Origin: Bifidobacterium sp. ESL0769
Lineage (GTDB): Bacteria; Actinomycetota; Actinomycetes; Actinomycetales; Bifidobacteriaceae
Assembly (NCBI RefSeq): GCF_029395495.1
Contig: NZ_CP113918.1
Span: 1,054,001 to 1,118,000, forward strand
Length of the DNA stretch: 64,000 bases
Direction: 5' to 3'
Shown: in pieces, positions 1 to 64,000 of the stretch
Layout: each line of letters opens with the position of its first letter
How positions within the stretch are numbered: position 1 is the stretch's first letter
Position numbers and translations under genes: made by a program
The notes under the pieces: model-generated
What the model saw: only the letters and a program-made list of their open reading frames with translations
What the model was told of the DNA's origin: nothing
Database searches by the model: none

Positions 1-61
1 CGGCCAGTCGGTTTTCCACGTGCACGCGCATGTGCTGACCGGCGAGACGATGGAAGAGTAG
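1..61 (+). CDS. HIT-family protein, C-terminal end only (partial)
   Basis: Reading frame open from the left edge (first full codon at base 2) to the TAG at 59-61. The 19 visible residues contain HVHAHV, which matches the histidine-triad HxHxHxx motif of HIT nucleotide hydrolases/transferases; only the end of the protein is in the window. It ends 7 bases before phoH, so it is probably cotranscribed with it. HIT next to phoH is a common actinobacterial arrangement. The substrate cannot be inferred. Confidence 0.7.
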
Positions 62-68
62 GAGAGCG

Positions 69-1364
69 GTGGCCAGCGCAAAACGAGTCATCACCATTCC
101 CACTGAACTCGACCCGGTAGCAGTTCTGGGTTCGGGCGACAAGGTTCTTGCCGAGGTACAGCACGCCTTCCCCGAGGTCAACGTGTTCGTGCGGGGCAAT
201 CGCATCGAGATTTCCGCTTACAACAAGCGCGACGACATCGAGGCCGACAAGGTTTCCGACGTGCTGAATAACATCATCGATGCGGCCTACAAGGCTCCGG
301 CCGATGCGATGAACGTGCGGCGGATGCTCGAGGCCCGGCAGGTCGGTAAGAAGGCCGGACTGATGGGTGACGGCGGTCGCGGGCATGGTTATGCTGGGCA
401 TTCGTATACACGCGGATTTGCCGGTGCTGGCATGGGTCAGCACTCGCAGTTTCATCGATTCCAAGATAACGATGATTATGGTGATGAACACAAACGCGCC
501 GCCGCCAATCGCCATGTTCCGGGTGTCATAGCCTTTGCCAATGGCGAGCCGGTTCGCGCGAAAACCGCTGGCCAGGTCTTCTACGTCCGTGCCATCGATG
601 CCAATACCATTACGTTTGCCATCGGTCCTGCCGGAACCGGCAAGACCTATCTCGCCGTCGCCAAAGCGGTCCGTGCATTCGAAGATGGACGGGTAAGTCG
701 TATTATTTTGACGCGCCCAGCCGTTGAAGCCGGCGAGAGCCTCGGTTACTTGCCCGGAACGTTGAACGACAAGGTCGATCCGTATCTGCGGCCGCTCTAC
801 GATGCGCTTTCCGATATGTTGGGTGCTGGCCAGATGCACCGCTACATGACCGACGGCACCATCGAGGTCGCTCCGCTCGCCTACATGCGCGGCCGAACGC
901 TCAACGACGCTTTCGTCATCCTCGATGAGGCGCAGAATACCACCGAGCAGCAGATGAAGATGTTTCTGACCCGCCTCGGTTTCAATACCAAGATGGTCAT
1001 CACCGGCGACGTTACGCAGATTGATCTGGCCGTGCCACATTCGGGGCTCAAATCCATCGAATCAATCCTCGGCAATATCGACGGCATCAGTTTCGCCCAT
1101 CTCGGGGCAAAGGATGTTGTACGCCATGAGTTGGTCGGCAAAATCGTGCAGGCTTACGATGCTCATGCCGCTCATACAACTCATACAGCAGGTGGAGCCG
1201 GACATAAGGTGGAACATACAATCACGAAGTCAGACGATGTCTCGAAACCACAAGCGAAAGCTGGTGATGTTTCTGAGTCTCAAACCAAGCCGAATGAGAC
1301 CAGCAATCCGGTATCCGAACCTTTGAAGGATGAAACCGACCAAAGCGGAAAGGAACGCCGTTGA
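69..1364 (+). CDS. phoH: PhoH-family P-loop ATPase
   Basis: 431 aa, GTG start. An N-terminal region (about residues 1-90) resembling the KH-like part of PhoH-like proteins is followed by the PhoH ATPase domain with Walker A GPAGTGKT at 186-193 and Walker B-like VILDEAQN near 280. PhoH proteins bind and hydrolyse ATP and are linked to RNA metabolism; the exact role is not settled. Two features are unusual: a Gly/His/Asp-rich insertion at about 98-148, and a hydrophilic His/Ser/Lys-rich tail after about residue 355. The stop overlaps the ybeY start by 4 bases, indicating translational coupling with another RNA-processing gene. Confidence 0.93.
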
Positions 1365-1906
1365 GCGTCGAAGTCACCAATGAGACGGTCTGGCAGATCG
1401 ACCCGAAACTCTTCTCCGACTTGGGTTTGTGGGTGATGGAACGCATGCAGGTAAGCACCCAGTCCGACCTGACCATCCTTTTCGTCGACCCCGATCCAAT
1501 CGCCCAACTGCACATGCGCTGGATGCAGCTCGAAGGGCCGACCGACGTGATGAGTTTCCCGATGGACGAGCTGCGCCCGGGCGAGGACGGCAAAATCATG
1601 GAAGGCGTCTTGGGTGATATCGTTATCTGCCCGTGGGTCGCGCAGCAGCAGGCCGCGGCCGCAGGACATTCGACCATGGATGAAATGATGCTTCTGGCCA
1701 TTCACGGGACCTTGCACTTGCTGGGCTATGATCACGTCGATTCGGAGCAGGAACGGCAGATGTTCGGCTTGCAACGGCAGCTTTTGCTCACGTTTTTTGC
1801 CGTTCGCGACGAACCCGTTCCGCAAGCCGTGCTACCCGCAGGTTCCACCGATTTGCTGGCCCAATGGGATGAAAATCATTCTTCTGGAAATAACAAAGAA
1901 TCGTGA
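1361..1906 (+). CDS. ybeY: Endoribonuclease YbeY (rRNA maturation factor)
   Basis: 181 aa, TTG start inside the phoH stop region (4-base overlap). The UPF0054/YbeY zinc motif is clear: [11 protein letters not shown] near residues 120-130, giving the His-x3-His-x5-His metal site. YbeY is a metal-dependent single-strand RNase used in 16S rRNA 3' end maturation and ribosome quality control. The protein is slightly longer than the usual 150-160 residues because of a hydrophilic C-terminal tail. It belongs to the phoH-ybeY-CNNM-era order common in Gram-positive bacteria. Confidence 0.96.
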
Positions 1907-2088
1907 CGAGGCGTCCGAGTTTGTTTTATAGGAATGGCGAATCGGCATTATGGTTCTCGTTTGTTGGCGACATTCGCCAGCTATCTGGTCTTGCGAATAA
2001 GCTCGAAGATACCGATACTTTGATAAAAACAAATCATTATCTCTACCAGTCGGCAAAACGTATTGAGGAATAGGAAAGCACGCAGAAT

Positions 2089-3501
2089 ATGGATACCTTG
2101 ACCATCGCCACTGTGGTTGTGCTCGTCATCGTGGCGGCGTTGCTGGTATGGCTGTCGCTGATGATGGCGTCGAGCGAATCCGCCGTATCGCGCGTCACCA
2201 AGGCCAGCCTCAACAACCGGATCATCGAGATTCAGACCGATGACGAAGATCTTGGCAAATTCGTGCAGGCCAAGCAGATTCGCAAGGTCCACAAGGTCCA
2301 ACGTTTCATCGTCGATCGCTACGCGACGGCCGGCTCCTGTGCATTCTTCCGCATCTTCTGCAATGTCTTTGACGGGGTTTTGGTCGCGATTATCGTCATG
2401 TTGCTTTCCGAGCCGGTTTGGGTTGCGTTGGTCACCGGCGTGATTTTCGCGCTGATTGTCGCTGTAGTGTCTGTTTTGCTTCGCCCGCGTTCTGCGGGTG
2501 CCTCCAAGCCGCTTGACGTGATGATGCGGTTCTCCGGCATCATTTCGCTGGCCGTTGTCTTGACGCCATTCGCCAAGGCCGGGGAAGGCAAGGAGCAGCG
2601 TCGCCGTGATAAGGAAGACGAGCTTTCCGATGACGAGGAGCTTGAGAAAATTCAGCGCGAGCAGGGACGTGCGACTATCGACCGGTTGGTAGAAACCGAT
2701 GATTTCGACCCCGAAGTGGCGGAAATGCTGCGCAATGTGCTCATGCTTTCCGACACGTTGACTCGCGAGATCATGGTGCCCCGCACCGATATGATCTGCG
2801 TCGAATCTGATTCGACACTTGAGCATTTCCTGCAGCTCTGCTCGCGTTCCGGCTTTTCGCGCATTCCGATTATTGGCGAGGACGTTGATGATTTGGTTGG
2901 TATGGCTTATCTGAAGGATGCTGTGCGTGCCACGGCCTTCAATCCCGAAGCCCGAACCCGCGAGGTCAAGTCGATTTGCCGCCAGCCGATGCTGGTACCG
3001 GAATCGAAGCCGGTCGATGACCTCTTCCATGAGATGCAGCGCACGCGCCAGCATGTGGCCGTGGTGGTTGATGAATACGGCGGCATCGCCGGACTGGTGA
3101 CCATCGAGGACGCCATCGAGCAGATTGTCGGCGAGTTGGAGGACGAGCACGACCGCATCCAGCACACCGAGCCCAAGAAAATCGGCGACCATAAGTGGCA
3201 GATGCCCGCCCGCACACCGATAGCCGATCTTGAAGAGCTGTTCGAAGTCGATATCGACGAGGATGACGTGGACACCGTCTACGGTCTCCTGACCAAGTTG
3301 CTTGGCCGAGTTCCAATCGTCGGCATGAGCGCGGTGACCAGAGGCTTGCGCCTGACCGCCGTCGATTCCGCCGGCCGTCGCAAGAAGGTCTCCACCATCG
3401 TGGTTGAGCCGGCAACGCTTGATATGGCTGAAAAGCAGGATCAGGACGATGACGAAGAAATTAATCGAGATATGAAACAGGACGTAAAGGAAAACGAATA
3501 A
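2089..3501 (+). CDS. CNNM/CorC-type transporter with CBS pair (hemolysin-family)
   Basis: 470 aa. The N-terminus has hydrophobic segments at about 5-28, 95-135 and 140-165 (DUF21/CNNM membrane domain). A tandem CBS domain follows at about 215-345 (it contains [13 protein letters not shown] and [17 protein letters not shown]), then a C-terminal CorC/HlyC-associated domain. Such proteins are implicated in Mg2+/Co2+ efflux; the older hemolysin name is misleading. The start is the only ATG fitting the domain, with AGGAAA about 11 bases upstream, a long spacing. It ends one base before era, so the two are probably cotranscribed. The charged tail (about 450-470) is Asp/Glu/Lys-rich. Confidence 0.92.
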
Positions 3502-3502
3502 C

Positions 3503-4567
3503 ATGACTGATGGCAAGAACAACGAAGAGCAATCTGGCAGTGAAGAACCGTATCGTTCCGGTTTCGTAGCCGTGGTTGGACGTCCGAACGTCGGCAAATC
3601 CACGCTGATCAATTCGTTGATCGGTACGCAAGTCGCCATCGCTTCCTCGCGCCCCGAGACCACACGTAAGGCCATTCGTGGCATTCTGACCACCGACAAT
3701 GCTCAACTGGTGCTGGTTGACACTCCCGGCATCCATCGCCCACGTACGCTGCTCGGCCAGCGTCTGAACGATGTGGTGGACGAATCGCTGAGCGACGTAG
3801 ACGAGATTGCGTTCCTGCTGCCGGCCGATCAGGAGATTGGGCCGGGCGACAAGCGTATTTTGAGTCGTCTGCGCAGCGAATTCGCGCGCAAAGTTGATGG
3901 CGGTGAAAACGGTAAGAAAGCCGATAACAACAAAAGTGTCAACGATTCACAAAACAGCAAGCAGGAAGGTGACCACGAGCAAGGCAAATTTGTCTGGAAG
4001 GTGCCGCTGATTGCCATCGTCACTAAGATTGACGAGCTCAACCGTCAGGAGTTGATGGCCAAGCTTATTGAGATCAGCCAATTCGCCGACTTCACGGATG
4101 TGGTGCCGGTCAGCGCTCTGGAGCGCGACAACGTGGCCGAGGTCAAGCGTGTGCTTATTGAGAATATGCCCGAAGGCCCGCAGATGTACCCTGACGACCA
4201 GATCACCGAGGAAAAGCCAGAGGACACCATCGCCGAACTTGTGCGAGGCGCGTTCCTCGAGGAGCTGGACGACGAGCTTCCGCATTCCTTGGCCGTGGTC
4301 GTGGACTCCATCGATCGTCCCGGCGAATCCGACAATCCCGAGACCGAGGACGGTAAGGCGCACGTCATGGTTTCCATCTACGTCGAGCGCGACTCCCAGA
4401 AGCCCATCATCATCGGCCACCACGCCGAGCATCTGGTGCAGGTCAAGAAGCGTCTGCGCACCGCCGTCAACCGCATTGTAGGCCAAAAGTCCAAGCTCGA
4501 CCTCCACGTAAAAGTCGCCAAGGGCTGGCAGTCCGACCCCAAGCAGCTGGAGCGTTTGGGGTTCTGA
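3503..4567 (+). CDS. era: GTPase Era
   Basis: 354 aa. The G domain has G1 GRPNVGKS (26-33), G3 DTPG (73-76) and G4 TKID (174-177); a C-terminal KH domain includes the GxKGxxLK-like region near the end. Era binds 16S rRNA and assists 30S assembly. It is longer than the usual roughly 300 residues because of a Lys/Asn/Asp/Ser-rich insertion at about 128-163, between G3 and G4. It starts one base after the upstream transporter gene, so translation is likely coupled. A weak hairpin at 4643-4678 lies downstream without a good T-tract. Confidence 0.96.
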   Translation: MTDGKNNEEQSGSEEPYRSGFVAVVGRPNVGKSTLINSLIGTQVAIASSRPETTRKAIRGILTTDNAQLVLVDTPGIHRPRTLLGQRLNDVVDESLSDVDEIAFLLPADQEIGPGDKRILSRLRSEFARKVDGGENGKKADNNKSVNDSQNSKQEGDHEQGKFVWKVPLIAIVTKIDELNRQELMAKLIEISQFADFTDVVPVSALERDNVAEVKRVLIENMPEGPQMYPDDQITEEKPEDTIAELVRGAFLEELDDELPHSLAVVVDSIDRPGESDNPETEDGKAHVMVSIYVERDSQKPIIIGHHAEHLVQVKKRLRTAVNRIVGQKSKLDLHVKVAKGWQSDPKQLERLGF

Positions 4568-5164
4568 AAGAAATTAGTGCAAAAAGCGCAGAAGATAGCC
4601 CTGTGAAACACTCAGCCATTTTCTTGTAGATTTTCTTATGAGGAATTGTCCGAAAATTTTATGCAAATTCGGCAATTCGCTCCATTGGTGAATAGCAGCA
4701 GTAGCTGTAACTCGCAATATGGAATATGGTTTTGGTTTATAAATTCGATTGAAAAGACACGTATTACTTCTGATGGTGCTAAGTTAAAAATCTAGTCAGT
4801 GATTGTGTTTGATTGAATCTCTTATGCCATGTTTATCGTGGTAGTCCGTCAACTGTAGATGACCTCTAAAACAAGAATAAACTTAACACCATTTTTAAGT
4901 CTGCCTGATTATGTCTTATGATCATAGATGGATTGCTAAAACAATTATTGCTTGCTAGATGTGAGATTGGTTAAACCAATAAATAAGTTAATAGGCATGG
5001 CTATGGATGATTGGCCGCAATTACAATCTCAAATTTTATAGTCGTTGCACCTTTCATTGATATTTTCAGATTATCTCACGAATAGAGGATAAAGGTAATA
5101 AATTATTGGGCAAGAATAATTGCATCCACAGAATATAATTGAAATAAAAATTGAGTGGCCAAGA
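4568..5164. other. AT-rich intergenic stretch, no gene recognised
   Basis: About 600 bases, clearly more AT-rich than the era side. I see no ORF with a ribosome binding site. An imperfect hairpin (arms about 4643-4654 and 4668-4678) may end era transcription. A perfect short palindrome, ATTGGTTAAACCAAT, lies at 4966-4980. The region marks the switch from housekeeping to accessory DNA. Confidence 0.5.
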
Positions 5165-5785
5165 CTATTGTTTAAATAGTTTTTCTTCGGCCACTTTGTC
5201 TGCTTCTTCGGCTGACGGAATATAGCTAGATTCTGTTTCATAGTTACTATTCAGGTTTTCTTGTGATAGGTAATTTATGTCAAATTTATCTGACTTAGCT
5301 GAGGTGGATATAGCAAGGTGGCCACTATGATTTTTCCCCATATAAGCACAATTAGTTTTTATTCCGTCGTTTTTAACCTCGTATTTACTATCTACGTAGC
5401 AAGATTGATACCCCATCTTTGTAAGATGTTGGTCAATGTACTCGTCCAGGCCTTGACGGTTTTGAGTTCCTGCCTCGCCAACAGTCTTATAGCCTAAATC
5501 TTTGGCAACTTGGCTAGCAGATAAGCCTTTATCGTTGCTGCTTTCTTTGTTTTGATTGTTGTCAGATTCGTTTTGAGAATCTTTTTTGGGTGCTGATTCT
5601 GAAGACGATTGACTGTCGGATGTGGAACTGCTGCTGGAACCTTGCGTTCCGCCACATGCACTCAGTAACGTGGTGGTTGCCAATACAGCGACGGTGACTG
5701 AAATGAGTGTCTTTTTGAGGCGGCTTGGTTTTCCACTGACTGTGCTGTTCGAATGGTTGTTTCTGTCTGTGGAATCCACGCTCAT
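5165..5785 (-). CDS. Putative secreted lipoprotein of unknown function
   Basis: 206 aa. A hydrophilic N-terminus (1-24) is followed by a hydrophobic signal segment (25-40) and lipobox LLSAC with the lipidated Cys at 44. A Ser/Gln/Asn/Asp-rich linker (about 48-98) leads to a C-terminal domain containing two Cys that could form a disulfide. I do not recognise the C-terminal domain. It stands alone, is AT-rich with codon use unlike its housekeeping neighbours, and is probably acquired or fast evolving. A candidate promoter lies at 5863-5892. Confidence 0.8.
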   Translation of the reverse strand: MSVDSTDRNNHSNSTVSGKPSRLKKTLISVTVAVLATTTLLSACGGTQGSSSSSTSDSQSSSESAPKKDSQNESDNNQNKESSNDKGLSASQVAKDLGYKTVGEAGTQNRQGLDEYIDQHLTKMGYQSCYVDSKYEVKNDGIKTNCAYMGKNHSGHLAISTSAKSDKFDINYLSQENLNSNYETESSYIPSAEEADKVAEEKLFKQ

Positions 5786-5862
5786 GATTCTTCTCTTTTC
5801 TGCCGCACTGCAATATTTCTTCTCGGTAATCTGTCTGTTGCTAATAACAAGCGAACTTAAAC

Positions 5863-5892
5863 ATCATACAATGTCGAATTACTTTGATGCAA
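5863..5892 (-). promoter_or_regulatory. Candidate promoter for the lipoprotein gene
   Basis: On the minus strand a TTGCAT -35-like hexamer (5887-5892) and a TATGAT -10 (5863-5868) are separated by 18 bases, about 80 bases upstream of the lipoprotein ATG. The -10 is good, the -35 mediocre. Confidence 0.4.
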
Positions 5893-5952
5893 CTTGTATC
5901 GCAATTTATGCAATATTCACATGATTCGTGATGGAAGTTGGAAACTTGTTGC

Positions 5953-6558
5953 CTATTCCCATGCCGACACTTTGGCAACACCAACAACGATATCCATGTC
6001 GCCTTCCGCAGGAACGTTGGTGGTGGCGACTTCTTTAAAACCGGCTGGACGATAGAGATTCTCGAAGATCTCACGTCTGGCATCGATGAGCGCATAGCGT
6101 CCGCCGACCACGTTCTGTGAACGGCCAATCAGCGAGCGAGCCTCTTTGAGAATGACCTTGCCAGGCAGCTCATTTTTGCTGTATTTATCGGATCTGCCGA
6201 GCTCGCCGATGCAGTAGCCGCCGGCGTGATTGTCACGCAGGTGCGTGTACGGTCCCTTGAACTGCTTTTGCTTCTTACCTGACATCTTGCCGAAATCGAT
6301 GCTGGTCAGACACAGTTCGAAGAAGCCCGCAACCTCGAGGTTTCCGTTTTCTCCAGTGCATGTCAACAGATAGGTGCGACCCTCATTCGATTCTTCGATT
6401 GCCCGTACCTTTTGCGAGATGAAGGTCTGCACCGACAAGGATTTCTTGCATTCGAATCGTTGCAATGCTTCGTATACAAGTTGATATTTTCTGCCTTGTT
6501 TTACTCGGCCATCCGCATCAATCAAGTCTGAAAATGGAAGTAATTCATATTGAATCAT
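5953..6558 (-). CDS. GNAT-fold acetyltransferase-like protein, possible toxin
   Basis: 201 aa from ATG 6558, chosen because GAGG lies about 8 bases upstream; a GTG at 6564 has no properly spaced site. The C-terminal half has GNAT-like features: LxxLGR-type segment IGELGRSDKY, a helix with KVILKEA, then GRYALIDARRE and the YRPAGFKEV motif typical of the last GNAT strand-helix. The substrate is unknown. It follows a 64-residue acidic protein gene by 9 bases, an order seen in GNAT toxin-antitoxin pairs (TacT/AtaT type), but the partner is not a recognised ribbon-helix-helix antitoxin. A stand-alone acetyltransferase remains possible. Confidence 0.7.
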   Translation of the reverse strand: MIQYELLPFSDLIDADGRVKQGRKYQLVYEALQRFECKKSLSVQTFISQKVRAIEESNEGRTYLLTCTGENGNLEVAGFFELCLTSIDFGKMSGKKQKQFKGPYTHLRDNHAGGYCIGELGRSDKYSKNELPGKVILKEARSLIGRSQNVVGGRYALIDARREIFENLYRPAGFKEVATTNVPAEGDMDIVVGVAKVSAWE

Positions 6559-6567
6559 TATCACGCC

Positions 6568-6762
6568 TCACTTCTCGACTTCGTCATCCGGTTTCCAACC
6601 CATCCTGCGCATTTTCTCTACCCAGTCATCAAAATTGGTCACCAGATGTGAATGAAAATCGTCACCGATGGGGAATTTCTCGTCGGACTGGTCCATGGCG
6701 ATGAAGGCGTCGATGTTGCTGTCGTCAATGACCAGATGCCCTCCCTCGGATAAGTAACTCAT
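6568..6762 (-). CDS. Small acidic protein upstream of the GNAT gene
   Basis: 64 aa. The start at 6762 was chosen because AAGGAGG lies 7 bases upstream; the open frame continues upstream but without a site. The protein is strongly acidic in its middle (IDDSNIDAF, DQSDEKFPIGDDF) and ends in a Trp-containing basic/acidic helix (WVEKMRRMGWKPDDEVEK). I do not recognise the family. Its position, size and tight coupling to the GNAT-like gene suggest a partner or antitoxin; this is inference from context only. Confidence 0.65.
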   Translation of the reverse strand: MSYLSEGGHLVIDDSNIDAFIAMDQSDEKFPIGDDFHSHLVTNFDDWVEKMRRMGWKPDDEVEK

Positions 6763-6803
6763 ATCGCTGCCTCCTTCCATGCTCCTGCAAAATATGTATT
6801 TCA

Positions 6804-6822
6804 ACGTGTAACGTCTAATATA
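6804..6822 (-). promoter_or_regulatory. Candidate promoter -10 and ACGT-TAC-ACGT operator of the GNAT unit
   Basis: On the minus strand TATATT (6817-6822) could be a -10. Immediately downstream, at the expected start point, lies ACGTTACACGT (6804-6814), two self-complementary ACGT cores with a 3-base spacer. This is a plausible autoregulatory operator. I could not place a good -35. Confidence 0.4.
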
Positions 6823-7139
6823 GCATTGACCGCAAGCAAAACCGAAACCTTGATATCGAGATTTCAAGATTTCAAGATTTTATAAATATCCAAGATTTGT
6901 GGGCAGGCCAAAAACCGCGGAAGTTGGGCCTCACGAAACTTGAGAGACATCAAGTTTCTGTCTCCAGACTCTCAGCGAGGGTAAGGTTTGGGCTAAGCGT
7001 GCCATCAATTATTAGCTGGACAAAATGAGTTTTGTTTTATAAATAGTTGTGCCCGCTAATTCGTAATCTATGCGAATTAACAGGCACAAACTTGTAAGCG
7101 AGCGATTATTTCTTGGTCGTATCCATCAAACCAAGTCTC
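6823..7139. other. Intergenic region between the importer gene and the GNAT unit
   Basis: No gene recognised. It contains a short direct-repeat patch, three spaced copies of ATTTCAAG/CAAGATTT around 6860-6900, and the hairpin at 7048-7088 described separately. A small inverted repeat ACAAAAT-GAG-TTTTGT sits near 7020-7036. Confidence 0.4.
7048..7088 (-). terminator. Stem-loop downstream of the binding-protein gene
   Basis: Arms 7048-7063 and 7073-7088 pair over 16 positions with two G-U wobbles and a 9-base loop, starting about 50 bases after the stop of the minus-strand gene. The tail on the minus strand is AT-rich but not a clean T-run, so it may be a weak terminator or an mRNA-protecting stem. 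Confidence 0.5.
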
Positions 7140-8045
7140 TCAGAGTTTGCCGCCCTCAACCACGATGTCGTCGGGGTTGGAGGAGTCGCCGTAGACCGGC
7201 TTTAGGGTTTGCTCGTAGTCCTTGTGGAAGAACTGTTCCTTGCCGAGCTTGACGATCTCCTCGTTGATGTAGTTCAAGAGTTCCTTGTTGCCCTTCTGCA
7301 CGGCGGGGGCGATGGGCTGCTCGTCGCCGAGCTTGGTGATGCCGACGGTGAAGCCCTTGTTGGCCTTCGCCCAGGCGAGCACTTCGGTATTGTCGGTGCT
7401 CATCGCGTCGCCGCGACCGTCGAGCAAGGCGTTGTAGGCGTCTGCGTACTGGTCGTACTTCTGCAGCTTGATGTCGGGGTACTTGGCGAAGTACGGTTCG
7501 GCGGTGGTGCCCTTGGCGATGATCAGCGTCTTGCCCTTGAGCTGGTCGACGCTTTTGATCGGCTTGGAATCGGGGGAGACTACGCCCAACGCGACCTTCA
7601 TGTACGGCTTGGCGAAGTCGACCTTCTCTTCGCGTTCGGGAGTGACGGTGAAGTTGGCGAGGGTGACGTCGACCTTGTTGCTGGCGAGCACATCCACGCG
7701 TGCAGCCGGATCTACAGTTGTGTATTCGGGCTTCACACCGAGGTCTTTGGCCAGGCGTTCGGCGAAAACGATATCGTAGCCCTGGTTCTTGCCGTCCTTG
7801 TCGACGTAGCCGAACGGTGCCTTGTCGGAGAAGACCGCGACCTTGAGTTTTCCGGACTTCTTGATCTGCGCAAGGGTTCGTGCGGTCTGTTGCTTGCCTG
7901 CGCCGGCCGAGCTGGAGCCGGAATTGTTATCGCTGCTCGGTGTCGCACCGGAAGGGCCGCATGCGGCGAATCCTGCTAGCATGGCTACGGCTGCCGCCGC
8001 GGAGATTGCTACTTGTGCTGCACGTTTCAATACGTTCGTTGTCAT
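7140..8045 (-). CDS. ABC transporter substrate-binding lipoprotein, cysteine/cystine type
   Basis: 301 aa. Signal sequence with lipobox GFAAC (lipidated Cys 29), a Ser/Gly/Asn linker, then a family 3 periplasmic-binding fold (about 57-290). Segments such as GYVDKDGKNQGYDI, LANFTVTPEREEKVDF, PYMKVALGV, KYDQ and the C-terminal EGGKL closely resemble, from memory, Campylobacter CjaA and Lactobacillus BspA, which bind cysteine and cystine. Cysteine/cystine is therefore the best guess; glutamate/aspartate is the alternative. It is the last gene of the importer set, separated from the ATPase gene by a leader ORF and terminator-like hairpin, so it may be controlled apart from the membrane genes. The ribosome site is weak (AAGAAAG). 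Confidence 0.9.
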   Translation of the reverse strand: MTTNVLKRAAQVAISAAAAVAMLAGFAACGPSGATPSSDNNSGSSSAGAGKQQTARTLAQIKKSGKLKVAVFSDKAPFGYVDKDGKNQGYDIVFAERLAKDLGVKPEYTTVDPAARVDVLASNKVDVTLANFTVTPEREEKVDFAKPYMKVALGVVSPDSKPIKSVDQLKGKTLIIAKGTTAEPYFAKYPDIKLQKYDQYADAYNALLDGRGDAMSTDNTEVLAWAKANKGFTVGITKLGDEQPIAPAVQKGNKELLNYINEEIVKLGKEQFFHKDYEQTLKPVYGDSSNPDDIVVEGGKL

Positions 8046-8109
8046 GATGATTCTTTCTTTTCTTTTACTAAGTAATATCGGATGAGAATATAAGAAGTAA
8101 TAGTTCTAT

Positions 8110-8137
8110 ATAAAAATAATGGAATCTTTGAATTCCA
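8110..8137 (-). terminator. Terminator-like hairpin in the leader of the binding-protein gene (attenuator candidate)
   Basis: On the minus strand a perfect 6-bp stem, TGGAAT / ATTCCA (8132-8137 with 8120-8125), with a 6-base loop is followed at once by a T-rich tract (8119-8110, TTATTTTTAT). It lies between the leader ORF and the binding-protein start. It is AU-rich, so on its own a weak terminator, well suited to conditional use. Confidence 0.5.
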
Positions 8138-8226
8138 GTGTTTTGGTTTACCGATTACAGGGTGAAGCCTGTATGGCGTACGTAACCTATTGGCAAACCC
8201 AGAAAATCAAATCTGATTGATGCAGA
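8138..8226 (-). promoter_or_regulatory. Structured leader segment, possible antiterminator region
   Basis: Between the leader ORF stop and the terminator-like hairpin the minus strand can form a nested structure: outer arms GGTTTGCC and GGTAAACC (one G-U pair) around an inner hairpin ACAGG-loop-CCTGT. I could not identify a base-paired competitor for the terminator arm by eye, so the switching mechanism is open. Confidence 0.4.
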
Positions 8227-8325
8227 TCAGCGAGACATGGAGGCCATGAGTTGACATCGGTTCGACTCCGTGGCGCTGCACATCTGTGCCATCACGCGCA
8301 TATTCGGTATGTTCCGGTTCATCAT
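8227..8325 (-). CDS. Short Met/Cys-rich leader peptide ORF
   Basis: 32 codons plus TGA. It begins MMNRNIPNMRVMAQMC and continues with a second Cys at 24 and Met at 27 and 30: seven Met and two Cys in 32 residues. It is preceded by a very strong site, AAGGGGAGG, five bases before the ATG, better than that of the downstream binding-protein gene. It lies in the 328-base gap between the ATPase stop and the binding-protein start, followed by a structured segment and a terminator-like hairpin. The layout is that of a leader-peptide attenuator sensing sulfur amino acids. It could instead be a small functional protein. The function is inferred, but the ORF and its ribosome site are visible directly. 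Confidence 0.6.
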   Translation of the reverse strand: MMNRNIPNMRVMAQMCSATESNRCQLMASMSR

Positions 8326-8373
8326 TTCGACCTCCCCTTGTTATTCATTGGTTGATGCCGGTAAAACTATCAG

Positions 8374-9258
8374 CTATTGTCTCTCACGAGCATACGTGAA
8401 CGTGTTCAGGAATTGCTGGGCGCGTTCGGATTGTGGATGGGTGAAGAACTGCTCGGCGTCGTCGGATTCCTCGACGATGCCGCCGTCCTCAAGCAGGATG
8501 ATATGATCGGCCACCGCACGGGCGAACGCCATCTCGTGGGTGACGATGAGCATGGTCTGGCCGCTGTCGGCCAGTTCTACGATGACATCGAGCACTTCAC
8601 GCACCATTTCGGGGTCGAGTGCGGCGGTGACCTCGTCGAAAAGCATGATTTGCGGGTGCTCGATTAGCGCGCGGCAAATGGCGACGCGTTGGCGTTGTCC
8701 GCCGGAAAGCTCGTGCGGCCAGGCGTCCTGACGGTCGGCCAATCCTACTCGTTCCAACAGTTTGATGGCTTCGGCCTTGACCTCGTCTTTCTTACGCTTC
8801 TGCACTAGGACCGGCGCAAGCATGATATTGCCGAGCACCGTCTTGTTGGGGAAGAGGTCATAGCTTTGGAAAACCATACCGACCTTGACGGGGTTTGCGT
8901 TGTCGTTGCTGGCCTTGGAGCTTGAAGCAGTTGCCTTGGAACTTGATTCATTGCCCGAGTTTGCTTTGGCAACATCCTTCTTCCTGCCGGACGTCCGTAG
9001 CACCTCGTCGCCGATGGTGATGTCACCACCTTGGATGGGTTCGAGACCTGCGATTGTGCGTAGCAGCGTCGACTTGCCGGAACCGGAAGGGCCTAGGATG
9101 ACGAATACCTGGCCGGCCGGCACATCGAAGGAGATGTCGTTCAATACTGGCTTGTCAGCATTTTCGTACTGCTTCACAATATGTCGGATATGCAGAGTTT
9201 CGTGCAGGTCGTTCGTGTTCGCGTTCACCTTGGACGTTGTGACCGCCGTATCAGTCAT
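8374..9258 (-). CDS. Polar amino-acid ABC transporter ATP-binding protein
   Basis: 294 aa from ATG 9258, which overlaps the permease stop by 8 bases and has AGAGGTGG just upstream. Walker A GPSGSGKST (56-64), Q-loop VFQSYDLFP (about 129-137), signature LSGGQRQRVAICRAL, Walker B IMLFDEVTAALD. This is the HisP/GlnQ class that energises family 3 amino-acid importers. A Ser/Ala/Asn/Lys-rich insertion at about 90-123, between Walker A and the Q-loop, is unusual for the family. It is third in the operon after two permease genes. Confidence 0.93.
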   Translation of the reverse strand: MTDTAVTTSKVNANTNDLHETLHIRHIVKQYENADKPVLNDISFDVPAGQVFVILGPSGSGKSTLLRTIAGLEPIQGGDITIGDEVLRTSGRKKDVAKANSGNESSSKATASSSKASNDNANPVKVGMVFQSYDLFPNKTVLGNIMLAPVLVQKRKKDEVKAEAIKLLERVGLADRQDAWPHELSGGQRQRVAICRALIEHPQIMLFDEVTAALDPEMVREVLDVIVELADSGQTMLIVTHEMAFARAVADHIILLEDGGIVEESDDAEQFFTHPQSERAQQFLNTFTYARERQ

Positions 9259-9925
9259 GAGCCCACCTCTTTTCAAGCCTTCTGGCCACAATCGACAGCG
9301 GCCAGCAAACGAAGAAATACATGAAGAAAATCACGCCGTAAATCCACAGCGTCGCATCAGGGTATTGGAAGCGGTTCGCATCGATAATCTGCTGGCCAAC
9401 CTTGATGACTTCAATCACACCGAGCAGCGCGGCCAGCGAGGTGGTCTTGACGATGCGGGTAATGAGGTTGACGCTGGCGGGAAGCAAACGACGCAACGCC
9501 TGCGGGAGGATAACCCTGCTGAAAGTCTGCCATGAATTGAGGCCAAGTACTTGAGCGGATTCATATTGCGTTCGTGGTATTGATTCCAGAGCTCCACGAA
9601 CCAGATCGCCGAGCTCGGCACCGCCCCAAAGCACGAAGACCAGCACGCATGCGCCGGTGGCGTCAAGGTTCCAATTAAAGGCTCGCGCGAAACCGTAGAA
9701 AGCGATGAACAGCAACGCGAGCTGCGGCATGATACGGATGAAATCAAGATAAACACGCATGATGAAGCGCACAATCGGATTGTGCAACGTCATTAGCCAG
9801 CCAACAATAAGCCCGACCGGCAGGGAAAGCAGTACGGATGCCCCGGCTATCCAGATGGTTACCCACAAACCTTGCAGCAGGCGCGGGAAGACGCCCGGTT
9901 GCAGCAGTATCTCAGCGCCGTGCAT
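9251..9925 (-). CDS. Polar amino-acid ABC transporter permease
   Basis: 224 aa with about five hydrophobic segments and the HisMQ-type EAA loop (ESAQVLGLNSWQTFSRVILPQALRRLLP). It forms the membrane channel together with the other permease in the operon. Start ATG 9925 with AGGAGG seven bases upstream; it overlaps the preceding permease gene by 14 bases. The substrate follows from the binding protein (cysteine/cystine type). Confidence 0.93.
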   Translation of the reverse strand: MHGAEILLQPGVFPRLLQGLWVTIWIAGASVLLSLPVGLIVGWLMTLHNPIVRFIMRVYLDFIRIMPQLALLFIAFYGFARAFNWNLDATGACVLVFVLWGGAELGDLVRGALESIPRTQYESAQVLGLNSWQTFSRVILPQALRRLLPASVNLITRIVKTTSLAALLGVIEVIKVGQQIIDANRFQYPDATLWIYGVIFFMYFFVCWPLSIVARRLEKRWAHD

Positions 9926-10565
9926 AGTCGAACCTCCTCTCCAAAACCGTGCCGATGATGGAGATCGGCAGGAGGATGATGAGGTAGGTGACGATGAGCA
10001 GCGTCAGCGATTCGTAAGTGTTGTAAGTCTGGCCCATCAGATCCTTGGTGACGTACATGACGTCGGCCAGCGCGATGGCCGAAACCACCGAGGATTCCTT
10101 GACCAGGAAGATGATATTGGCCACCACGCCCGGAATGGCGGTGGAAAGCGCCTGCGGCACCGTGACATGAATCAGCATCTGCGAAGGACTGAAGCCCAAA
10201 ACTTGCGCCGATTCGCGCTGGACTTGCGGCACCGCTTCGAACCCGCCGCGCAGCGCTTCGGCCATATACGAGCCGCCGAGGAAGGTGAGGCCCACGATTG
10301 CGCAGGTTTCCGCCGACCAGGAGACGCCGAGTTTCGGTAGTCCGAAATAAAGGAAGTACAGCTGAACCAGCAATGGCGTATTGCGTGAAAGCTCGATATA
10401 AACGCGGACAAGCTGCTTTACTATTGGGATATTGGCCGCTTCGACTGCCGCGCACAGCACGCCCAGAACGATGCTGAAGACGATGCCGAAGAACGAGATG
10501 AAGACGGTCATATAACCGGCGTTGACGAAGTAGTGGGCGTTATGGGCTATGAAGCTCCAGTCCAT
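9912..10565 (-). CDS. Polar amino-acid ABC transporter permease
   Basis: 217 aa, HisMQ family. Transmembrane segments start near residues 17, 55, 85, 140 and 185, with the EAA loop ESAQVLGFSPSQMLIHVTVPQAL (EAA-Gly motif). ATG 10565 is preceded by GGGAGGA. It is the first gene of the four-gene importer operon on the minus strand; a 309-base upstream region separates it from the acyl-CoA ligase gene. Confidence 0.93.
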   Translation of the reverse strand: MDWSFIAHNAHYFVNAGYMTVFISFFGIVFSIVLGVLCAAVEAANIPIVKQLVRVYIELSRNTPLLVQLYFLYFGLPKLGVSWSAETCAIVGLTFLGGSYMAEALRGGFEAVPQVQRESAQVLGFSPSQMLIHVTVPQALSTAIPGVVANIIFLVKESSVVSAIALADVMYVTKDLMGQTYNTYESLTLLIVTYLIILLPISIIGTVLERRFDYARR

Positions 10566-10874
10566 GGATGTCCTCCCTACTTCGTGATGAAAAACTTACT
10601 CGCTACCAACGGCTGCCAGCATTACCGGTGACTACCAACGTAGCATCCCAATGCAATGTCGAAAGCTTCATTGGGATTCATATCGTGGCACTTGTTGCCA
10701 TAGTAGACGCGAATCCCCGAGAATGCACGCTTTGCGCCATATGAATAACCGATAAGTCGCTATCAACTGGTGAAGTTCGCATTCTGAGTACAAAAACCAG
10801 ATTGGCTGCTAATGAGCAATCCCATCGGCAGCCAATCGTAAAAAGCAGAAAACAAAAAGCGTTCGTTCGCTCGT
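10566..10874. other. Intergenic region upstream of the importer operon
   Basis: It holds the importer promoter region and the terminator of the ligase gene (10791-10837). A perfect 9-bp inverted repeat, ATCCCAATG / CATTGGGAT, lies at 10645-10653 and 10669-10677, about 70-110 bases upstream of the first permease ATG. It has no T-tract, so an operator or 5' UTR structure is more likely than a terminator. A 34-codon ORF on the minus strand lacks a ribosome site and was not called. Confidence 0.45.
10791..10837 (-). terminator. Rho-independent terminator of the acyl-CoA ligase gene
   Basis: A perfect 10-bp stem, GATTGGCTGC / GCAGCCAATC (10828-10837 with 10800-10809), is followed on the minus strand by CTGGTTTTTG. 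It lies about 40 bases after the ligase stop codon. Confidence 0.75.
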
Positions 10875-12917
10875 TTACTTCTTCTTCGTGTACATCTGCG
10901 TGTTGAGCAGATTGGCATAGTGCTTGATGACCGCCGGGCGCTTCACCTTCATGGAGGCGGTCAGCATGCCGTTCTCCTGGCTGAATTCCTCGGGCAGAAG
11001 GATGAACTTGCGCACGGATTCGGCGCGCGAGACGCCCTCGTTGGCCTTGTCAACCCACTTTTGCACTTCGGCGCGGACCACGGCGTTCTTACACGCGTCC
11101 TCCATAGACATGTCCTGGTCGAGGCCGGCAGCGTCGAGCCACTGGCGCAACGAGGGCTCGTCGAGAGTGATGAGTGCCGAAATGAACGGACGCTTGTCGC
11201 CGAGCACCAAGGCCTGCGAAGCGAACGGACAACGCTGGATGATCTCTTCGATCGGGCCGGGGGCGACGTTCTTGCCGCCGGCGGTGATGATGAGATCCTT
11301 CTTGCGGCCGGTGATGTAAAGGAATCCGTCATCGCTCAAGCGGCCAAGGTCGCCGGTGGCGTACCAGCCGTCGGGGGTGAAGGCGAGTTCGGTGGCTTCA
11401 TCGTTCTTGTGATAGCGGTGGAAGACGCAGGTTCCCTTGACCTGAATTTCACCGTCCTCGGCCAAGCGGATGGAGAAGCCGGGGTAGGGTACTCCGACCG
11501 AACCTTCGTGGAACGGCGTTCCCTTGGGGTTGAACGCACAGGGCGCGGTGGTTTCGGTCAGGCCGTAACCTTCGTAGGCGGGGATGCCGGCACCGCGGAA
11601 GAACGCGGGCAGTTCCGGGTCGAGCGGTGCGCCGCCAGCGACGAACCATTCGGCCTGTCCGCCGAGCACATCGCGCAGCGACTTGTAGACAATCGGGTCG
11701 AAAGCGGCACGGCGTGCGCGGGTGGCGAAGCTGGCCTTGCCTTTTTCGCTTATTTCCTTTTCGTATTCCTGGGCGGCCACCACGGCTGCGGCGAATGCCA
11801 CGCCCTTGGCACCGTTGCCGGCCTTCTGCGAGGCGGCGTTGTAGACCTTCTCCCAGACGCGGGGCACGAGGATGGTGACGATGGGCTTGGCGACCTGCAG
11901 GTCGCTGATTAGCGTCTTGATACCGCCGGCGATGTAGATGCGCAGGTCGCTGGCGACCACGATGTAGTTGACCGCGCGGGCGAAGGTGTGCGCCTGTGGC
12001 AGGAAGAGCAGAACGGACTTGCCTTTCTGCTTGAGCAGTTTCGGCATGTAGTCGCGCAGGTTCAGCGCGGTGGTGCAGTAGTGTTCGTGCGTCATCTCGA
12101 CGCCCTTCGGCGCTGCGGTGGAGCCGGAGGTGTAGACGATGGAGCAAAGGTCGGTTTTCTTGATGGAATCGATGCGTGCGTCAAGCGTTTCATCGGTCAC
12201 CGACTTGCCGTAGTCGCGCAGTTCCTCGAGCGCGCCGGCCTCGAGCGTATAGATCTTCTCGAGCGTCGGGCAGTCTTCGACGGCCCCGTCGGCCTTCTCG
12301 CGCATGTCGTTGGTCTCGACGATCAGCAAGCGGGAATCGGAATTGTTGACGATGTTGCGAATCTGCTCAGCCGAATCCGTGTCGTAAATGGTGGCGAGCA
12401 CGCCGCCTACGGCCATCACAGCCGCGTCCACGACATCCCATTCGTAGGAAGTGTGGGACATGAAGGAGACGCCGTCACCTTTGTCGATGCCGTAATGCAT
12501 CAGGCCTTTGGCGACGCTGCGCACGTCTTGAAGGAATTCGTTGGCGGTTTTGGTGACCCATTTGTTGCCGACTTTGAAGGTGTATAGCGGGTCGTCACCC
12601 ATGCGTTCCGCGCGTTCGACGTAAAGGTCGTAAATTGACATATCGTCGTCGATGGGCGGGTTGCCGGGCGTGATGACGGTCAAAAGACCGGTCTTGTCAT
12701 CAACGAAAAGCTTGGTGGGGTAGCCGGGACCCCATTCGTGGGTGTGCGGCAATGTCGAATAATCGACGGGTTTGACGGTGGCGAGGTGACGGTCATCGTT
12801 GAAATCCGGGGTTTCCGGCTCTTCGTTATTGACCGGGTGCTCGAAACCGTTTCCCAAATGGAAGGCCTTCTGACTCAGCTTCAGCGTTTCCTTTTTCAGT
12901 GAGTTGATGACTGACAC
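10875..12917 (-). CDS. Long-chain acyl-CoA synthetase (AMP-forming)
   Basis: 680 aa, GTG start with GAGGAG upstream. ANL-superfamily motifs: P-loop YTSGSTAAPKGVEMTH, A5 GYGLTETTAP, A7 ATGDLGRL, and hinge/A8 GRKKDLIITAGGKNVAPGPIEE. It activates fatty acids as acyl-AMP and then acyl-CoA. The N-terminus (about 1-75) is an extra hydrophilic segment compared with the paralogue at 62117-63928. Bifidobacteria do not carry out classical beta-oxidation, so a role in lipid recycling or incorporation of exogenous fatty acids is likely. Monocistronic, with its own terminator. Confidence 0.95.
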   Translation of the reverse strand: MSVINSLKKETLKLSQKAFHLGNGFEHPVNNEEPETPDFNDDRHLATVKPVDYSTLPHTHEWGPGYPTKLFVDDKTGLLTVITPGNPPIDDDMSIYDLYVERAERMGDDPLYTFKVGNKWVTKTANEFLQDVRSVAKGLMHYGIDKGDGVSFMSHTSYEWDVVDAAVMAVGGVLATIYDTDSAEQIRNIVNNSDSRLLIVETNDMREKADGAVEDCPTLEKIYTLEAGALEELRDYGKSVTDETLDARIDSIKKTDLCSIVYTSGSTAAPKGVEMTHEHYCTTALNLRDYMPKLLKQKGKSVLLFLPQAHTFARAVNYIVVASDLRIYIAGGIKTLISDLQVAKPIVTILVPRVWEKVYNAASQKAGNGAKGVAFAAAVVAAQEYEKEISEKGKASFATRARRAAFDPIVYKSLRDVLGGQAEWFVAGGAPLDPELPAFFRGAGIPAYEGYGLTETTAPCAFNPKGTPFHEGSVGVPYPGFSIRLAEDGEIQVKGTCVFHRYHKNDEATELAFTPDGWYATGDLGRLSDDGFLYITGRKKDLIITAGGKNVAPGPIEEIIQRCPFASQALVLGDKRPFISALITLDEPSLRQWLDAAGLDQDMSMEDACKNAVVRAEVQKWVDKANEGVSRAESVRKFILLPEEFSQENGMLTASMKVKRPAVIKHYANLLNTQMYTKKK

Positions 12918-13161
12918 GTGCGGACTCCTCGACCTTCTGTAGTGGCGGTATATTCAAGCAATATAGCCAATTCTATAGGATTTACGATGTTTCGTCACCT
13001 TACGGTAGCGTAACGCGGCCCATACATTGCAAGGCAATCCGGCCATCGTCGTGTCACTGAGAGAAAAGGCCGGAAATATTGCGATTATTGGAAAATGTGC
13101 CTGCGTGTGGGTTTCCCAGCTTTTGCCATTCGAACGGATAAATATATTTGCTATTGTGCTA

Positions 13162-14199
13162 TCAGTTGAAAACGATATATCCTGACACGCCTTTGGGCTT
13201 GTCGAGCTTGAATATGCTGCGCACGAACGCCGTTACGTTCTTCCAGTAACGTTCGGGATCTATCGAAGCGGACATCGCGTGTGCGGCGCCGGGAATCATG
13301 AGTTTTTGTTTGACTGGACTGGCGCAGGCTCGGAAATTGCGGTCGAGGCTTGCAGGATTGACGAAGTCGTCGGCCGAGCCGTGGATGAACAGCATCGGAA
13401 TCGACGTGTGGCGCAGTGCATCGATGCACGAGGCTTCCTTGAAATCGTAACCGGCGCGACGGCGTGCTATGAAACTCATCATGTCGATGACCGGACGGGC
13501 CAGGAATGCCGGGGCATGGTACAAGTGTCTGGCGCTGTAGAGGAATTGGTCTTCAAGGCTGGTGTAGCCGCAGTCGGCGATGGCGGCCTTGACGTTTTTC
13601 GGCAGTTTCGGGTCGCCCGCAGCCAGCATGACCGTCGCAGCGCCCATGGAATTGCCGTCCAACAGGATTTGCGCTTTCGGGTCGTTGGCCACGATGGTTT
13701 CTGTCCATTGCAGGAGGTCTCGGTGTTCCAACGCGCCCATACCGATGTATTTCCCGCCGCTCAATTCGTGGCAACGGTTGGCCGGAGTGAGAACGGTGAA
13801 GCCAAGTCCGGCAAAGCGATGCGCATATTTCGCCATTTCAGCTGGCGCTCCGGAAAATCCGTGACAGCAGATGGCATAAAGATGATGCGGGGGATTGGAG
13901 CAATCCGGGTCGAGCATCCAGCCGTGCAAGGGAGTCCCGTCAGTTGCCTTGATCGTCACCCCGCGCTTCGCGTCGTTGAACCAGCGCGCGGCTTCCGCCT
14001 CTTCCCTGGCATCATGGTGGGGCTGGCGTGCGGCCAAGGTCGTGTCCGGACGATTGCTTTTGAACAGCGAATGTTTTGAACCGGGTTCCAGCACGAAACG
14101 GAACAAGTAATCGGCAGCGGCGTAAAGCGTGCCGGCCATGGCGAAACCGCCGCAAATAAGACCGGTGGCCAAGGTTTTAGTCTTGCAATGCTGAACCAT
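13162..14199 (-). CDS. Membrane-anchored alpha/beta hydrolase
   Basis: 345 aa from ATG 14199, chosen for GGAG six bases upstream; the frame is open a further 19 codons. An N-terminal hydrophobic anchor (about 10-30) precedes an alpha/beta-hydrolase fold: CCHGFSG oxyanion region, nucleophile elbow DGNSMGAATV, acid in HGSADDFVNP, catalytic His in PGAAHAMS. It belongs to the BAAT/dienelactone-like group often annotated as extended-signal-peptide or YqkD-type hydrolases. The substrate is unknown; an esterase or peptidase role at the cell surface is possible. Divergent from rplY. Confidence 0.85.
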   Translation of the reverse strand: MVQHCKTKTLATGLICGGFAMAGTLYAAADYLFRFVLEPGSKHSLFKSNRPDTTLAARQPHHDAREEAEAARWFNDAKRGVTIKATDGTPLHGWMLDPDCSNPPHHLYAICCHGFSGAPAEMAKYAHRFAGLGFTVLTPANRCHELSGGKYIGMGALEHRDLLQWTETIVANDPKAQILLDGNSMGAATVMLAAGDPKLPKNVKAAIADCGYTSLEDQFLYSARHLYHAPAFLARPVIDMMSFIARRRAGYDFKEASCIDALRHTSIPMLFIHGSADDFVNPASLDRNFRACASPVKQKLMIPGAAHAMSASIDPERYWKNVTAFVRSIFKLDKPKGVSGYIVFN

Positions 14200-14276
14200 G
14201 TCGGGCTCCAATCCTTGCGATGCTGTGATAAAGAAATTATAAAAGACCAGGCTCACAAATGCTCTTCGTTATCGCA

Positions 14277-14306
14277 TTGAGTGGATGTCGGCTTGAACAG
14301 TATAAT
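14277..14306 (+). promoter_or_regulatory. Promoter of rplY
   Basis: TTGAGT (14277-14282), an 18-base spacer and a perfect TATAAT (14301-14306), in the divergent gap between the hydrolase and rplY. The 5' UTR to the ATG would be about 165 bases, unusually long for a ribosomal protein gene. Confidence 0.6.
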
Positions 14307-14475
14307 AAGAATGTTGTTTCGGCAGGTTTTATATCTGTCGCGCTTTGGCGAGGGGAAGCGATTCCCGTTATCGACTGGGCTGAATGTTTTGAGTCTCTTC
14401 GAGGCTGCGATTTCGGCGCGTCGGTGCACCGAAACAATGCAGTAGATAATGTAAACAATCTCAAGGAGATTAACT

Positions 14476-15156
14476 ATGGCAGACACCATTACCATCGAGG
14501 GCGAAGTCCGCGACGAGTTCGGCAAGGGCGCTGCCCGCCGTATGCGCGTGGCCAAGCAGATTCCGGCCACCATCTATGCTGGTGGCAACGACCCCGTTTT
14601 CGTGAAGCTTCCTATGCGTGAGACCACGCTGGCCCTGCGTCGTACGAACGCGCTGTTCACCATCAAGTGTGGCGACAAGTCCAAGATGGCCGTCGTCAAG
14701 GACGTCCAGCGCAACCCTGTCAAGCGTATCGTCGAGCACATCGACTTCTACGAGGTCAAGGCCGGCGAGAAGATCGAGGTCGAGGTCCCGGTCTTCGCCG
14801 TGGGCACCCCGAAGGGCGCGGCTGTCGCGTTCGTCGACATTCAGCAGCTTCGCGTGCGCGCGAGCGTCGACGCGTTGCCCGAGCGCATCGATGTCAACGT
14901 TGATGGCATGCAGGACGGCGAGAAGGTCTTTGCCAAGGAGCTCAATCTGCCTGAAGGCGTTGAGTTTGTCAACACCGATCCTGAAGAGTCCGTCGTCACC
15001 GTCGAGATTCCTGAGGATGCCACCGCCACCACCGCGGTCTCCGCTGAGGATGCCGCTGCTGCCGGTACCGAAGGTGAGGAAGGCGCCGCTGCTGCCGAAG
15101 GCGATGCGGATGCCGCCGCTTCGGATGACGCCGCTGCCGATGCAGACAAGAAGTGA
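14476..15156 (+). CDS. rplY: 50S ribosomal protein L25/general stress protein Ctc
   Basis: 226 aa. An N-terminal L25 5S-rRNA-binding domain (about 1-92, EVRDEFGKGAARRMR at the start) is followed by the TL5/CTC beta domain (about 95-185). The C-terminal tail (about 190-226) consists almost entirely of Ala, Asp, Glu and Gly, typical of actinobacterial L25. The ribosome site AAGGAG lies upstream of the ATG. It stands alone with its own promoter and a strong terminator. Confidence 0.95.
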   Translation: MADTITIEGEVRDEFGKGAARRMRVAKQIPATIYAGGNDPVFVKLPMRETTLALRRTNALFTIKCGDKSKMAVVKDVQRNPVKRIVEHIDFYEVKAGEKIEVEVPVFAVGTPKGAAVAFVDIQQLRVRASVDALPERIDVNVDGMQDGEKVFAKELNLPEGVEFVNTDPEESVVTVEIPEDATATTAVSAEDAAAAGTEGEEGAAAAEGDADAAASDDAAADADKK

Positions 15157-15217
15157 TTTCACTTTAACTGGGGCATCTTAAATATTGGTGTCGCCGTTAA
15201 GGTGATGTGATATTTTC

Positions 15218-15259
15218 AAATCCGTACTGGCCACGAGTTTGTGGTTGGTACGGATTTTT
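15218..15259 (+). terminator. Rho-independent terminator of rplY
   Basis: Arms AAATCCGTAC (15218-15227) and GTACGGATTT (15248-15257) pair perfectly; an inner CCAC/GTGG extends the stem. A T-run follows. Confidence 0.8.
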
Positions 15260-15441
15260 GGTTAATAACCCGATTTTCGCTCTTCGGATGTGAGCCCTCA
15301 CGCCAATAAATTTTCATAATGTGAACGATTTCACCATATCTGTCCGTCTATGTGCGAAAGTAGCAGCATAACCCGGCGCCACAAGCGCAAGGTAAACCAC
15401 AATTCTGGCCGCAATGCGACTGAAGTAAAGAAGAAGTGCAT

Positions 15442-16569
15442 ATGACTGAGCAATCCCATCATGATCCCGCAGTGTTGTCAAAACTCACCGAACCGTTCAA
15501 GGTTCTCGACAACCCGAATCCTGCCTCCGACGCCGAGCGCGCGAAGCTGATTGACAAGCCGGCTTTCGGCCAGCTTTTCAGCGATAACATGACCCACATG
15601 GTCTGGCATAAGGACAGCGGCTGGGGCGATCGCCGAGTCGAGCCCTACGGTCCTCTTGCCATGAGCCCTGGTGCCTCCGTCCTGCATTATGCACAGGAAT
15701 GTTTCGAAGGTCTCAAGGCCTATCGTCACGCCGACGGCAGCACGTGGCTGTTCCGTCCGGACGCGAACGCCGAGCGTTTCGCCAATTCCGCCAAGCGTCT
15801 TTACCTGCCTGAACTTTCCAAGGATGATTTCCTGGGTTCCGTGGCCGCGCTGGTCAAGCGTGATGTTGACTGGGTGCCGACCCGCCGCGAATACACGCTT
15901 TATATGCGTCCGTTCATGTTCGCTTCCGAGGCGTTCCTCGGCGTGCGCGCCCCGCAGACCGTCGATTATTGCGTCATTGCCTCACCTTCCGGCCCGTACT
16001 TCCCGGGCGGCGTCAAGCCGGTGAGCATCTGGGTGGAAGACAAGTGGTTCCGCACCGGCCCCGGCGGCACCGGCTTCGCCAAGTGTGGCGGCAACTATGC
16101 GGCATCGCTTCTGGGCGAGTACCGCGGCGCCGACCACGGCTGCGAGCAGGTCTGCTTCGTCGACGCGGCCACCAAGACCTACCTTGAGGAACTCGGCGGC
16201 ATGAACATGTTCACCGTGCACAAGGACGGCCACCTGGAGACCCCGTCGCTGACAGGCAACATTCTGCCGGGCGTCACCCGTCGCTCGCTTATCCAGCTGG
16301 CTCAGGACAAGGGCCACGACGTCGTCGAGACCATGATCAAGCTCGACGACCTGCTCGAGGACATCAAGTCCGGCGAGGTCACCGAGGTCTTCGCCTGCGG
16401 CACTGCAGCGATCATCACGCCTATCGGTCGCTTCAAGTCCGAGAAGTTCGATGTTCAGGTCAACGGCGGCAAGTCCGGCGATTTGACGCTGAAGCTCCGC
16501 GACGAGCTGCTCGGCATCCAGATGGGCGAGATCGAAGATCCGCACGACTGGATGTGGAAGGTCTGCTGA
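15442..16569 (+). CDS. ilvE: Branched-chain amino-acid aminotransferase
   Basis: 375 aa from ATG 15442 (a GTG two codons earlier is less likely). Fold-type IV PLP enzyme: KCGGNYAAS carries the probable PLP lysine at 214; ECFEGLKAYRH, YMRPFMFASE and the C-terminal EVFACGTAAIITPIG match group III BCATs. It transfers amino groups between glutamate and the 2-keto acids of Val, Leu and Ile. A possible -10 (CATAAT, 15316-15321) lies in the 180-base leader; no classical Ile/Val/Leu leader peptide is visible. Monocistronic, with a terminator downstream. Confidence 0.96.
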   Translation: MTEQSHHDPAVLSKLTEPFKVLDNPNPASDAERAKLIDKPAFGQLFSDNMTHMVWHKDSGWGDRRVEPYGPLAMSPGASVLHYAQECFEGLKAYRHADGSTWLFRPDANAERFANSAKRLYLPELSKDDFLGSVAALVKRDVDWVPTRREYTLYMRPFMFASEAFLGVRAPQTVDYCVIASPSGPYFPGGVKPVSIWVEDKWFRTGPGGTGFAKCGGNYAASLLGEYRGADHGCEQVCFVDAATKTYLEELGGMNMFTVHKDGHLETPSLTGNILPGVTRRSLIQLAQDKGHDVVETMIKLDDLLEDIKSGEVTEVFACGTAAIITPIGRFKSEKFDVQVNGGKSGDLTLKLRDELLGIQMGEIEDPHDWMWKVC

Positions 16570-16608
16570 GCGATTTAAAGGTTTTCGCTTAACTGGCTTT
16601 TAGCTTTT

Positions 16609-16660
16609 AAACGGCCTGTAGTATTCCCTGAAGTTCCGGGAGTTGCCACAGGCCGTTTTG
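16609..16660 (+). terminator. Rho-independent terminator of ilvE
   Basis: AAACGGCCTGT (16609-16619) pairs perfectly with ACAGGCCGTTT (16648-16658), and the intervening CCCTGAAGTTCCGGG can form an inner hairpin. It ends in TTTTG. Confidence 0.8.
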
Positions 16661-16846
16661 CTATGTGTTTCTGAAGTACTCGTTTGCTTGAAAACTGCGC
16701 AAGTACAGTGATAAACGCTGCGCTATATCAATGTGATACGGCATCTTACGTTGCGCAAAACATCAGGCGGTTCGCGGTCAAGTTTTGGCCGTCGTTTGGT
16801 ATACTTTGCTATTGGTCTTTATACAACCTGACGAAGGATGTGCGGT

Positions 16847-17560
16847 ATGCAGTTGGCACTGGAAAGTAACGTCTTTTTCTGGGCCATCGAATACATTGCG
16901 ACCTTCTGTTGCGGCCTGCTTGGCGGGTTATGCGCGGTCAAGAAAAAGTACGATTTCATCGCCATCCTGATGACCGTCTGGCTCACCGGCCTCGGCGGCG
17001 GCATCATCCGTGATGTGCTGCTCGGTATATTCCCGCCCGTCGGCGTTTCGGACAAGGGGCTCGTCATCACCTCGCTGCTTGCCAGCGTTACGGTGGCTAT
17101 CATTTATCCCGAAGTCGACCGGCTTAAATGGATTATGGTCGCGCTCGATGCCTTGGCGCTTGGCCTCTACGCGGTCAACGGTACTCAAAAGGCGTTGATC
17201 TACCACACGTCGGGCATGACGGCGGTGTTCATGGGCCTGATTACGGCAATCGGGGGAGGTCTTATTCGGGACATCCTGATCAACGACGTTCCGTCGGTCA
17301 TCCGCGACAGCCATTGGTATGCGGTTCCGGCGTTGATTGGAAGCGTTTTGACGGTATTCGTGACCCGAGCCTACCAAGGCGGGCATATCCCGTTTAGCCT
17401 TGAAGTGACGTTTGATATCGCCATCGTTGCTTTCGTCGTCATCTTGCGTGTGCTTTCGGTGCGCTTCGACTGGAAGGTGCCAGGTGCCATCAGACGGCAC
17501 CACACCTACCTGCCATTGCCTGTCAAAGACGACGAAGACGAGAAAACCGATAATAGGTGA
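16847..17560 (+). CDS. TRIC/YadS-type cation channel family membrane protein (UPF0126)
   Basis: 237 aa from ATG 16847, with AAGGA eight bases upstream (an ATG three codons earlier lacks spacing). Seven hydrophobic segments in two repeats, each with the TRIC glycine-rich motif: GLGGGIIRDVLLG near 45-57 and AIGGGLIRDILIN near 130-142. Bacterial TRIC homologues form trimeric K+-permeable channels; some family members are annotated as glycine transporters. A TATACT -10 lies near 16798. Likely monocistronic. Confidence 0.9.
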   Translation: MQLALESNVFFWAIEYIATFCCGLLGGLCAVKKKYDFIAILMTVWLTGLGGGIIRDVLLGIFPPVGVSDKGLVITSLLASVTVAIIYPEVDRLKWIMVALDALALGLYAVNGTQKALIYHTSGMTAVFMGLITAIGGGLIRDILINDVPSVIRDSHWYAVPALIGSVLTVFVTRAYQGGHIPFSLEVTFDIAIVAFVVILRVLSVRFDWKVPGAIRRHHTYLPLPVKDDEDEKTDNR

Positions 17561-17896
17561 ATACTATACAAATAATTGTCTCTTGAAGAACCTGTAACGA
17601 AACGTAAAAGTCCTGCGGCGTGCATCATGGCCTTGGCTTGTCTACAGTTAGTTGTCTGACGGCCAACGCAAACGATGCCCCGAGTCATCAGACAACAAGA
17701 CATGCCTAATTATTACCTGTGTTCGAAAAAAGAAAATTATCATCTATAGTGTTATTAGTCACATTTCTATGGTGACTAATAAAGGTTGGATAGCTGTTTT
17801 ATCTGATTCAGCCGAGTTGGCTCATTCGACGTCTGAGGGAGTTAACGCATTGGATTTGTTCGTTTTTAAGTAATGAATCGACTCGAAGGAGGCAGC
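17561..17896. other. Intergenic region upstream of the ABC exporter gene
   Basis: It holds a 9-bp stem with a 28-base loop (GTTGTCTGA 17651-17659 / TCAGACAAC 17688-17696) and the promoter and operator described at 17722-17780. A 34-codon frame from ATG 17770 to TAA at 17872-17874 has no ribosome site and was not called. Confidence 0.45.
17722..17780 (+). promoter_or_regulatory. Promoter with overlapping perfect operator-like palindrome
   Basis: TTCGAA (17722-17727), a 17-base spacer and TATAGT (17745-17750). Four bases further on, covering the expected start point, is a perfect inverted repeat ATTAGTCAC (17754-17762) / GTGACTAAT (17772-17780) with a 9-base spacer. The position is classic for a dimeric repressor. 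No regulator gene lies next to it. Confidence 0.5.
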
Positions 17897-19795
17897 ATGT
17901 CGATTGGCGATCGTACGAGGGATGGTAAGACTTCGGCAAAGGAGCGTTCTCGCATCTCGTCTCTGACGACATTGCGGAGGTCATTACGGCTATTGGTGGC
18001 AGTGGCACCGATATCCGTCATTGTCCTCCTCATTCTTACTGTGGTGCGGGCCCTGCTGTCGCCGCTACAGATTTTGGCCACAACACAGATCGTGAATGCC
18101 GTGGGTACAGGTTTGCTCCCGAAGGTTGTCGATTCGGCGGTACTTTTCGCTGTCGCTTTGTTGGGAATGTTCGTTACCGAGAACGTCATTAAATATTTAT
18201 CCGACTCGATTCGAGAAAAACTATCCTATAGCGCTAATTGCAGTATCGTCGATAAGCTCACTACGCTCGAAACGCAGCAGTTCGAGGATGCGGAGACCTT
18301 CGATCGCATACAGCGGGCCGGAGGAGATACCGGCGGACATATCTTCGCTATATTTGATAGTGCACGTGATTTTCTACAGTCGTTCCTCACTATTGTATCC
18401 GTATTCTCTTTACTTGTTTCATGGAACAAATGGGTGGCCTTTTTCCTTCTGCTGGCACCTATTCCAGGTACCATCGGCACATTGATGGCCAGTTCCAAAC
18501 AGTACAATATCGATTACCAGCGGGCAGGGGAACAACGCTTGTCGGACTATTATCGTTCGATTCTGACATCGGATAATGCAGCCAAGGAAGTCCATCTGTT
18601 TGGTCTGGGTGGTTTGTTGTCAGGGCGTTATAAGACGCTTATCGGTGGTTTTCTCAAACAGGATCTCGCTATGTCACGTATCTATCTGTGGATTGCGCTT
18701 GGCTTGGGGATTCTTACGACTCTGGCCAATATCGGAGCGGTCGCCGTGGGCGCGATTCAGGCTATGCATACAGGCAATGTCGGGCAGCTGGCCGGTTATA
18801 TCAGTGCGACAGGGTCATTCGGGCAATCGGTATTACTTATTTTGGTTTCGGTTTCCACCATTTATCAGAGTCTGCTTTACGCCGGTAATTGGGTTCAACT
18901 CATGGACACGCAGCCGGCTGTGATCCGCTCCGGCGACGAGAAGCTCAATGATGGAACGCCCGTGACCGTTTCTTTCCGAAACGTAAGGTTTGCCTATCCT
19001 GGTTCCACCGATGGCAAAGAAATTCTTCATGATGTCTCTTTTGATCTTCCCGCCGGTCAATGTTCGGCTCTTGTTGGACTCAATGGTGCAGGTAAATCAA
19101 CCATCGCAAAACTGATTTTACGTGTCTATGAGCCCACTTCCGGGTCGATTCTCATTAACGGTAGGGATATCAGTGAGTATTCCCGTGCGTCATTGTACGA
19201 GAGGTGTTCTGCGATTTTCCAGGATTATATACGATACGAGCGACCCTTACGTGAGAATGTGGGATTTGGCGATCCGGATGGAATCAACGATGATGATGCC
19301 ATTGAACATGCGCTTGATCTGGTAGGGATGAAGGGCCTGGGGCAGTCACTGCCCGAGGGTCTGGATACTGTATTGGGAAGGCACTTCGAGGGTGGTTACC
19401 AACTTTCCATCGGGCAATGGCAGCGCGTCGCCCTGGCCCGCGCTTTGTTCAGGCGGCCGTCATTGCTTATTATGGATGAGCCGACCGCATCCGTGGACGC
19501 CCTTTCCGAGAAGCACTTCTTCGACTCACTGGATCGGGCGGATAGTACGGAGGAAGGCTCGCAGCGCACCACCATCCTCATCGCCCATCGTTTCACCACC
19601 ATCACCCACGCCAGTCATATAGTCGTCCTGCGTGACGGTGATATAGTCGGGGAGGGCGATCACGAGGCATTATTGTCCGATTGTCCGTATTACCGCGGTT
19701 TATATGAGGCACAAGTGGTCAGCCAGCGGCACGAGGATCCCGCATCGATGCTCCGTCCGGAGAATTTCGAAGGTACTTCTCGTTGTAGCCCTTGA
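17897..19795 (+). CDS. ABC transporter, fused permease-ATPase (bacteriocin-exporter-like half transporter)
   Basis: 632 aa from ATG 17897, with AAGGAGG six bases upstream. A six-TM exporter domain (about 25-330) is followed by a nucleotide-binding domain: Walker A GLNGAGKST, signature QLSIGQWQRVALARAL, Walker B LLIMDEPTASVD, H-loop AHRFTT. The signature LSIGQ deviates from LSGGQ. The IFQDYIRYERPLRENVGFGD segment and the GxWQRVALARA form resemble lantibiotic/peptide exporters such as NisT. The cargo is unknown; no peptide precursor with a ribosome site is visible nearby. The next gene encodes a CPBP protease, a common companion of bacteriocin systems. Confidence 0.88.
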   Translation: MSIGDRTRDGKTSAKERSRISSLTTLRRSLRLLVAVAPISVIVLLILTVVRALLSPLQILATTQIVNAVGTGLLPKVVDSAVLFAVALLGMFVTENVIKYLSDSIREKLSYSANCSIVDKLTTLETQQFEDAETFDRIQRAGGDTGGHIFAIFDSARDFLQSFLTIVSVFSLLVSWNKWVAFFLLLAPIPGTIGTLMASSKQYNIDYQRAGEQRLSDYYRSILTSDNAAKEVHLFGLGGLLSGRYKTLIGGFLKQDLAMSRIYLWIALGLGILTTLANIGAVAVGAIQAMHTGNVGQLAGYISATGSFGQSVLLILVSVSTIYQSLLYAGNWVQLMDTQPAVIRSGDEKLNDGTPVTVSFRNVRFAYPGSTDGKEILHDVSFDLPAGQCSALVGLNGAGKSTIAKLILRVYEPTSGSILINGRDISEYSRASLYERCSAIFQDYIRYERPLRENVGFGDPDGINDDDAIEHALDLVGMKGLGQSLPEGLDTVLGRHFEGGYQLSIGQWQRVALARALFRRPSLLIMDEPTASVDALSEKHFFDSLDRADSTEEGSQRTTILIAHRFTTITHASHIVVLRDGDIVGEGDHEALLSDCPYYRGLYEAQVVSQRHEDPASMLRPENFEGTSRCSP

Positions 19796-19824
19796 TTGTT
19801 CGCAGATTCTGTCATCACATTGGC

Positions 19825-19849
19825 TGGAATTCCAGATATTCGAATTCCA
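19825..19849 (+). repeat. Stem-loop between ABC exporter and CPBP genes
   Basis: TGGAATTC (19825-19832) and GAATTCCA (19842-19849) pair perfectly, with outer GTTCGCA / TGCGAAC arms extending the structure. There is no T-tract, so it may be an operator or an RNA-processing stem. Confidence 0.45.
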
Positions 19850-19963
19850 TGCGAACGACAAAAGTCGCGAAAAACGGTCTGAAAACGTGCTTTTCGTCGT
19901 GTGGGCGGGCGTTGATTTTGTGCTAGCATTCGAAAATCGCATTCAAAGATGGAGGAGGTAATC

Positions 19964-21160
19964 ATGCAAGAAGATGAAAAGAGAATTACTCGTGATGTCG
20001 CCACTTCGACCACGTTGTCGGAGGACGGCAATAATGCTGCCGGTGAAAATGAATATGCGGCTAACAAACATTCCATGTTATTGGAAAGCAAGCAACCGCA
20101 GGATTCGGAAGTAGCCCCTGAAAATACTGTCACGATTACGAACGTGCCCGATGACCCTGAACGCTTGATTAACTCAGGTTCGTCTGGTGATTCAACAAAA
20201 GCAAATTCATCTGCTCAAGATGAGCAACACACGTCTGAACAGATACGAAGAAAGGCTGTGGGGCACCAGGCCGCAATCATCTGGGGCTTCATAGTGCTGT
20301 GGCTTGTATTGCAGGTGATTGGTGTTGTTTTCGCCATGATTGGCCATATGCCGGAGAAGAAGACAGACGCCGTGGTCGGCACCGTCAGCGAGCCGATCGC
20401 CATCCTTGTCGTGCTGCTGGCGTGTCGGAAGCTCTATATCGACAAATCGCAAGGCTCAAGGTCAATCCGTTTCACGATACGTCTCTCATCCCGAAAGCCG
20501 ATGAACTGGCGGATGTGGCTTTGCTTGCTTATCGCGATGCTGGCTTTCTCGGCGGTCGGTGACCTGTTCGCCCAAGGTTTCCAAGGTGCGCTAGATCTGT
20601 TGGGTTGGTCGCAACATAGCAATGGCGACGAGATCGACCAGATGGTGAGCAGCTCGATCTTCGGTCTGCTTTCGTTGGGTTTCGTCGGGCCTGTGACTGA
20701 GGAGCTGCTGATGCGTGGCATCGTGATGCCGAATTTGGAACGCTATGGCAGAATTTTCGCCATCGTAACGTCAGCGTTGTTGTTCGGCTTCATCCATGGC
20801 GACATCAGCCAAGGATTCAATGCCGTGCTGGGGGGCTTGGTGCTCGGTTGGATGGCCAGCGAGTATTCCGTCGCGTGGTCGATGAGCATGCACATCTTCT
20901 ACAATCTCGTGATTTGTGAAGGAGTCGGCAGACTGTTCGGCTTGCTTGCCGAGCCCATGCAGACCGTGGCGCAGTGGACGTTCGATGGTGTCTTCTTCGT
21001 CGTCGCCATCGTGTTGGTGGTGGTGAACAAGGACAAGGTCATGGCTTGGTACCACCGCAACCGTAGTCCCAAGCACACCTACCGTGCTTGGCGCTCACCG
21101 CTGTTCATCTTCACCTTGGCGGTGTTCCTCTTCTTCGCGTTGACTAGGATTTCGTTCTGA
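19964..21160 (+). CDS. CPBP-family intramembrane metalloprotease
   Basis: 398 aa from ATG 19964, with GGAGG seven bases upstream. A long polar N-terminus (about 1-100, Ser/Glu/Asn-rich) precedes eight or so membrane segments. The three CPBP (Abi/CAAX-like) motifs are present in order: EELLMRG (EExxxR), FGFIH (FxxxH) and HIFYN (HxxxN). Such proteases act in bacteriocin maturation or immunity, or in membrane-protein processing. It is on the same strand as the exporter 168 bases upstream, with a hairpin between, so cotranscription is uncertain. The N-terminal extension is unusually long. Confidence 0.9.
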   Translation: MQEDEKRITRDVATSTTLSEDGNNAAGENEYAANKHSMLLESKQPQDSEVAPENTVTITNVPDDPERLINSGSSGDSTKANSSAQDEQHTSEQIRRKAVGHQAAIIWGFIVLWLVLQVIGVVFAMIGHMPEKKTDAVVGTVSEPIAILVVLLACRKLYIDKSQGSRSIRFTIRLSSRKPMNWRMWLCLLIAMLAFSAVGDLFAQGFQGALDLLGWSQHSNGDEIDQMVSSSIFGLLSLGFVGPVTEELLMRGIVMPNLERYGRIFAIVTSALLFGFIHGDISQGFNAVLGGLVLGWMASEYSVAWSMSMHIFYNLVICEGVGRLFGLLAEPMQTVAQWTFDGVFFVVAIVLVVVNKDKVMAWYHRNRSPKHTYRAWRSPLFIFTLAVFLFFALTRISF

Positions 21161-21196
21161 GCCACTGGTCCGACGCGGCGGAGTCGGCGGTGTAAA

Positions 21197-21251
21197 TAAC
21201 AAAACTCCTCCGGTTCCCAAAGGATATTGAAATCCCGGAAACCGAAGGAGT
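21197..21251 (-). terminator. Rho-independent terminator of rpsT
   Basis: Arms 21237-21251 and 21204-21218 form a 15-bp stem with only G-U wobbles, followed on the minus strand by TTTTGTT. It lies just after the rpsT stop. Confidence 0.85.
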
Positions 21252-21289
21252 CTTTACTGGCCCTAAGGTCGATGCCTAAAGCGAAAAGC

Positions 21290-21550
21290 TCACATCTTGT
21301 TGATGGCGACTGCGAGATTCGACTTGCGGTTGGCGGCCTGGTTCTTGTGAACCACGCCCGCGCTGGCGGCCTTGTCGAGCTTCTGGCCGGCGATTTGGTA
21401 AGCTGCCTCGGCGGCGGCCTTGTCTCCGGACTCGATGGCTTCACGGGTCTTGCGAATCGCAGTCTTCAGGCTGGACTTCACGGACACGTTGCGCTTGTGC
21501 GCCTTTTCATTGGTCAGCACGCGCTTCTTCTGCGACTTAATGTTTGCCAC
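21290..21550 (-). CDS. rpsT: 30S ribosomal protein S20
   Basis: 86 aa. The GTG at 21550 was chosen because the protein then begins [11 protein letters not shown] as in S20 generally, with GGAG five bases upstream; a longer frame reading exists but is not needed. Basic, helical, 16S-rRNA-binding primary assembly protein. Divergent from lepA, the usual arrangement in Gram-positive bacteria. Confidence 0.97.
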
Positions 21551-21808
21551 AATTTCTCCAAACAACGTTTTCTATAAGGACATACAAAACTTTAGAATAG
21601 CACCTTATGCCGATATTTCGCGATGATTTCAGGAAATGACGTTACATGTCGCATTATTGCTCAATCGTTTTATACCGCTACTTTGTTTCCCGCCAATGAT
21701 TTCATCGGAAAGCCTTTGCCTACCGCGGCCGATAGAATAAGGCCTAGTATAGGAAAAGCGGAATCGGAGAGACTCCGCTGCAAAATATGTATAAAAGGAG
21801 TGGCATCA

Positions 21809-23701
21809 GTGACTGAGGCGAAGAACAAACCGGGATTCACCGATCAATCGCTGATTCGTAATTTCTGCATCATTGCGCATATCGACCATGGCAAGTCCAC
21901 GGTGGCCGACCGCATCCTCCAGCTTTCCGGTATCGTGCCGCAGCGCGAGATGCACGACCGGTTCCTCGATCGCATGGACATCGAGCAGGAACGCGGCATC
22001 ACCATCAAATCGCAGGCCGTGCGCGTGCCGTGGACCTTCGACGGACAGGAATACACGCTCGGGATGATCGATACCCCCGGCCACGTCGATTTCACGTATG
22101 AAGTTTCGCGAGCCTTGGCCGCGTGCGAAGGTGCGGTGCTGCTGGTAGACGCCACGCAGGGCATCGAGGCGCAGACGCTCTCCAACCTGTACATGGCTAT
22201 TGAGGATGACCTGACTATTATTCCGGTTTTGAACAAGATTGACCTGCCCAGCGCCGAACCGGACAAACACGCCGAAGAGATTGCGAACCTGTTGGGCTGC
22301 AAGCCTTCCGACGTACTGCGCGTTTCCGGCAAGACGGGCGAGGGTATCAAGGATTTGCTCGACCAGATCGTTCTGGAGATTCCAGCGCCTCATGGCGATC
22401 CGAAGGCTCCTGCACGCGCACTGATTTTCGATTCCGTTTACGACACCTACCGCGGCATCGTCACTTACATCCGTATGGTCGATGGCGAGCTCAAAAGTCG
22501 TGAAAAAGTACACATGATGGGCATCGGCATGACGCATGAACCCATTGAAATCGGCGTGATTAGCCCAGATATGACCCCGACCAAGGCGCTTGGCGCCGGC
22601 GAGGTCGGCTACATCATCACCGGCGCAAAGGATGTCAGCCAGTCCAAGGTCGGCGACACTGTCACCTCGGCTGTGCGTCCCGCGACTGAACCATTGCCCG
22701 GCTATCGAGACCCGCATCCGATGGTCTACGCTGGCATTTTCCCGATTGACAACGCCCAGTTCCCGGAACTGCGCGACGCGCTCGACAAACTCAAACTCAA
22801 CGACGCTGCATTGACCTATGAGCCGGAGACTTCCGTGGCGCTGGGCTTCGGTTTCCGTTGTGGATTCCTCGGCCTTTTGCACATGGAAATCGTCGTCGAA
22901 CGTCTAAGTCGTGAATTCGGGCTCGATCTCATTTCCACCGCGCCGAACGTGACCTACAAGGTCACCACCGAAGACGGCACGATGCACGAGGTCAAGAATC
23001 CGAGCGAATTCCCTGACGGCAAGATCAAGCAGATCATCGAGCCGATGGTCGCGGCCGACATCATCACGCCCAAGGAATTCATCGGTGCGGTGATGGACCT
23101 GTGCCAGGACCATCGCGGCGAGATGGGGACGATGGAATATCTGAGCCCCGAGCGCGTCGAAATGCACTATCGCATCCCGTTGGCCGAAATCGTCTTCGAC
23201 TTCTTCGACCAGCTCAAGAGCCGTACCAAAGGCTACGCCTCGCTCGACTATCATGAGGACGGCGAGCAGAGTGCTGATCTGGTCAAGGTCGACATCCTGA
23301 TTCAGGGGGAGAAGGTCGATGCGTTCAGCGCCATCGTTCACCGCGACAAGTCGTATAGCTATGGCGTGATGATGACCAAGAAACTGCAGAAGCTCATCCC
23401 ACGCCAGCAGTTCGAGATTCCGATTCAGGCGGCTATCGGCTCCCGCGTCATCGCCCGCGAAACCATTCGTGCACTGCGCAAGGACGTGCTCGCCAAATGC
23501 TACGGCGGTGACATCACCCGTAAGCGCAAGCTTTTGGAGAAGCAGAAGGCCGGCAAGAAGCGCATGAAGATGCTCGGCCATGTCGAGGTTCCGCAGGAGG
23601 CGTTCGTCGCCGCCCTGTCTACCGGCGAGGGCGGTTCCGGCAAGTCCATGGACATCGACACCAAGAACAAGATCCGTGCTGCCGAAAAGGCTGTGAAGTA
23701 A
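21809..23701 (+). CDS. lepA: Elongation factor 4 (LepA)
   Basis: 630 aa from GTG 21809, with AAAGGAG upstream; the frame is open for 62 more codons, but those have no family similarity. GTPase motifs AHIDHGKST (G1), DTPGHVDF (G3), NKIDLP (G4); EF-G-like domains II, III and V and the LepA-specific C-terminal domain with [22 protein letters not shown]. It acts on stalled or pretranslocation ribosomes and in initiation or assembly. It is followed after 64 bases by the toxin-antitoxin genes. Confidence 0.97.
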
Positions 23702-23709
23702 TCTGATGG

Positions 23710-23749
23710 AACATTTGAGTCCACTGTGTTAACATTGGACTCAAATGTT
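23710..23749 (+). promoter_or_regulatory. Perfect 14-bp inverted repeat before the antitoxin gene
   Basis: AACATTTGAGTCCA (23710-23723) and TGGACTCAAATGTT (23736-23749) with a 12-base loop. It starts 8 bases after the lepA stop and ends just before the antitoxin ribosome site AAGGAG. There is no T-tract. It may be the autoregulatory operator of the toxin-antitoxin pair, a lepA 3' stem, or both. Confidence 0.55.
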
Positions 23750-23765
23750 GTTATAAGGAGTCATC

Positions 23766-24047
23766 ATGAGTTTCACTGCTAACGCGCCCAAGGCTACGCG
23801 AATTAATTTTCGTACCGATGAGGAGACAAAAGAGGAAGCAAATTCAATTTTTGCCAAGCTTGGTTTAGATATGTCGACTGCGCTAAACATGTTTTTGCAA
23901 CAGACTATCAACGATCAAGGGTTGCCTTTCAAGCCGACGCTTTCCAAGTTCGAAAAAAGCGTACTGAAAGCAGCTGATGGTCCGACTCGTTCATTCGACA
24001 ACGTTGATGATTTGATGAAGGAGCTTCGTGGCACTGCAACGAGTTGA
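23766..24047 (+). CDS. RelB/DinJ-family antitoxin
   Basis: 93 aa. The N-terminal ribbon-helix-helix has RINFRTDEETKEEANSIFAKLGLDMSTALNMFLQQ, shown here only as a family match: short strand, then two helices with the LGLDMSTALNMFL signature of RelB/DinJ. The C-terminal half (about 55-93) would wrap the toxin. It binds its own operator, probably the palindrome at 23710-23749. It overlaps the toxin gene by 20 bases. Confidence 0.9.
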   Translation: MSFTANAPKATRINFRTDEETKEEANSIFAKLGLDMSTALNMFLQQTINDQGLPFKPTLSKFEKSVLKAADGPTRSFDNVDDLMKELRGTATS

Positions 24048-24318
24048 GCGTACGTCGAAGTTTTTACGGCAGGCAAAGCAGCTTCAACGTAAGCATTATG
24101 ATTTTGACGAATTGGAACATGTGATTCGTCTTTTGATGGAGCAGGACAAGGAAGTGCTGTACCGCCAATATCGTGACCATGCTTTGAAAGGGAATCTACG
24201 GCGATTCCGCGAACTCCATATCGATGCTGATTGGTTGTTGATCTATGGAATCAAGCACGAAACCCTGACACTCATATTGGTGGAGACCGGTACTCATCGC
24301 CAGTTGTTGGGTAAATAA
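24028..24318 (+). CDS. YafQ-family mRNA interferase toxin
   Basis: 96 aa, GTG start inside the antitoxin gene. RelE-superfamily fold; residues H51, H64, D68 and H90 align with the H50, H63, D67 and H87 needed for E. coli YafQ ribosome-dependent mRNA cleavage, so the toxin looks active. RELHIDADWLLIY and TGTHRQLL are diagnostic. It inhibits translation when free and is neutralised by the upstream antitoxin. The gene ends about 105 bases before a repeat patch that may be mobile-element debris. Confidence 0.92.
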   Translation: MALQRVERTSKFLRQAKQLQRKHYDFDELEHVIRLLMEQDKEVLYRQYRDHALKGNLRRFRELHIDADWLLIYGIKHETLTLILVETGTHRQLLGK

Positions 24319-24423
24319 CGTAGGCGAAGAGTTCCCTATAAGACATAACCATGTAAACGGGCAGTAGATGGTGTTGTTGTCATCCGTCAAAAATTGTTTT
24401 TGTACAAGACGTGGCAGGGTCAA
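24319..24423. other. Intergenic stretch after the toxin gene
   Basis: No gene or clear terminator is visible. Together with the repeat patch that follows, it makes up the 312-base gap before the response regulator gene. Confidence 0.4.
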
Positions 24424-24612
24424 TGTCCCAGTTTGGGGTTTCAACTAAGGATAAATACAACCCATTTTTGAGCGAGATACAGGATAAATGCAACCGGATT
24501 GCGCGTTGAAGCCGGGATAAATACAACCAGGTTTTCTGGTTAAAGTACACTTATCCAACCTGATTTGTCCGATATTTATACACTAATCCAACCAGATTAT
24601 CGGAATTAACTT
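24424..24612. repeat. 33-bp periodic repeats, possible mobile-element end
   Basis: GGATAAATRCAACC occurs at 24449, 24482 and 24515, exactly 33 bases apart. Two diverged units containing ATCCAACC follow at about 24547 and 24580, again 33 apart. The patch is preceded by TGTCCCAGTTTGGGG at 24424. Multiple short repeats near a TG-starting end are characteristic of IS21-family termini; no transposase gene is present, so this would be a solo end remnant. A local tandem duplication or regulator-binding array is the alternative. Confidence 0.5.
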
Positions 24613-24630
24613 GCTTCTAAGAGTTGAAGA

Positions 24631-25374
24631 TCAGTGCTGACCGGCGTTGAGCCAGGCGATGGCCAGCTGAGTGCGGTTGGCTAGGGACAGCTTGTCGAGG
24701 ATGTTGGTGATGCGGTTGCGGACGGTGCCTTCGCTCAGGTAGAGCTGGGCGGCGATGTCGTGGTTATCGAGACCTTGGGCGACCAGAGCGGCGATGTCGC
24801 GCTCGCGGTCGCTTAACATCGAGAAAGCCGAAGCTGGTACATTGATGACGCCTTCCAGAGGCGTGTTGGATGAGACGGCCGTACGGATGTCACGTTCGCT
24901 GGTTGTGGATGATGTGTTCATGCGGACGCTGCCCCCGATCTCGCCTCTACTGGTTGAGGAAGAGGCTGAGGAAAGTTTGCCGAGTACCTGCGCACCTAGG
25001 ACGACCTGGCCGGCCATCACCGCCTGAAGTGCCGGGCCGACGGAAGCCACGTCCTGCTTGATGAGGTAGCCTTTGGCGCCCAAAGCGATTGCCTGATCGA
25101 TGTATTCCTTGTCGTCGAAGGTGGTGAGAAAAAGGATGCGAGCGGCCTTGTCGCGGGCGAGGATCTGACGTGCGGCCTCTAGGCCGTCAACGCCGGGCAT
25201 TTGGATATCGATGAGCAGTACATCCGGCCGATTGGCAGGGTCATCGAAATATTTGGTTATTGCCGCTTTGCCGTCGTTCGCAGTCCACAGCACGTCTGCG
25301 GCATTTGTAGCCTCGAGAATCGTTCTGAGTGACGAACAGACAATGGGATCGTCGTCAACGATTGCCGTTTTCAT
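24631..25374 (-). CDS. NarL/LuxR-type response regulator
   Basis: 247 aa from ATG 25374 (GAGGAAACGGT upstream), which overlaps the kinase stop as ATGA. The receiver domain (1-125) has an acidic pocket DDD at 7-9, phosphoacceptor D56 in LLIDIQMP and K106. A C-terminal LuxR helix-turn-helix (about 185-247) has DRERDIAALVAQGLDNHDIA and LSEGTVRNRI. The Ser/Thr/Arg-rich linker at about 133-183 is much longer than usual in NarL-type regulators. It probably controls the divergent ABC-2 exporter genes. Confidence 0.93.
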   Translation of the reverse strand: MKTAIVDDDPIVCSSLRTILEATNAADVLWTANDGKAAITKYFDDPANRPDVLLIDIQMPGVDGLEAARQILARDKAARILFLTTFDDKEYIDQAIALGAKGYLIKQDVASVGPALQAVMAGQVVLGAQVLGKLSSASSSTSRGEIGGSVRMNTSSTTSERDIRTAVSSNTPLEGVINVPASAFSMLSDRERDIAALVAQGLDNHDIAAQLYLSEGTVRNRITNILDKLSLANRTQLAIAWLNAGQH

Positions 25375-26666
25375 ACCGTTTCCTCTTCCTCTGTGTTGAT
25401 ATTCGTTTTCGGACCTGTGGCCGCTTTCGTCCAAGGAGCTTTCGGCAGAGAAACGAATACTCGCCAGCCGTCGCGGTGCGGGCCGCAAAGCGAGGTGCCG
25501 CCGAGGGCGTGGACGCGTTGCTCGATATCCGCTAAGCCCATGCCACGAAGGTCAGGGATGATTTTATTTGGAGATTGGGGAATAATGCCTTCAGTTGCTG
25601 TCTTGTTGAATACGGCAAGCTGCCAGAACGCGGGATAATCGTGCAGCGAAACGCTGGCGCTGCTCGAATCCGAATGGCGGATGACGTTGGTCAGCGCCTC
25701 GCGGATGACGGCAGTGAAGCAGCGTGCCACGGGGGCCGGGGTGTTTTCGATATCGCAATCCAACGTAACGGAAAAATCGGGTCTGGCGCTGTCCATGACA
25801 TGTACGGCGTCGGTGATTTGTGCCTCGAAATCAGTGCCGTCGTCTTCAAGATCATGCACGGAGCGCCGCACCATCGTCATCGCATCGTTGAGGCTTTCGT
25901 TGATACCGATAAGTTGTTTGGCTGCGGTGTCGTCATCGGTAGCGTTCGCCACAGTGCTGGCCGCCTGTGTCTGCATCAGGGCGCGGGTGAGCAGATGGCC
26001 GACATTGTCGTGAATCTCGCGGGCGATGCGCGTGCGTTCGCGCAGGGTCGCCACTCGGGTCGATTCCTCCTGCTGCTCGCGCAGCGAATCGATTTGTGTC
26101 GCGTTGCGGCGACGGGTCGTTCTGATGGTGTCTTTGAGAGTGAGCAGTCTACGATGTTCGGAATCCGAAACGGAGAACATATATCCCAATAAAGCGGCGA
26201 GGCACGAAAGGAGCATCACTATGGCAGCATCCAATACCGGATGGGTCGCGGAATGAAGGTTGTGTCCGGCTGGCAAGAACCCACCAAACCGATAGGTCCA
26301 ATATGAACATATCGAAGGGAAAATCCAGCACCATCGCATCAACTTGTGCCAGCGCTTTTCAGATTGGCCAGTCGGAATAACCATCTTTTCAAAGGCGACT
26401 AATGGCAGGAACGCAAGAAATTCAGGGAGCAACAACGATGGTACGCAGAACAACAGCAAGGGGAGTGGCGCGAAATCGGGAGTATTGCCGCCAAAGCGCA
26501 GGTCATCGTTGTCAAGCCATTGGGCCAGTGCCGAACAGCAAATGGCGGTAAGCAGGGCAGCGATGGCGGTGACATTGAACGAGCCATGTTGCCTTGCCGC
26601 TTCAAGCAGGGCGCAGCAAAGCAGCAATGCCGCTCCGGCCGCGTCTTGAAGATACCTTTTGCTCAC
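25371..26666 (-). CDS. Sensor histidine kinase (HisKA_3 type)
   Basis: 431 aa. An N-terminal membrane domain has about five to six hydrophobic segments (about 8-165) and only short loops, so it senses from within or near the membrane. The dimerisation/phosphoacceptor region REIHDNVGHLL has phospho-His 219. The HATPase domain (about 320-415) includes a G-box GMGLADIEQRV. The GTG start has no strong Shine-Dalgarno sequence. Operon with the response regulator; divergent from the ABC-2 transporter genes, an arrangement typical of antimicrobial-peptide or cell-envelope stress modules. Confidence 0.92.
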   Translation of the reverse strand: MSKRYLQDAAGAALLLCCALLEAARQHGSFNVTAIAALLTAICCSALAQWLDNDDLRFGGNTPDFAPLPLLLFCVPSLLLPEFLAFLPLVAFEKMVIPTGQSEKRWHKLMRWCWIFPSICSYWTYRFGGFLPAGHNLHSATHPVLDAAIVMLLSCLAALLGYMFSVSDSEHRRLLTLKDTIRTTRRRNATQIDSLREQQEESTRVATLRERTRIAREIHDNVGHLLTRALMQTQAASTVANATDDDTAAKQLIGINESLNDAMTMVRRSVHDLEDDGTDFEAQITDAVHVMDSARPDFSVTLDCDIENTPAPVARCFTAVIREALTNVIRHSDSSSASVSLHDYPAFWQLAVFNKTATEGIIPQSPNKIIPDLRGMGLADIEQRVHALGGTSLCGPHRDGWRVFVSLPKAPWTKAATGPKTNINTEEEETV

Positions 26667-26933
26667 GATTCGAGAGTATCACCCGGTCTCTGTGACGAAG
26701 GTTGCGCCGTGTGCCGAAGCTACTCGCGTCTCGCCGCTGTAATCCATTTCTTTTCAATGATTTGTGATGTGACGTATGGTGTCCCGCGAAAACGCCAAAG
26801 ACAAAAGTAGTGACAAATGTAATTAGTGATACGACAAGAAAATGACGACACTCACCATGACCTGCCCGATTCCTCGCGTCACAATGGAATCACCAACATA
26901 CACAACGTTCGCAATAGATAGGAAGGTTCATCT
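26667..26933. promoter_or_regulatory. Divergent regulatory region, two-component system / ABC-2 operon
   Basis: 267 bases between the kinase start and the ATPase gene. The motif AGTGAC/AGTGAT occurs twice 16 bases apart (about 26807-26829), with further GTGAC and GTCAC elements nearby. These are candidate binding sites for the response regulator. The promoter boxes could not be fixed confidently. Confidence 0.35.
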
Positions 26934-27905
26934 ATGGACGCGAAACAAGACCCGAGCGGAACCGGCAACGTTCCGGCGGTCAGGATCAGTCATCTGGTCA
27001 AACGCTACGGCGACCATTTGGTGCTCGACGACTTCGACCTCGACGTGCCGCAGGGCAAGATATTCGGTCTGCTCGGCCCCAACGGCAGCGGCAAGACCAC
27101 GCTGATCAATTGCATTCTTTCGCTTCTGACGTACGATTCGGGCGATATCAGGATTTTCGGCGAGTCGATGACGCCGAGTGCCTACGCGCTCAAAGCCCGC
27201 ATCGGTTTGGTACCGCAGGATGTCGCGGTGCTTGAAGAGCTGACGGTCGAGGAGAACATCGACTATTTCTGCTCGCTCTACGTGTCGAAGAAGGAACAGC
27301 GCAAACCCCTGGTCGACGAAGCCATCGCGCTGGTCGGACTCGGCGATTTCCGCAAATACCGGCCGAAGAATCTTTCCGGCGGATTGAAGCGCCGCTTGAA
27401 TATCGCCTGCGGCATCGCCCACAAGCCCGACCTCATCTTCTTCGATGAACCGACCGTAGCTGTTGACCCACAGAGCCGCAACGCCATTTTGGAGGGAATC
27501 CAGCGGCTCAACCGTGTCGGTGCCACCGTGGTCTACACGAGCCACTACATGGAAGAGGTCGAGCAGATCTGCGACCAGATACTCATTATGGATCATGGTC
27601 GCCACGTTGCGGAAGGTACGGTAGGCGAGCTCAAGGCAATGGTCTCCACCGGCGACCGCATACTTATCGAAACACTAGATCTCGCGGACACGGCGCTCGC
27701 AGATTTGCGGGAACTCCCGACCATCGTTGACGTGGATTACGACGGCAAGACGCTGACCGTACGCTGCAAAGCCGGCGAGCGCAATCTGGTCGATGTCCTC
27801 GACCTTCTGCAACGTTCCGGCGCCAACATCGGCCATGTCTCCTCGAACCCGCCGACGCTGAACGACGTGTTCCTCGAGATGACCGGCAAGGCGCTGAGGG
27901 ACTAG
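26934..27905 (+). CDS. ABC-2 type exporter ATP-binding protein
   Basis: 323 aa; ATG with AGGAAGG eight bases upstream. Walker A GPNGSGKTT, Q-loop VPQDVAV, signature LSGGLKRRLNIACG (LSGGLK variant, usual in DrrA/CcmA-type proteins), Walker B LIFFDEPTVAVD, H-loop SHYMEE. A C-terminal domain (about 235-323) is typical of multidrug/antibiotic efflux ATPases. First gene of a three-gene operon with two ABC-2 permeases, divergent from and probably regulated by the neighbouring two-component system. Confidence 0.94.
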   Translation: MDAKQDPSGTGNVPAVRISHLVKRYGDHLVLDDFDLDVPQGKIFGLLGPNGSGKTTLINCILSLLTYDSGDIRIFGESMTPSAYALKARIGLVPQDVAVLEELTVEENIDYFCSLYVSKKEQRKPLVDEAIALVGLGDFRKYRPKNLSGGLKRRLNIACGIAHKPDLIFFDEPTVAVDPQSRNAILEGIQRLNRVGATVVYTSHYMEEVEQICDQILIMDHGRHVAEGTVGELKAMVSTGDRILIETLDLADTALADLRELPTIVDVDYDGKTLTVRCKAGERNLVDVLDLLQRSGANIGHVSSNPPTLNDVFLEMTGKALRD

Positions 27906-27914
27906 GGGCGCGGT

Positions 27915-29150
27915 ATGTTCACAACGTTTAAGGCATATCTCAAAGCCGGGGTGAGAAACCCGAGCATCGTCTTCTGGGTGCTGGCCTTTCCTCTCATCAT
28001 GCTGGTGATGTTCCATCTCATGTTCAGTGATATCAACGATCTGATCCACGTCGACCCGCAATCCATGGCCGTGGCCGAGGACTCAAACTGGAGCAAAACG
28101 GCCGGAGCCGAACAGGTAGTCAAGGCACTCGCGGGTGAGCAGGATGCGGATGGCAAGAGCCAAGCCAAAGGCAAGACGTCGAAAAACGACAATGAAAAGC
28201 TGATAACCATCAAACAGGCATCCGGGGTTGCCGACGCCAAACGCATGGTGGCCGACGGCAAAGCCAAAGGCTATCTTTATGTAGACGATTCGGGAGCACT
28301 GCATATGGCGCTCGCGGATACGACGGTGAATTCCGGCAATCAGGCCGTTTCGATGAGCGTGACGGCATTGGATTACGCGTTGCAGCAATACAACGAGACC
28401 GGCCGCGTGGTTACTGCGATAGCAGCCAAGAATCATGCCGTCATGGCGAACCCGCAGGTCAGATCGAGTATCGGTTCGTCGGATGGGTTCCTGCAACACG
28501 TAAGCGTGACGAGTGTCAAGCCGCATCGTTTCGCGCGCTACTATTTCTCGCTGCTCGGGATGGCCTGTCTGTTGGGCATGACCGTATCCATCAACCTCAT
28601 CACGCTCACCCAGGCGAACCTTTCGGCGCTTGGTGTGCGGGCCAGTGTCTCGCCGCTACCGAAGATCAAGCAGGCGATCGCCACGCTTATGGCTTCGTGG
28701 GTGCTTTCCTTTGCTTGTATGCTGATTGCATTCCTGGCGATGCGCTACGTCATCGGTATCGGCATCGCCGGACGGGAACCGGCAGCGGTGCTTGCGGTCG
28801 CGGCATCGACCTTGATGGCAAGCGCGTTGGGACTGGTCATCGGTGCCATTTCGAAACTCTCGAAGCGCGCCAAATTGAGTCTGAGCACGGTGCTCACCTG
28901 CTTCCTGTCGCTGTTTACCGGCCTGTATGGCACCGGCGCGATGGCGCTAGGGGATAGGTTGCGGCAGAAAGCGCCCGTCATCGCGCAGCTCAACCCCGCC
29001 CGACAGGTGAGCGACCTGTTCTACGACCTATTGTATTACGACAATTACCGTCCGTTCTATATCGGACTGGCCATCATGGCCGCCACCACGGTCGTCTTCG
29101 TTCTGATCGTCGTGGCGATGCTGAGGAGACAACGTTATGAACATCTGTAA
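27915..29150 (+). CDS. ABC-2 type permease
   Basis: 411 aa. One N-terminal TM (about 20-42), then a large extracytoplasmic domain (about 45-205), then five further TM segments (about 210-405): the YhgE/ABC-2 topology. The extracytoplasmic part contains a Lys/Glu/Ala/Gly-rich stretch. It pairs with the next gene to make a heterodimeric exporter; the two genes overlap by 14 bases. The substrate is unknown. Confidence 0.9.
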   Translation: MFTTFKAYLKAGVRNPSIVFWVLAFPLIMLVMFHLMFSDINDLIHVDPQSMAVAEDSNWSKTAGAEQVVKALAGEQDADGKSQAKGKTSKNDNEKLITIKQASGVADAKRMVADGKAKGYLYVDDSGALHMALADTTVNSGNQAVSMSVTALDYALQQYNETGRVVTAIAAKNHAVMANPQVRSSIGSSDGFLQHVSVTSVKPHRFARYYFSLLGMACLLGMTVSINLITLTQANLSALGVRASVSPLPKIKQAIATLMASWVLSFACMLIAFLAMRYVIGIGIAGREPAAVLAVAASTLMASALGLVIGAISKLSKRAKLSLSTVLTCFLSLFTGLYGTGAMALGDRLRQKAPVIAQLNPARQVSDLFYDLLYYDNYRPFYIGLAIMAATTVVFVLIVVAMLRRQRYEHL

Positions 29151-30555
29151 AGCCGCTCTCACCGTAGCAAAACGGCACCGAACCTATATCCTCTTCTACC
29201 TAGTGGCGCTCAGCCTGGTCATGACGGCCATTCTGTTCCAAAGCGTCTCCGACACCCACGGCTCGGCGTCCACATATTCGCCGGACCAGTCGCGCGTGGC
29301 GGTTGTCGACAGGGACGGTGGCGACGGCGGCATCGCGACCGGGCTGAAGGATTACTTGGGGCAGACCAACACCGTCGTGCACGTCGACGACAACCGCCGC
29401 GCGATGCAGGACGCCATGGCCACTGATGCCGCAGACGCCATTTATGTGGTGCCAAAAGGTTATATGCGCGATTTCGCAGATGCAGTATCCGCCGGCCAAA
29501 CTCCCAAACAGCTCAGTGTGGTCATCACGCAAGGCGAGCCGCAAGATCTTTCCGAGACGAAGGTATCGACGTTCCTTTCCAATCTGCGAACGGCATATCT
29601 GGCTGGAACCGCGGCAAAAGCCGGGAATTCGCATGTGGCTGCGACTGAAACGAATGGGATGGGTGTTACCGGTGCAAAGTTTTTGCCCGCCTCGAGGCCG
29701 GCCAATTTTTCCTCGATCGAGACCTATCCAACGGCTCTTACGGCGACAAAGGCTTCCACTGGGGCCTCTCAGAGAGATGAATCCGCAATCATGCATAGCG
29801 CCGTCCGTGAGGTTGTGCGTGCCGGCAATTCTGCCAAATCAGACGCCCACGTCTCCGTCGTTTCCACACACTACGCCTCTGGCAATGCCTCGGCAACTCT
29901 GGTATTCGGTCGTTCGCTTTCGCTGGGTTCCTATCCGATCGTCACGTCCATGATCGTGGTCATCGCCATGGTGATCGGTGCCTTCACCGTCGAATCGACC
30001 CGTCGGCGCATGGAGGTGTCTCCGGCTTCTTCGCGTGCCGTTGGCCCCGGTCTGCTGGCGGCATGCGCGGGCATCGGGGTACTAGTGACCATTTACTATC
30101 TCCTGCTCTCACTGGGCGTGACCGCCATCATGGCCGGTTCGCTTGCGGGTCTGACGCTCCGGCCGGTTTTATTGGCGACGTGTTCGATGGCCATTTATGT
30201 GTTCTTCGGCATTTCGATAGGTTTCGTGCTTGGTCGCCTCGCTGTCTCAACCACTGCCGCCAACGGTCTGGCCAATGTTCTTGGCCTCGCCATTGGTTTC
30301 ACCTCCGGTGCGTGGTCGTTCGGTTCTTCGGTGATGACCGGTCCGGTGGCATTGATCGGCAAGTTGTTGTGCGGTCGTTGGTACCTCGACGCCATCGACC
30401 GAGCGATGGGACTGGGAATTTATGCGGGCGGCACATCAAGCCTGGCTGGCTGGGCTTCGTCAACTGGCATGGTCGCGCTCTTTGCGGTCGCCCTCGTATG
30501 CGTAGGCCTTGCTGTGGGCTCTCCAAAGCGGCATAAGGAGAGAAACCGTTCCTGA
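29137..30555 (+). CDS. ABC-2 type permease
   Basis: 472 aa. Same layout as the preceding permease: TM1 at about 20-40, a large extracytoplasmic domain (about 45-265), then five C-terminal TM segments. It overlaps the preceding gene by 14 bases, so the two subunits are made in step. Two short hairpins follow the stop (30571-30587 and 30603-30627), without T-tracts. Confidence 0.9.
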   Translation: MNICKAALTVAKRHRTYILFYLVALSLVMTAILFQSVSDTHGSASTYSPDQSRVAVVDRDGGDGGIATGLKDYLGQTNTVVHVDDNRRAMQDAMATDAADAIYVVPKGYMRDFADAVSAGQTPKQLSVVITQGEPQDLSETKVSTFLSNLRTAYLAGTAAKAGNSHVAATETNGMGVTGAKFLPASRPANFSSIETYPTALTATKASTGASQRDESAIMHSAVREVVRAGNSAKSDAHVSVVSTHYASGNASATLVFGRSLSLGSYPIVTSMIVVIAMVIGAFTVESTRRRMEVSPASSRAVGPGLLAACAGIGVLVTIYYLLLSLGVTAIMAGSLAGLTLRPVLLATCSMAIYVFFGISIGFVLGRLAVSTTAANGLANVLGLAIGFTSGAWSFGSSVMTGPVALIGKLLCGRWYLDAIDRAMGLGIYAGGTSSLAGWASSTGMVALFAVALVCVGLAVGSPKRHKERNRS

Positions 30556-30649
30556 AAGCGGTTGACGATATGCCGATAGGCTCGGCAACGACTCGATGAA
30601 ATCCCTTCCGGCGAACGTCTGGAAGGGGTTGCCACTAGGGTAGTGGGCT

Positions 30650-32020
30650 ATGTTCGAGGTTTATATTCATGTGCCGTTTTGTTACCGCAGGTGCGGATAC
30701 TGCGATTTCAACACCTACACGGCCGTCGATATGGGCGGGGGTGCGTCGCGCAGCAACTATGCGAACCTTGCCATAGACGAGATGCGTTTGGTTAAGGCAT
30801 GGCAGGAGCGGCACGGGATTGATGAGCCGGAGGCTTCGACGGTGTTCTTTGGGGGAGGGACACCGACGCTGCTGCCTGCAGAAGATCTCGGTCGGATGCT
30901 TCATGCGGTCAAGGAAACATGGGGCATTGAAACCGGTGCGGAAATCACGTCCGAGGCCAATCCCGACACGGTTGACGAACGATATCTGGAAACGTTGGCG
31001 CAAGCTGGATTCACGCGTATTTCTTTCGGTATGCAGTCAGCCGTACCTCACGTGTTGAAAACCCTCGACCGCACGCATACCCCGGCCAATGTGACAGCAG
31101 GGATTAAAGCCGCGAACAATGTGGGCTTGCGCTCCAGTGTCGACCTTATCTACGGGGCTCCGGGAGAAAGCATGGATGACTGGCGCAAGTCCGTCGAAAC
31201 TGCCATCGAGCTCGGCGTGAACCACATTTCGGCCTACGCGTTGACGGTCGAACCCACTACGAAAATGGGCCGACAAATCAAGGCCGGAACCATCGCCAAA
31301 CCCGATGACGATGATGAAGCAGCCAAGTATGAGATTGCCGATGACCTGTTTAAACAGTCTGGGTTGCAGTGGTACGAAATCTCGAACTGGGCACGTCCCG
31401 GTTATGAGAGTCGTCACAATCTGGGCTACTGGCGCAACGTCGATTGGGCCGGCATCGGCCCCGGAGCGCATTCGCACTACCGCACGTCGAACGTCGGCGC
31501 GTGGCAGAAACATGCGGTTTCCGGCGCTCGCGATATTGATGAAGACGGATTTAGAAAGACGGATTCCGCTTCTTCGGGCGGCAACAAGACCAATGGTGAG
31601 GTGAATGTTGACGGCCGGTCTGGAACCAAGCAAAGGCGTGGGGATGGCCAGCTCAATGTTTCAGATGACGTGCAGTTCGATGCCGCTCAGTTCGGCGTGC
31701 GGGCTTGGGATATCGCTCACCCGCGCAAGTGGGCCGAAGCGATGCATGCCGGCAACGTGCCGTGGCAGGGAAGCGAGGCCATCACGCACGAGGAAAACCT
31801 CGAGGAAACGGTGATGCTCGGGTTGCGTCTGCGCGAAGGACTCGATATCTCGAGAATCGAACAGGCTTCCGGACGTGTCGTGGACCGTGGAAAACTCAAC
31901 GAGATCAAGCAATCAGGCTTGATAGAAATCCACGAAGATAACCGCATTGTCCCGACATTAAAAGGTCGTCTGCTCAACGACACCGTCATCGAACAGGTAC
32001 TTGATATCTGCGGTTGGTAA
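30650..32020 (+). CDS. hemW: Radical SAM protein HemW (coproporphyrinogen III oxidase-like)
   Basis: 456 aa. CYRRCGYC gives the CxxxCxxC 4Fe-4S motif with Cys 11, 15 and 18; FGGGTPTLL is the SAM-contacting GGGTP; a C-terminal HemW domain is present. HemW is a heme-binding chaperone that delivers heme to respiratory enzymes, not an oxidase. No other heme gene lies in the window, and bifidobacteria are thought to lack most heme synthesis, so its role here is unclear. A Lys/Asp/Gly-rich insertion at about 293-343 is absent from typical family members (about 380 aa). Confidence 0.92.
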   Translation: MFEVYIHVPFCYRRCGYCDFNTYTAVDMGGGASRSNYANLAIDEMRLVKAWQERHGIDEPEASTVFFGGGTPTLLPAEDLGRMLHAVKETWGIETGAEITSEANPDTVDERYLETLAQAGFTRISFGMQSAVPHVLKTLDRTHTPANVTAGIKAANNVGLRSSVDLIYGAPGESMDDWRKSVETAIELGVNHISAYALTVEPTTKMGRQIKAGTIAKPDDDDEAAKYEIADDLFKQSGLQWYEISNWARPGYESRHNLGYWRNVDWAGIGPGAHSHYRTSNVGAWQKHAVSGARDIDEDGFRKTDSASSGGNKTNGEVNVDGRSGTKQRRGDGQLNVSDDVQFDAAQFGVRAWDIAHPRKWAEAMHAGNVPWQGSEAITHEENLEETVMLGLRLREGLDISRIEQASGRVVDRGKLNEIKQSGLIEIHEDNRIVPTLKGRLLNDTVIEQVLDICGW

Positions 32021-32031
32021 CCGAATAATTA

Positions 32032-32046
32032 GACGAAAGTTTCGTC
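32032..32046 (+). repeat. Short perfect palindrome after hemW
   Basis: GACGAAAGTTTCGTC, 7-bp arms around one base, just after the hemW stop and about 145 bases before gltB. It could be an operator in the gltB control region; there is no T-tract for termination. A TTGACA at 32109-32114 is a candidate gltB -35, but no -10 at good spacing is evident. Confidence 0.4.
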
Positions 32047-32191
32047 AGCTATTCGTCAACCCGACAAGCGATGTCCACGATGTGGAAGATTTTGTCTGAA
32101 AATGGACGTTGACACATTTCTGACATCACGTACCGATAATCTATGAGAGCACTCGTAACAGAGTATCGGTTATCAGAAGCTAGAGGTGATT

Positions 32192-35100
32192 GTGGTGACG
32201 CTTAAGACCCCACTCGATTTGACGATTCATCGCCCGCAAGGTATGTACGACCCGGCGGCAGAGCATGATGCGTGCGGTGTCGGCATGGTCACCACTTTGA
32301 ATCGTCGGCCGGAACGCAAGATCGTCGACGACGCCATCGAGGTGCTCGTCAATCTGAACCACCGTGGAGCGGTGGGAGCCGAGGAGAACACCGGTGATGG
32401 TGCCGGAATCCTTATGGCCATGCCTGACGAGTTCATGCGTTCCGTTATCGAAGCGGATTTGCCGGAAGCCGGTCATTATGCAGCAGGCATCGCCTTCCTT
32501 GACCGTGATCTGGCTACGGCCGGCGAGCAGAAGCGTCAGATTGCCGATATCGTGGCGCAGGAAGGGCTGAAGGTCCTCGCATGGCGCACGGTTCCGACCA
32601 ACCCGGACGGGCTGGGACTGCAGGCATTGGCCTCCATGCCGGCGTTCGAGATGCTGGTCATGGCTTCGCCGAAATCCGAAGGAGAAAGTTCGCTGGGCGG
32701 TCTCGAACTTGACCGCAAGGCGTTCCGCGTCCGTAAGCGCGTCGAGCACGAGGCCGGTGTCTATTTCGCTTCGCTTTCCGCGCGGACGATCACCTACAAG
32801 GGCATGCTCACCACGATGCAGCTCACGAACTTCTTCCTGGATCTCAACGATTCCAAGATGAAGACGACCATCGCCATCGTTCACTCGCGCTTCTCCACCA
32901 ACACCTTCCCGAGCTGGCCGCTGGCCCAGCCGTTCCGCCTCATCGCGCACAACGGCGAGATCAATACCATCCAGGGCAACCGTAACTGGCTTTCCGCTCG
33001 TGAAGGCAAGCTCAGTAGCAAATTGTTGGGGGAATTCGAACCGCTTCTACCGGTGGCGACGCCGGGTTATTCCGATTCCGGTACATTCGACGAATGTCTA
33101 GAATTGCTGCATCTCGCTGGCCGTAGTCTGCCGCACGCAGTGTTGATGATGCTGCCGCCGGCTTGGGAGAAGGACAAAACCCTTGATCCCGACGTCCGAG
33201 CGTTCTACGAATACAACAATTCCCTGATCGAGCCTTGGGACGGCCCGGCCGACATCATCTTTACCGACGGCACATTGGTTGGCGCGCAGCTCGACCGCAA
33301 CGGCTTCCGTCCAGGACGCTGGCAGATCACCGACGACGGTTACGTTGTATTGGCCAGCGAGGCCGGTGTGCTGCCAGAGACCGAACAGGAGCATATTGTC
33401 GCCAAGGGTCGGCTTGAACCGGGCAAGATGTTCCTTATCGATACCGCTGAAGGTCGCCTTGTGCCCGACAAGGAAATCAAGCACCAACTTGCTACGCAGC
33501 ATCCCTATCGCCAATGGATTGAAGGTAACGCCGTTAGTCTCAGCGACCTTCCGGCACGTGAGCACGTCCGTCATTCCAACGTTTCCGTCGTCCGTCGCCA
33601 GCGCGCGTTCGGCTATACGCAGGAGGACCTGAAAATCCTGTTGCGGCCGATGGCCAATACCGGCAAGGAGCCGATCGGAGCGATGGGCAACGACACCCCG
33701 CAGCCTGTGCTTTCCAGCCACAGCCGTATGCTGTTCGACTATTTCACGCAGAAATTCGCGCAGGTCACCAACCCGCCGCTGGACTGGGAACGCGAGGAGA
33801 TCGTCACGTCGCTGGCCTCGGCCATCGGCCCGGAACCGAACCTGCTTGAGGATCTGGAACTTTCCGCCAAGAAGATTGTCATTCCGAATCCTGTTATCGA
33901 CTCTGACGAGATGGCGCAGCTCAAGCGCCTCGACCGTGCCAAAATTCTCGGAGGGTATTACAAGCCGTTTGTCGTTCATGGTCTTTATCAGGTAGCCGGA
34001 GGCGGTAAGGCGCTTGAAGCTCGCCTTGATGAGATTTTCGACGAGGTCGACCAGGCCATCGCTGACGGCAAGAACTTCATTGTGCTTTCCGATCGCGATT
34101 CCAACCACACATGGGGTCCGATTCCCTCCTTGCTGCTTACTAGCGCGGTGCAACACCATTTGCTGCGTATGCACACCCGCACGCAGGTCTCCATGGCCGT
34201 TGAGGCCGGCGACGTCCGCGAAATCCATCATGTCGCGCTGCTCATCGCCTACGGCGCAGCCTGCGTGAACCCCTACCTCGCCTTCGAATCCATCGAGGAT
34301 TTGGCACGTGGCGGATTCCTCGACGTTGACGCCAAAACCGGCGTCGAAAACCTGCGTAAGGCGCTTTCCGTCGGAGTCCTCAAAATCATGAGCAAGATGG
34401 GCGTCTCCACCATCATGAGCTACCGTGGTGCCCAGCTCTTCGAGGCAGTTGGCTTGAATCAGGACGTTATCGACAAATACTTCACTGGCACCACCTCGCG
34501 CGTCGGCGGCATCGGTCTTGATGAAATCGCCGAGGAAGTCGCCGTTCGTCATCGTGTCGCCTATCCGAACCAATGGACGGCGACCCCGCACCGCAGGCTG
34601 CGCATCGGCGGCCAATACAAGTGGAGAAGAACCGGCGAAGATCACCTGAACGACCCGGAATCCGTATTCCTCTTGCAACAGGCCACCCAACGCGGCGACT
34701 ATGGCTTGTTCAAGAAGTATTCCGAGCATGTCAACGACACGTCCAACAGGTTGATGACCTTGCGCGGATTGATGAAGTTTACCGGCAACCGCAAGCCGAT
34801 TCCGATCGAGGAAGTCGAACCGGAAAGCGAGATCGTCAAACGGTTCTCCACCGGCGCGATGAGCTACGGTTCCATCTCGCAGGAAGCGCACGAAACGCTT
34901 GCCATCGCGATGAACTCGATAGGGGCCCGTTCTAATTCCGGCGAGGGCGGAGAATCCGACGACCGTATCGAAGACCCGCTGCGTTCCAGCCGTATCAAGC
35001 AGATTGCTTCAGCTCGTTTCGGGGTGACTAGCGACTATCTCGTCCATGCCACCGACCTGCAGATCAAGCTCGCCCAGGGTGCCAAGCCCGGCGAGGGCGG

Positions 35101-36781
35101 CCATCTGCCAGGTGCCAAAGTACCGCCGTGGATCGCCACTGTACGCCATGCCACGCCCGGCGTTGAACTGATTTCGCCGCCGCCTCACCATGACATCTAC
35201 TCCATCGAGGATTTGAAGCAGCTCATTTACGACGCGAAGATGGCTAATCCCAAAGCCCGCATCCATGTCAAACTCGTTTCCGAATTCGGCGTCGGCACCG
35301 TGGCGGCAGGCGTGGCCAAATGCCATGCCGACGTGGTGCTCATCTCCGGTTCCGACGGCGGCACGGGCGCGGCTCCGTTGAACGCCATCAAGCATGCCGG
35401 CACTCCTTGGGAGATCGGTCTTTCCGAGACCCAGCAAACGCTAATCTTAAACGGCTTGCGCTCCCGCATCGTCGTGCAGTGTGACGGCGAGCTCAAGACT
35501 GGCCGCGACGTGGTCATCGCTGCGCTGCTCGGCGCCGAGGAATTCGGTTTTGCCACCACCGCGTTGATGGCCGAAGGCTGCGTCATGATGCGCGCCTGCA
35601 ACCTGAACACCTGTCCGCAAGGCATCGCCACCCAGGACCCGGAGCTGCGCGCACGCTACACCGGCAAACCCGAATATGTTATCAACTTCTTCATGTTCAT
35701 CGCTCGCGAGGTGCGCGAACTCTTGGCACAACTCGGTTTCCATAGCCTCGAAGAGGCCGTCGGGCACGTCGAATGCCTTGATCAGGATGAAGCCGTGGAA
35801 CGCTGGAAGTCCAACGGCGTCGACCTTTCCAACGTCCTTGCCCAGTCCGGTCCAACACCTGGGACGATTCTGCATCAGATCATCAAACAGAACCATGAAC
35901 TCGATAAGGCGATGGATAATGAACTTATTGACCTTGTCAAGCCCGCACTGGATAATCGCGAGCCGGTGCGTCTCGATCTGCCGATTCGCAACGTCAACCG
36001 CACCGTCGGCACGATGGTCGGTTACGAGATCACCAAGCGCTACGGAGCCAAGGGCCTGCCCGACGACACCATCGACATGACCCTGCGCGGTTCCGGCGGC
36101 CAGTCCATCGGCGCGTTCATTCCTCGCGGCGAAACGCTGCGCATCTACGGCGAGGTCAATGATTATGCGGCCAAGGGTCTTTCCGGCGGGCGCATCATTG
36201 TTCGTCCCGAAGACGGGGCGCTGAGCTTCGATCCGCACACCAACGTCATCGCCGGCAACGTCACCGGTTTCGGTGCAACCAGCGGCGAAATGTATGTCGC
36301 CGGACGAGCGGGCGAACGCTTCGCGGTCCGTAACGGCGGCGCGACGTTCGTCGTGGAAGGCGTGGGCGACCACGGCTGCGAATACATGACCGGCGGCACC
36401 GTGGTGGTACTCGGCCCCACCGGACGCAACTTCGGCGCTGGCTTCTCCGGAGGTCACGCCTACGTGCTCGATCTTGATATGAACAAGGTCAATCCGGGAG
36501 CCGTCAAATCCGGTTCGTTGCTCTTCGAAGCCTTGGACGACGACGAAGCCCAGCACGTCTATCAGATGGTCAAGAAACATGCCGAAGAGACTGGTTCCGC
36601 CTTTGCGCAAAGTCTGCTTGACGATTGGGAGCAGACACGTTCGCGCTTCACGCACGTGGTGCCCAAGCAGTTCGTCGCAATGAGCGCGGCCATGGACGAG
36701 GCCCGCGCCAACAACGTCGATTTCAACGCGCCTGGAGCCTGGGATAGTATCTACGAGCATGTGATGGAGGGAGTGGACTGA
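32192..36781 (+). CDS. gltB: Glutamate synthase (NADPH) large subunit
   Basis: About 1529 aa. GTG codons at 32186, 32192 and 32195 are all in frame; AGAGG at 32182-32186 favours the second or third. A class II glutamine amidotransferase domain (catalytic Cys about 28 in EHDACGVG, exposed by processing of a short propeptide) is followed by the central domain, the FMN-binding synthase domain (RSNSGEGGE) and the C-terminal GXGXG domain. The 3Fe-4S cysteines are 1130, 1136 and 1141 (C-x5-C-x4-C). It converts glutamine plus 2-oxoglutarate to two glutamates. Its stop overlaps the gltD ATG by one base. Confidence 0.97.
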   Translation: MVTLKTPLDLTIHRPQGMYDPAAEHDACGVGMVTTLNRRPERKIVDDAIEVLVNLNHRGAVGAEENTGDGAGILMAMPDEFMRSVIEADLPEAGHYAAGIAFLDRDLATAGEQKRQIADIVAQEGLKVLAWRTVPTNPDGLGLQALASMPAFEMLVMASPKSEGESSLGGLELDRKAFRVRKRVEHEAGVYFASLSARTITYKGMLTTMQLTNFFLDLNDSKMKTTIAIVHSRFSTNTFPSWPLAQPFRLIAHNGEINTIQGNRNWLSAREGKLSSKLLGEFEPLLPVATPGYSDSGTFDECLELLHLAGRSLPHAVLMMLPPAWEKDKTLDPDVRAFYEYNNSLIEPWDGPADIIFTDGTLVGAQLDRNGFRPGRWQITDDGYVVLASEAGVLPETEQEHIVAKGRLEPGKMFLIDTAEGRLVPDKEIKHQLATQHPYRQWIEGNAVSLSDLPAREHVRHSNVSVVRRQRAFGYTQEDLKILLRPMANTGKEPIGAMGNDTPQPVLSSHSRMLFDYFTQKFAQVTNPPLDWEREEIVTSLASAIGPEPNLLEDLELSAKKIVIPNPVIDSDEMAQLKRLDRAKILGGYYKPFVVHGLYQVAGGGKALEARLDEIFDEVDQAIADGKNFIVLSDRDSNHTWGPIPSLLLTSAVQHHLLRMHTRTQVSMAVEAGDVREIHHVALLIAYGAACVNPYLAFESIEDLARGGFLDVDAKTGVENLRKALSVGVLKIMSKMGVSTIMSYRGAQLFEAVGLNQDVIDKYFTGTTSRVGGIGLDEIAEEVAVRHRVAYPNQWTATPHRRLRIGGQYKWRRTGEDHLNDPESVFLLQQATQRGDYGLFKKYSEHVNDTSNRLMTLRGLMKFTGNRKPIPIEEVEPESEIVKRFSTGAMSYGSISQEAHETLAIAMNSIGARSNSGEGGESDDRIEDPLRSSRIKQIASARFGVTSDYLVHATDLQIKLAQGAKPGEGGHLPGAKVPPWIATVRHATPGVELISPPPHHDIYSIEDLKQLIYDAKMANPKARIHVKLVSEFGVGTVAAGVAKCHADVVLISGSDGGTGAAPLNAIKHAGTPWEIGLSETQQTLILNGLRSRIVVQCDGELKTGRDVVIAALLGAEEFGFATTALMAEGCVMMRACNLNTCPQGIATQDPELRARYTGKPEYVINFFMFIAREVRELLAQLGFHSLEEAVGHVECLDQDEAVERWKSNGVDLSNVLAQSGPTPGTILHQIIKQNHELDKAMDNELIDLVKPALDNREPVRLDLPIRNVNRTVGTMVGYEITKRYGAKGLPDDTIDMTLRGSGGQSIGAFIPRGETLRIYGEVNDYAAKGLSGGRIIVRPEDGALSFDPHTNVIAGNVTGFGATSGEMYVAGRAGERFAVRNGGATFVVEGVGDHGCEYMTGGTVVVLGPTGRNFGAGFSGGHAYVLDLDMNKVNPGAVKSGSLLFEALDDDEAQHVYQMVKKHAEETGSAFAQSLLDDWEQTRSRFTHVVPKQFVAMSAAMDEARANNVDFNAPGAWDSIYEHVMEGVD

Positions 36782-38322
36782 TGAGCGACCCCAAAGGATT
36801 TCTGAAAGTACGCACGCGCCACGAGGGGCAGGACCGTCCGGTCGCCGAGCGAATCCACGATTGGAAGGATGTGCACGCCCAGTCCGGTTTCCAGCCTTGG
36901 ACCAAGGAACAGGCCGCACGCTGCATGGACTGCGGCACACCCTTCTGTATGACAGGATGCCCACTTGGCAACATCATCCCGGACTTCAACGATCTGGTCC
37001 GTCAAGGACAGTGGGATGAGGCGTATCAGCGGCTTTCGATGACCAACAATTTCCCGGAAGTCACCGGCCTGATCTGCCCGGCGCCTTGCGAGCAGGCCTG
37101 CGTTTTGGGCATTCACCAGCCGCCGACCATGATCAAGGCCGACGAGCAGACCATCATCGACCAGGCTTGGAAACTCGGCTATGTCAAGCCGATGCCTCCG
37201 CAACGCCTGACCGATATGACCATCGCCATCGTCGGATCCGGCCCCGCCGGTCTCGCCTGCGCCCAGCAGCTGACCCGTGCCGGCCACACCGTCGTCGTCT
37301 ACGAACGCGACGACGAAATCGGCGGCCTCATGCGTTACGGCATCCCGTCCTTCAAACTCGACAAGCACCTGATCGACCGCCGCATCGAGCAGATGGAAGC
37401 CGAAGGCACCGTGTTCCGCACGAATATGGAAATCGGCAAGGACATCAGCTGGGACGAGTTGCGTTCGCGTTACGATGCCGTGGTCGTCGCCATTGGTTCC
37501 GGTGTCCCACGTGACGTCAACGTGCCCGGCCGCGAACTTGACGGCATCCATTTCGCCATGGACTTCCTACCCGATGCCAACCGGCGTTGCGAAGGCAAGG
37601 AACCGGTCAACAATATTGACGCCAACGGCAAAAAGGTCGTCATCATCGGCGGCGGGGACACCGGCTCCGACTGCCTCGGCACCGCCATCCGCCAAGGTGC
37701 CATGAGCATCACGGTCCTGCAGATCAACCCCAAGGAACCAAGCGTTCGTCCGGACAGCCAGCCTTGGCCGACCTACGCGCGTCTTTACCAGCCCACCACT
37801 TCGATGGAGGAGGGCGGCACCTACGAATACAACACCGATACCGTCAGCTTCACCGGCATCGAGGAAGTTTCGGAAACCGAGCGTGTCACGCTTGACGACA
37901 CTGGTCTGGCTAGTGGTTTTGTAGCCGACGAATTCGGTCACATCACCGGGGTCAAGGTTGTCGACGTCAGACGCAGTGAGGACGGCAAACGCGAGCATAT
38001 TCCCGGAACCGAGCGTGTCATCGATGCCGATTTGGTGCTGATTTCCACCGGTTTCCTGCATCCTGACACCTCGACGCTGCTCAGCCAGCTACCAGTCGAG
38101 CTTGATCAACGCGGAAACGTTGCCCGAAGCAAGCAATTCGAAACCAGCCAGGACGGCGTTTTCGTGTGTGGTGACGCTGGCCGTGGCCAAAGTCTCGTGG
38201 TCTGGGCGATAGCCGAAGGACGCAGTTGCGCCTCCGCCGTCGACCGCTTCCTCAACGGTACCACCGAACTTCCGGCCCCGATCGTCTCTACCCAAAAGCC
38301 GATGGCACTTCCGAGGGTCTGA
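36781..38322 (+). CDS. gltD: Glutamate synthase small subunit
   Basis: 513 aa. N-terminal 4Fe-4S cysteines sit in CMDCGTPFC...GCPLGN and CPAPCEQAC; a FAD-binding GxGxxG ([13 protein letters not shown]) and an NADPH-binding Rossmann motif ([12 protein letters not shown]) follow. It supplies electrons from NADPH to GltB. A translation-coupled partner of gltB (TGATG junction). Confidence 0.97.
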
Positions 38323-38425
38323 GCTTTCTAAGGTTTCGAGTTCTCAAAAATCCATGTGCGAATCGCTTGGCAGGGTTCGGGCTAAAATCAGAGCAGAATG
38401 AAATTCACTGCTGAAAGGAATCGAG

Positions 38426-38878
38426 ATGCCGAATCGCGCCGAACGCAGGGCCCAGGCCAAGCGCAACCGTCAGGGAGTGCCACAACCGAATCAGCCGCAG
38501 AACCGTGGCCGTGGCGGTCTGATCGACGAGTACTCGTTGCAGGAGCGCAGTCGTCGCTTGGAAGAAAGCGGCGACACGGAGTGGAAGCCCAAGGCCGAGA
38601 AGCTTTCGGCGCCGGCAGAAAACCTCGACCCGAACTACAGCGACCCGAAAGTCATGAAGGCGCCGCATTCGCTGCATCAGTGGTTCCGGATTGCCAGTTG
38701 GACGCTGATCATTCTTTCCGGTATCGCCTTCGCGATCCTCATGTGGGTTCCCAAGCATCCGATGTGGCTGATTCTGACCGTTTCCATCATCTTTGTGGTC
38801 GGTGTGCTGAGCCTCTTCTTCACGGCCGGGAACTACCATCACAACCCCAACCTAGACTCTAACGGCACCGCGATTTAA
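38426..38878 (+). CDS. Conserved small membrane protein, unknown function
   Basis: 150 aa, with AAAGGA upstream. A very basic Arg/Gln/Asn-rich N-terminus (about 1-35) and charged segment (to about 85) are followed by two hydrophobic segments (about 91-108 and 112-132) and a short polar tail. I do not recognise a domain. The polar, positively charged N-terminus should be cytoplasmic. It stands between gltD and glgA without tight coupling to either. Confidence 0.75.
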   Translation: MPNRAERRAQAKRNRQGVPQPNQPQNRGRGGLIDEYSLQERSRRLEESGDTEWKPKAEKLSAPAENLDPNYSDPKVMKAPHSLHQWFRIASWTLIILSGIAFAILMWVPKHPMWLILTVSIIFVVGVLSLFFTAGNYHHNPNLDSNGTAI

Positions 38879-38942
38879 TGAATGTCGTTGAGCAGCAAAC
38901 CGTTAGTGAAAAGTGATAGGCGCATAAGGTTGATTGACGCGT

Positions 38943-40166
38943 ATGAAGATTGATTTGCTGACCCGCGAATATCCGCCGCATATCTACGGTGGTGCCGGCG
39001 TGCACGTCGAGGAATTGTCGAAAGTGCTCGCGGAGCGTGCCGACGTTACGGTACGGGCTTTTGACGGCCCACGGAAACCTGACGAGATTCCCAAGGTGCC
39101 GGGCGGCAGTTTGCGTGTGGTCGGCTATGATATACCGACCGAATTATCACAGGATAATATGGCTCTGCAGACTTTCGGAGTGGATCTGCAAATGGCCAAC
39201 GATGTAGATGGGGACATCGCGCATGCTCACACGTGGTATGCGTGCCTGGCCGGTCGCTTGGCCCAGCAAATGCACGATATCCCGCTCGTCGTCACCGCCC
39301 ACAGCCTCGAACCGTTCCGTCCTTGGAAACGCGACCAACTCGGCGGAGGCTATAACCTGAGCTCCTGGGCGGAACGAGACGCCTTCACCCACGCCGACCG
39401 AGTCATTGCGGTCTCCGAAGGAATGAAGCAGGACATCCAGACCGCCTATCCGTCCATCGACCCGACGAGAATCGCTGTGGTCCATAACGGCATCACCGTC
39501 GCCGATTTCGAGACCCCAAGCCCTGACGACCCGGGCTGGAAGGTCTTCGAACGCTATTATATCGACCGTAGCAAGCCTACGCTGCTCTTCGTCGGCCGGG
39601 TCACCCGACAGAAAGGCCTGCCGTATCTGTTGCGGGCCCTCCATTTAATCGACAAAGATATTCAGGTTGTGCTATGCGCCGGCGCTCCGGATACCGAGGA
39701 ACTTGGCAATGAAGTGCGTTCCTCGTTCGCCGAACTCAAAGCTGAACGCGGCAATGTCATCTGGATCGAGGCGATGCTGCCGCGTTCTGAGCTCAACGCG
39801 TTGGAACATGGTTGCAGCGCCTTCGTTTGCCCAAGCATCTACGAGCCGCTCGGCATCGTCAACCTTGAGGCGATGGCCTGCGGTCTGCCGGTGATCGCCA
39901 GCGCTACCGGCGGGATTCCGGAAGTCGTGGTCGACGGGGTGACCGGTTATCTCGTTCCGATAGAGCAGAAGCGTGATGGCAGCGGCACGCCATTACATCC
40001 TGATGATTTTGTGCACGATATGGCAGCCGCAATCAACCGCCTTATGGAAAACCCGCAGCGGGCCAAGGAGATGGGCAAGGCCGGCTTCAGGCGTGCGCGC
40101 GACCAATTCAGCTGGGAACGCATTGCCGACGAGACCATGGCAGTGTATCGTCAGGTCCTGCGTTGA
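38943..40166 (+). CDS. glgA: Glycogen synthase, actinobacterial GT4 type
   Basis: 407 aa from ATG 38943. A TTG three codons upstream is closer to AAGG, so the start is uncertain. The N-terminal KIDLLTREYPPHIYGGAGVHV is the signature of the corynebacterial/actinobacterial GlgA family. The GT-B donor site includes FVGRVTRQKGL, and the C-terminal EPLGIVNLEAMACGLPVIAS is the GT4 E-x7-E motif. It elongates alpha-1,4-glucan from ADP- or GDP-glucose. No glg partners are adjacent. Confidence 0.92.
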   Translation: MKIDLLTREYPPHIYGGAGVHVEELSKVLAERADVTVRAFDGPRKPDEIPKVPGGSLRVVGYDIPTELSQDNMALQTFGVDLQMANDVDGDIAHAHTWYACLAGRLAQQMHDIPLVVTAHSLEPFRPWKRDQLGGGYNLSSWAERDAFTHADRVIAVSEGMKQDIQTAYPSIDPTRIAVVHNGITVADFETPSPDDPGWKVFERYYIDRSKPTLLFVGRVTRQKGLPYLLRALHLIDKDIQVVLCAGAPDTEELGNEVRSSFAELKAERGNVIWIEAMLPRSELNALEHGCSAFVCPSIYEPLGIVNLEAMACGLPVIASATGGIPEVVVDGVTGYLVPIEQKRDGSGTPLHPDDFVHDMAAAINRLMENPQRAKEMGKAGFRRARDQFSWERIADETMAVYRQVLR

Positions 40167-40290
40167 GAGTCGTAAGACGTATTTGGCCTTATGGCTTGGA
40201 AATGTTAAGTTTGATAGTGCAGAAGGCATTGGTCTACCGTGTTTTGTCGCCAATCGATGAACACGCTAGGATAACCAGGAAAGGTACGAC

Positions 40291-40464
40291 ATGTTTCAAT
40301 ATGTGCTGTACGCAATAATCGCTGTCGTTTTCATCGTGGCGACGGCCTTGTGCCTTTCCGCGAAGTTTGGCAAAGACAGGACGTTGCATACCCTCAAGAT
40401 CGTCGTCGGCTGCTGTCTCTATTTCCTGGCCCTCATTCTCCTGGTCGCAAGTTTCCTCACCTGA
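40291..40464 (+). CDS. 57-residue membrane protein
   Basis: A small ORF with a strong site (AGGAAAGG, seven bases before ATG 40291). Two hydrophobic segments (about 5-23 and 36-55) are separated by a short basic loop, KFGKDRTLHTLK; CLS and GCC contribute three Cys. This is a helical hairpin of unknown function. It lies between glgA and the orphan ABC ATPase gene on the same strand. The codon pattern and ribosome site make it a credible gene despite its size. The SecG or YidD-like size class was considered but no signature was found. Confidence 0.7.
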   Translation: MFQYVLYAIIAVVFIVATALCLSAKFGKDRTLHTLKIVVGCCLYFLALILLVASFLT

Positions 40465-40596
40465 ATTCGTCTTCCTGCCTTTCCGCGTCTTCGCCACAAT
40501 ATGGAATGGTGCCATTTTCGTCGGTTATTCCGGATTAGTCTGTGAGAACAAGGAAAATCGCGCAACAGGGCGCACGGCCACGATGAAGGGATGAAG

Positions 40597-41457
40597 ATGG
40601 GCGAAGCTGTTTCGGCGTTGAAACTGAGCAATGTGGAATTTCGTAGGAATCGCCGCGTCATTTTGACCGACGTCAACCTCGACTTGAAACGTGGCGAAAA
40701 ATGGGTGCTTTTCGGCCCGAACGGCATCGGCAAATCCAGTCTTGTGGCCATGATGGCGACCCGCGGGTTCCCTTCCGTCGGCACTGTCGATATCCTCGGC
40801 AACCGGCTTGGCAAGGTCAACGTCTTTTCCTATCGCAACCGCATCGGGCTGAGTTCGGCGGAATTGTCGCGTTCGTTCCCCAACGAGGAAGATCCGCTTG
40901 ACGTCATTTTGACGGCGCTAACCGCCACCACCGGCCGGTGGCGTGAACAGTTCACCCAGACCGATTACGACAAGGCCCATGGGTTCATGGCCATGTTTGG
41001 CATCGAATATCTCGAAGGCAAGCAGATGTTCAAGCTTTCGGAAGGCGAACGCACCCGAGTCTTGATTTGCCGGGCGTTGATGGGCGACCCCGATCTGCTG
41101 ATTCTTGACGAACCGACCACAGGCCTGGATTTAGGTGGTCGCGAACTTGCGCTGCGAGCGTTGAGCGACATTGGCCGACACGACACTGAGAGAACCGTGC
41201 TTTTGGTGACGCATCGCCTTGAAGAGATTCCGCAGGGCTTCGACCACGTCGCCATCATGGGCCGCATGGCAGGCAACGAGACCGACGCCCACGCTGACAA
41301 CGTCGCTGGTGCCGACCCACAGCCAGGCACCATCATTTATACCGGTGACCTTGAGCACGGCTTCACCGCCGAGCGTCTGAGCCATATCTTCGGTCTGCCG
41401 CTCAAGGTGACTCACGATCAGGGCCGCTGGTCGGCCTACGCCATCGATGACGACTGA
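40597..41457 (+). CDS. Stand-alone ABC ATPase (ModF/YlmA-like)
   Basis: 286 aa from ATG 40597, with GAAGGG six bases upstream. Walker A GPNGIGKSS, signature LSEGERTRVLICRAL, Walker B LLILDEPTTGLD, H-loop THRLEE. The LSEGE signature and overall organisation resemble the molybdenum/iron ATPases ModF and YlmA, which lack an adjacent permease; none is next to this one either. The role is unknown; it may serve a permease encoded elsewhere or act without one. Confidence 0.88.
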   Translation: MGEAVSALKLSNVEFRRNRRVILTDVNLDLKRGEKWVLFGPNGIGKSSLVAMMATRGFPSVGTVDILGNRLGKVNVFSYRNRIGLSSAELSRSFPNEEDPLDVILTALTATTGRWREQFTQTDYDKAHGFMAMFGIEYLEGKQMFKLSEGERTRVLICRALMGDPDLLILDEPTTGLDLGGRELALRALSDIGRHDTERTVLLVTHRLEEIPQGFDHVAIMGRMAGNETDAHADNVAGADPQPGTIIYTGDLEHGFTAERLSHIFGLPLKVTHDQGRWSAYAIDDD

Positions 41458-41502
41458 TTCCGATAACATTTTATTGCTGCAATAAAGAAGAAAGGGACAA
41501 CA

Positions 41503-42507
41503 ATGAAGGTCCTCCTGTACAACATCCGCCCCGAAGGACAGGATTACGTCGACGAATGGATGAAGAATCATCCCGAAGACGAGCTGGTGACGACGCCGGA
41601 TGATCTGACGCTTGAAACGGTTGATATGGCCAAAGGCCACGGTTATGACGCCGTCAGCATGCAGCAGGTTCCCGATGTCGTCGAAGAGGAAATCTATAAA
41701 AGACTGATCGACTACGGCATCCACCACATCGCGCTGCGTACGGTCGGTTTCGATATCCTCAATATGGATTACATCAAAAAGTATCATTTCCTGGTCACTC
41801 ACACGCCGGCTTATTCGCCGCGCGCGGTCGCCGAAAACACGCTTGCCTCCACCATGTATCTGCTGCGCCATTACGGCAAGATTCTCGGCAACGAGCGTAA
41901 ATGCGATTTCGTGCGTGTTTCCGAGGAAATGAGCGACGAGATTTATCACAAGACCGTCGGCATCATCGGCGTCGGCCGCATCGGTTCCGCCGTGGCCGAG
42001 CTCTTCCACGCGTTGGGCGCCACCGTCATCGGCAACGATCTGATTACCAACGCTGCCAACGATGCCTTCCTCGAATACACCGATTTCGACACCGTGGTGC
42101 GCGAGGCCGATATCCTGACGCTGCACACACCGCTTGAGCCTTACATGGTCGGTATGATCGGTGCCGAGCAGTTCAAGATGATGAAGGACACGGCGTTCAT
42201 CGTCAACCAGGCGCGTGGCCCGCTTATCGACACACAGGCCCTGGTTGCGGCGCTCAAGAATCACGAGATCGCCGGCGCTGCCATTGACGTTTTCGCCGAG
42301 GAAACCGGGCTGTTCATGAAGCGGTTTGACAACGAATCGCAGCTACCGCAGTTCTATCGCGAGCTTTCGGCGATGGATAACGTCATCATCACCCCGCATT
42401 CCGCCTTCTACACCAAGACTTCCGTGCGCAACATGGTCATGCACAGCATGACCGACGTCAAGCGCGTCACCGAAGGCAAGGAGCCAGTGTACAAGCTGAA
42501 CTACTGA
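41503..42507 (+). CDS. D-2-hydroxyacid dehydrogenase, D-lactate dehydrogenase-like
   Basis: 334 aa; ATG with GAAAGGGA upstream. The NAD-binding motif GIIGVGRIGSAVAEL lies at about 150-164. The catalytic triad has Arg in NQARGPLID, Glu in VFAEETG and His in TPHSAFYT. The overall form (LYNIRPEG N-terminus, HHIALRTVGFDILN) fits D-lactate/D-2-hydroxyisocaproate dehydrogenases. Bifidobacteria make mainly L-lactate, so branched-chain 2-keto acid reduction is an alternative. Monocistronic with a strong terminator. Confidence 0.9.
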   Translation: MKVLLYNIRPEGQDYVDEWMKNHPEDELVTTPDDLTLETVDMAKGHGYDAVSMQQVPDVVEEEIYKRLIDYGIHHIALRTVGFDILNMDYIKKYHFLVTHTPAYSPRAVAENTLASTMYLLRHYGKILGNERKCDFVRVSEEMSDEIYHKTVGIIGVGRIGSAVAELFHALGATVIGNDLITNAANDAFLEYTDFDTVVREADILTLHTPLEPYMVGMIGAEQFKMMKDTAFIVNQARGPLIDTQALVAALKNHEIAGAAIDVFAEETGLFMKRFDNESQLPQFYRELSAMDNVIITPHSAFYTKTSVRNMVMHSMTDVKRVTEGKEPVYKLNY

Positions 42508-42524
42508 GCTGGTTTTTCATATCC

Positions 42525-42582
42525 AAAAGGAATTTAAGCATATAATAAGTCGATTTTTATGCTTAAATTCCTTTTCGTTTTG
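42525..42582 (+). terminator. Strong stem terminator after the D-2-hydroxyacid dehydrogenase
   Basis: A perfect 18-bp stem (42525-42542 with 42558-42575), 15-base loop, then CGTTTTG. The 5' arm begins AAAA and the 3' arm ends TTTT, so it may function in either direction. The stem is unusually AT-rich and long. Confidence 0.75.
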
Positions 42583-42688
42583 TTGAGATCCATCGAGACG
42601 ACGTGAGAACATAAGGCAAGATGTTGGTGAAAGGTTTCTGCCAGCCACCAGCCGTCAGTTTGTGTTACGTGGATAATAAGGAGCGGGT

Positions 42689-43834
42689 ATGCCGAGACGT
42701 GGGGCGTTGCAAGCGGGGGAGAAGGTCCAGTTCACGGACCGCAAGGGCAAGAAGATCACCGACCAGCTTGTCGTCGGCGGCACCACCCAGACCGACCACG
42801 GCATCATCCTGCACGACGACGTCATCGGTTCGACTGAAGGCATCGTTGTCACCACCGTCACCTCGAAGCGAGAAGCACAGATAAGCGGCGGCACACCCGG
42901 TCACGACAAACCCAAGCCTTGGAAGGCTGCGCGTGCCATCGGCGGCTGGGATTACGCGGTCATGCGGCCGAGGCTCGCGGACTATGTGCTTTCCATGCCG
43001 CGTGGCGCACAAATCATGTATCCGAAAGACATCGCCCAGGTCATCCAGCTCGGCGACATCCGTGCCGGTCTCAACGTGCTGGAATCCGGTGCCGGCAGCG
43101 GCGCGATGAGCCTCAACCTGCTTGATGCAGTGGGGGAGTCCGGCCATCTGACCACCATCGAGATGCGTCCCGAATTCGCCAAAATAGCCGAGGCCAATGC
43201 GACGCTCTATTACGGAAGGCGCCCGCAATGGTGGGATTTGCTAACCGGCGATTTCGATTCTGTTGCCGGAAAATTAGCAGAAAAAATCCAATCTTCATCA
43301 TCTTCTGATTCAAACGGTGGAGATGATTTGAATTCAGATTATGCGCCCCAACCCTTTGACCGGATCGTGCTCGACATGCTTGATCCATGGAATCGGCTGG
43401 AACAGGCCTATCGTGTCATCGCGTCCGGCGGTGTGCTGATTGCTTACATCACCACGACCACGCAGATGTCGCGCTTCTGCGAGGCGTTGCGTGAAGCCGG
43501 TTGCTGGACGGAACCGGAAGTGCAGGAGACGTTCGAGCGTACGTGGAAGGCGCAAGGTCTTGCAGTCCGTCCTGACCACCAGATGATCGGCCATACCGGT
43601 TTTCTTATCGTTACCCGAGCCATGGCTGCTGGCTTTGAAGCTCTTCGCAAGCGTGACCGCGCCACCAAAGACACCGTCACCGACATTGATTCTCTGACCG
43701 ACGAACAGCAGGCCGAGCGTCTTGCCGATCTGGAACTCCGTGACATCAGCGACCGCAAGCTGCGCAAGGTTCTGCGCGACCTCGGCGACCAATTGCGCGA
43801 GATTGAGCCGAAAGCAATGAGCTGTAAGCGGTAA
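42689..43834 (+). CDS. trmI: tRNA (adenine-N1)-methyltransferase TrmI
   Basis: 381 aa; ATG with AAGGAG upstream. An N-terminal beta domain precedes a Rossmann methyltransferase with SAM motif I VLESGAGSGAMSLN at about 131-144, IEMRPEFA (motif II) and LDMLDPW (motif IV). It forms m1A58 in the T loop of tRNA and is a homotetramer in actinobacteria. A Ser/Asp/Gly-rich insertion lies at about 193-221, and a charged C-terminal tail. In actinobacteria trmI often lies near arc and the pup-proteasome genes, which are not seen here. Confidence 0.92.
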   Translation: MPRRGALQAGEKVQFTDRKGKKITDQLVVGGTTQTDHGIILHDDVIGSTEGIVVTTVTSKREAQISGGTPGHDKPKPWKAARAIGGWDYAVMRPRLADYVLSMPRGAQIMYPKDIAQVIQLGDIRAGLNVLESGAGSGAMSLNLLDAVGESGHLTTIEMRPEFAKIAEANATLYYGRRPQWWDLLTGDFDSVAGKLAEKIQSSSSSDSNGGDDLNSDYAPQPFDRIVLDMLDPWNRLEQAYRVIASGGVLIAYITTTTQMSRFCEALREAGCWTEPEVQETFERTWKAQGLAVRPDHQMIGHTGFLIVTRAMAAGFEALRKRDRATKDTVTDIDSLTDEQQAERLADLELRDISDRKLRKVLRDLGDQLREIEPKAMSCKR

Positions 43835-44001
43835 TCAAAAATAAAAACAAAGTCTTTTTGTTCCTGACGCAGTAAATATTTAATTTCTCTAGAATTGATA
43901 TATAAACGCAATCTATAACGACACCTTAAGTGGCTTGATGCCCTTTGAACGGGATTTTTTGATAAGATTTTGATAGTCGTCTGTCAACTTCTGGAGGAAT
44001 T

Positions 44002-46341
44002 ATGTCTGCTCTCACATCGGTTTCCGGCTTCCCGCGCATCGGGCGCGACCGCGAATTAAAAAAGGTTATCGAAGGCTACTGGAAAGGCAAGTCCAGCCTT
44101 GATGACGTGCGCGCGACCGGCAAGCAGCTGCGTGCCGACCATTGGAAGCTGCAGGCCGAAGCAGGCGTTGACCTCATCCCCAGCAATGATTTCAGCTACT
44201 ACGACCAGATGCTCGATACAGCTATTCTGCTTAACGTCATCCCGGAACGTTACCGTCGTCTCTCCTTCGAGAACGCCGAGGATACGTTGTTCGCGATGGG
44301 CCGCGGCTATCAGGGGCCGGAAGGTGACGTTACCGCGCTGCCGATGAAGAAGTGGTTCACCACCAACTATCACTATCTGGTTCCCGAAATCGACGCATCG
44401 ACTGAGATTAAGCTCAATTCCACCAAGCCGTTCGACGAATTCAACGAGGCCAAGGAGCAAGGCATCGTTACCAAGCCGGTGCTGATTGGACCTTACACCT
44501 TCCTCAAGCTGGCCCGCAATCCGCAGGCCGAAGATCTGGAGCTCGACCGTGGCCTGGTCGATGCGGTTTCCAGTGTTTACGCCGAAATCCTTCGCAAGTT
44601 CGCCGAACTCGGTGCGCAATGGGTGCAGCTCGATGAACCTTACTTGGTGCTTGACAAGGAAGACGGCGACACTGAGCTCTTCAAGGCCCTTTATTCCGCC
44701 ATTTTGCCGGCACGTTCCGGCGCTGATGGCAAGAACGTCAAGGTGCTGCTCAACACTTACTTCGGCAACATCGCCGACATCTACGAGACCGTGAACTCCT
44801 TCGGATTCGATGGTGTCGGCCTCGATCTGATCGAAGGACGCGATGAGAACCTTGCCGCCATCGAGAAGTATGGTGTCTCCGAAAACACGACGATTTTCGC
44901 CGGCGTCATCAACGGCCGCAACATCTGGCGCAACAACTACGCGCAGAGCCTCGGTCTGATTGATGCGCTGAAGACCAAAACTAACAACGTTGCGGTTTCG
45001 ACGGCTTCCTCGCTACTGCATGTGCCGTTCAGCACGGAAGGTGAGACCGGGCTCAAGCCGGAAGTACGCAAACATTTTGCCTTCGCTGTCGAAAAGCTCA
45101 GCGAACTGGTCGATGTCGCCAAGTTGGCCGATGATGACGACACGTTGCGTAAGGAATCGCAGATTCTGGCCGCTAACCAGGCGCTCTTCGACGGCAGCCG
45201 CGTGGCCCCTGATCAGGCCGTGGCCCAGCGTCTCGCCTCGCTGACCGACAAGGACTTTGTGCGTCAGCCGGCCCGCGCCGAGCGCCGGAAGCTGCAGCAC
45301 GAGGAACTCAACTTGCCGGAACTGCCAACCACCACCATCGGTTCCTTCCCGCAAACCCGTGAGATCCGTTCCATGCGGGCAAAGGCTCGCAAGGGTGAAA
45401 TCGACCAGAAGACCTATGACGGTTTCATCGCCGGCCAGATCGACCAGGTTATCGCCCATCAGGAGCAGATCGGCCTCGATGTGCTGGTCCATGGCGAATT
45501 CGAGCGCAACGATATGGTCGAATACTTCGGCCAGCACCTGAACGGTTACCTCTTCACGAAGAACGCGTGGGTACAGTCCTATGGCACCCGTTGCGTCAAG
45601 CCTCCAATCGTTTGGGGCGACGTTTCGCGCGCAGAGCCGATTACGGTGCGTTGGAGCAAGTACGCCCAAAGTCGTACCAAGCACGTCGTCAAGGGCATGC
45701 TCACCGGCCCGGTCACCATCTTGAACTGGTCCTGGCCGCGCGAAGACATCAGCAACGAGCTGCAGACCCAGCAGCTTGCTCTGGCCATTCGCGACGAGGT
45801 GCTCGACCTCGAGGCCGCCGGCATCAAGGTCATCCAGATTGACGAGGCCGCGCTGCGCGAGAAGCTGCCGCTGCGTCGCTCCGACTGGCACAAGAAGTAC
45901 CTCGATTGGGCGATTCCCGCCTTCCGCCTGGTACATTCCGCCGTGAAACCGACCACGCAGATTCACACCCACATGTGCTATTCCGAGTTCAACGACATCA
46001 TCAAGGACATCGACAACATGGACGCCGACGTGATTTCGTTCGAAGCTTCCCGTGGTGATCTTGTCGTGCTTGACGCCATCCACGATGCTCACTTCGAGAC
46101 TGAGGTTGGCCCTGGCGTCTACGACATCCATTCGCCGCGTATCCCGTCCACCAAGGAACTGGTCGACCGCATCCACGCCATTTTGAAGAAAGCCGACCCC
46201 AGCCGGGTATGGATCAACCCCGACTGCGGACTCAAGACCCGCGGCAACGAAGAGACCTGGCCAAGCCTCGAGCATATGGTCGAAGCCGCCAGGACCGTTC
46301 GCGCCGAACTGGCGAACGATTCTCAGAGCTCGCGCAACTAA
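44002..46341 (+). CDS. metE: Cobalamin-independent methionine synthase
   Basis: 779 aa with the strong site GGAGGAA. The N-terminal and catalytic barrels are both present; the zinc ligands are in HTHMCYSEF (His, Cys) and NPDCGLKTR (Cys), plus Glu in the ASRGD region. It transfers the methyl group from 5-methyl-THF (polyglutamate) to homocysteine. The following metF supplies the methyl donor. The 167-base leader has a short hairpin, CCC-TTTGAAC-GGG, followed by TTTTTT at about 43940-43965, a possible weak attenuator. Confidence 0.97.
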
Positions 46342-46363
46342 GTAAGTATTGAAGTACTATCAA

Positions 46364-46407
46364 CGTGTGGCCGGCATCAAGCAACAGCAAACGATGCCGG
46401 CCACACG
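46364..46407 (+). terminator. Hairpin between metE and metF
   Basis: CGTGTGGCCGGCATC (46364-46378) pairs perfectly with GATGCCGGCCACACG (46393-46407), 14-base loop. The following sequence is ATTTGTC, a poor T-tract, so it may reduce but not abolish read-through into metF. Confidence 0.6.
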
Positions 46408-46427
46408 ATTTGTCACAGGAGACAGCC

Positions 46428-47279
46428 ATGCATTCGCCGATTTTCTCGCTTGAGGTATTCCCGCCAAAGCCGCATTCCCCGGTAGGCGCCATCTACGATG
46501 CGCTTGACGGGCTTCAGGGTTTGAACCCCGATTTCATTTCCGTTACCTACCGTCACGGCACCCATGCCGATCGGGTCAAGACGGCCAGAATTGCCCATGC
46601 CATCAACTATGACTATCACATTCCGGTCGTCGCCCATCTGACGGCACTGTATAGCAGCAAGGCAACGGTGGATGAGGCTTTGGGTCTCTACCGTGAGGCC
46701 GGTGTCTTTGGCGTGCTGGCGTTGAGAGGCGATTACGTCGAAGGCAACGAACCTTGCGGGGATTTCGAACATGCCAGCGATTTGGCTGCCTATATCCGCG
46801 AGCACGACCCCGATATGCAGATCATGGGCGCCTGCTACCCGGAATGTCATCTCGAGTGCTCCTGCCTGGAAGATGATGTCGACAACCTCAAAAAGAAGGT
46901 GGATGCCGGCGTCACTCACCTGATCACCCAGCTTTTCTACGACAACAACGATTTCTACCGTTTCCTTGATCTTGCGCGTGCCAAGGGCATCGATGTGCCG
47001 ATCGAGGCTGGAATCATGCCCGTACGCAGTGTCAAATCCATCAACAACATGACCAAGCGCAACGGTTCCAAGGTTCCACCGGCCGTGCAGCGCATGGTCG
47101 ACAAGTGGGGCGACGATACGCCCTGCCTGCAACAGGCCGGCATCAATTACGCCTCCGAGCAGATTGCCGATCTGGTGGCGCATGGCGTCGACGGCATTCA
47201 TCTCTACACGATGAACCGTGCCGCGCTGGCCCGTCGAATATGGGCCAACGTCGAGCCGTTATTTGGAGTCAAGGAATAA
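46428..47279 (+). CDS. metF: 5,10-methylenetetrahydrofolate reductase
   Basis: 283 aa from ATG 46428, with AGGAG six bases upstream; the frame is open 21 codons further but lacks similarity. The TIM-barrel flavoprotein motifs FSLEVFPPK, the GVLALRGDY segment, THLITQLFYDN and AGIMPVRS are present. It makes the 5-methyl-THF used by MetE. It follows metE with a hairpin between, so partial transcriptional uncoupling is likely. Confidence 0.95.
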   Translation: MHSPIFSLEVFPPKPHSPVGAIYDALDGLQGLNPDFISVTYRHGTHADRVKTARIAHAINYDYHIPVVAHLTALYSSKATVDEALGLYREAGVFGVLALRGDYVEGNEPCGDFEHASDLAAYIREHDPDMQIMGACYPECHLECSCLEDDVDNLKKKVDAGVTHLITQLFYDNNDFYRFLDLARAKGIDVPIEAGIMPVRSVKSINNMTKRNGSKVPPAVQRMVDKWGDDTPCLQQAGINYASEQIADLVAHGVDGIHLYTMNRAALARRIWANVEPLFGVKE

Positions 47280-47373
47280 TATCGAAACGGATAGATCGGT
47301 TTCATTGAAAAGCGGACCGGATTCGTTCCGTTGTAATCAGGTGCTACATTGCTTTCGTGAAAATCAGGCTCAG

Positions 47374-47427
47374 GAATTACCGGAATCAGTCTCGTTGAAA
47401 ATTTGGCCCGAAATTACCGGAATCAGT
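47374..47427. repeat. Two 17-base direct repeats
   Basis: AATTACCGGAATCAGT occurs at 47375-47390 and 47412-47427, 37 bases apart, between the convergent metF and membrane-protein genes. The second copy includes the stop codon of the minus-strand gene. The function is unknown; it may be a local duplication. Confidence 0.5.
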
Positions 47428-47797
47428 GGGTATGCTTGTGCTTCTTGCCATTCTTCTTTTTGGGCTTACGGTTCTGGGCCGGTTGGGGTTTCGGTTTTTC
47501 CTCAACTTTCGGTGCCAACATCGGGAATTTCGCGATAATCCATTGGTGGAGCGGAGGTATTTTTGCCAGGGCGAACCCAGCTATGGTGGAAACGATAATC
47601 GACCAGGATGATATATCGAGCTTGTTGTAGATCAGCAGAAAGAACACGACGACCAGAATGATACCGGCCCATTGTTGGAAATGATTTTGCCAGTCATTCA
47701 ATTTGTTGGTGAATGCTGGCATGGCTCCGACGATAAGCCCGGTCGCCAATCCTGCGATGCCCACAATAATCGCAACAACGATGTCGATGGTTCCCAA
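47423..47797 (-). CDS. Small membrane protein with basic tail
   Basis: 124 aa, TTG start with GGGAG upstream. Hydrophobic segments lie at about 5-27, 43-60 and 65-80, followed by a tail (about 95-124) rich in Pro, Lys and His that ends KKHKHTH. The charge suggests a cytoplasmic tail that could contact nucleic acid or lipid headgroups. No domain recognised. Convergent with metF, and 201 bases upstream of glnE on the other strand. Confidence 0.75.
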   Translation of the reverse strand: MGTIDIVVAIIVGIAGLATGLIVGAMPAFTNKLNDWQNHFQQWAGIILVVVFFLLIYNKLDISSWSIIVSTIAGFALAKIPPLHQWIIAKFPMLAPKVEEKPKPQPAQNRKPKKKNGKKHKHTH

Positions 47798-47998
47798 TGT
47801 TCTCTCCCGTATAAATTTTCGTTATTTATAGGATAACCGATATTCTGCCCAACGCCAGCTATTATTGTTGCTGCAGTTTCGGAATGGAGATTAATGAAAT
47901 TGATAACTGCGTGGTAAATATACGAGCCGTTTGATAAAGTCAGCAATTTGATTACGGCTTATGCGCGTTCGAAGCGTGGGTTGTTGTAAATTGGAGCC

Positions 47999-50900
47999 AT
48001 GGAACATTCCGAGGACGTCAACATCAGCAATCGCGAGCTCATCCATGCAGGGCTGCAGGACTTAGGCGAAAGCCGAGATTTGTTCGCGTCTTTGGCAGCG
48101 TGTGCAGGGTTCAGTGAGGCTGATTTCAAGAACGTGCTTGACGCACTCGAGCGGGCATGTGATCCTGATACTGCGTTGAAGCATCTTGTTGAGATTATGA
48201 CTTCGCAGGAGAACTGCGCGCAGCTTGTCAATAACTCAGAGGCACTTGCCCGTTTGATTGGGGTTTTGGGCGCTTCGGATGCGATGGGCGGGTTGATGCG
48301 CGCACATCCGGATTTGGTGACTGCAGCGGCTTGTGATCCGTGCGGAAGTCTTGACTTTAGCCGGGCCGAACGTATTGGGCATATGAGCGATGCCGTCAAA
48401 ACGGCTGTTTCGAAACAAACGGATACTCCGTCGCCGACAAGCAACATGGCTATTGCCGTTCAAGCCTTGCGTGAGAATTATTATCTTCAGCTTGCGGCCA
48501 TCATGGCCGAGGACACGACAACTGCTGATCCGGTGAAAATACAACCGCAAATCAGCGCAAGGCTCTCCGATTTGGCCGATGCCGCCATCGGCGCGGCGCT
48601 CGATATCGCCAGAATGCAGGTCGAGGGCAGCGAACGTTGCGGTTTCACCGTCATCGGCATGGGCAAGCTCGGGGCCCAGGAGCTCAATTACGTTTCCGAT
48701 TGTGACTTGGTGTATATTGTAGAACCGCTTGCTGCAGTTGGCGGTGGGGAGAAAAGCGATGAGAAAATCGACGGCGTGACGTTGACGCGCATCGGCACGA
48801 GAATCGGAATGACCCTGCAAAAGATCTGCCAGTCTGTGATACCTGGCGTCGATATGCCGCCGCTTTGGCAGATTGACACCGCCTTGCGCCCGGAGGGCAA
48901 GGACGGCCCGCTGGTGCGTACGGTCGATTCCTGCCGCGTCTATTACGAGAAGTGGGCGAGCAACTGGGAGTTCCAGGCGTTGCTCAAAGCGCGGGTGGTC
49001 GCTGGCGACGAAGAGTTGGGCAAAGCCTATCTTGACCTGACAAGACCACTGGTTTGGTCAGCTTCGAAGCGCGATAATTTCGTCTACGACTGCCAGAACA
49101 TGCGCCGACGCGTCGAAGACAACATCGCTCCGGACCTGCGCGACCGCGAGATCAAGCTCGGCAAAGGCGGACTTCGCGATGTCGAATTCACGGTGCAGAT
49201 GCTGCAGCTGGTTCATGGTCGTTCCGATGAATCCTTGCGTGGCCGTTCCACGCTGGGTGCGTTGCAGGCGCTTTCGGCTGGCGGATATGTCGCTCGTCCT
49301 CAGGCTGCAAGGCTTGATGAGGATTATCGCTTTGAAAGGGTGCTCGAGCACCGTGCGCAGATGTGGGAGCTCAAACGCACACATCTGTTCCCCGACGTGG
49401 GCAAGGCCAATGAAAGCGTGCCCAATATCGTACGCAATGCCGACACGCGCGCAATCGACGACAACCCGGAACTGCGTCGTATGGGCCGTGCATTCGGTCT
49501 GCTTCCCGACCAGCTGGTGGAGCGATACGACAAAGTGCGCTTTGAAGTGCGCCGTCTCCATACCGATATTTATTATCGTCCGATGCTGCCCATCAACGCG
49601 CAGCTTGACGACGATCAGGTCACATTGAGCGATAAGGCGACCCGCGAGCGCTTCGAATCCATCGGCTTCGCCGATCCGGATGCTGCCATGCGCCACGTAC
49701 AGGCGCTGACCGAGGGCGTTTCCCGAGCGGCCAAGATCAACCGCATCCTGCTTCCTTCGATTCTGCAATGGCTGGCACAAGGGCAGAACCCAGATATGGG
49801 CCTTCTGCAATGGCGAAAGCTTGAGGAGCGTTTCGGCGGCGGCAGCCAGTATCTCGGTTTCCTTCGCGATTCGCCGCAGGCGCTGATCAGACTTTGTCAT
49901 ATCCTCTCCAATTCGAGGTTGCTGGGCGATTCGCTCAACCAGTCCATCGAATCGGTGACATGGCTGGGCGACGATGGGATGCTGATGCCGCGAACGCGCG
50001 AAAGTCTTGATGTACGTGCCCAGGCCGCGGTCTCGCGCTATGTCGACAATATGAATGATTTCGCCACTTCCATCCGTGCGATGCGTCGTCACGAGATCGA
50101 ACGAATCGGACTTGGCTGGACTTCAAAGGTCTTTGACGACGGTGTTGGGTTGAACGGCATGACCGACGTCTATGATGCCGCCATCGAAGCGGGCTTGCAG
50201 TGGGCGGTCAATCATCAATGCGCCGAGATGAAGCTGGATTCGGCCCCGGTGGCCATCAGTGTTATTGCCATGGGCCGCTACGGAGGCCGCGAAGTCAACT
50301 TCTGTTCCGATGCCGACATCATCATGATGTACCGGCCGATGCAAATCGCAACAACCGAAGACGGCGATGATACGCAAAAAACAGCCGCTGATTTCGCGCG
50401 TAACGTGGTCAACGACCTGCGCAACATTCTGCAGGGCCCGTCAAGTCTCGAACCGAAGATTGACCTTGATTTCGGGCTGCGTCCTGAAGGCAAAAATGGC
50501 CCGCTGATTCGTTCCTACGAATCGTGCCGCGACTACTACACCAAGTGGTACAGCACCTGGGAACGCCAGGCGTTGCTGCGGGCGCGGTATGCCGCCGGCG
50601 ACGCACAGTTGGCAAAAGATTTCCTTACCCAGCTTGCAGATCCGCTGCGTTATATGGACCGAGAATTGACCGACGAGGAAATCGGCGAGATTCGCAAGCT
50701 CAAGGCAAGGATGGAAGCGGAACGTTTGCCTCACGGGGTGAAACGCAACCAGCATCTGAAGCTCGGTGCCGGCGGGCTTTCCGACGTCGAATGGACGGTC
50801 CAGCTACTACAGCTCCAACATGCCGGTGAGCATGAAAGCCTTCGTGTCAACTCGACGCTGGCAGCCCTCGATGAGCTCGAACGCTTGGAATATATCAACT

Positions 50901-51142
50901 GCGATGATGCCGACGCGCTGCGCAAGGCATGGAAAATGCTCACCGCCGCCCGCAACGGCAACTATCTGTGGGGTGCACGGCTTTCGCAGGCTGACGTGCT
51001 GCCATCTGATTTCTACGGGCTCGGTGGAGTGGCGACGTTCCTCGGATATGACGCGAACCGCGGCCAATACTTCGGCAATGACCTGCAAGCCGTAATGCGC
51101 CGCTGCCGCGAGGTGATGGAACGGCTTTTCTATGGGCAGTGA
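47999..51142 (+). CDS. glnE: Bifunctional glutamine synthetase adenylyltransferase/deadenylase
   Basis: 1047 aa. Two nucleotidyltransferase domains: the N-terminal deadenylase with GMGKLGAQELNYVSDCDL (about 221-238), and the C-terminal adenylyltransferase with MGRYGGREVNFCSDADII (about 757-774), each followed by a helical domain (KLGKGGLRDVEFTVQ and KLGAGGLSDVEWTVQ). It adds or removes AMP on GlnA in response to nitrogen state. The site GGAG is only two bases from the ATG, so the translation start may be weak. Low-complexity residues VGGGEKSDEKIDG follow the first motif. Confidence 0.96.
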   Translation: MEHSEDVNISNRELIHAGLQDLGESRDLFASLAACAGFSEADFKNVLDALERACDPDTALKHLVEIMTSQENCAQLVNNSEALARLIGVLGASDAMGGLMRAHPDLVTAAACDPCGSLDFSRAERIGHMSDAVKTAVSKQTDTPSPTSNMAIAVQALRENYYLQLAAIMAEDTTTADPVKIQPQISARLSDLADAAIGAALDIARMQVEGSERCGFTVIGMGKLGAQELNYVSDCDLVYIVEPLAAVGGGEKSDEKIDGVTLTRIGTRIGMTLQKICQSVIPGVDMPPLWQIDTALRPEGKDGPLVRTVDSCRVYYEKWASNWEFQALLKARVVAGDEELGKAYLDLTRPLVWSASKRDNFVYDCQNMRRRVEDNIAPDLRDREIKLGKGGLRDVEFTVQMLQLVHGRSDESLRGRSTLGALQALSAGGYVARPQAARLDEDYRFERVLEHRAQMWELKRTHLFPDVGKANESVPNIVRNADTRAIDDNPELRRMGRAFGLLPDQLVERYDKVRFEVRRLHTDIYYRPMLPINAQLDDDQVTLSDKATRERFESIGFADPDAAMRHVQALTEGVSRAAKINRILLPSILQWLAQGQNPDMGLLQWRKLEERFGGGSQYLGFLRDSPQALIRLCHILSNSRLLGDSLNQSIESVTWLGDDGMLMPRTRESLDVRAQAAVSRYVDNMNDFATSIRAMRRHEIERIGLGWTSKVFDDGVGLNGMTDVYDAAIEAGLQWAVNHQCAEMKLDSAPVAISVIAMGRYGGREVNFCSDADIIMMYRPMQIATTEDGDDTQKTAADFARNVVNDLRNILQGPSSLEPKIDLDFGLRPEGKNGPLIRSYESCRDYYTKWYSTWERQALLRARYAAGDAQLAKDFLTQLADPLRYMDRELTDEEIGEIRKLKARMEAERLPHGVKRNQHLKLGAGGLSDVEWTVQLLQLQHAGEHESLRVNSTLAALDELERLEYINCDDADALRKAWKMLTAARNGNYLWGARLSQADVLPSDFYGLGGVATFLGYDANRGQYFGNDLQAVMRRCREVMERLFYGQ

Positions 51143-51151
51143 GACTCATCC

Positions 51152-51179
51152 ATCGATATGTTTTCTCGGGAATATCGAT
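51152..51179 (+). terminator. Hairpin after glnE
   Basis: ATCGATAT (51152-51159) and ATATCGAT (51172-51179), perfect 8-bp stem with a 12-base loop, 10 bases after the glnE stop. The tail TTGTCG is only modestly T-rich. Confidence 0.5.
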
Positions 51180-51367
51180 TTGTCGTTCATTGCCTTGCCG
51201 ATCGTGCTTCGCGTTGGAATCGGTGATGTTGAACCGATGAAAAGTGGTTTTAGTCATTTCTCGCTGACATGCTCGGAAAGGTGAGATTGCCGATACGTGT
51301 CGCCGTATGCGGGTATCTTGTCAATGGTCACACGAAGTGGCCACCTTGGTTGACGAAAGGTGAGCCG
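51180..51367 (+). promoter_or_regulatory. Leader region of the pyr operon
   Basis: Foldable 5' leader: GATAC...GTATC outer pairing around CGC/GCG at about 51292-51317, then GGTCAC-ACGAA-GTGGCC at about 51335-51352. I see no clear PyrR-binding loop or terminator-antiterminator pair. The frame of pyrB is open from 51269 but without a ribosome site. Confidence 0.35.
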
Positions 51368-52381
51368 ATGTCGATTAGACAAAAACCTACGAAGAATCCC
51401 GCTGATGGGGGCGGGCGATCATCATTGGTTGGTTCCAGCGTGGTGACGCTGGACAGCATACCGATTTCCGAGATTCGGTTATTGCTTGACAAAGCGCAAT
51501 ACATCGATTCTCACCGTAAAGAAGTGGCGAACACCTGCAATGGCCGGGTGTTGGCCACTTTGTTTTATGAGCCCAGTACACGTACTCGCCTGAGTTTCGA
51601 AACCGCGATGCTGCGTTTGGGTGGCAAAGTCATCGGCTTCGCCGGCGCCCAGCTTTCCTCGGCCACCAAAGGCGAGACCATTCATGATACCGTCAAGGTC
51701 GTCTCACAGTATGCCGATATCATCGCCATGCGCCATCCCAAAGAAGGCGCCGCGCTGGTCGCCGCGCACTCCTCGGACGTACCGGTCATCAACGCCGGCG
51801 ACGGCGGACACATGCACCCCACGCAGACACTGGCCGATTTGTCGACCATTCAGGCGCGATTCGGACGCGTCACCGATCTTACCGTGGGATTGTGCGGCGA
51901 CTTGACGTTCGGCCGTACCGTCCATTCACTGATTACCACGTTGTGCCGGTTCGGCAATGTCCGTTTCGTGCTGATCAGCCCCGATGAACTCAAAACACCG
52001 CAATATGTGCTCGATTGCATCGACCAGAGCCCGACCTGCTCTTACGTCGAGGCCAAGGATCTGTCTGCCGTCATCGGTGACCTCGACGTGCTCTACATGA
52101 CCCGCGTGCAGAAGGAACGCTTCTTCAACGAGGATGATTACCTGCGCCTGCGCGACACCTACATCCTTGACGAGGGCAAGATGAAGCTCGCGAAACCCAC
52201 GATGGCTGTGCTTCACCCGCTGCCGCGTGTCAACGAAATCGCCAAGGAAGTCGACGACGACCCGCGCGCCGCCTACTTCGAACAGGTACGTCGCGGCATG
52301 CTTATGCGCATGGCGCTGGAAAGTTCGGTGCTCGGCGACAAACTGCCCGGTTATGAGGAGAATAAGGAGGTGCTGGTCTGA
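51368..52381 (+). CDS. pyrB: Aspartate carbamoyltransferase catalytic subunit
   Basis: 337 aa from ATG 51368, with AAAGG seven bases upstream. The carbamoyl phosphate motif is EPSTRTRLSFE; the aspartate loop region HPLPRVNEI is present. It forms carbamoyl aspartate. Next to pyrI, so the enzyme is the allosteric ATCase type. It overlaps pyrI by one base (TGATG). Confidence 0.96.
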   Translation: MSIRQKPTKNPADGGGRSSLVGSSVVTLDSIPISEIRLLLDKAQYIDSHRKEVANTCNGRVLATLFYEPSTRTRLSFETAMLRLGGKVIGFAGAQLSSATKGETIHDTVKVVSQYADIIAMRHPKEGAALVAAHSSDVPVINAGDGGHMHPTQTLADLSTIQARFGRVTDLTVGLCGDLTFGRTVHSLITTLCRFGNVRFVLISPDELKTPQYVLDCIDQSPTCSYVEAKDLSAVIGDLDVLYMTRVQKERFFNEDDYLRLRDTYILDEGKMKLAKPTMAVLHPLPRVNEIAKEVDDDPRAAYFEQVRRGMLMRMALESSVLGDKLPGYEENKEVLV

Positions 52382-52800
52382 TGGAAGTCACAAGCATCAC
52401 CAACGGCATCATCATCGACCATGTGGATGCTGGAACCGCGCTCACTGTGTTGCACTATCTGAAGGTCGATCCGACTACCACCAAGCTGGCACTGATCATG
52501 AACGCGACCAGCCACGCGCTCGGAGCCAAGGACATCATCAAGCTCGAGGACGTTGAAGACCTGAATTTGGACGCACTCGGCTTTATCGCCCCGCATGCCA
52601 CGGTCAACATCGTTCGCGGCGGACAGATCGTCGAAAAAGCCAAACCGGAGTTGCCGCAGCATCTGGTTGGTGTCATCTCCTGCAAGAACCCGCGCTGCGT
52701 GACTACTTCTGAGACCGGTCTGGAACAACGGTTCTATCTGGCCAATGCAGAACGTCGCGAATATCGCTGCGATTATTGCGACGAGGAAGCGGAACTGTAA
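52381..52800 (+). CDS. pyrI: Aspartate carbamoyltransferase regulatory subunit
   Basis: 139 aa. An N-terminal allosteric (nucleotide-binding) domain and a zinc domain with Cys 101, 106, 130 and 133 (CKNPRC and CDYC). It binds CTP/ATP and holds the catalytic trimers together. Translationally coupled with pyrB. Confidence 0.95.
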   Translation: MEVTSITNGIIIDHVDAGTALTVLHYLKVDPTTTKLALIMNATSHALGAKDIIKLEDVEDLNLDALGFIAPHATVNIVRGGQIVEKAKPELPQHLVGVISCKNPRCVTTSETGLEQRFYLANAERREYRCDYCDEEAEL

Positions 52801-52866
52801 CGAATGCTGATTAGGCTCGAATTCCGTCGCTTTAATTGGAATTTGGACTTGATGCAGACGAAAGGT

Positions 52867-52896
52867 TTGATTGATGATTTTGATGGAACCAATCAA
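52867..52896 (+). repeat. Inverted repeat upstream of pyrC
   Basis: TTGATTG (52867-52873) / CAATCAA (52890-52896) lies about 40 bases before the pyrC start. It may be an RNA stem or an operator. Confidence 0.35.
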
Positions 52897-52936
52897 GCTG
52901 GAACATTACGAATAAGCGGTTTATCGAAAGAACGGA

Positions 52937-54442
52937 ATGCACATGCTGACCATTCATGACATTACGGTGTGGGACACCGGCGAACGCGTCGACCTCGTCG
53001 TGCCGGAAATCGACGCGCAACGCTCGTTCGCCGAGCCTGGTGCCGTCGTTTCCGGTGACATCGACGGTTCGTCGTTGATTCTTGCGCCCGGGCTTACCGA
53101 TCCGCATGTGCATTTCCGCGACCCTGGTCAGCTTGCCAAAGAAACCATGGTTACCGGTTCGCAGGCCGCTGCGGCCGGAGGCTATACGCGCGTGCTTATC
53201 ATGCCAAACACCCTGCCTGCGGCCGACGGGCGCGACATCAATGTTCAGGATGTTGTTGACGGCGGCAAGGAACTCAAGGAAGTCGGTGTCTACAACGTGC
53301 TTGACTACCTGCAACGTTACGAGCAATTGCACGATGTGAAATTGCCGGTTCGCTATGACGTTTCCGTCTGTGCCTCGCTGGGACGCGCCGGGAAACTGCC
53401 GACACAACCTGCAGATTATGAACGATTCATGGATTCAGCCGGTCAATCAGCACGAAGAGATAACAAGGATGCGAAGACGAGCCAGAGCCTGAAAAGCCCT
53501 GTTGAAGAGCATCCATTACGTGCCATTACCGATGACGGTTCAGCCATTACCGATGAGATTCTTGACGCGGTACTCGCCGACTCGAAGGCTACGGGACTGC
53601 CGGTTTTGGAGCATTGTGAGCACCACGATTCCGGTTCCATTAACGATGGGGCCGTCAGCAGAAAGCTCGGTCTCTCTGGTATTCCGGCAGAAACCGAACT
53701 TGCCATTGTCGAGCGCGACATCGAGGCGGCACGACGTACAGGTTCCCACATCCATTTTCAGCATGTCTCGACGGCTGGAGCCTTCGACGCTGTTCGCAAA
53801 GCCAAAGCCGAGGGACTGCCCATCACTTGTGAGACAGCACCGCACTATCTCGCACTATGTGATGAGGATATTCTCAAGTACGGTGCGATGGCCAAGATGA
53901 ACCCGCCGCTTCGTGGCGAGGCGGACAGACGCGCCACGGTCGCCGCGATTGCGGATGGAACCGTCGATATGATCGCCACTGACCATGCCCCGCACACGGC
54001 CGCCGAGAAAGCCGCCGGTCTGGCCGATGCTCCAAACGGCATCATCGGGTTGGAATGTGCCTATGGCGTCTGCCGCAAGGTGTTGGTCGAAAGCGGTGCC
54101 ATCAGCGATGAACGGCTAATTGAGCTCATGACCTTGGCTCCTGAACGGTTGATGGGCCATACGCCGACGGATGTGGCAATGCTGCTCAACACCTCATCGA
54201 AGTGCGCGACGAAACGGACGCTCGATTTAAGTAAGGTCGAACATCCCGAAAATGTCGATTTGACCTTGATCGATACCCACAGCGAATGGACCGTGGATTC
54301 GTCGAAATTCCATTCCAAAGGACGCAATACTCCCTTCAATGGTTGGAAGCTTACCGGCAGACCAATGGCGACAATCATCGGTTCAAAGCTGGTATTTAGT
54401 CGGTTGCAGGATAGTGTGGCAATCGAAAAGACGGTTCGATAA
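52937..54442 (+). CDS. pyrC: Dihydroorotase (class I)
   Basis: 501 aa (ATG 52937; a second ATG two codons on is also possible). Amidohydrolase metal motifs DPHVHFRDPG (about 55-64) and ATDHAPH, plus CETAPHYL. The long class I form. A Ser/Lys/Arg/Asp-rich insertion lies at about 161-193, before the barrel strand bearing HCEHHD. It closes carbamoyl aspartate to dihydroorotate. Part of the pyr cluster, 136 bases after pyrI. Confidence 0.94.
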   Translation: MHMLTIHDITVWDTGERVDLVVPEIDAQRSFAEPGAVVSGDIDGSSLILAPGLTDPHVHFRDPGQLAKETMVTGSQAAAAGGYTRVLIMPNTLPAADGRDINVQDVVDGGKELKEVGVYNVLDYLQRYEQLHDVKLPVRYDVSVCASLGRAGKLPTQPADYERFMDSAGQSARRDNKDAKTSQSLKSPVEEHPLRAITDDGSAITDEILDAVLADSKATGLPVLEHCEHHDSGSINDGAVSRKLGLSGIPAETELAIVERDIEAARRTGSHIHFQHVSTAGAFDAVRKAKAEGLPITCETAPHYLALCDEDILKYGAMAKMNPPLRGEADRRATVAAIADGTVDMIATDHAPHTAAEKAAGLADAPNGIIGLECAYGVCRKVLVESGAISDERLIELMTLAPERLMGHTPTDVAMLLNTSSKCATKRTLDLSKVEHPENVDLTLIDTHSEWTVDSSKFHSKGRNTPFNGWKLTGRPMATIIGSKLVFSRLQDSVAIEKTVR

Positions 54443-54479
54443 AGCTTTAAACGGAATTCGAACTGATATATGAATAAAT

Positions 54480-54525
54480 ATAACAGTTAAAACAACTGTC
54501 ATAATTAGCAACATAACAGTTAAAA
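54480..54525 (+). repeat. AACAGTT repeats upstream of pyrF
   Basis: ATAACAGTTAAAA occurs at 54480-54492 and 54513-54525, exactly 33 bases apart. The first copy with the following AACTGT forms an inverted repeat, ACAGTT-AAAAC-AACTGT. A related AACTGTTAAA lies at about 55638, before pyrK. These are candidate regulator sites in an AT-rich spacer. Confidence 0.45.
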
Positions 54526-54548
54526 GAACCTAGAAATGAGGGAAAACA

Positions 54549-55628
54549 ATGGATCGACTGATTGAGGCCATCGAAGCCAAAGACAATCCCAGCATTGTCG
54601 GGCTGGATCCAACGCAGGCGCTGGTGCCACCGCAGGTCTTCACCTCAGAAAATGAATTCGATGAAAAGAGTCTCAACGAATTCATCGATTCTTTGAAAGG
54701 TGTAGACGACCCCGATGCTCAGCGGCTTCTGGCTTCTCTGGACAATGCGGATGGTGCTGAAGCCAAGCAAAAGGTTGCCGACGATGCTTTGGAGAAAGCC
54801 GAGCCCGGTGCTCAAATCGTTGAAGGTTTTTACGAATTTAATCGTGCGATTATCGATGCCGTGAAGGACATCGTGCCGGCTGTTAAGCCACAGGTCGCCA
54901 TGTATGAGGCTTACGGTTCCATCGGTTTTGATATCTATCGTTTCACCTGCGAGTATGCGCAGCGGCACGGGCTGTATGTACTCGGCGACATCAAGCGTGG
55001 CGATATCGGCTCGACCGCCGCCGCCTACGCCAAGCACCTGACCGGCATCAACTCACGCGAAGACGATTACAATGGCCAGCCATGGCGAGAGGACGGCATC
55101 ACCGTCAATCCGTACTTCGGCACTGACGGCATCACCCCGTTCACCGACGCTGCCAAGCAAACCGACAAAGACGTGTTCGCGCTGGTTCGCACCTCGAACC
55201 CTTCCAGTAAGGAAATTCAGGAACTTGAACTTGCCGACGGCGACAAGCTGTACGAGCATGTGGCTGACCTCGTGGAAGACTGGGGTGCCGATTCCATCGG
55301 CGAGTATGGCTATTCCCGTCTGGGCGCCGTGGTCGGGGCGACCCATCCCGAGCAGGGCAGGGAACTACGCGAGCGTATGTCGCACACCTTCTTTCTCGTG
55401 CCAGGCTATGGTGCACAAGGTGGTACCGCAGCCGATGCCGCACAGATGTTCGACAAGAACGGCTGTGGCGCCATCATCAACTCGTCACGCGGCATCATCG
55501 GCTCGTGGAAGAAGTCGGGGGAGTATTGCGAGGAAATGACCAAAGAAGAGGCTCTCGATTTGGTCGGTCGCAATGCCCGAGCCGCAGCCATCGCCATGCG
55601 TGACGACTTGAGAAAAGCCCTGCACTGA
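54549..55628 (+). CDS. pyrF: Orotidine 5'-phosphate decarboxylase, type 2
   Basis: 359 aa. The type 2 signature LGDIKRGDIGSTAAAYA (catalytic Asp-Lys-Asp) lies at about 142-158, and the start SIVGLDPT provides the first active-site Asp. Compared with usual type 2 enzymes (about 270-310 aa), an acidic insertion at about 35-92 is extra. It decarboxylates OMP to UMP. An AT-rich promoter-like spacer with repeats precedes it, so it may have its own promoter within the cluster. Confidence 0.94.
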   Translation: MDRLIEAIEAKDNPSIVGLDPTQALVPPQVFTSENEFDEKSLNEFIDSLKGVDDPDAQRLLASLDNADGAEAKQKVADDALEKAEPGAQIVEGFYEFNRAIIDAVKDIVPAVKPQVAMYEAYGSIGFDIYRFTCEYAQRHGLYVLGDIKRGDIGSTAAAYAKHLTGINSREDDYNGQPWREDGITVNPYFGTDGITPFTDAAKQTDKDVFALVRTSNPSSKEIQELELADGDKLYEHVADLVEDWGADSIGEYGYSRLGAVVGATHPEQGRELRERMSHTFFLVPGYGAQGGTAADAAQMFDKNGCGAIINSSRGIIGSWKKSGEYCEEMTKEEALDLVGRNARAAAIAMRDDLRKALH

Positions 55629-55677
55629 TAATCGCAACTGTTAAACGTATCAATCAAAAAATTGCAGAAGGAGCGAC

Positions 55678-56514
55678 ATGAGCGTAACAACTTTCATGCC
55701 CACGGTTACCACGGATACCGTCGAGCGGCAAGCAGCCGAAGCCGGACGGAAACCCGGCAGACGCACCGATGAGGTGATGAGCGCCTCGATGCTCTCTGAG
55801 GGTATTTACGAGTTGGTTATCCGTGACCCATATGTGGCCCGAACCGTTCAGCCGGCGCAGTTCGTCAACCTTTATCCAGCTGATGCCAGAATGGCATTGC
55901 CTCGCCCCTTCGGCGTGGCCAAGGTCGAGGGCGACGATGTGACGCTGATCTACCAGATTGTCGGGGCGGGAACGGCCGAGTTTTCGCTGCTTCAGGCCGG
56001 CGATGTCATTGACGTTCTCGGGCCCTTGGGCAAGCCGTTCGATACCCCAAAGCCCGCGAATTATGTGTTGGTTGGCGGAGGCCTTGGTGTGCCGCCGCTG
56101 CTGTATGCCGAGCAAAAGCTCAGCGAACGCAATGATGGAACACAGATTACTTCCGTTTTCGGCTACCGTGACGCACGTTTCGCCGACGATTTGGTTGCAC
56201 CGTTTGCAGACCAGACCCACAGCATCGTCAATGCCGAAGGCAATGTCGTCGACTTGCTCAACGATATTGAGGACGAACTGAGCAATGCCGATCAGCCGCC
56301 GGTGATTCTTTCCTGCGGACCTACGCCGATGATGAAGGCCGTTGCGGCCTGGGCCAGCAAACGCGGTATTTCGGCACAATTGAGCCTCGAAGCCCGCATG
56401 GGCTGTGGCTATGGAGCCTGTGTGGCCTGTGTGGTCGATACGCCGAGCGGAAGGCTCAAAGTCTGCAAGGACGGTCCCGTTTTCACCACCGAAGAACTTG
56501 GCTGGGAGGCGTGA
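55678..56514 (+). CDS. pyrK: Dihydroorotate dehydrogenase electron-transfer subunit
   Basis: 278 aa; ATG with GAAGGAG upstream. An FAD-binding ferredoxin-reductase-like domain is followed by a 2Fe-2S cluster with Cys 243, 248, 251 and 263. Together with PyrD it forms the heterotetrameric type 1B enzyme that uses NAD+. Its stop is five bases before the pyrD ATG. Confidence 0.95.
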   Translation: MSVTTFMPTVTTDTVERQAAEAGRKPGRRTDEVMSASMLSEGIYELVIRDPYVARTVQPAQFVNLYPADARMALPRPFGVAKVEGDDVTLIYQIVGAGTAEFSLLQAGDVIDVLGPLGKPFDTPKPANYVLVGGGLGVPPLLYAEQKLSERNDGTQITSVFGYRDARFADDLVAPFADQTHSIVNAEGNVVDLLNDIEDELSNADQPPVILSCGPTPMMKAVAAWASKRGISAQLSLEARMGCGYGACVACVVDTPSGRLKVCKDGPVFTTEELGWEA

Positions 56515-56519
56515 GCACG

Positions 56520-57536
56520 ATGACGGATACGAGCGATGAAAGAGCTGCTGCGATGAACGAACAGACGAAACGGACGAAACAGGCCAAGCCGGCTGCACAG
56601 GCCGAACCAATGAACGTCCTAGAACCCCACGAATGGCGACACAAGACCATCGTTGCGGGCACCGAATGGAAGAATCCGGTCGGCACGGCCTCGGGCACCT
56701 TCCAGCTTGATGCGTGTGGGGATTATTACGACGTCAGCCAGATGGGTGCAATCTGCACCAAAGGTGTTTCGCCGGTTCCGTGGGAGGGGAATCCCTCACC
56801 GCGTACCGCCGAAGGCCCCTCCAGTATGGTCAACGCGGTCGGCCTACAAAATCCGGGAGTCGACCGCTATCTGGTCGACGAACTGCCGCGGCTCAAGAAG
56901 CTTGGTGCCATGGTCATCACCAATGTTGCCGGCCACAGCGATGAAGACTACGCACAGGTTGTCGAGAAGCTTGCCGATTCCGAAGCCGATATGTTGGAAA
57001 TTAACGTCAGCTGTCCTAACGTGAGTCATGGTGGAATGAGCGTCGGCACCGATCCCGTGGTATTAAGCCGTCTTATCAAGCACTTGCGCACGTTGACCGA
57101 CAAACCGATGATCGTCAAGCTTTCCCCGAACGTCACTGATATCGTCCAGATTGCTCACGCGGCGGTCGACGCTGGTGCGGATGCCCTGAGCCTCATCAAC
57201 ACGCTGGTCGGTATGCGCATCGACATCAACACCGGCAAGCCGATTATCGCCAACCGTACCGGCGGTGTCTCTGGCCCGGCCATCTTCCCGATAGCGCTAA
57301 GCTTCGTTTGGCGCGTACGCCAGTCCATTCCCAACATTCCGATCATCGGCATCGGAGGCATTGATTCGGGGGAGAAGGCGTTGGAATACCTCTACGCAGG
57401 GGCGAACGCCGTCGAGGTCGGTGCCGCCGCGCTTGTTGACCCGACTGCCCCGATGCGCGTTGCCCGCGAGCTTGATGATTTGCTTGATTTCCGTCCCGAA
57501 CTTGCCGCGAAACTGGCCAAAGGCCAGACCTGGTGA
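56520..57536 (+). CDS. pyrD: Dihydroorotate dehydrogenase catalytic subunit, type 1B
   Basis: 338 aa from ATG 56520, with GGGAGG ten bases upstream; a GTG at 56511 overlapping the pyrK stop is too close to that site. FMN-binding barrel with catalytic Cys in NVSCPNVSHGG, plus NRTGGVSGPAIFP. A basic, hydrophilic N-terminus (about 1-30) precedes the domain and is longer than usual. It works with PyrK. Confidence 0.95.
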   Translation: MTDTSDERAAAMNEQTKRTKQAKPAAQAEPMNVLEPHEWRHKTIVAGTEWKNPVGTASGTFQLDACGDYYDVSQMGAICTKGVSPVPWEGNPSPRTAEGPSSMVNAVGLQNPGVDRYLVDELPRLKKLGAMVITNVAGHSDEDYAQVVEKLADSEADMLEINVSCPNVSHGGMSVGTDPVVLSRLIKHLRTLTDKPMIVKLSPNVTDIVQIAHAAVDAGADALSLINTLVGMRIDINTGKPIIANRTGGVSGPAIFPIALSFVWRVRQSIPNIPIIGIGGIDSGEKALEYLYAGANAVEVGAAALVDPTAPMRVARELDDLLDFRPELAAKLAKGQTW

Positions 57537-57591
57537 AACGAATTCGAAATTATTATTTATGATATTTATTGACATGAAAGGTTAAAGTAAT

Positions 57592-58335
57592 ATGACCGAA
57601 AACAAAACCGAGCAGTCAATACAAAATGCCGAAAAACCTACGATGACTCCGATTGACGAGCGATTCACAGAATTCCTTCTCGAATCCGGTGCCCTGAAAT
57701 TCGGCGACTTCACACTGAAATCGGGAAGGCAGTCGCCTTATTTCATCAACGCCGGTGCGTTCAACGACGGCCGCAAGATTGCCACGTTGGGTGCGTTCTA
57801 TGCCGAAAAAATCACCTCCGCCATCGCTGACGGTACCCTTCCCAAAGACATCGCCACGATTTTCGGCCCGGCCTACAAGGGCATCCCGCTTGCGGTCTCT
57901 ACGTCCATCGCCCTGACCAGCATGCACGGCATGGAAGTCGGCTACACCTTTGACCGCAAGGAAAAGAAGGACCACGGCGACGGTGGCATCCTCGTTGGCA
58001 CGCCTCTTGAAGATGGTATGAAAGTTCTGCTGGTCGATGACGTGATGACTGCTGGTACTGCGGTCCGTGAGGTCGTTCCGAAGCTCAAGTCAGCCGCCAA
58101 CGTCGATATCGTGGGCCTGGTCCTCTCTGTTGATCGCATGGAAAAGACCAAGGATTCCGACATCTCCGCCGTCAAATCCGTCGAGCAGGAATTCGGTTTC
58201 CCGGTCCTCTCCATCGCCAATGTCAAAGAAATTTTCGCCGCCGCATCCCGCATGGTCACCGTCGACGGCAAGCCGCTCCTCAGCGACGATATCAAGGAAC
58301 GCGCGGAAGCATATTTGAAAAGATATGGGTGCTGA
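57592..58335 (+). CDS. pyrE: Orotate phosphoribosyltransferase
   Basis: 247 aa. The PRPP motif [16 protein letters not shown] lies at about 144-159; [10 protein letters not shown] is the second substrate site. It makes OMP from orotate and PRPP. Last pyr gene; the next gene (McrB-like) starts 39 bases later and is AT-rich, so the pyr block ends at the edge of acquired DNA. Confidence 0.96.
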
Positions 58336-58347
58336 TTTATTTATAAT

Positions 58348-58365
58348 TTCATATGAGAATATGAA
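58348..58365 (+). repeat. Perfect 7-bp hairpin just upstream of the mcrB ribosome site
   Basis: TTCATAT-GAGA-ATATGAA (58348-58365), a GNRA-type tetraloop hairpin that reaches the GAAGGAAG ribosome site. TATAAT lies at 58342-58347, overlapping no coding sequence, but no -35 at good spacing is present. It may affect translation or be an operator. Confidence 0.45.
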
Positions 58366-58374
58366 GGAAGTAAA

Positions 58375-60393
58375 ATGTCTGTATCTACTTTAGATGGTTT
58401 ATCGCTTGATGCCGAACCAAAGGAAGTGCAAAAGGCGAGGTTTGCCTTATGGAATAAGAGAACTCTTAAAAGTATGGGAAATGGTTTTCTGACCGAGGGA
58501 ACAATAAGTAATTATTCCAATAATCTTTCAAATTTAAAGAGTGCGTTTGAAAATATTTCTGAACATACTGCAAATTTCCCGCTAAGAAACAGTATCTTTG
58601 AGTATGAATCATTGGATAGTTTTAAGGGTACTTATGATGATATTGCTAATGACAGTGCCTTTACCGAAAATATAAAACCTAACGGATTACATAGAAACAA
58701 TCTATTCGATGCCATCAAGCGATATTTAGCTTTTCTTAAATGGCAGGATAAACATGAAGCCGAATACCAAAAGTTTTTCGAACTACTTAAGTTTTTTGTT
58801 AATCAAGCTAATAAGAATGCAGATAAACGACTCAACCATGAAAAGGTGAGTCCTGATAGAGATGATCGATTTGGTTTTAACGACAGCTATCATCTTTCAG
58901 AAGGTTTTAATCAGGTTGGTCCGTTACGATTTGGTATTACTTTTTGTGGGAATGGGCAGATATCAACTGTTCAGTCAACGTTTATGAATACAGATAATTG
59001 GTTGAATATTGCGGTGTCTGATTCCGATAAGTCTAAACATCTTTTGAAACTACAAGTTGGATGGCATATTAATCATGTTCCCAAAGGTTTGGATTTTAAT
59101 GGTTTCTTTAATGTTTCAGTGGCGCATTTACAACTTGAGAACACTATGCCGAATTGCTGGGTTCGAGCAATTTTTGATTTCATTCTAGACCAACACAAAC
59201 AATACATTCATTCATCGCAGTACAAGGAAGAACAAATTATGGGCAGTAATTCCGAGATTTTAACATATGCCAATATGCTTGAACATGTGCACAATATCGT
59301 TTTTCATGGTGCGCCCGGCACCGGAAAAACGTACTTATCTAAGGGAATAGCATCGTATATGACGGGTGTTTCCCAGAAGAAACTTGGCAAAAGCAGCAGG
59401 TTTGCCTTTGTCCAATTCCATCCCAGTTATGACTACACTGATTTCGTTGAGGGACTGAGGCCGGTTACTGATGAAGACAGTGGAGAGATGATTTTCAAAC
59501 TTTACCCCGGAACGTTTATGGAAATCGCCAACAAAGCCAGGAATGAGTGGGAACGATGCTCTAAGGAAGTTAAAGCTAAGTATGACGAGGTTGAAGGCAA
59601 CGACAATATTGAAGAAGATGTCGGCAAAGAAATTCTAAAACGAGATTTCGACGAGACAAAAAAGCTCGCTAAGAAATATGTCATAGTGATTGACGAAATC
59701 AATCGAGGTGACATTTCCAAGATTTTCGGTGAATTGTTCTTTAGCATTGACCCGGATTACCGCGGCGAAAGCGGGAGCATTGATACACAGTATAAGAATC
59801 TTCATGACGATTCATATGCTGATGAACGTGGGGGATTAAAGGCGAGTCAAATGTTCTACGTTCCCGAAAACCTGTATATCATCGGCACGATGAACGACAT
59901 TGACCGCAGTGTCGATTCCTTGGATTTCGCCATGCGGCGTCGTTTCACGTTCATCGAAATCGATGCCCAGTCCAAAGAGTCTGTTCGCATGCTCGATGGT
60001 GATGGCGAACATACATATGATAGTAATCGCGTTGCAAAAGCCAAGAAAGTAATGGCAGCCATGAATGAGCAAATCCGAAAAACGGAGTATCTCAATGAAA
60101 GTTATCAGATTGGTGCAAGTTATTTCCTAGATGTTGTCGACCCTGAAAAAGACGGATTGTTGCCTGAGACACAGGCATACGAGAACCTGTGGAATAACAA
60201 GGTTGGCTCACTGGTCAAAGAATATTTACGCGGCAGAGATGATTTCCAGCAGATTTACAATGAAATCGCAAAAACATTTGATTCAAATGCTGGAACTAGG
60301 GTAGCTGATGCTTATTCAGTTTCGAGTGAAAGCAACGGGGACAAGGAAGCTTCCCTTCAGACACAAGACAAAGAGGACAATGACGTCGACTGA
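58375..60393 (+). CDS. mcrB: McrB-type AAA+ GTPase subunit of a McrBC restriction system
   Basis: 672 aa. A large N-terminal region (about 1-290) I do not recognise is followed by an AAA+ domain: Walker A GAPGTGKT (about 312-319), FVQFHPSYDYTDFVEGLRP, Walker B VIDEINRG (near 437), and the McrB-specific MNDIDRS (about 505-511, MNxxDRS type), arginine finger region MRRRF. The N-terminal part should recognise modified DNA. The gene is much more AT-rich than its neighbours, a sign of transfer. It ends 59 bases before the nuclease-subunit gene. Confidence 0.9.
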   Translation: MSVSTLDGLSLDAEPKEVQKARFALWNKRTLKSMGNGFLTEGTISNYSNNLSNLKSAFENISEHTANFPLRNSIFEYESLDSFKGTYDDIANDSAFTENIKPNGLHRNNLFDAIKRYLAFLKWQDKHEAEYQKFFELLKFFVNQANKNADKRLNHEKVSPDRDDRFGFNDSYHLSEGFNQVGPLRFGITFCGNGQISTVQSTFMNTDNWLNIAVSDSDKSKHLLKLQVGWHINHVPKGLDFNGFFNVSVAHLQLENTMPNCWVRAIFDFILDQHKQYIHSSQYKEEQIMGSNSEILTYANMLEHVHNIVFHGAPGTGKTYLSKGIASYMTGVSQKKLGKSSRFAFVQFHPSYDYTDFVEGLRPVTDEDSGEMIFKLYPGTFMEIANKARNEWERCSKEVKAKYDEVEGNDNIEEDVGKEILKRDFDETKKLAKKYVIVIDEINRGDISKIFGELFFSIDPDYRGESGSIDTQYKNLHDDSYADERGGLKASQMFYVPENLYIIGTMNDIDRSVDSLDFAMRRRFTFIEIDAQSKESVRMLDGDGEHTYDSNRVAKAKKVMAAMNEQIRKTEYLNESYQIGASYFLDVVDPEKDGLLPETQAYENLWNNKVGSLVKEYLRGRDDFQQIYNEIAKTFDSNAGTRVADAYSVSSESNGDKEASLQTQDKEDNDVD

Positions 60394-60452
60394 AGCTGAC
60401 AATGGCTCTTTGACGTACGCATATATTCCGGATTCGAAAAGCTGAGGTAACC

Positions 60453-62012
60453 TTGAGCATTCCCAATAAAGACGTAGATCGAGAATTTTTGCCGTATGAA
60501 CTGAGTGACAATTCGCCCATCATGGCAGAGAATAGTGGTTTTCTTGAATGCCCGCTTGGAGAAGAACTCAGGGATAAGAGCTTTGGGGACTTAATCGCAG
60601 ACAATGATATTTTGAATTTCGGATATAACATGGAAGGCCAGAAAGATGCGGAAGACAACGAATTTGTTGTCCAGCATTGGATTGGTGACGGAACCGATTA
60701 CGCTACCGGCAACTTCGTTGGCGTTCTTGGAAAATTCAATCATGAAGGTCAGAAAACCGATTGCGTGACCATAACCACCCGTTTTGGCAAACAGACGAAC
60801 GGGGATTCTTCTTCCTTTGATCAGGATTTCCTGTTGCGTTACCTTGTCTCGCAGGTGCTTCATATTGACGTCGCACGGAACTTTGACTTCACGAATTTGG
60901 CAGATAGCAGTTGGCAGCAGCTTCTGATTATGCTTTTCCCTTTCTACCTGCATCAAGCGCTTTCGCAAGGGGTCTATAAATCCTATATGAGGCGGGAATA
61001 CGATGATTCCCGTCCAAAAGGCTTCATCGATATTCCTAGGTACATTCGTAAGGACATGCCCTTTTCTGGTCATATCTCATATGTGACCCGGCCTTTTGAC
61101 GTCGACAACAACATCACTGAACTCATCCGGCACACCGTCGAATATATCGCGGGTCTTGGCTCGTTCGGACGCCGGGTGCTGAACTATTCGGGACAGGTGA
61201 GAAATGATGTCGAAACAGTAAGGACTGTGACGGCACGCTATGACAAATCGGAACGCCAGAACCTCGTTTCATGGAACTTGCGTCATCCGGTAGACAAGCC
61301 ATATTTCAAGCAATACCGTATCCTTCAACGTGTTTGCATTGCGATTTTGCAGAATCGTGGTTTCGCACCTAAAGACAGAAATTCCGGCAAGATTTTTGGA
61401 GTCTTGATTAATTGTGCGTGGCTATGGGAGGAATATCTCAATCAGCTGTGCCAATCGGATGCCATGTCTGGGTCATTCATACACCCCAGAAACAAGATGT
61501 CACAGATGAAACAATATTTTTTTGGAGGGGGAAACGGCGAGATTTATCCGGATTTCATTGGTAGGAACGATAGCGGGCAGAATGTGGTGGCTGATGCCAA
61601 ATACAAACGCCTGAAAAAGAACAGTTCGGATGATGACGAACAATTGCTTTCCTATATGTTTCGTTTTGATGCCCGAAAAGGGCAGTTCTGGTATCCTTAC
61701 CTACCCGATGAAGCCGACTCATCTGAATCTGACTTATCCGACCGATTTAATTCCTTGGATGAGTCTGACGAACAGGATGGAGGATTCTCAGAGGGAAAGC
61801 CAGTGTATAAAGCGAAAGTGTTCACGCTGCGGTTGCTTCAAGGGATAGATACAGAAGACCGTCATACGCGGTTCCGTGACGATTCCAAAGATATTATTGT
61901 CAAGAAAATCGGTTTGGTCATTCCGACTGGCTGTAGTGATTATTCAAAGTTCCGCGCAGAGATGGAGCAGCAGGCAGAAGCCTTTTGCAAAGCGGTGAAC
62001 GACAATATTTAG
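60453..62012 (+). CDS. mcrC: McrC-type nuclease subunit of a McrBC restriction system
   Basis: 519 aa, TTG start with GAGG six bases upstream. The C-terminal half carries a PD-(D/E)xK nuclease motif: YPDFIGR (about 364) and VADAKYK (about 379-384). The N-terminal part has the McrC-like region that contacts McrB hexamers. A Ser/Asp/Glu-rich insertion lies at about 418-449. The McrB-McrC complex translocates on and cuts DNA with modified cytosines. AT-richer than its neighbours. Confidence 0.88.
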   Translation: MSIPNKDVDREFLPYELSDNSPIMAENSGFLECPLGEELRDKSFGDLIADNDILNFGYNMEGQKDAEDNEFVVQHWIGDGTDYATGNFVGVLGKFNHEGQKTDCVTITTRFGKQTNGDSSSFDQDFLLRYLVSQVLHIDVARNFDFTNLADSSWQQLLIMLFPFYLHQALSQGVYKSYMRREYDDSRPKGFIDIPRYIRKDMPFSGHISYVTRPFDVDNNITELIRHTVEYIAGLGSFGRRVLNYSGQVRNDVETVRTVTARYDKSERQNLVSWNLRHPVDKPYFKQYRILQRVCIAILQNRGFAPKDRNSGKIFGVLINCAWLWEEYLNQLCQSDAMSGSFIHPRNKMSQMKQYFFGGGNGEIYPDFIGRNDSGQNVVADAKYKRLKKNSSDDDEQLLSYMFRFDARKGQFWYPYLPDEADSSESDLSDRFNSLDESDEQDGGFSEGKPVYKAKVFTLRLLQGIDTEDRHTRFRDDSKDIIVKKIGLVIPTGCSDYSKFRAEMEQQAEAFCKAVNDNI

Positions 62013-62116
62013 CGGTTATATTTCTATATACGCATGGTCAAAACTACTGCAAACGCCTTGTTTTCTAGCGGTGACAGTAATGTTTGAAATATGTTCTGCG
62101 TCAACTAGGGAGCCGT

Positions 62117-63928
62117 ATGCAACAGGAATACACACAGCCGTTGGTGAATCCGATCGAAAGCGACCGGAACATCTTCACACTGCTTGACGATCGCGCCAAG
62201 CGTACTCCGGACGAGTCGTTGGTCGAATATGTCGGCGACGACGGCAAGTGGCAGTCGTTTACGGCGACGCAGTTCCGCGACAAGGTCATCGGGCTTGCCA
62301 AAGGTCTGATTGCTCGCGGCGTTAAGCCCGGGGATTCCGTTGCGATTATCGCACATACATCTTGGCAGTGGACGGCGCTGGATGTAGCCATCATGTCCAT
62401 CGGTGCACTCACGATTCCTGTTTACGAGACCAATTCGCCGTCGCAGGTGCAGATGATTTTCAACGATTCCAATGTCAAAATCGCCTTCGCCGAAGACGAT
62501 GCACAGCGTGACAAGATTGATACCGTAAGCGATTCCTGCGCCGACCTCAAAGGTGTCTATGTCATCGCTGCTGGTGCCATCGAGACCATTGAAAAGTTCG
62601 GGCAGGGCGTCACTGATGACGAATTCTGGCAACGAGAAAAGGCGGTCAAGGGCAGCGATTTGGCCACTATCGTCTACACTTCCGGTTCCACGGGAACGCC
62701 AAAGGGCATTGAACTGACCCATTCCAATTTCGTGTTCATCACCATTTCCGGCGTGCAATCTATGGGCGATATTCTCAACAAGCCCGGTCGAAGACTTCTG
62801 CTGTTCCTCCCGCTGGCGCACGTTTTCGCTCGCTTCATGCAGCTGGTTTGTTTCGCAGGGACGGTCACGCTTGGTCTGTCGAGCAACTTGAAGACCATTC
62901 TGGCGGATTTCCGTACATTCAAGCCGACGTTCATCCTGGCCGTACCGCGTATCTTCGAGAAGATCTACAATGCTGCTTCGCAGAAGGCCGGTTCGGGTAT
63001 GGCCGGCCGCGTTTTCTCGCATGCGACCGAAACTGCTATCGCTTGGTCGAAGGCCCAGCAGTCCGGCAAGCCTATTCCGCGTGCACTGCAAATTCGTCAC
63101 GCCGTCTACAACAAGCTGGTCTATTCCACCATCATGCAGATTTTCGGCGGACAAGTCGAGTACGCTGTTTCTGGCGGCGCTCCGCTTAATTCGACTATCG
63201 CGCACTTCTTTAATGGCGTCGGTCTGCCACTGCTTGAGGGGTACGGCATGACCGAGACCTGCGCGCCTGCCATGGTCAACCCCACCAAAGGATACAAGAT
63301 CGGCACCGTGGGCATCCCGCTGCAGGGTGTGTCTGTTGGTGTCAGCGACATCGGGGAGTTGTGCATCAAGAGCCGCGCGGTGTGCGTCGGCTATCACAAC
63401 CATCCCGAAATTACCGAGGAACAGATTGTCGACGGATGGCTGCATACCGGCGATTTGGGCTCCATCGATTCCGACGGTTTCGTGACGCTGACCGGACGTA
63501 TGAAGGACATCATCATCACCGCCGGTGGCAAGAACGTCTCGCCCGCCGAAGTGGAGACTTCCGTCATGACCTCGCCGGTGGTCAGCCAGTGCGTCATGGT
63601 CGGCGACCGCAAGCCGTTCATCGCCGCGATCATCTCGCTCGACTTGCAGGAGACCAATGCTTGGCTCAAGTCCGAAGGCGCCGAACCGGTCAAGGATCTG
63701 AAGGAAGCCGGCGAAAACCCGATTGTCCGCGCCGAAGTCGAGCGTGCCGTCAACAAGGCCAACGAGCTGGTCTCGCGCGCCGAATCCATTCGCAAGTTTG
63801 AGATCGTCCCCGACGAATTCACCGAGGCCAACGGTATGCTCACCCCAAGCCTCAAGGCCAAGCGCCAGGTCATCACCGATTACTACAAAGACCTCATCGA
63901 CAACGTCATCTACGCGCCGAAGAAATAA
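62117..63928 (+). CDS. Long-chain acyl-CoA synthetase (AMP-forming)
   Basis: 603 aa from ATG 62117, with AGGGAG four bases upstream; the frame is open from TTG 62084. ANL motifs YTSGSTGTPKGIELTH, GYGMTETCAP, TGDLGSI and GRMKDIIITAGGKNVSPAEVE. Paralogue of the ligase at 10875-12917, with the usual N-terminus and no extra segment. It probably activates exogenous or recycled fatty acids. GC content returns to the chromosomal level here, on the far side of the McrBC module. Confidence 0.95.
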   Translation: MQQEYTQPLVNPIESDRNIFTLLDDRAKRTPDESLVEYVGDDGKWQSFTATQFRDKVIGLAKGLIARGVKPGDSVAIIAHTSWQWTALDVAIMSIGALTIPVYETNSPSQVQMIFNDSNVKIAFAEDDAQRDKIDTVSDSCADLKGVYVIAAGAIETIEKFGQGVTDDEFWQREKAVKGSDLATIVYTSGSTGTPKGIELTHSNFVFITISGVQSMGDILNKPGRRLLLFLPLAHVFARFMQLVCFAGTVTLGLSSNLKTILADFRTFKPTFILAVPRIFEKIYNAASQKAGSGMAGRVFSHATETAIAWSKAQQSGKPIPRALQIRHAVYNKLVYSTIMQIFGGQVEYAVSGGAPLNSTIAHFFNGVGLPLLEGYGMTETCAPAMVNPTKGYKIGTVGIPLQGVSVGVSDIGELCIKSRAVCVGYHNHPEITEEQIVDGWLHTGDLGSIDSDGFVTLTGRMKDIIITAGGKNVSPAEVETSVMTSPVVSQCVMVGDRKPFIAAIISLDLQETNAWLKSEGAEPVKDLKEAGENPIVRAEVERAVNKANELVSRAESIRKFEIVPDEFTEANGMLTPSLKAKRQVITDYYKDLIDNVIYAPKK

Positions 63929-64000
63929 GCGGGTTATCGAGGCTATTTGCGTTTATCGGTTTCGTGATGCGATAATAAGTTCTAGCAGAAAATACTATCA

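Follow-up and report, generated by a model that had tools for sequence, protein, structure and literature searches.

A conserved short leader ORF ahead of a probable cysteine-binding protein gene in Bifidobacterium and its proposed link to cysteine supply

Gene order and the leader ORF

The window, that is, the whole 64,000-nucleotide stretch of Bifidobacterium sp. ESL0769 DNA analyzed here, carries on its minus strand a transporter cluster that reads, by Pfam, permease, permease, ATPase, binding protein: two ABC permease genes (9912..10565 and 9251..9925, both PF00528), an ABC ATPase gene (8374..9258, PF00005), and the gene of an SBP_bac_3 binding protein (7140..8045, PF00497). The nearest solved relatives of the binding protein are 1xt8 (E 2.6e-84) and 2yjp (E 9.3e-77), with 4zv1 following far behind (1.9e-38), and NCBIfam returned only matches below cutoff with mixed amino acid specificity. 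We take 1xt8 to be Cj0982 from Campylobacter jejuni and 2yjp to be Ngo0372 from Neisseria gonorrhoeae, presumably both reported as cysteine binders; by homology to these two structures, the present protein probably catches cysteine. Matches to it at E 1e-60 or better occur in 93 of 189 Bifidobacteriaceae genomes, and the leader described below in only eight. Four matches to the binding protein (G002:C8, G053:C19, G015:C1, and G049:C8) contain one or two internal stop codons.

The preliminary description of this locus placed a 32-codon ORF with seven Met and two Cys codons between the ATPase and binding-protein genes, behind a strong ribosome site and followed by a foldable stretch, a hairpin, a T-rich tail, and the binding-protein gene. 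All these features are present, and rereading of the sequence gave the ORF MMNRNIPNMRVMAQMCSATESNRCQLMASMSR at 8325-8227 on the minus strand with the Met and Cys codons as counted; the start, on the other hand, had to be moved by one codon, to the second ATG (8322), which is the one that is conserved; the first is missing in B. commune. From this start the leader ORF spans 8227..8322 on the minus strand (31 codons plus TGA, MNRNIPNMRVMAQMCSATESNRCQLMASMSR), preceded by the ribosome site GGGGAGG at 8331..8337, where GGGAGGT is invariant in all eight known leaders. The stop of the ATPase gene lies 48 nt from the first ATG and 51 nt from the conserved one, and 181 nt separate the leader stop from the binding-protein start in this genome. 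When the gap was dinucleotide-shuffled 2000 times, an ATG ORF of at least 20 codons with GGAGG 4 to 9 nt upstream arose in 9 of the sequences, and the ORF is present in eight genomes, so the leader ORF exceeds chance expectation.

Distribution and conservation of the leader

The comparison across Bifidobacterium genomes proposed in the preliminary description bore out the ORF: a family-wide pattern composed of ribosome site, start, and C-terminal motif detected it in 8 of 189 Bifidobacteriaceae genomes (0 for the reversed-pattern control), with its frame, its ribosome site, and one Cys codon kept. DNA similarity recovered it in 6 of 112 genomes of the genus, our own included. Among the carriers are Bifidobacterium sp. 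ESL0784, B. commune R-52791, and B. bohemicum DSM 22767. In all eight cases the leader sits in the gap between the ATPase gene and an ortholog of the same binding protein, and its 96 nt are free of indels, with 31 codons and TGA throughout; the distance from its stop to the binding-protein start varies among these genomes from 168 to 211 nt.

A genus search with a 7-row model matched 64 of the 112 genomes at E 1 or better, seven of them strongly (E 1.4e-17 or better); the B. bohemicum leader scored only 0.234 with this model and was recognized by its position, and one locus of this search (L049) comprises 63 bases only. Order-wide, an 8-row model matched 54 of 396 genomes at E 0.01 or better; these genomes were drawn evenly from a larger group, so that two of the eight leader genomes are among them. 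Only the matches in G000 and G087 cover positions 1 to 31, and the remainder are partial, mostly over positions 20 to 31, the longest being that of G250 (positions 3 to 28, E 0.008). The partial matches were not counted as leaders, and three of them (L205, L206, and L207) turned out to be fragments of open frames that measure 68, 26, and 68 residues. Many genomes of the order have an open frame whose translation contains a peptide resembling the leader C terminus (SNRCQAMASPSR and similar), as at these three loci, where the frame is, judging from its motif, presumably the antisense strand of topA; we take the resemblance to be a coincidence.

Nine residues are invariant across the eight leaders (M1, N2, R3, M14, R22, C23, Q24, M26, and S28). 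Five of them form the motif R-C-Q-x-M-x-S (codons 22 to 28; 8239..8259, minus strand), which contains the only Cys codon common to all leaders, the TGT of Cys23 at 8256-8254, at constant offset. Arg22 is CGA in each of the eight, a codon that makes up 9.1% of the Arg codons in 31 long ORFs of the window. A second Cys codon occurs in six leaders, while B. commune carries a Cys elsewhere and B. bohemicum none besides Cys23. Met residues, starts included, number seven in our leader and four each in those of B. commune and B. bohemicum. Hence, of the Met and Cys codons stressed in the preliminary description, one Cys codon is kept in every leader, whereas the Met richness and the second Cys codon are not kept throughout. 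Sensing of methionine is not favored, because beyond the start only M14 and M26 recur in all eight leaders and M8 in seven, and this part of the original proposal is not supported. No run or cluster of regulatory codons was found in the eight leaders, and none of them has contiguous Cys codons.

Selection on the leader

Among the six closest genomes, mean synonymous divergence (pS) and nonsynonymous divergence (pN) are 0.090 and 0.085 in the leader, 0.372 and 0.020 in the binding protein, and 0.430 and 0.036 in the ATPase. The leader's pS lies below that of every one of 104 overlapping thirty-codon windows of the flanking genes, that is, 0 of 55 in the binding protein and 0 of 49 in the ATPase (274 of 288 codons aligned) are as low, the minima being 0.173 and 0.215, respectively. 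Its pN, set against the 0.020 of the binding protein, indicates that most of the peptide is free. Constraint is concentrated at the two ends, with a pS of 0.035 and a pN of 0.010 in codons 2 to 4 and 21 to 31 compared to 0.142 and 0.149 in codons 5 to 20. The RNA and the motif are thus under constraint, and the middle can vary in its letters yet not in its length.

A conserved start and C-terminal motif might also be expected if the ORF encoded a microprotein acting in trans. Yet codons 5 to 20 vary freely, the peptide has no match in NCBIfam or Pfam, and the ORF keeps a fixed place before one gene, and we consider such a role highly improbable.

Toward the more distant carriers, the changes at first, second, and third codon positions between our leader and that of B. 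commune number 1, 1, and 4 in codons 21 to 28 and 9, 7, and 7 in codons 5 to 20; against B. bohemicum they number 1, 2, and 1 in codons 21 to 28, with no third-position bias. The former comparison would speak for constraint at the level of the peptide, whereas the latter does not.

RNA structure around the leader

RNAalifold on 7 and 8 rows proposed a long-range stem, P1, whose 5' arm (8314..8335, minus strand) takes in the ribosome site and leader start region and whose 3' arm (8239..8260, minus strand) runs from the end of codon 21 to codon 28 and contains the conserved Cys codon; the six closest sequences alone give only the ribosome-site part. In P1, 95.6% of the alignment cells are paired, compared to at most 48.5% in slid versions. 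The stem is suggestive and stays a candidate, because (i) only one pair has both partners changed, reading A-U in B. commune and U-G in B. bohemicum, a count reached by 111 of 500 shuffles; (ii) B. commune breaks five pairs; and (iii) synonymous randomization equalled or bettered its energy in 35 to 523 of 2000 cases, depending on the species.

Downstream of the leader, hairpin A (GGTTTGCC ... GGTAAACC; 8145..8199, minus strand) lacks a T-tract. As we read them, the folds of the close genomes show hairpins of differing sequence at about the same place, and hairpins of different sequences follow the leader in the folds of all species. As a whole, the 300 nt before the binding-protein gene fold ordinarily (z -1.06, 30 of 200 shuffles as good), and visual inspection of folds with a ribosome placed either on the Cys codon or on the stop revealed neither a shared switch nor a recognizable antiterminator partner. 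A riboswitch, T-box, or tRNA at the leader site was rejected, given that Rfam has no match there (both strands of 7000-10900 gave just two snoRNA matches, at 9951-10004 and below threshold) and that there is no tRNA in 6000-11000.

Two further kinds of structure were seen in relatives. G084 (L006) and G087 (L005) carry, just downstream of the ATPase stop and ahead of the ribosome site of the leader, a self-complementary TGATA ... TATCA around a T-run, and B. commune has a comparable self-complementary stretch with the stop codon in its loop. In addition, hairpins without a T-tract lie upstream of the binding-protein gene at the leader-less loci L088, L091, L095, L101, L102, and L129, possibly as a general feature of its expression.

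Could the RNA act by itself, with the ORF incidental? P1 and hairpins A and B would then form a cis-acting element without regulatory translation, governing how stable the mRNA is or how it is processed, with the result that the binding protein is produced in excess of the membrane protein. The synonymous constraint on the leader and the extent of pairing in P1 are consistent with such an element, as are the hairpins of 12 leader-less gaps chosen from the named loci: no T-tract follows the best hairpin, and in 10 of these gaps no more than 2 of 10 shuffles give an equally good fold. Against it stand the frame, start, stop, and length kept in eight sequences behind a strong ribosome site, and the retention of R-C-Q-M-S in B. 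commune, where the changes lie at third positions and two of them disrupt pairs of P1; moreover, the energy of P1 is often matched under synonymous randomization, and the regional fold is ordinary. We regard an RNA-only element as unlikely.

Hairpin B, termination, and a possible operator

The second hairpin after the leader, hairpin B (TGGAAT-N6-ATTCCA; 8120..8137, minus strand), is followed by a T-rich tail (8110..8119, minus strand); in order of transcription, TTATTTTTAT comes after 8137-8120 and then the binding-protein gene (8045-7140). The preliminary description took this hairpin for the intrinsic terminator of a classical Met/Cys transcription attenuator. Its arms have held up, being invariant around a variable loop in the six close genomes, whereas the T-tract has not, being missing in G085 and G089. 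In our own genome the hairpin reaches -5.2 kcal/mol, 11 of 25 regional shuffles do as well, and a simple pattern scan does not list it, which together with the loss of the T-tract in close relatives leaves its role as a terminator unsupported. A fold-based terminator search, scored by the number of shuffles of 25 that were as good, gave 11 for our genome, 10 for G085, 17 for G089, 5 for G087, 8 for G084, 9 for ESL0784, 2 for B. commune, 0 for B. bohemicum, and 6 for Galliscardovia. The terminator-like hairpin of B. bohemicum, missed by the simple scan, thus stands out above its shuffles, that of B. commune less so, and no conserved intrinsic terminator before the binding-protein gene was found among the leader genomes. 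While the T-tailed hairpin of our genome, its conserved arms, and the B. bohemicum hairpin are what a classical attenuator would call for, the variability of most Met codons and the fact that no antiterminator partner was recognized in the folds argue against one, and we judge this mechanism to be quite unlikely.

Perfect arms around a variable center in six of six close genomes could also mark a protein-binding operator of an internal promoter for the binding-protein gene, an arrangement that could coexist with the leader. A promoter-like match, TTTATA-16-TATATT (8114-8087, minus strand, 9 of 12 positions), lies between the leader and the binding-protein gene; such matches, however, are not above expectation (three found, compared to a mean of 2.1 in shuffles), so that this one is at most a candidate for a promoter that bypasses the leader. 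The palindrome has no counterpart in B. commune and B. bohemicum. Nor does it behave as the operator of a regulon: in the eight leader genomes it is present at the site in six, with one extra copy each in G084 and G085. An operator function appears quite unlikely to us.

A poly-Cys uORF between the corresponding genes of Galliscardovia

In Galliscardovia ingluviei, the gap between the ATPase and binding-protein genes holds a different uORF, MSECCCSCCKSAML, behind GGAGG (L098, 2840-2884; also L198). Five of its fourteen codons encode Cys, and it has no evident sequence kinship to the leader of the window. A hairpin can form in the region of its stop. The poly-Cys uORF, though from one species, points to cysteine as the relevant amino acid and is hard to explain otherwise. 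The core of the preliminary description, a translated-looking leader before a cysteine-type binding protein, is strengthened by this second uORF in the same gap.

Gaps longer than 80 nt, which 24 of 45 Bifidobacteriaceae loci (L085-L129) possess, were surveyed for small ORFs behind a ribosome-site match; in this set L085 to L087 hold the present leader and L098 the Galliscardovia uORF. About nine large gaps (about 820 to 1190 nt) are artefacts in which the script missed the ATPase frame, and the small ORFs within them, a few of which start with TTG and have two neighboring Cys codons, were judged on reading to lie in coding sequence. No other Cys-run uORF was seen in further upstream stretches read by eye. 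In our own genome, a limited look at the 350 nt preceding the earliest possible start codon in each of four PALP-family genes showed no Cys-run uORF with a ribosome site; four uORFs with at least two Cys codons precede two of these genes, all with GTG or TTG starts and without a Cys run, and none was convincing.

Discussion

In this study, we found that a short ORF has been conserved ahead of a transporter gene in a small set of bifidobacteria, keeping its reading frame and length, its ribosome site, one of its Cys codons, and a brief C-terminal motif, under constraint that extends to its synonymous sites. Judging from sequence comparison, 8227-8322 is probably a translated, cis-acting leader that couples expression of the binding protein to the supply of cysteine, a reading in which we infer co-transcription, translation, pausing, cysteine as the signal, and the direction of control. 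Ribosomes would load at the strong GGGGAGG site, and their movement along the C-terminal part of the ORF, chiefly across the Cys codon TGT (8256-8254), would depend on cysteine, sensed either as charged tRNA-Cys or through the nascent peptide. A ribosome paused at this codon would keep 8239-8260 open and alter how the next ~180 nt fold. Shortage of cysteine would in this way lead to more binding protein, and the possible outputs are termination (intrinsic or Rho-dependent), translation, and the stability of the mRNA. Control of the binding protein separate from the upstream membrane and ATPase genes, as suggested in the preliminary description, would fit the position of the leader. Several points weigh against this scheme: one conserved Cys codon is little for classical starvation sensing, most of the peptide is free, the comparison with B. 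bohemicum gives no third-position bias in codons 21 to 28, no terminator is conserved, far fewer family genomes carry the leader than have a match to the binding protein, the poly-Cys uORF comes from a single species, and the binding protein is assigned to cysteine by homology.

In a related reading, the leader would be a ribosome arrest peptide. Arrest peptides of the TnaC type combine few invariant residues and a fixed length with much variable sequence, and the present leader, likened to them by description only, resembles them in having invariant residues at fixed C-terminal places, 31 codons in every genome, and a variable rest. With R-C-Q-x-M-x-S and M14 held at a fixed distance in the exit tunnel, stalling might depend either on cysteine as such or on the decoding of the lone Cys codon that follows the rare CGA; the ribosome site would pair with the same codons, a paused ribosome would keep the leader open, and Galliscardovia would have reached the same control by a poly-Cys run. 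Simple codon starvation would have no need of the R, Q, M, and S conserved next to Cys23, which leaves room for the arrest-peptide reading, and we treat it as a tentative and unlikely proposal.

If the proposed coupling to cysteine is correct, a cysteine-linked leader would act on a transporter gene from within its cluster, making the binding protein alone tunable, and the occurrence, among related bacteria, of two leader peptides without kinship at one intergenic position would represent convergent control. The leader is directly testable in bifidobacteria.

Cysteine-related leaders have been described in other actinobacteria. The polycysteine leaderless uORFs of mycobacteria are described, in papers that cite Canestrari et al. 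2020 (doi 10.1111/mmi.14498), as cysteine-responsive attenuators acting by translation attenuation, and ribosomes have been observed on a mycobacterial cysteine uORF (Shell et al. 2015, PMC4633059). The present leader shares with the mycobacterial uORFs a short ORF before genes of cysteine economy (here a probable assignment, by homology) and cysteine as the proposed signal; unlike them, it has one conserved Cys codon and a strong ribosome site and lies inside a cluster before a transporter binding protein, whereas the Galliscardovia uORF shares their Cys run.

Leader peptides with a Cys run have also been predicted for the cys operons of Mycobacterium and Propionibacterium acnes and for cbs of Bifidobacterium longum, and the same study reports no terminators at the actinobacterial cysteine leaders and suggests Rho (Seliverstov et al. 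2005, PMC1262725). The present case is again a predicted cysteine leader in actinobacteria, Bifidobacterium included, without an obvious terminator; the genes differ (biosynthetic there, a transporter here), as does the layout, with a Cys run near the stop compared to one conserved Cys followed by eight residues. With the ilvB1 attenuator of M. tuberculosis (PMC13236596), it shares a leader ORF and downstream hairpins, and it differs from classical attenuators of that type in having neither a run of regulatory codons nor a conserved terminator. No description of the present leader was found in the open-licence literature, as represented largely by titles and the openings of abstracts. Cysteine uORFs are already known as a kind; what is new, as far as these searches go, is a motif with a single Cys, the position of the leader within a cluster and ahead of a binding-protein gene, and the different solution found in Galliscardovia.
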